Source: Byssochlamys sp. IMV 00236 (taxonomy: Eukaryota; Ascomycota; Eurotiomycetes; Eurotiales; Thermoascaceae). From it: DNA of 15,054 bases. Below the pieces are notes generated by a model, which saw only the letters and a list, made by a program, of their open reading frames with translations, was not told the DNA's origin and made no database searches. Location: positions 1 through 15,054 of the forward strand of contig MSJH02000275.1 in NCBI GenBank assembly GCA_001931875.2, read 5' to 3'. The position numbers and the translations under genes are program-made. Of this stretch, positions 1-15,054 are shown piece by piece; the stretch's first letter is position 1, and each line of letters begins with the position of its first letter.

Positions 1-1
1 T

Positions 2-919
2 TATCTTACCTCTGATTGGTCATGGCGAGCACCATTCTTGATCCAGTTGGGTATTTGTGTCTTGCTATCTGTAGTCTACTTTATGCCTTTCTCTCCTCGT
101 TGGTTAATTGATAAAGGACGTAAAGAAGAAGCCCTTGTGGTTTTGGCTAAACTGCACGAGTCTACAATCAATGATCCTGAAGTGAAGAACGAGTTTAAGA
201 GTATCTGTGAAGAAATTGAAACTGAGCGATCTTTTGGTGACCGTACATTTGTTGAATGCTTCCGAGGAACAAACATGAAGCGTACGCTACTTGGCCTTTT
301 TGCTGGTAATGGTGCTGCCTTTACTGGAACATATTCTATTAGTTACTATACTCCTCAAATCTTTCAACAGGCTGGTTTGAATGATACTGCGATTTCTTTA
401 GCAACCAGTGGTGCTAGTAATGTCTTGGTACTCATCTTTACCATACTCACTATGATGTATGTTGACAAGGTCGGACGTCGTCTTGTGTTTGCTTCTGGTG
501 CCTTTATCATGGGAGCATCGATGTATATTGTTGGTGGCCTTTTCCAAGGCTATAACATTATTGGTGAAGATGGCAGCATTGGGTTAGCAAACAGTAATGC
601 TCGTAACTGTGTCATTGCACTTGTGTTTATTTTCCAGGCCGCCTATGCCTACAGCTGGGGACCCGTGGCCTACATTTACCCTGCGGAAATATCCAACATG
701 CGTACACGTGCCAAGGTGATTGCTTTAGCTTACGGTATCAATTGGGCTATTGGCATCTTTATGACATTTATTATGCCCATCTTCATGAACAACACAATTT
801 ACGGTGGTTATTACTTCTTTGGCGCCTGTTGCACTGTGCTCTTCTTGGGAAGTCTCTTTATTCCAGAAACCAAGGGCAAGACACTCGAAGAGATTGATCG
901 TATTTTCAACCCAATGTAA
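2..919 (+). CDS. MFS sugar-porter-family transporter, C-terminal part (5' end outside window)
   Basis: The frame is open from base 2 to a TAA at 917-919, giving 305 residues of a 12-TM transporter with no intron in this part. It begins in the loop before TM6 (WRAPF) and shows the family signatures in order: PFSPRWL after TM6 (nt 86-106), a hydrophilic central loop, a TM7 ending in SYYTPQIF, VDKVGRR after TM8 (nt 461-481), WGPVAYIYPAEI with RTRAK after TM10, and the C-terminal PETKGKTLEEID (from nt 863). These fix it in the sugar porter family of plasma-membrane H+ symporters or facilitators. The usual TM7 sugar-binding QQxxGxN is AAFTGTY here (nt 314-334), so the substrate may not be a hexose. 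A TPP riboswitch lies in its 3' flank. The substrate cannot be named from sequence. The missing N-terminal half is cut by the window edge. Confidence 0.95.
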   Translation, partial: YLTSDWSWRAPFLIQLGICVLLSVVYFMPFSPRWLIDKGRKEEALVVLAKLHESTINDPEVKNEFKSICEEIETERSFGDRTFVECFRGTNMKRTLLGLFAGNGAAFTGTYSISYYTPQIFQQAGLNDTAISLATSGASNVLVLIFTILTMMYVDKVGRRLVFASGAFIMGASMYIVGGLFQGYNIIGEDGSIGLANSNARNCVIALVFIFQAAYAYSWGPVAYIYPAEISNMRTRAKVIALAYGINWAIGIFMTFIMPIFMNNTIYGGYYFFGACCTVLFLGSLFIPETKGKTLEEIDRIFNPM

Positions 920-960
920 ACGAACACCAAGCATATATAGAGAAGAATTAGAATTCAGCA

Positions 961-966
961 AATAAA
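961..966 (+). other. Poly(A) signal AATAAA, proximal, for the transporter
   Basis: A canonical AATAAA starts 42 nt after the transporter stop and upstream of the candidate 3'-UTR donor at 1003. Cleavage shortly after it would give a short transcript lacking the riboswitch. A second AATAAA at 1452 would give a long transcript that includes it. Confidence 0.5.
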
Positions 967-1002
967 TATAATTGTCGTACCTGCGCCTCTGGTTCTCTTT
1001 AG

Positions 1003-1297
1003 GTAAGTAAACAAACTCAAGAAAACAAGTATGGCTTCCCTTTGGTTTACTCTTCCCTGGAGAACTATGCGTAGAGGCAATTATCTGTTTTACCTACTAA
1101 CGTTGTACTTAAAAAGAACAACCGAGGGGTGCCAAACCTGATGGTTTGGCTGAGATCATACCCTTATGAGCGGATCATGGTAATTCATGCGTCGCGATGT
1201 GTTTTCTTTTTTCGTACACATACAACAGCAGCAACAGTAATAGTAGTTAGCCGCCAACCCAAATATAAAAAATACTACTAATCTCTTTCTATAACAG
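1003..1297 (+). other. Candidate 3'-UTR intron with alternative acceptors, containing the TPP riboswitch
   Basis: The donor AG|GTAAGT (1001-1008) is consensus and is the donor most used in the neighbouring IRA gene. Two acceptor sets are visible. Set A has branch site TACTAAC (1095-1101) and AG at 1115-1116, giving a 114-nt intron that ends just before the aptamer. Set B has branch site TACTAAT (1276-1282), a short pyrimidine run and ACAG ending at 1297, giving a 295-nt intron that removes the aptamer. In both sets the branch adenosine is 16 nt from the AG. The GTAATT in the aptamer's P5 loop (1180-1185) is a possible internal donor, since the same hexamer is used by IRA intron 9. Fungal TPP riboswitches are known to act through alternative splicing. 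Its location after a stop codon is an inference from the absence of any downstream CDS. Confidence 0.6.
1119..1201 (+). promoter_or_regulatory. TPP (thiamine pyrophosphate) riboswitch aptamer
   Basis: All helices of the TPP (THI-box) fold can be drawn. P2 is GAGGG (1124-1128) with CCCTT (1161-1165), followed by the conserved GGTGCC. P3 is a perfect 8-bp stem, GCCAAACC (1131-1138) with GGTTTGGC (1143-1150), loop TGAT. The pyrimidine-sensing GGCTGAGA is at 1148-1155. P4 is GCG (1170-1172) with CGC (1193-1195). The conserved internal loop is GAT (1173-1175) against CGT (1190-1192). P5 is CATG (1176-1179) with CATG (1186-1189), loop GTAATT. P4 and P5 differ in sequence from the familiar bacterial version but keep pairing, which argues for a selected structure. 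P1 is short (CA/TG), but an outer helix AAAAAGAA (1111-1118) with TTCTTTTT (1204-1211) extends it. In L5 the usual ATAAT core reads GTAAT, a mild deviation. It senses thiamine diphosphate and probably controls splicing of its own transcript. Confidence 0.92.
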
Positions 1298-1451
1298 ATA
1301 AAACAGGTAGGTAAATGCTCATTTTTATATGGTTGGTGGAGCTACACTCGGATATCTAAGACTCCCTCGGTATGATTCTTTCTTTTTTTTTTGTGTGTTT
1401 TTTTCTAATTGACCAATGTGAGTAAAGAGTCTTTTTAAATCATTTTCATCA

Positions 1452-1457
1452 AATAAA
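1452..1457 (+). other. Poly(A) signal AATAAA, distal, for the transporter/riboswitch transcript
   Basis: This AATAAA is the first after the distal acceptor at 1297. It would end a long transcript containing the riboswitch region. Between 1297 and here the + strand has only tiny ORFs (14 and 17 codons from the ATGs at 1315 and 1372), so this stretch reads as untranslated RNA. Confidence 0.4.
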
Positions 1458-1496
1458 AAGCACCTTTAAATATAAAAACTGATTAAAATGCTTATT

Positions 1497-1502
1497 TTTA
1501 TT
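1497..1502 (-). other. Poly(A) signal AATAAA for the IRA transcript
   Basis: On the minus strand AATAAA occurs about 107 nt after the IRA stop codon, in AT-rich DNA. It lies within 50 nt of the distal + strand poly(A) signal, so the two convergent transcripts probably end close together or overlap. Confidence 0.45.
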
Positions 1503-1580
1503 ATAATAATCTAATTCTTTGTATGTTGCAGTCATAGAAAATGTAATGAGAATTTTTACAGGGTTTGGGACATGGTTGTG

Positions 1581-1605
1581 AAAAAAAAAAAAAAAAAAAA
1601 AAAAA
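1581..1605. repeat. A25 homopolymer (T25 on the IRA strand)
   Basis: An uninterrupted run of 25 A on the + strand begins three bases beyond the IRA stop codon, so the IRA mRNA would carry a U25 tract at the very start of its 3' UTR. The length may vary between isolates or assemblies. There is no target-site duplication or element beside it that would mark a retroposed tail. Confidence 0.9.
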
Positions 1606-1608
1606 GTA

Positions 1609-4600
1609 TTATTGATGCTCAGTAATAGCACCCAATAACTTACTGGCTAGCTTGGCATTGACTGTTACATTTGTCTTTACAGCACCAAAAGTAGGATCAA
1701 TAAGAGATGAGAATCTCAAATTATCGAGTCCCCATTTCTGTGTACGCTTTTGAGGCACAGCAAGGAAGGCAGGTTCTGAACATGCAGTCAGTAGGATGTT
1801 TTTCACAGCTTCAATCAAGTCTTGATTTTGGCTGTTGATGACCATTTGGTTCATTTTAGGAAGCAAGGATTCATAACTAGTTAAAAGTTTAGCATCTTGA
1901 AATATGTATGATAACCGTTTTACTTACATGAGAGCGAATACTTCTGGTACCCAATTTGCTGCATCAGCCAGTAAATTATACAAGAAAAGCTTCTCTGATT
2001 CGTTTTCGGATGCATTTAATAATGTAACTAGCAGAGAGACCAAAAGGAGAGCAGTACTATTATCAGGAATTTCAAGGAAATCAAATAGACTTGGCTTTGA
2101 TATTCCTAAATCAATATTCTCCACATCCATTTCACACACGCCTGCTACAGCCAGTAGCTCCTTTAGCTTGTCATCCTTTGCAATAAAGGGTAACAAACCA
2201 GCTAAATAACCAATCGAACGCGACTCTATGAAGCCTTGCTGAACTGACCGCTTTGAATCGATTTGTAAAAATGAACAAAGACAATGATAAACAATGTCCT
2301 TTGATTCACACTGTTTCAATCCCTTTAACAATATAACAGCAATTGCAAAGGAAAAGTACTCGTTAAAGTTTACACCACACGCCTTGTCAAGTTCAAAGGC
2401 ACAGTCCTCCAGGTCGATTCGTGCATCCAATAGGACCTGCTCGATTGTTTTATGAGCAAATATCTTTCTAGAATCGAGTGCACGAAGAACGGAATGAAGG
2501 AGTTCTACAGCTGTCTGAAAGATGGCGGGATGACCAATTTGAACAAGAGCAACCGCAAGCCAGAAGAGATGGAGAATGTATCGAGAATCAGTAGGAAGAT
2601 TGTCAATGATGTTGGTTAAGCACATCATGATACTTATGATCAGATTTGGCTCTGTTTCAATAAAGATGGCTAATGCACCCTTCAGTGCTACCAGGATCTG
2701 ATACAAGAGGTCATCATCTACATCATCTTGAGCAAGGCAGCCTAATACCACGAATGATCTTGGTTGAATAGCAGGATTAAAGTAAAAGGCAGTGCTGGTT
2801 ACTAAGCCCATCCATCTGGCTCTCCACATGTTGGCTATATCAACAGTAGGCGCACCATAATTTAAGGTATCCATCAGTAACTTTACAATATTTTGTAAAG
2901 ACACAAGATTGATCGATTCAGCATAGTCAGAAGTAGTTTCTGTGGTGATGGTAAATGCATTAGCCATTTGTTTTGTAAGCCCAAAGAGAACACGGTTCTT
3001 GCTATCACAGACATCGTTCAGGACAAAATGCAGCTTTTTAACATTTTCTTCAGGCAAGCAAGCATTCATAGTACATAGGGTATGAATAGTATTTACAACA
3101 AGTTCATGCACAGATGATCTAATAAATGTAGGACCAGTAACAACTAAAATGGAGACAACATGGTATATCTCTGGTATATAGGGCACAATAGGCCCAGTGT
3201 TGTTGAATGATAACATGAGGATGAATCGAAGCAGGATTGCAATTTCTTTCCATGCTGGATGTTCAGTCAATTGTCTGCAGGGTTGAAAGGATGTGCTTTC
3301 GATCAATCGTCTCATTCGACTTATAATTTTGCCTCGAATAGATACACTTGACATTGTCACTAACGTATCAGCAATCATCTCAGCCTGAGGAGAGCCTGTA
3401 CCGTATTCAATAGAACACTGTACGAAGCAATCAATCACGAGGTTGACAGTCTCTTCAACTTCTGCCAGTGTCTTCCAGATTTTGGCTTGCATATGTTTAT
3501 AGAGCTAAGTTTAAAATAAGTTTGTTTGTTTGTTTGTTTGTTTTTTTTTCCTTAAAGAAAGAGCAGTGGACGTACCTCTACTCTATTTATGGTCAAGCGG
3601 ATCAGCGATATAATGAATTCCTTTGTCTTTGTAGCACTTGATGTTTGTTCTTCAGGATCATATCTAGCAAAATGTCCCAAGTTTAGCAACCAAGGTACCA
3701 TATAATCTAAACACAATTGCTGCATGCTCTCGTTTGATTTTGTTAAGCCAACGAGTGCTTCATCCAGAAATTCCAATGTCAAATGAAGTTCATTCTGAGC
3801 CAGGCGTTCACTGATTCCCACAATAAAGCTTATACTGTTTGAAGGAATACAAAGATCTAAGAGTTGTAAATAAAGTGCACCTTTTTATGCTCAACTTGTC
3901 ACACATACCTTTAGCATTTAACAATTGATTTCCAACATTAAATTTAAATGAAAGACTTAGAGAATACAGCAAATTGTATGCGGCTAATCGAAGGCCAGGG
4001 TCACTATTTCCAATATTCAACAAGGCCATATTAAGTAATCTTCCAGGAACATCATTTGGTCTGATTGCACGTTCATGTATCATATTAGGTTTAGATGCTT
4101 CATATCGTTGCTTGCTATGACGAAGATGCTATTAAAACAAGGGTCAGATAATCTCTTGAATATGTTTTTATAGATACTTACAGCAAGTATGACGTCTCGT
4201 TGAGCTGAGGCCAAGACCATCGTAGACTTCCCCCTATCATACTTTATGGAAATTTCTCCTCCATTTTCTGATTTAGAAGAAGGTAAAGCGGTTATATCTT
4301 CTATCTCTGATATATGATGAATATCTCGTAATATAGCATGAACGTTATAAAAGAATTCTTGTTTCTTCATCTATGCAAAAAAAAATAAGATGCTGTTTGA
4401 TTATCATTGAATTACATACTGTGATTATTTGTATTTCCTCGAGGCCAATCTTTACAATGACAGGTATGGATGTTCTCAGGTTAGTCAACCTTGTTACTGG
4501 GAAAATTGTGACACAAGCATCCTTCTCAAGGTCCACTGCATATATATAAAGTGATTGGTATACAAGAAAATAAAGTTGAGCTTCTACTTACAAGTCATTT

Positions 4601-7600
4601 TCGAAAGCTTGAATTCTGAAAGCGAAAAGTTTTCATAAAGCTCATTCAAATTTGAATAAAAGCGAAGTCTTTTGATGATTCTGTTTACAATTGGACGAGG
4701 TAGTTTGCTAAGATGACGTTGAAGGTGAGTAGATGGATTATAGATATGTACAGCCACCAGATAATCATTCATCTCGTTAAACATCATGTGGAAAAGCTGG
4801 GTTATCCAATGAATAGGTAGAGCATTAGCGAGAGTAAACCCCGTTGCGTCCACTAACACTTCAAATGGTGAATTCAAATAAGGTTCCATCGCCTAATGAT
4901 TAAACGAGAGGTAAATAGTACTGCTAATAAACTCATCTTGTATTTCACTTACTCTGAGTATATAATACATAAGCAATTCAAGATCCATGCTCTCAGGTTC
5001 TATTGTCCTTGCAAGAAAGTAAAACACGGGTCGTCCTTCTTTTGATTTACCACCAATATAAAAAATGTGCTGTGATCTAATAGCTGAGAGGTCACGATGT
5101 CCATTTCGCTTCATGAATTCGTTAAAGGTACGGTTATTGTTTGCTATCGTATAGTTTCTAGTAGACAAGAAATCCGCGCCATGTACTTCAGAGGGTCGAC
5201 CCAGCTGTGCTAAAAGGGTAGAAAGACGATCAAGTGTCTTTTTGCATCGAAGTAATTTTTCAGTATCGCCTCTTCCAATATTTCTACTGGTTAATTCTCT
5301 AGAGATGCGATCCAAATTATCAGCTAGATAAGTATGAAGCCGAATATAACCTGTTTGATCCATAACCAATGCGCCAGTGGATTGTTCTGGATACTGCGCA
5401 GGTAATGTAGACATTTCTCTCAAGAAGGAAGTTACTCTGTATATATTGGCTGTCAAAAAATCATTCAGAATAATCATGTGTGTTTCCTTTGCACCAAACA
5501 GAACATTGTTGGCGAGATTTTGTATAATTCGCGTTGCCTGAAGTAGAATCTTTCGGACGTTGGTGTTCTTGGGAAGAGCTCCTTTAGCAATGACAGAGTT
5601 TTCTGGAGAAAGAATAGCAGGTCCAAACATGCGTAAAAATACAAATCCACCAACAGCTGTGAAATTAGCCTCTGGAAAGCGGGCTACAACAGATTTACTA
5701 ATTAAAGAAAGTTGCTCACGGAATACCCTAAGTTATATTAGATTACGGTTTTTATATATGAGGGGGTCCACTTACATTGGCGCATTATCAACCGACGAAC
5801 AGATCGCGTTCAATAAAATGTCTGTAGCTTGGATGACATTTTTCTTATTTTTCATGACATCTTCCGAGTTTTTTATCTTTTGCTGATCAAGCTCCCAGGT
5901 GAGTTGATCGTTAGGTAAGGCACAGATTTTTTCTATGGCTGGCAAAAGTGTAAAACGAACATAATCACCACAGACAATCTTGGTATAAATAGACAGAATA
6001 CGTGTAGCAATCGTAGTTCCTCGAAACAAAGTTGCTTCTTGTTCTGTATTATGTAAATTAGTCTATTTTTCTCCTAAGTTCGGATAAAATTACCTGTTTG
6101 CATCACTTCTCGATCTATTATAGCTTTAAGTAATGGAACGATTTTACCACGAGACTCGAAAGAAATCAGTAGTACTTCTGCAAGGCTTGAGATTTCTGAT
6201 GTAGGGCAAACATCACACAGAGCAAGAATGACCTCAATGTCAGCCTCTACCAGTGTCTAATAGTTGTAGATTTAGCAAATGATTTTTGAAGAAACTATCA
6301 TTTCTCGATCTTACGTCAATCAGCTTTTCGTATCTATCTGTCATCACACTTTCTGCCAGTGTCTCGAATTCAGTGCCATGGTCAAGGATGTTTGTCAATA
6401 CTTGCATGAACGAACAACGTGTCTTTTGATCGTCGTCGTAGCCCATTGATAACGAATACTTGAGTCCAGCGTCCACATTTGCACTTAGTAAATGTGACAT
6501 GGCTAGAATGGTCAACTCTTTCATTTGAATAATATCTTGAAGTGAATCTGCTGTTGTTGATGTGCCTGTGCTTGAAGATGCTAATGACCTGTATGATCCA
6601 TCCCTGTGGTCTATAGTCATCTTATTTGTCATTATGTCTCGCTCTGCGCGTTTGCTTCTGTCCAGAATCTTTCTGAAAAAGTTAAAATACTTTAAGAATA
6701 GTTTGTTTTTGATTAAAGATGCATCCGAAAGTCGAACAGTCTCGGTGCTCTGGAGTGGAAGTTGATGTAGTACATTTACAACAGCCTTCATACATGCAAG
6801 ATCCAAGTCCTTCTGAAGTCGTTCCACCTGTGGCCCGTCTTCAAGTGGCTTTCGTAACTGTGTTTATAAATAGAGTATTAGTGCTGTATTATAAAGTGCA
6901 AAGGACACTTACAAGAGCAATGTCACTTGTCCATTCAATAAGAATATCCAGTAGTCTATTACGCAGTACAATTTCATTTTGAATGATTATATTTTCCTTC
7001 TTTGCCATCAGCACTTCAATAAGCATACACGTCTTGATTTTGATACGCAATGTGATATGGGTATTGGGTACACCATCCAAATAGTCTATAAATTGGAACA
7101 TCAAAGTACTAAAGTCGATGTTTAGCAAGCAGTCGCTAGGATTGATCAAGCGGTCCAAGATGAGTCTCAAAACAAGTACAGATTGTTCAACAAATAGTTT
7201 GTTCTGTGGGTTACGAATCGCCTTGCCATTTGCATCAAATAGCTTTTTCATGTAGTTTTCCAAATGACGGAATAGGATTGCTAGTAAGGTGGGAGAGAGG
7301 TCATTACCAAGAATATCCTTGATGCCTTCTCTGACATAAACGTTGTTTGAGACAAGCATTTCTGTCATTTCTAAAATAAAACCATCCACCATGGCAACAG
7401 GCTCATTGCTAGTTCTCCGTGAATAGTCCGATGACAAACTGACTACTTCATCCATATCTCTTTCTTCTGTTAGACAGCAGCCACCTAGAGCAGCCAAAAA
7501 TCCTGTAAAGTTATGCCACTCGATTGATCTGTTTTCATTTAATTCCACACTTTGCTGTGCTCTAATATTAGGCGTTGAAATCGTGTTACTGCTGGTACTT

Positions 7601-10340
7601 TCTTTATTTTTCGTTTTATCTTTCTTCCCATCCTGTGAGGCCTTTTTGAAACCTCCGCTCATTCCTGTATATATAACAAAATTATGAATGCTCCTGTAGA
7701 GACCTTATTATGATATACGTACCTTCTTTATTATTTTCTTCAACTTCTCCATCCTGGGGTCTGTTCACGTAAGGTGTTAACATGAGCCATCTCTTCCAAG
7801 CTTCTTCCCATGCTGCGAAGCAACTCGGTGTGTGATGTGGAAGCATCTGTAGACATTTTCGAAACCGCTTTTGCTGAGCCTTTCTTCCAACAAATCTGTA
7901 ATTATCTACCGAAAGATCTTCATAGACCTCCAGATTACATGCTAAAGTGGCTTGATTGGGGCCTTCTTCACATATGTCAACAATTTTTGCTTCCTGACAC
8001 ATGATTCTAATACAGACAGATGCTTCATCACAGACTTCCTTATGAGCAGAGCACAAAAATATTAAAAGGGCAATTTCCAATGATATAGATGCCTGTATTC
8101 TTTCCTTGACATTTGTTGTTTCTATATTGAATAGTGCCTAGAGTATACAGAATGAACACCAACTCCTATTAACAACTGGGCCAAACTCACCTGTTTATGC
8201 TTCAAATACACACTTCGGGTTTTTAGCAATTTTATTGTAACGTTCAATAAAAATCTTTGCATATCTTGTTTTAAAGAAGTATCCAACATATGATTCGAAA
8301 TAGTGACGATAGCAGGGGAAGTTATTTTCCAAAAGTGATACAAATTATTTGAGTCCGTTGTCCAACGTGCTGCAATCTCAGGTTGATGTAATTTTATAAG
8401 CAACTCTGCGGCATCTTGTCGCACCACCTGTACAGGATGAACTAAAAGAGTAGCAAGTCCATTCATGAATGTACTGTTTTGTTCAACTCTATCGAGGTCT
8501 TCACCGAAAACTGCCAAGATTGGGTCTGTTCTATAAAGCTTGAGCATATCTACCAACAATTCCACTCGACTTCTATGATTCGTAAGTACTGACTCTTTCT
8601 GCTTGGACATCTCCAGTTGGATCGTTTGCCGCATCAATGACCGAAGCGGCGCACAGATTCCATCGTACAGGGATGACAAAGAAGGGTTCCAGGGCAAATG
8701 ATTCTCTTCCAGTACAATCATTAAACACGATTTTACCAAAGCCAGCTTTACAATAATAGGCGCGTTTTCATCAATGCATGGAGGGATCAGTGTCTTTATT
8801 GCATTTTCCTTGTCGAGTCTGATACGTGATAATAGATAATCTGTGGCTAAAGTTTGATAGTCGATAATATACCCCAACGTGTGCATGGTGGATTCCGCAT
8901 TCGCTAGTTTTGAAAAATTCCATACTTTATCCCTCAAATCCGTCTCAACATCAGCCGCCATCAGTCGTAGTATTGAATCCTCGCTTGGTGGAACATAAGT
9001 CGCTGCTTTACAAACATCTACATAACAAACAGTCGCAAGATCCAAGGCTTTGGTTGTCTGTAGTGATTTCCGTAACAGGTGGATGAAATTAACACGACGA
9101 CTAGAAGGTTGATCCATAAATGCCTGCATCAAAAATTCAGGAGAGAGTATGATCAGGATAGTCTGTAATGGCCAAAGGATCGATCGTTTTTTCGAATTAT
9201 CTGCTGTAGAGTTGCACATATCAAAAAGTAGTTCGGAGTCGGGTAATTCATCAACAGTGCACACTTGAGCAAATTCTTCTGGGTATAATTCTATCCATCT
9301 CCAGATGGATTTCCTCAGTAGTTTTGAGAATAGTAATTTTCCTTGTGTTTTCATATGCAAATAGTATGGGATCAATTCTGATAGATCTACAGTTAGTCTA
9401 AAATGGGTAATGGATCAAGATATCTCTACCTTTGAACACGACCTTTAGCCTTTCCTTATTAAGACAGATGCACTCTAACATTCTGATTTCAGGTGGAATA
9501 TCTTCTGTATTGTTCGAATGTGTGGAACCTAATCTTAAAACAGCGCTTTTGATTTTGGCGTAACAAGCGTCCCAGTTACTTGAACTGACATAATATATAA
9601 TCTTTGCTGAGGCTTTGTATATTTCGGTGATCAAGCTCAACTTCATCTGCCCATAGGTATATTTTGTACCATCGAAATCATATATCGGGTGCGGCGTTAT
9701 TTCTGAATTAGTTTCTTCTATTAAATGATACTGTGTGATATATCGACTCATTAGGACAAGTATAAAGGTCACAAGCGGCGCATCTAATGGTGGTAAGTTG
9801 AGTCTAAGTTCGTTAGATGGTCTCTCTGGGTGTTTTTCTTTTTCCTGCTCGCAGTAATAATGCCAGTGATGTTGCATACATGCAGATAATAAACGAAGTA
9901 CAAACAGTTTCGACTGCATAATATCCACTGGTACATTTTGTTCATAAATTTGATGTGTCTATTATTGTTATTTTCGAATGAGATATATTAAGCAATGTCT
10001 TGAATAAAAAGCTGTACCTTTGATACATTCTCTAATACATAGCCTAGAGTATTTGCTATAGTCGGTAGTCTATACTTTGATACTTCGATAAGGGCAGCAA
10101 CTACATAAAATGGTAAGCAATGCCAATTTGTTTCTGTACGAGAGACGCTTATTCACCAGTTTGTTTCACAATGGGATCTTGTTCTACTGCTTCTATGGGC
10201 TGTCCCGATTTATATGGCAACTATTATATGTTTAGCCTTTGCTGCGACACACAAGTCAGCGTGTGTGTGAAAAAGTCTCAACTTACTCGGATCGCTACAC
10301 GATGAACGAGATTACCAATGAGTTTTGCGCTTGTTCTCAT
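1609..10340 (-). CDS. ira1: Neurofibromin/Ira-type Ras GTPase-activating protein, complete, 18 exons
   Basis: Exons (minus strand, 5' to 3'): 10340-10287, 10220-10157, 10100-10018, 9958-9430, 9386-8191, 8137-7723, 7664-6913, 6857-6315, 6256-6094, 6043-5776, 5727-4953, 4892-4592, 4535-4420, 4370-4182, 4128-3909, 3856-3576, 3504-1928, 1876-1609. They sum to 7,794 nt, 2,597 residues plus TAA, with all junctions in phase. Introns are 43-71 nt and all start GT and end AG. The start ATG has an in-frame TAA directly before it. The protein resembles NF1 and yeast Ira1/Ira2 (about 2,800-3,100 residues). An N-terminal helical region is followed by RasGAP (about 1165-1520), a Sec14-like lipid-binding fold (1550-1710), a PH-like domain (1715-1825) and a C-terminal HEAT-like region, where LCIPSNS and NELHLTLEFL are typical NF1 signatures. 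It should accelerate GTP hydrolysis by Ras at membranes, lowering Ras/cAMP signalling. No inactivating lesion is seen. Confidence 0.95.
3521..3549. repeat. (TTTG)5 microsatellite followed by T9, in IRA intron 16
   Basis: Five TTTG units (3521-3540) run into nine T (3541-3549). The repeat lies between the donor (3575) and acceptor (3505) of IRA intron 16 and makes it the longest intron of the gene at 71 nt. On the sense strand it is CAAA-rich, so it does not supply a pyrimidine tract. Confidence 0.9.
4102..5147 (-). other. Sec14-like and PH-like module of the IRA gene (exons 11-15)
   Basis: Directly after the GAP domain, segments such as HIFYIGGKSKEGRPVFYFLA, MDLELLMYYILR, SPFEVLVDATGF and YLVAVHIYNPS follow the Sec14/CRAL-TRIO pattern of neurofibromin, which binds a glycerophospholipid. 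The next segment, with VTRLTNLRTSIPVIVKIG and HHISEIED, corresponds to the PH-like domain. Module order GAP-Sec14-PH is the neurofibromin order, which separates this gene from simple RasGAPs. Confidence 0.85.
5237..6458 (-). other. RasGAP catalytic domain of the IRA gene (spans exons 8-11)
   Basis: The arginine finger is in TLFRGTT, Arg about 1274 by my count, matching NF1 TLFRG. The structural FLRxxxPA motif reads FLRMFGPAILSPE (about 1386-1398), and the later NNVLFGAKETHM (about 1429-1440) matches the Ras-contacting helix. The upstream TRCSFMQVLT and GTEFETLAESV are NF1-like. All key residues needed for activity are present. The domain is interrupted by three introns (6257-6314, 6044-6093, 5728-5775). 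Confidence 0.93.
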
Positions 10341-10483
10341 TTAAAATGACGAGAAATAAAAAAGTACGCCTATGAAGTATTATTTATATAAGATGAAGGT
10401 ATAAATGGAAAAAAGCGAGGAAAAAGAAAAAAGGAGGAAAAAAGAGGTAAAAAAAAAAGAGAAAAGAAAAAGAAAAAGAGATA
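10341..10483 (-). promoter_or_regulatory. Proximal upstream region of IRA: TATA-like site and polypyrimidine tract
   Basis: On the IRA strand TATATAAA lies at 10390-10383, about 45 nt before the ATG. Beyond it, 10406-10480 is almost pure purine on the + strand (GA and A runs with two or three interruptions), so it is a long CT tract on the sense strand. CT-rich blocks next to the start are common in fungal promoters and 5' leaders. The TATA-like site is unusually close to the ATG, so the true transcription start may be elsewhere. Confidence 0.4.
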
Positions 10484-10705
10484 TTAAAAAAGGGAGTGTA
10501 TGTTTTGTGTATTTGACACACCAGAATTCCCCCATGTCTTCATTACCAACCTAAGAAATTTCCCTTTTTCTGATAAGCACCGAGGTACCATAATCCAGTA
10601 CAACCATTGTGCTTGATTGCGCGGATCAGTTAGTTCATATTCTTTATCAACGGTAGAAAAAACAACATCCATTGAGATACTCCATTCCTTCAAGGCAAAC
10701 TGGCA
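10484..10705 (-). other. Unrecognised small ORF, possible exon or gene remnant
   Basis: The frame is open for 73 codons from 10705 to a TAA at 10484, with no ATG at its 5' end (the first ATG is 8 codons after a TTG). Composition is less AT-biased than its flanks and the product is mixed polar and aromatic, with segments such as LTDPRNQAQWLYW and CLSEKGKFLRLVMKTWG, which look protein-like. A CAG acceptor could fall at 10702-10700, and a GTAAGA donor is at 10806-10801, but the sequence before that donor is not a convincing exon. I do not recognise the product. It may be the last exon of a minus-strand gene, a relic, or chance. Confidence 0.25.
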
Positions 10706-13352
10706 TTACGTCATTTATATTCTTTAATGCTTTATGATTTATTAGATATATCTGTTCAAGCTCTTGAATTGAACATTTGTCAGCACAATAACTTTTTTTT
10801 TCTTACTATTCGACATTGTCAGGGAAGCATGATTGACATGTTACACGTATTGGCCAAAAAGAGTAAAAACTAGCTCTTCTCGATTGCCACAAACTATCAC
10901 AAGATCTGTCATGCTCTCATGGTGACGGTTTCTATGACTACACTTGATACAATGAAAAGGAGAGATAAAGGTAGCTGTACCTATCCAGATCTCCATTGGT
11001 TACCTCATTTCTTCTAGAGTATTAATATATTGTTACTATTCGCACTAAATCCTCATAGTGTTTGAGCAATTTCTAATAGCGAACATTCTGTTCTTTAATA
11101 GTGAATTAGGCATCAAAAGCGCGTGTTTTGTAATAGAAACTATAATATCATTTAGTGAAACCGTGCACAAGTTGCTAAACTATAAATTTCCTGAATGAAA
11201 GCTGCTATATTCTCGTATTGATCGAAAGGTTTTTTTTATACTGCATTCTACACAAGGGTGCTACAGATTCGTTTATGAAGCACTGCGGTATTTTAATCGC
11301 CTTTAAATCTGCGGTTTGTTTAGAATTAATAAATCGGGCATTTGTTACGTTTGTGCCATTACCATTGAAGGATTTCACAAAAAATTGATGCATGCTAACT
11401 CAGTTAAAGCAGAAAAAAAAAAGAGAGGGAGCTCTAATTATATCTAAGTAATTCACTCTTGACATCAACTCTATCGTTTGTATAATCCTTGGTGTAAACT
11501 AATTATTGACACAAAGTCTCGTGGCACTCTGTGAATGGGTCCACGAATTTAAAGCTTAAAGTGAGATTAGTGCTATGCAAATTAACTGTCTTACCTTTCA
11601 AAGAGGCTTTTCAATTGAATCTAGAAGAAAAGAATTGATTACTGTGATAAAGATAAATATTAAGCTATTTCCCACTAATGTTAAAAATAAAACAATGTCT
11701 ATAAATAACCATGATACTATTATGGTAATAGCTTTGCACCTCAGTAATAACTTTATGATCTGCCTATATTTTCACATCTATACATCATCAATTATTTAAA
11801 GAAAGACTACTTGGAAGGTTAATTATGACTTGTACACAGTCCAAATGATTGTCGATAAACAATCCGCAAATGGCGTGACATTCTTATAGTTTGTAACACA
11901 GGCCCTTGAAAACCCTACGCTATGCTTTCCTTATTTCTACAAAGAGTCCATAATTAGAAGGTACTTTTGACACAATGTCAAATCCCTCAGAGTGGGAATG
12001 AGCTGTATGACTAGCTTATGGTATACGTAGAGCAATATATTGTATATATTGACTGTCTAACTTAAAACAAACACCTACGGATATATCCCTAGTATTTCCA
12101 TCCTCATAGTGTGGGAATGGTCTAATGAAAGGGAAATCATGGACATCAAATAATAAAAGTGTGAATAAATTTTCGTAAATTAAATCACATGCGTACAGAA
12201 TATAAGTGGTTATCCTGTATCTCATTCAAACATTGAATCCACAGGCTACAACGCTGATTTATAGGGAAACATCTCTCTTATTACTTGCAATCAACATTTA
12301 CCAAGTATTTGTTCATCAGCTCTTGTTGATGTGTGTTACTTTTGTCATTTTTAAAGCAATATTCATTTTACTGATCTTTTTTGGACTTAAGATTTGATAC
12401 AACATAAGATGTCTAGATCTGTGTATTACTAAAATGTAAAAGCCGTCTTTTTTAACGCATTTTCCCGAGCACTTTTTCGGAACAGAATAGATTCACTGTA
12501 ACTAGCTTTATTATCCAATAAGTCGCGCCCCGAGTAATGGACTGGGAGCTTCATGTCGATCTCTTTGGGGGGATCAATTGAGTTCGTATAAAGTAACAAC
12601 AATATTTTCGTGTAATTGACCTTGATTTGCAATGACTTTCAGTATAAACTGTATTCCTCGCAGAATGAAATGACAAACGGATACGCAAGAAATGGTCATG
12701 AAATCGTAAATTTACTTATTTTGGAAGGAACCTCATCTTTGTTCGAATTGTTACACAATAATATATTTGTATGCTGTGAGCCATGGCTTTAAAAACCTTT
12801 GTAAAAGCCATAATCACACACGGGCGTACTTCCCATCAACTATTTAAGACCTGTGCTCGTATCAAAAGAACGAGAAACTTTATTATCCCGCTTTAATAAT
12901 AGGTAACACCATTGTTTGTGCTACCATTCAACGTGTTTCTCAAAGCATTGTCAAGTTTCAATCCATGTTTTACAACCGAAATCTCGTGTTTTTGAAGAGC
13001 ATTCATATCTTTCTATTTCCAATACTGAAATCCAAAGACTCGGTAATATAAGGATCTTCTCTATTTGAACGGTCAATTCATATTTCTCTAAGAATCAAGT
13101 CTGTCGGTTCCATTCCTTCTACAGTTACCTGTCTATCTGATCCCCGCGAACCATAAAAACACACACGCCTCCTAAAAGAAAGATACCAACCTCTGAGCTC
13201 TAAACTTATTTCAAAAGATTTCGAGATCTAAAATGTGAAAGTCCTCTCAAGTCAAGCTGCTACTACCTTCAGTCTTCTAAAAATCAAGCTCTTACACACA
13301 TTTATTTTCTCATAGTCAAAAAAGAAAAACAAGAACACAGTTACCCTGTAGC
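10706..13352. other. AT-rich intergenic region without a supported gene
   Basis: About 2.6 kb with only short ORFs of AT-rich composition on both strands (for example 11205-11393 -, 11575-11799 +, 12206-12397 +, 12429-12632 -), none with recognisable motifs or a convincing exon chain. I see no tRNA, rRNA or terminal repeats. It contains a 13-bp repeated word (11049 and 12100), small inverted repeats (12783-12790 with 12804-12811; 11519-11524 with 11541-11546) and T-rich runs. It could hold promoter elements or eroded mobile DNA. Confidence 0.6.
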
Positions 13353-14119
13353 TTATATTTTATTCAGAGCATTAAGGCACTCATGGAAGGTTGCGTGGCT
13401 TCGGATGGCACCATGTAGCCTTCCATGGTCTACCGTTTTCAGTTTATCCTGCTAAAGTATTATAACAGTTAGTTCATTTGCTTGTTTCCTTTGCTTATCT
13501 ATTACTTACGAAATGGTGCTTGACACTCTGGCATATAAACAAATTACGCTCCACGCTGAAACTGATCCCCCAACGCGCCCCTTACCATCATTTTTCTTTT
13601 CTGCAGATTATTGTTAGTAGAAGCTTTGATCATATATTTATATATACAGTACTTACATATCGTTTGTCTTCACGTGGTTGAAGCATCAAGAGCTTTAGCG
13701 TGGAGCTACTTTCAATTGCAAGTGGGCATGGCTGCAGCTCGTCAGTAGCGTTGATTTTTTGCTTCTGAATGAAGGCTCCTATACTCTTCCTCGTCTCTGC
13801 TCTTTTTCATGCTAAGCATATCCATGAGTTGTAGGAGCCTCAAAATCGTCGCTGCTGTGTCTGCTGCAATTGTGGGACTTGTCGGACAGCGGTGCCCAGT
13901 TGATCTGTACGCCATAGTCGGCTTGAAGCCGTCTACAACCTCTTCATTGGACATGTAGTCTAGAAGCATCTTTTTCTTGCTCTTGAGAGGCTTCTGTGAA
14001 TGGTTCTTTGGTATCACCACAGACTTTCTCTTGTAGATGGTGACGTGTTTGATGAGATAATCATTATAATAACTCGAGTATAATCTTACAGTAGAGTATA
14101 CATTGTACTTTACATTCCT
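13353..14119 (-). pseudogene. Spliced gene-like locus, probably degenerate, product unknown
   Basis: Two well-formed minus-strand introns are visible. Intron a, 13656-13601, has GTAAGT, TACTAAC and CTGCAG. Intron b, 13509-13452, has GTAAGT, ACTAAC and TTTAG. Upstream, one frame is open from 14119 to a TGA at 13742. A second frame is open from 13806 to the donor at 13657 and continues in phase into exon 2 (stop at about 13546). The last exon (13451-13353) is open for 32 codons to a TAA that adjoins AATAAA, but the 91-nt exon 2 puts it out of phase. A donor GTAAGG at 13585 would instead give a 15-nt exon 2 and keep one frame through to the end. No long ATG-started ORF joins the parts, so I favour a decayed gene or transposon ORF. 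I do not recognise the family. Confidence 0.35.
13382..13427 (+). other. Strand-specific 17-bp RNA hairpin
   Basis: CATGGAAGGTTGCGTGG (13382-13398) pairs along its whole length with CCATGTAGCCTTCCATG (13411-13427) around a 12-nt loop. Fourteen pairs are Watson-Crick and three are G-U, all three formed only in the + strand RNA. The minus strand would have A-C mismatches at these places. The element is much more GC-rich than its surroundings. It lies antisense to the last exon of the spliced minus-strand locus. It may be a small-RNA precursor, a structured RNA, or a chance inverted repeat. Confidence 0.5.
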
Positions 14120-14187
14120 CTATCGCATCTGATAAGAATAACTTATAATAATAGCTATAGTAGCCACTAATAAAACAATAATAAGCT

Positions 14188-14737
14188 GAGATTACGATCT
14201 CCCAACAGACTGTAATCAACTACTTGAGGGAGCTGGGCTTTAGATCGTACTTTGCTGCACATAAGCCATCTCTTAAAGAAGCAAACAAAAAGAGAAGACT
14301 CCGTTGGCCATGGTTCATGTCAACTGGGCTCAAGAACAGTGAGAAAGCGTGGTTTGGTCGGATGAATCACGTTTTACGATAGGGTCAGAGCTATTCGTAA
14401 AGTGGGAGAAAGATACGAGGCTCGTCATGTTAAGCCCACAACAAACTGGGGACACGGAAGTGTTATGATATGGAACTGTTTTTGGGCAGGAGGCTTTGGG
14501 CCTTTGGTAATCGTTGATCGTCCTGATTTTCAGGACATGTACATTGCCATTTTGGCCAAGAGCTTTCACCCTTGGTTCAAAAACCTACTAGATGAAGAAG
14601 AGATGGATTTTGTCTTCCAAAAAGATGGCGCAAGTTGCCATACTGGTGGCTACGCAAAATGGTGGAAAGAGGCCCATCAAATAAGAGGTTTTGAATACTG
14701 GCCTGCCCTTCTCCAATAGAATGTCAGAAAAGAGGCA
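14188..14737 (+). pseudogene. Tc1/mariner-type DDE transposase, decayed fragment
   Basis: Homology begins in the second helix-turn-helix (QQTVINYLRELGF, frame 1), shifts to frame 3 near 14306 (TGGCC where TGGGCC is expected), meets a TGA at 14340-14342 where Trp is expected, and shifts to frame 2 near 14402. Frame 2 runs to a TAG at 14717-14719. The first catalytic Asp is in WSDESRF (frame 3) and the second in DGASCHTG. The third acidic residue, normally in a PDLNPIE-type motif just after YWPA, is lost or garbled because the sequence jumps from YWPA to a stop. The first HTH, start codon, C-terminus and terminal inverted repeats are absent. It cannot encode an active enzyme. ATGs inside it (14402 onward includes a GTG only) do not define a real gene start. 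Confidence 0.9.
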
Positions 14738-14831
14738 CATTCCTTAGCAACAAAAAAATTCATGCAGCAGTTCTAACTCAGGACCGCCCTTTTTTGTCTT
14801 TTCAAGATCACAGATGTAAACAGACGAAAAG

Positions 14832-14839
14832 TATAAAAG
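14832..14839 (+). promoter_or_regulatory. TATA box (TATAAAAG)
   Basis: A strong TATAAAAG is followed by a CT-rich stretch and then the first downstream ATG at 14910, 78 nt later. The spacing suits a fungal core promoter with a transcription start near 14860-14870. It lies just past the transposase remnant and would serve the candidate gene that leaves the window. Confidence 0.45.
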
Positions 14840-14909
14840 AAGGTCTTTTTTCACTATTTTTTTCTCTTTCAAGCTTTTCTGGTTTGCCCGAATTCCGATA
14901 GTAACCTTT

Positions 14910-15049
14910 ATGATGCTTGAGAAAGTAGGTAGCCTTTCTCTCAGAAGGGAGAGATTAGCTTATTACAATTTTTATAAAGTTACTTCGGTGACTAACCTTT
15001 ATTACTTCGGAAACGCTGCCCCTTGTGATTGTGGCTACAATGCAACAGG
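14910..15049 (+). CDS. Possible first exon of an unrecognised gene, truncated by window end
   Basis: From ATG ATG at 14910 the frame is open for 47 codons and hits TGA only at 15051-15053. The last bases GTGAG (15050-15054) also fit a splice donor, so the exon may end at 15049 and continue beyond the window. It is preceded by a TATA box at 14832 with no ATG in between. The product begins MMLEKVGSLSLRRERL and later has FGNAAPCDCGYNATG. No signal peptide or known domain is evident. It could also be noncoding DNA with a chance ORF. Confidence 0.3.
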
Positions 15050-15054
15050 GTGAG

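Follow-up and report, generated by a model that had tools for sequence, protein, structure and literature searches.

A TPP aptamer past the stop codon of a transporter gene, and likewise behind THI4 and NMT1, in a Rhizopus-like mould: likely thiamine control from the message tail

Background

The locus described here raises the question of whether a thiamine pyrophosphate (TPP) aptamer that lies behind the stop codon of a fungal transporter gene belongs to that gene, and how it could act from there. The TPP riboswitches so far characterised in fungi work from the 5' side, and demonstrated control from the 3' UTR is best known from THIC of plants. The sequence analysed (hereafter the window) is the whole of contig C275, 15,054 bases long, and its left end cuts the gene of an SP-family MFS transporter.

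In the sections used here, PMC5882874 places each of the fungal TPP riboswitch types I-IV in the 5' UTR or in an internal intron. It refers to one NMT1 aptamer from Mucor and, for the 3' UTR in fungi, to a single case, eIF5B of Postia placenta, which its authors could not validate. A TPPsw-SUGAR group from Mucoromycota and Basidiomycota was described in 2024 (PMC11683625, in excerpt), with aptamers accompanying "sugar transporters", chiefly in Mucoromycota, consistently in the 5' UTR and with regulation of type I or III. The preliminary description of the window had called a 3'-UTR TPP switch on a fungal transporter unusual; the link of TPP aptamers to sugar-family transporters in Mucoromycota was thus already in print, with a 5'-UTR placement (PMC11683625, same excerpt). 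A search of the open-licence PubMed Central literature, including the available sections of PMC5882874, PMC11683625, PMC8786325, PMC5997356, PMC4133162 and PMC10226581, found no 3'-UTR TPP switch in Mucorales. The tie of the aptamer to this transporter family is already known; what appears new against this literature is the 3' placement of a TPP riboswitch in a fungus.

The aptamer and its surroundings

The following features of the window are needed first:

2-919, + strand: SP-family MFS transporter, C-terminal 305 residues (186-490 of 490); Pfam Sugar_tr 198.3 bits, 99% identity to P0002 of R. microsporus
1115-1214, + strand: TPP riboswitch aptamer including the 3' tail; RF00059, 53.6 bits, E 1.4e-9
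1115-1205, + strand: aptamer core with an alternative P1 (1115-1120/1200-1205), whose 5' strand includes the predicted acceptor AG; from the isolated fold of 1113-1205
1609-9958, - strand: convergent RasGAP/IRA-like gene of several exons, given as stop-to-stop frames with introns unplaced; Pfam RasGAP in 4896-5732

The check with the Rfam TPP covariance model that the preliminary description had proposed bore out an aptamer on the + strand: the match spans the full model (1-105), and the E-value of the 801-base search given above becomes 6.9e-8 in 39.9 kb and 1.9e-8 across the 47.4 Mb assembly. The gathering score of RF00059, a curation cut-off and not a biological trait, is 54.3 bits; the aptamer falls 0.7 bit short of it, which is why a scan of the whole window at the gathering threshold listed no TPP element. 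No further TPP match was found at E <= 0.1 in the window, which begins inside the transporter gene.

The alignment to RF00059 shows helices P2, P3, P4 and P5 together with the CUGAGA junction and, where P4 and P5 meet, GCG. The core fold that marks the family, including the GCG of the pyrophosphate pocket, is thus present. The earlier claim of "every TPP helix" with its loops is accurate to this extent, but P3a was not found in this alignment and the model's P1 is poor, with two of five pairs non-standard. A six-pair P1 (1115-1120/1200-1205) appears in the minimum-energy fold of the isolated segment 1113-1205, while the long RNA, when folded without constraint to its minimum energy, forms neither P1 nor P2 of the aptamer.

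Membership of the transporter in the SP family is clear (TIGR00879 on P0002: 301.3 bits, cut-off 237.8). Its stop codon ends at 919. Of the 40 nearest relatives, 29 continue past this point by no more than one residue and the other 11 by 3 to 25; the C-termini of the relatives agree with this stop, which is therefore the natural end of the transporter. The aptamer match begins 195 nt further on, on the same strand, in keeping with the roughly 200 nt estimated earlier. The absent 5' part of the transporter has no near-identical copy in the assembly (best other match 41%); the 5' UTR of the gene thus lies outside the assembly and may carry a second aptamer. A search of the assembly for a second copy of the transporter/aptamer locus found none. 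Ortholog-alignment scans of genome contigs and viral contigs for relatives' DNA in which conservation of the placement could be followed confirmed no relative.

It was also correct that no coding sequence intervenes before the convergent IRA gene: no + strand ATG ORF that begins in 1206-1608 exceeds 27 codons, the length of the longest, and the RasGAP piece lies on the - strand. The aptamer could otherwise be regarded as leading a transcript of its own, or a downstream gene that is lost or unannotated; an ORF of this size followed by a convergent gene, together with the repetition of the placement behind THI4 and NMT1 (see below), genes whose functions suit a TPP switch, makes this most improbable. 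Pfam matched two of the five pieces of the RasGAP/IRA-like gene that were tested; its C-terminal part (1927-3504, - strand) gives a weak match to MOR2-PAG1_C (27.6 bits, cut-off 25).

The same placement behind THI4 and NMT1

The RF00059 search of the 47.4 Mb assembly returned six matches at E <= 0.001, among which the window aptamer ranks second. The loci retrieved from the assembly are split by GC content into a low group (~0.36-0.41), which is Rhizopus-type, and a higher one (~0.45-0.53), which is ascomycete-like. The low-GC group comprises the window aptamer and two others, L003 (51.4 bits) and L004 (42.9 bits), both likewise below the gathering score. L003, on contig C525, is THI4 (Pfam Thi4, 330 bits), with 99% identity to the thiamine thiazole synthase of R. 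microsporus and the same C-terminus. L004, on contig C118, is NMT1 (Pfam, 186 bits); its best named match is a protein of R. arrhizus (94%) and its top match a metagenome protein; it is attributed to Rhizopus by GC content and the R. arrhizus match. In THI4 the aptamer begins 81 nt past the stop codon and in NMT1 104 nt past it, so that on all three Rhizopus-type contigs it lies behind the stop and on the same strand. No second TPP match was found at E <= 0.1 around THI4 (8.0 kb) or NMT1 (9.7 kb). GC content and protein identity (99% and 99% to R. microsporus, 94% to R. arrhizus) suggest that C275, C525 and C118 would come from one organism.

By the covariance model, the Rhizopus-type element is a TPP-family aptamer, and because its placement recurs behind THI4 and NMT1 the observation is stronger than first stated. 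A relic or silent aptamer, which may bind TPP without regulating its gene, is distinctly unlikely. It would agree with the score of the window aptamer slightly below gathering and with its weak P1, and diatom genes with predicted 3'-UTR TPP aptamers, which resemble the present ones in position and in their thiamine-related genes but belong to another lineage, have been reported not to respond to thiamine (PMC9544697, in the part available). However, the three Rhizopus-type aptamers, which stand behind three different genes, have all kept the core helices and the ligand-contacting motifs, and relics should decay. It is likely that this R. microsporus-like mould steers its vitamin B1 genes from the tail end of their messages, in the manner of plants, and not from the front as in characterised fungi.

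Predicted 3'-UTR introns and possible modes of control

Motif scans of the region between the transporter gene and the convergent gene gave the following + strand candidates:

961-966, + strand: AATAAA ahead of the predicted intron, a candidate for the proximal poly(A) signal; motif scan, function predicted
1003-1116, + strand: predicted 3'-UTR intron of the transporter; donor GTAAGT at 1003, branch TACTAAC at 1095-1101, acceptor AG at 1115-1116
1180-1297, + strand: second, weak candidate intron; donor GTAATT at 1180-1185, which is the aptamer's L5 loop, branch TACTAAT at 1276, CAG ending at 1297
1262-1269, + strand: AATATAAA, weak candidate poly(A) signal past the aptamer; AATAAA again at 1452

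The second candidate intron would split the window aptamer in two. NMT1 has a predicted intron of its own (GTAACT at 1402, TACTAAT at 1438, CAG ending at 1500), with the aptamer match starting at 1501, and in both genes the intron motifs thus abut the edge of the aptamer (in the transporter the AG ends at 1116 and the match starts at 1115). A scan of the 3' region of THI4 found no set of donor, branch and acceptor; a splicing mechanism is therefore not common to all three genes. Any such set arose in 414 of 20000 dinucleotide shuffles for the transporter and in 18 of 20000 for NMT1; when the set also had to end no more than 12 nt from the edge of the aptamer, the counts were 181 and 16 of 20000, respectively. 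These are figures that flatter the case for the introns, as the shuffled regions were picked after the motifs were known. Strict donor plus TACTAAY sets occur twice on the + strand of the 15 kb window, both at the aptamer, and once on the - strand. The transporter acceptor is AAG, not the best kind. Candidate introns of the IRA-like gene were considered as a calibration of the splice motifs and rejected, being too ambiguous, with a scoring that favoured CAG/TAG acceptors.

Removal of 1003-1116 would exchange one AG for another: AG at 1001-1002 would be joined to AACA at 1117-1120, and the 5' strand of P1 would therefore be rebuilt. When the aptamer was forced to form in four fold windows, with P1 over 1115-1120, the unpaired fraction of the acceptor region fell (0.40-0.49 before, 0.06-0.20 after), a test that is partly circular, as P1 was imposed over the AG; the unpaired fraction of the donor was unchanged at 0.28-0.29 in the same four windows. 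The forced aptamer costs 5.8-10.0 kcal/mol, which ligand binding would need to pay. A special structure between the stop codon and the aptamer was also considered and rejected: the fold places the donor in a long hairpin, but it has a z of -1.13, and 23 of 200 shuffles give an equally good fold.

We consider it a serious possibility, somewhat short of probable, that the transporter aptamer, like those of THI4 and NMT1, lowers the expression of its own gene from the 3' UTR when TPP is high, with P1 and the acceptor as the likely site of action. The mRNA of the transporter would run past the stop codon into the aptamer as one transcript, and its 3' UTR would hold the intron 1003-1116, with the acceptor AG at the very start of P1. 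By stabilising P1, TPP would mask the acceptor splice site, and the message would then keep another form of the 3' UTR, less stable or less well processed. Since P1 would regain its 5' strand upon splicing, the spliced message could still bind TPP. TPP binding, the response and its direction are all inferred here.

A switch of the kind known from plant THIC could be proposed for the same parts. Without TPP, P4-P5 would pair with the 3'-UTR donor; TPP would free the donor, splicing would drop the poly(A) site and the resulting long tail would destabilise the mRNA. The order of the parts (stop, donor, acceptor, aptamer) is THIC-like, and the predicted NMT1 intron contains TATAAA (1476). However, the duplexes between donor and P4-P5 are at chance level (matched by 635 of 1000 shuffles for the transporter and by 644 of 1000 for NMT1), those between the donor and the whole aptamer do not stand out either (181 and 944 of 1000), and AATAAA at 961 in the transporter precedes the donor and hence lies outside the predicted intron. 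The plant-style pairing was rejected as unsupported by duplex folding against shuffles, and this mechanism appears very unlikely.

Control without splicing would accommodate THI4, which has no intron motif. Here TPP would act by way of base pairing between the 3' strand of P1 and downstream sequence, altering the choice of poly(A) signal or making the tail more or less stable. Hexamers resembling poly(A) signals follow all three aptamers, at 1262-1269 and 1452 in the transporter and as AATAAA at 1614 in THI4 (5 nt past the aptamer match) and at 1665 in NMT1, although such hexamers are common in AT-rich tails. Hairpins that use the 3' side of P1 or adjacent bases are matched by 37 of 1000 shuffles for the transporter and 22 of 1000 for THI4; that of NMT1 is ordinary (249 of 1000), and the intron motifs that abut two of the aptamers are not accounted for. 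On balance we regard control without splicing as rather unlikely.

Probable cargo of the transporter

In sugar porters the sugar is held by Q, QQ, N and W of TM5, TM7 and TM10, as seen in the structures of GLUT, XylE and STP10. HMMER alignments place S167, A290, A291, Y296 and Y409 of the transporter where STP10 and GlcP have Q, Q, Q, N and W, so that all five of the sugar-coordinating residues expected of a functional sugar porter are absent. In a MAFFT alignment of the 120 matches listed, 36 of the nearest 40 (the first by E-value) have SAAxY and none has QQQNW, the remaining four having SASYY, SAAYF, SCAYY and -SAVY; among the next 80 of the 120 listed, QQQNW is found in 16 and a pattern starting with TT in 44. 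Of the Rhizopus-type paralogues, the one on C787 (L009) has QQQNW and the one on C10 has TTCVY.

No TPP match was found at E <= 5 near the two closest Rhizopus-type paralogues (L008/L050 on C10, L009 on C787). The SP-family paralogue L050 (G000:C10:8131-9354) has also lost its sugar-coordinating residues (TTCVY) and lacks a neighbouring TPP aptamer; a lost sugar site is therefore not by itself associated with an aptamer. Taken together, the aptamer and the lost sugar site suggest that thiamine or a precursor is likely to be the cargo, in preference to a sugar, because the transporter is without all five of the sugar-holding residues. The label of sugar porter thus stands for the family (TIGR00879, Sugar_tr), whereas sugar as the cargo is probably wrong. 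The aptamer suggests thiamine uptake as the function of a conserved transporter that databases label as a sugar porter.

On a broader reading, which we hold tentatively and judge a little further from probable than the mechanism proposed above, THI4, NMT1 and the orphan transporter would form a thiamine regulon of Mucorales that is run by 3'-UTR TPP riboswitches, a fungal equivalent of the arrangement in plant THIC but with a switch unlike that of THIC, namely P1 over the acceptor site or beside a poly(A) signal, and the "sugar transporter" would be the missing thiamine transporter of Mucorales.

Relationship to known TPP riboswitches

The Rhizopus-type aptamers belong to the same family as those of fungal types I-IV (Neurospora NMT1, Aspergillus thiA), for which THI4 and NMT1 are classic targets, but all three lie past the stop codon, outside the positions by which these types are defined in the sections used of PMC5882874. 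With plant THIC, as presented in the part of PMC10226581 available, they share the 3' location at thiamine genes and, in the transporter and NMT1, donor and acceptor motifs upstream of the aptamer; they differ in that the pairing of donor and P4-P5 lacks support, the poly(A) signal of the transporter is outside the predicted intron, and the organism is a fungus and the genes are others. The position 3' of the stop that the THIC type requires is seen in the sequence for THI4, NMT1 and the transporter, and we infer that the aptamers are part of the mRNAs.

Like the TPPsw-SUGAR group (PMC11683625, in excerpt), the window has a TPP aptamer at a gene of the sugar-transporter family in Mucoromycota, but here the aptamer lies 195 nt 3' of the stop codon and the protein is without sugar-binding residues. 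The gene family of that group is probably the same as that of the window transporter, and the published 5'-UTR placement may derive from different genes or from the way genes were annotated. If a fungal lineage keeps its aptamers past the stop, riboswitch control from the 3' UTR has evolved on more than one occasion or has an older origin than supposed, and the published 5'-UTR assignments in Mucoromycota (type I/III) need to be re-checked.

Aptamers of the ascomycete-like part

The mixed assembly holds two THI4 and two NMT1 genes, and four higher-GC aptamers were considered. In the ascomycete-like NMT1 (L006) the aptamer is on the 5' side. The ascomycete-like THI4 (L040) has it upstream, at 1917-2004 on the - strand, as a weak match (31.3 bits, E 0.0098), below the reach of the assembly-wide search at E <= 0.001. 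A third (L005) lies upstream of an ORF, a 153-residue piece of which has no Pfam match. The fourth (L001, 1501-1607 on the - strand, G000:C804:216948-217054) is the best TPP match of the assembly, at 62.3 bits and above gathering. It is located 162 nt 3' of an amino-acid permease gene (AA_permease_2) and converges with a carboxylesterase gene. This aptamer is also 3' of a gene, and the 3' placement is therefore not limited to the Rhizopus part. It is flanked by GTAAGT directly before and CTCTAG after. The contig pairs C343/C348, C724/C734 and C602/C746 carry identical matches and look duplicated.
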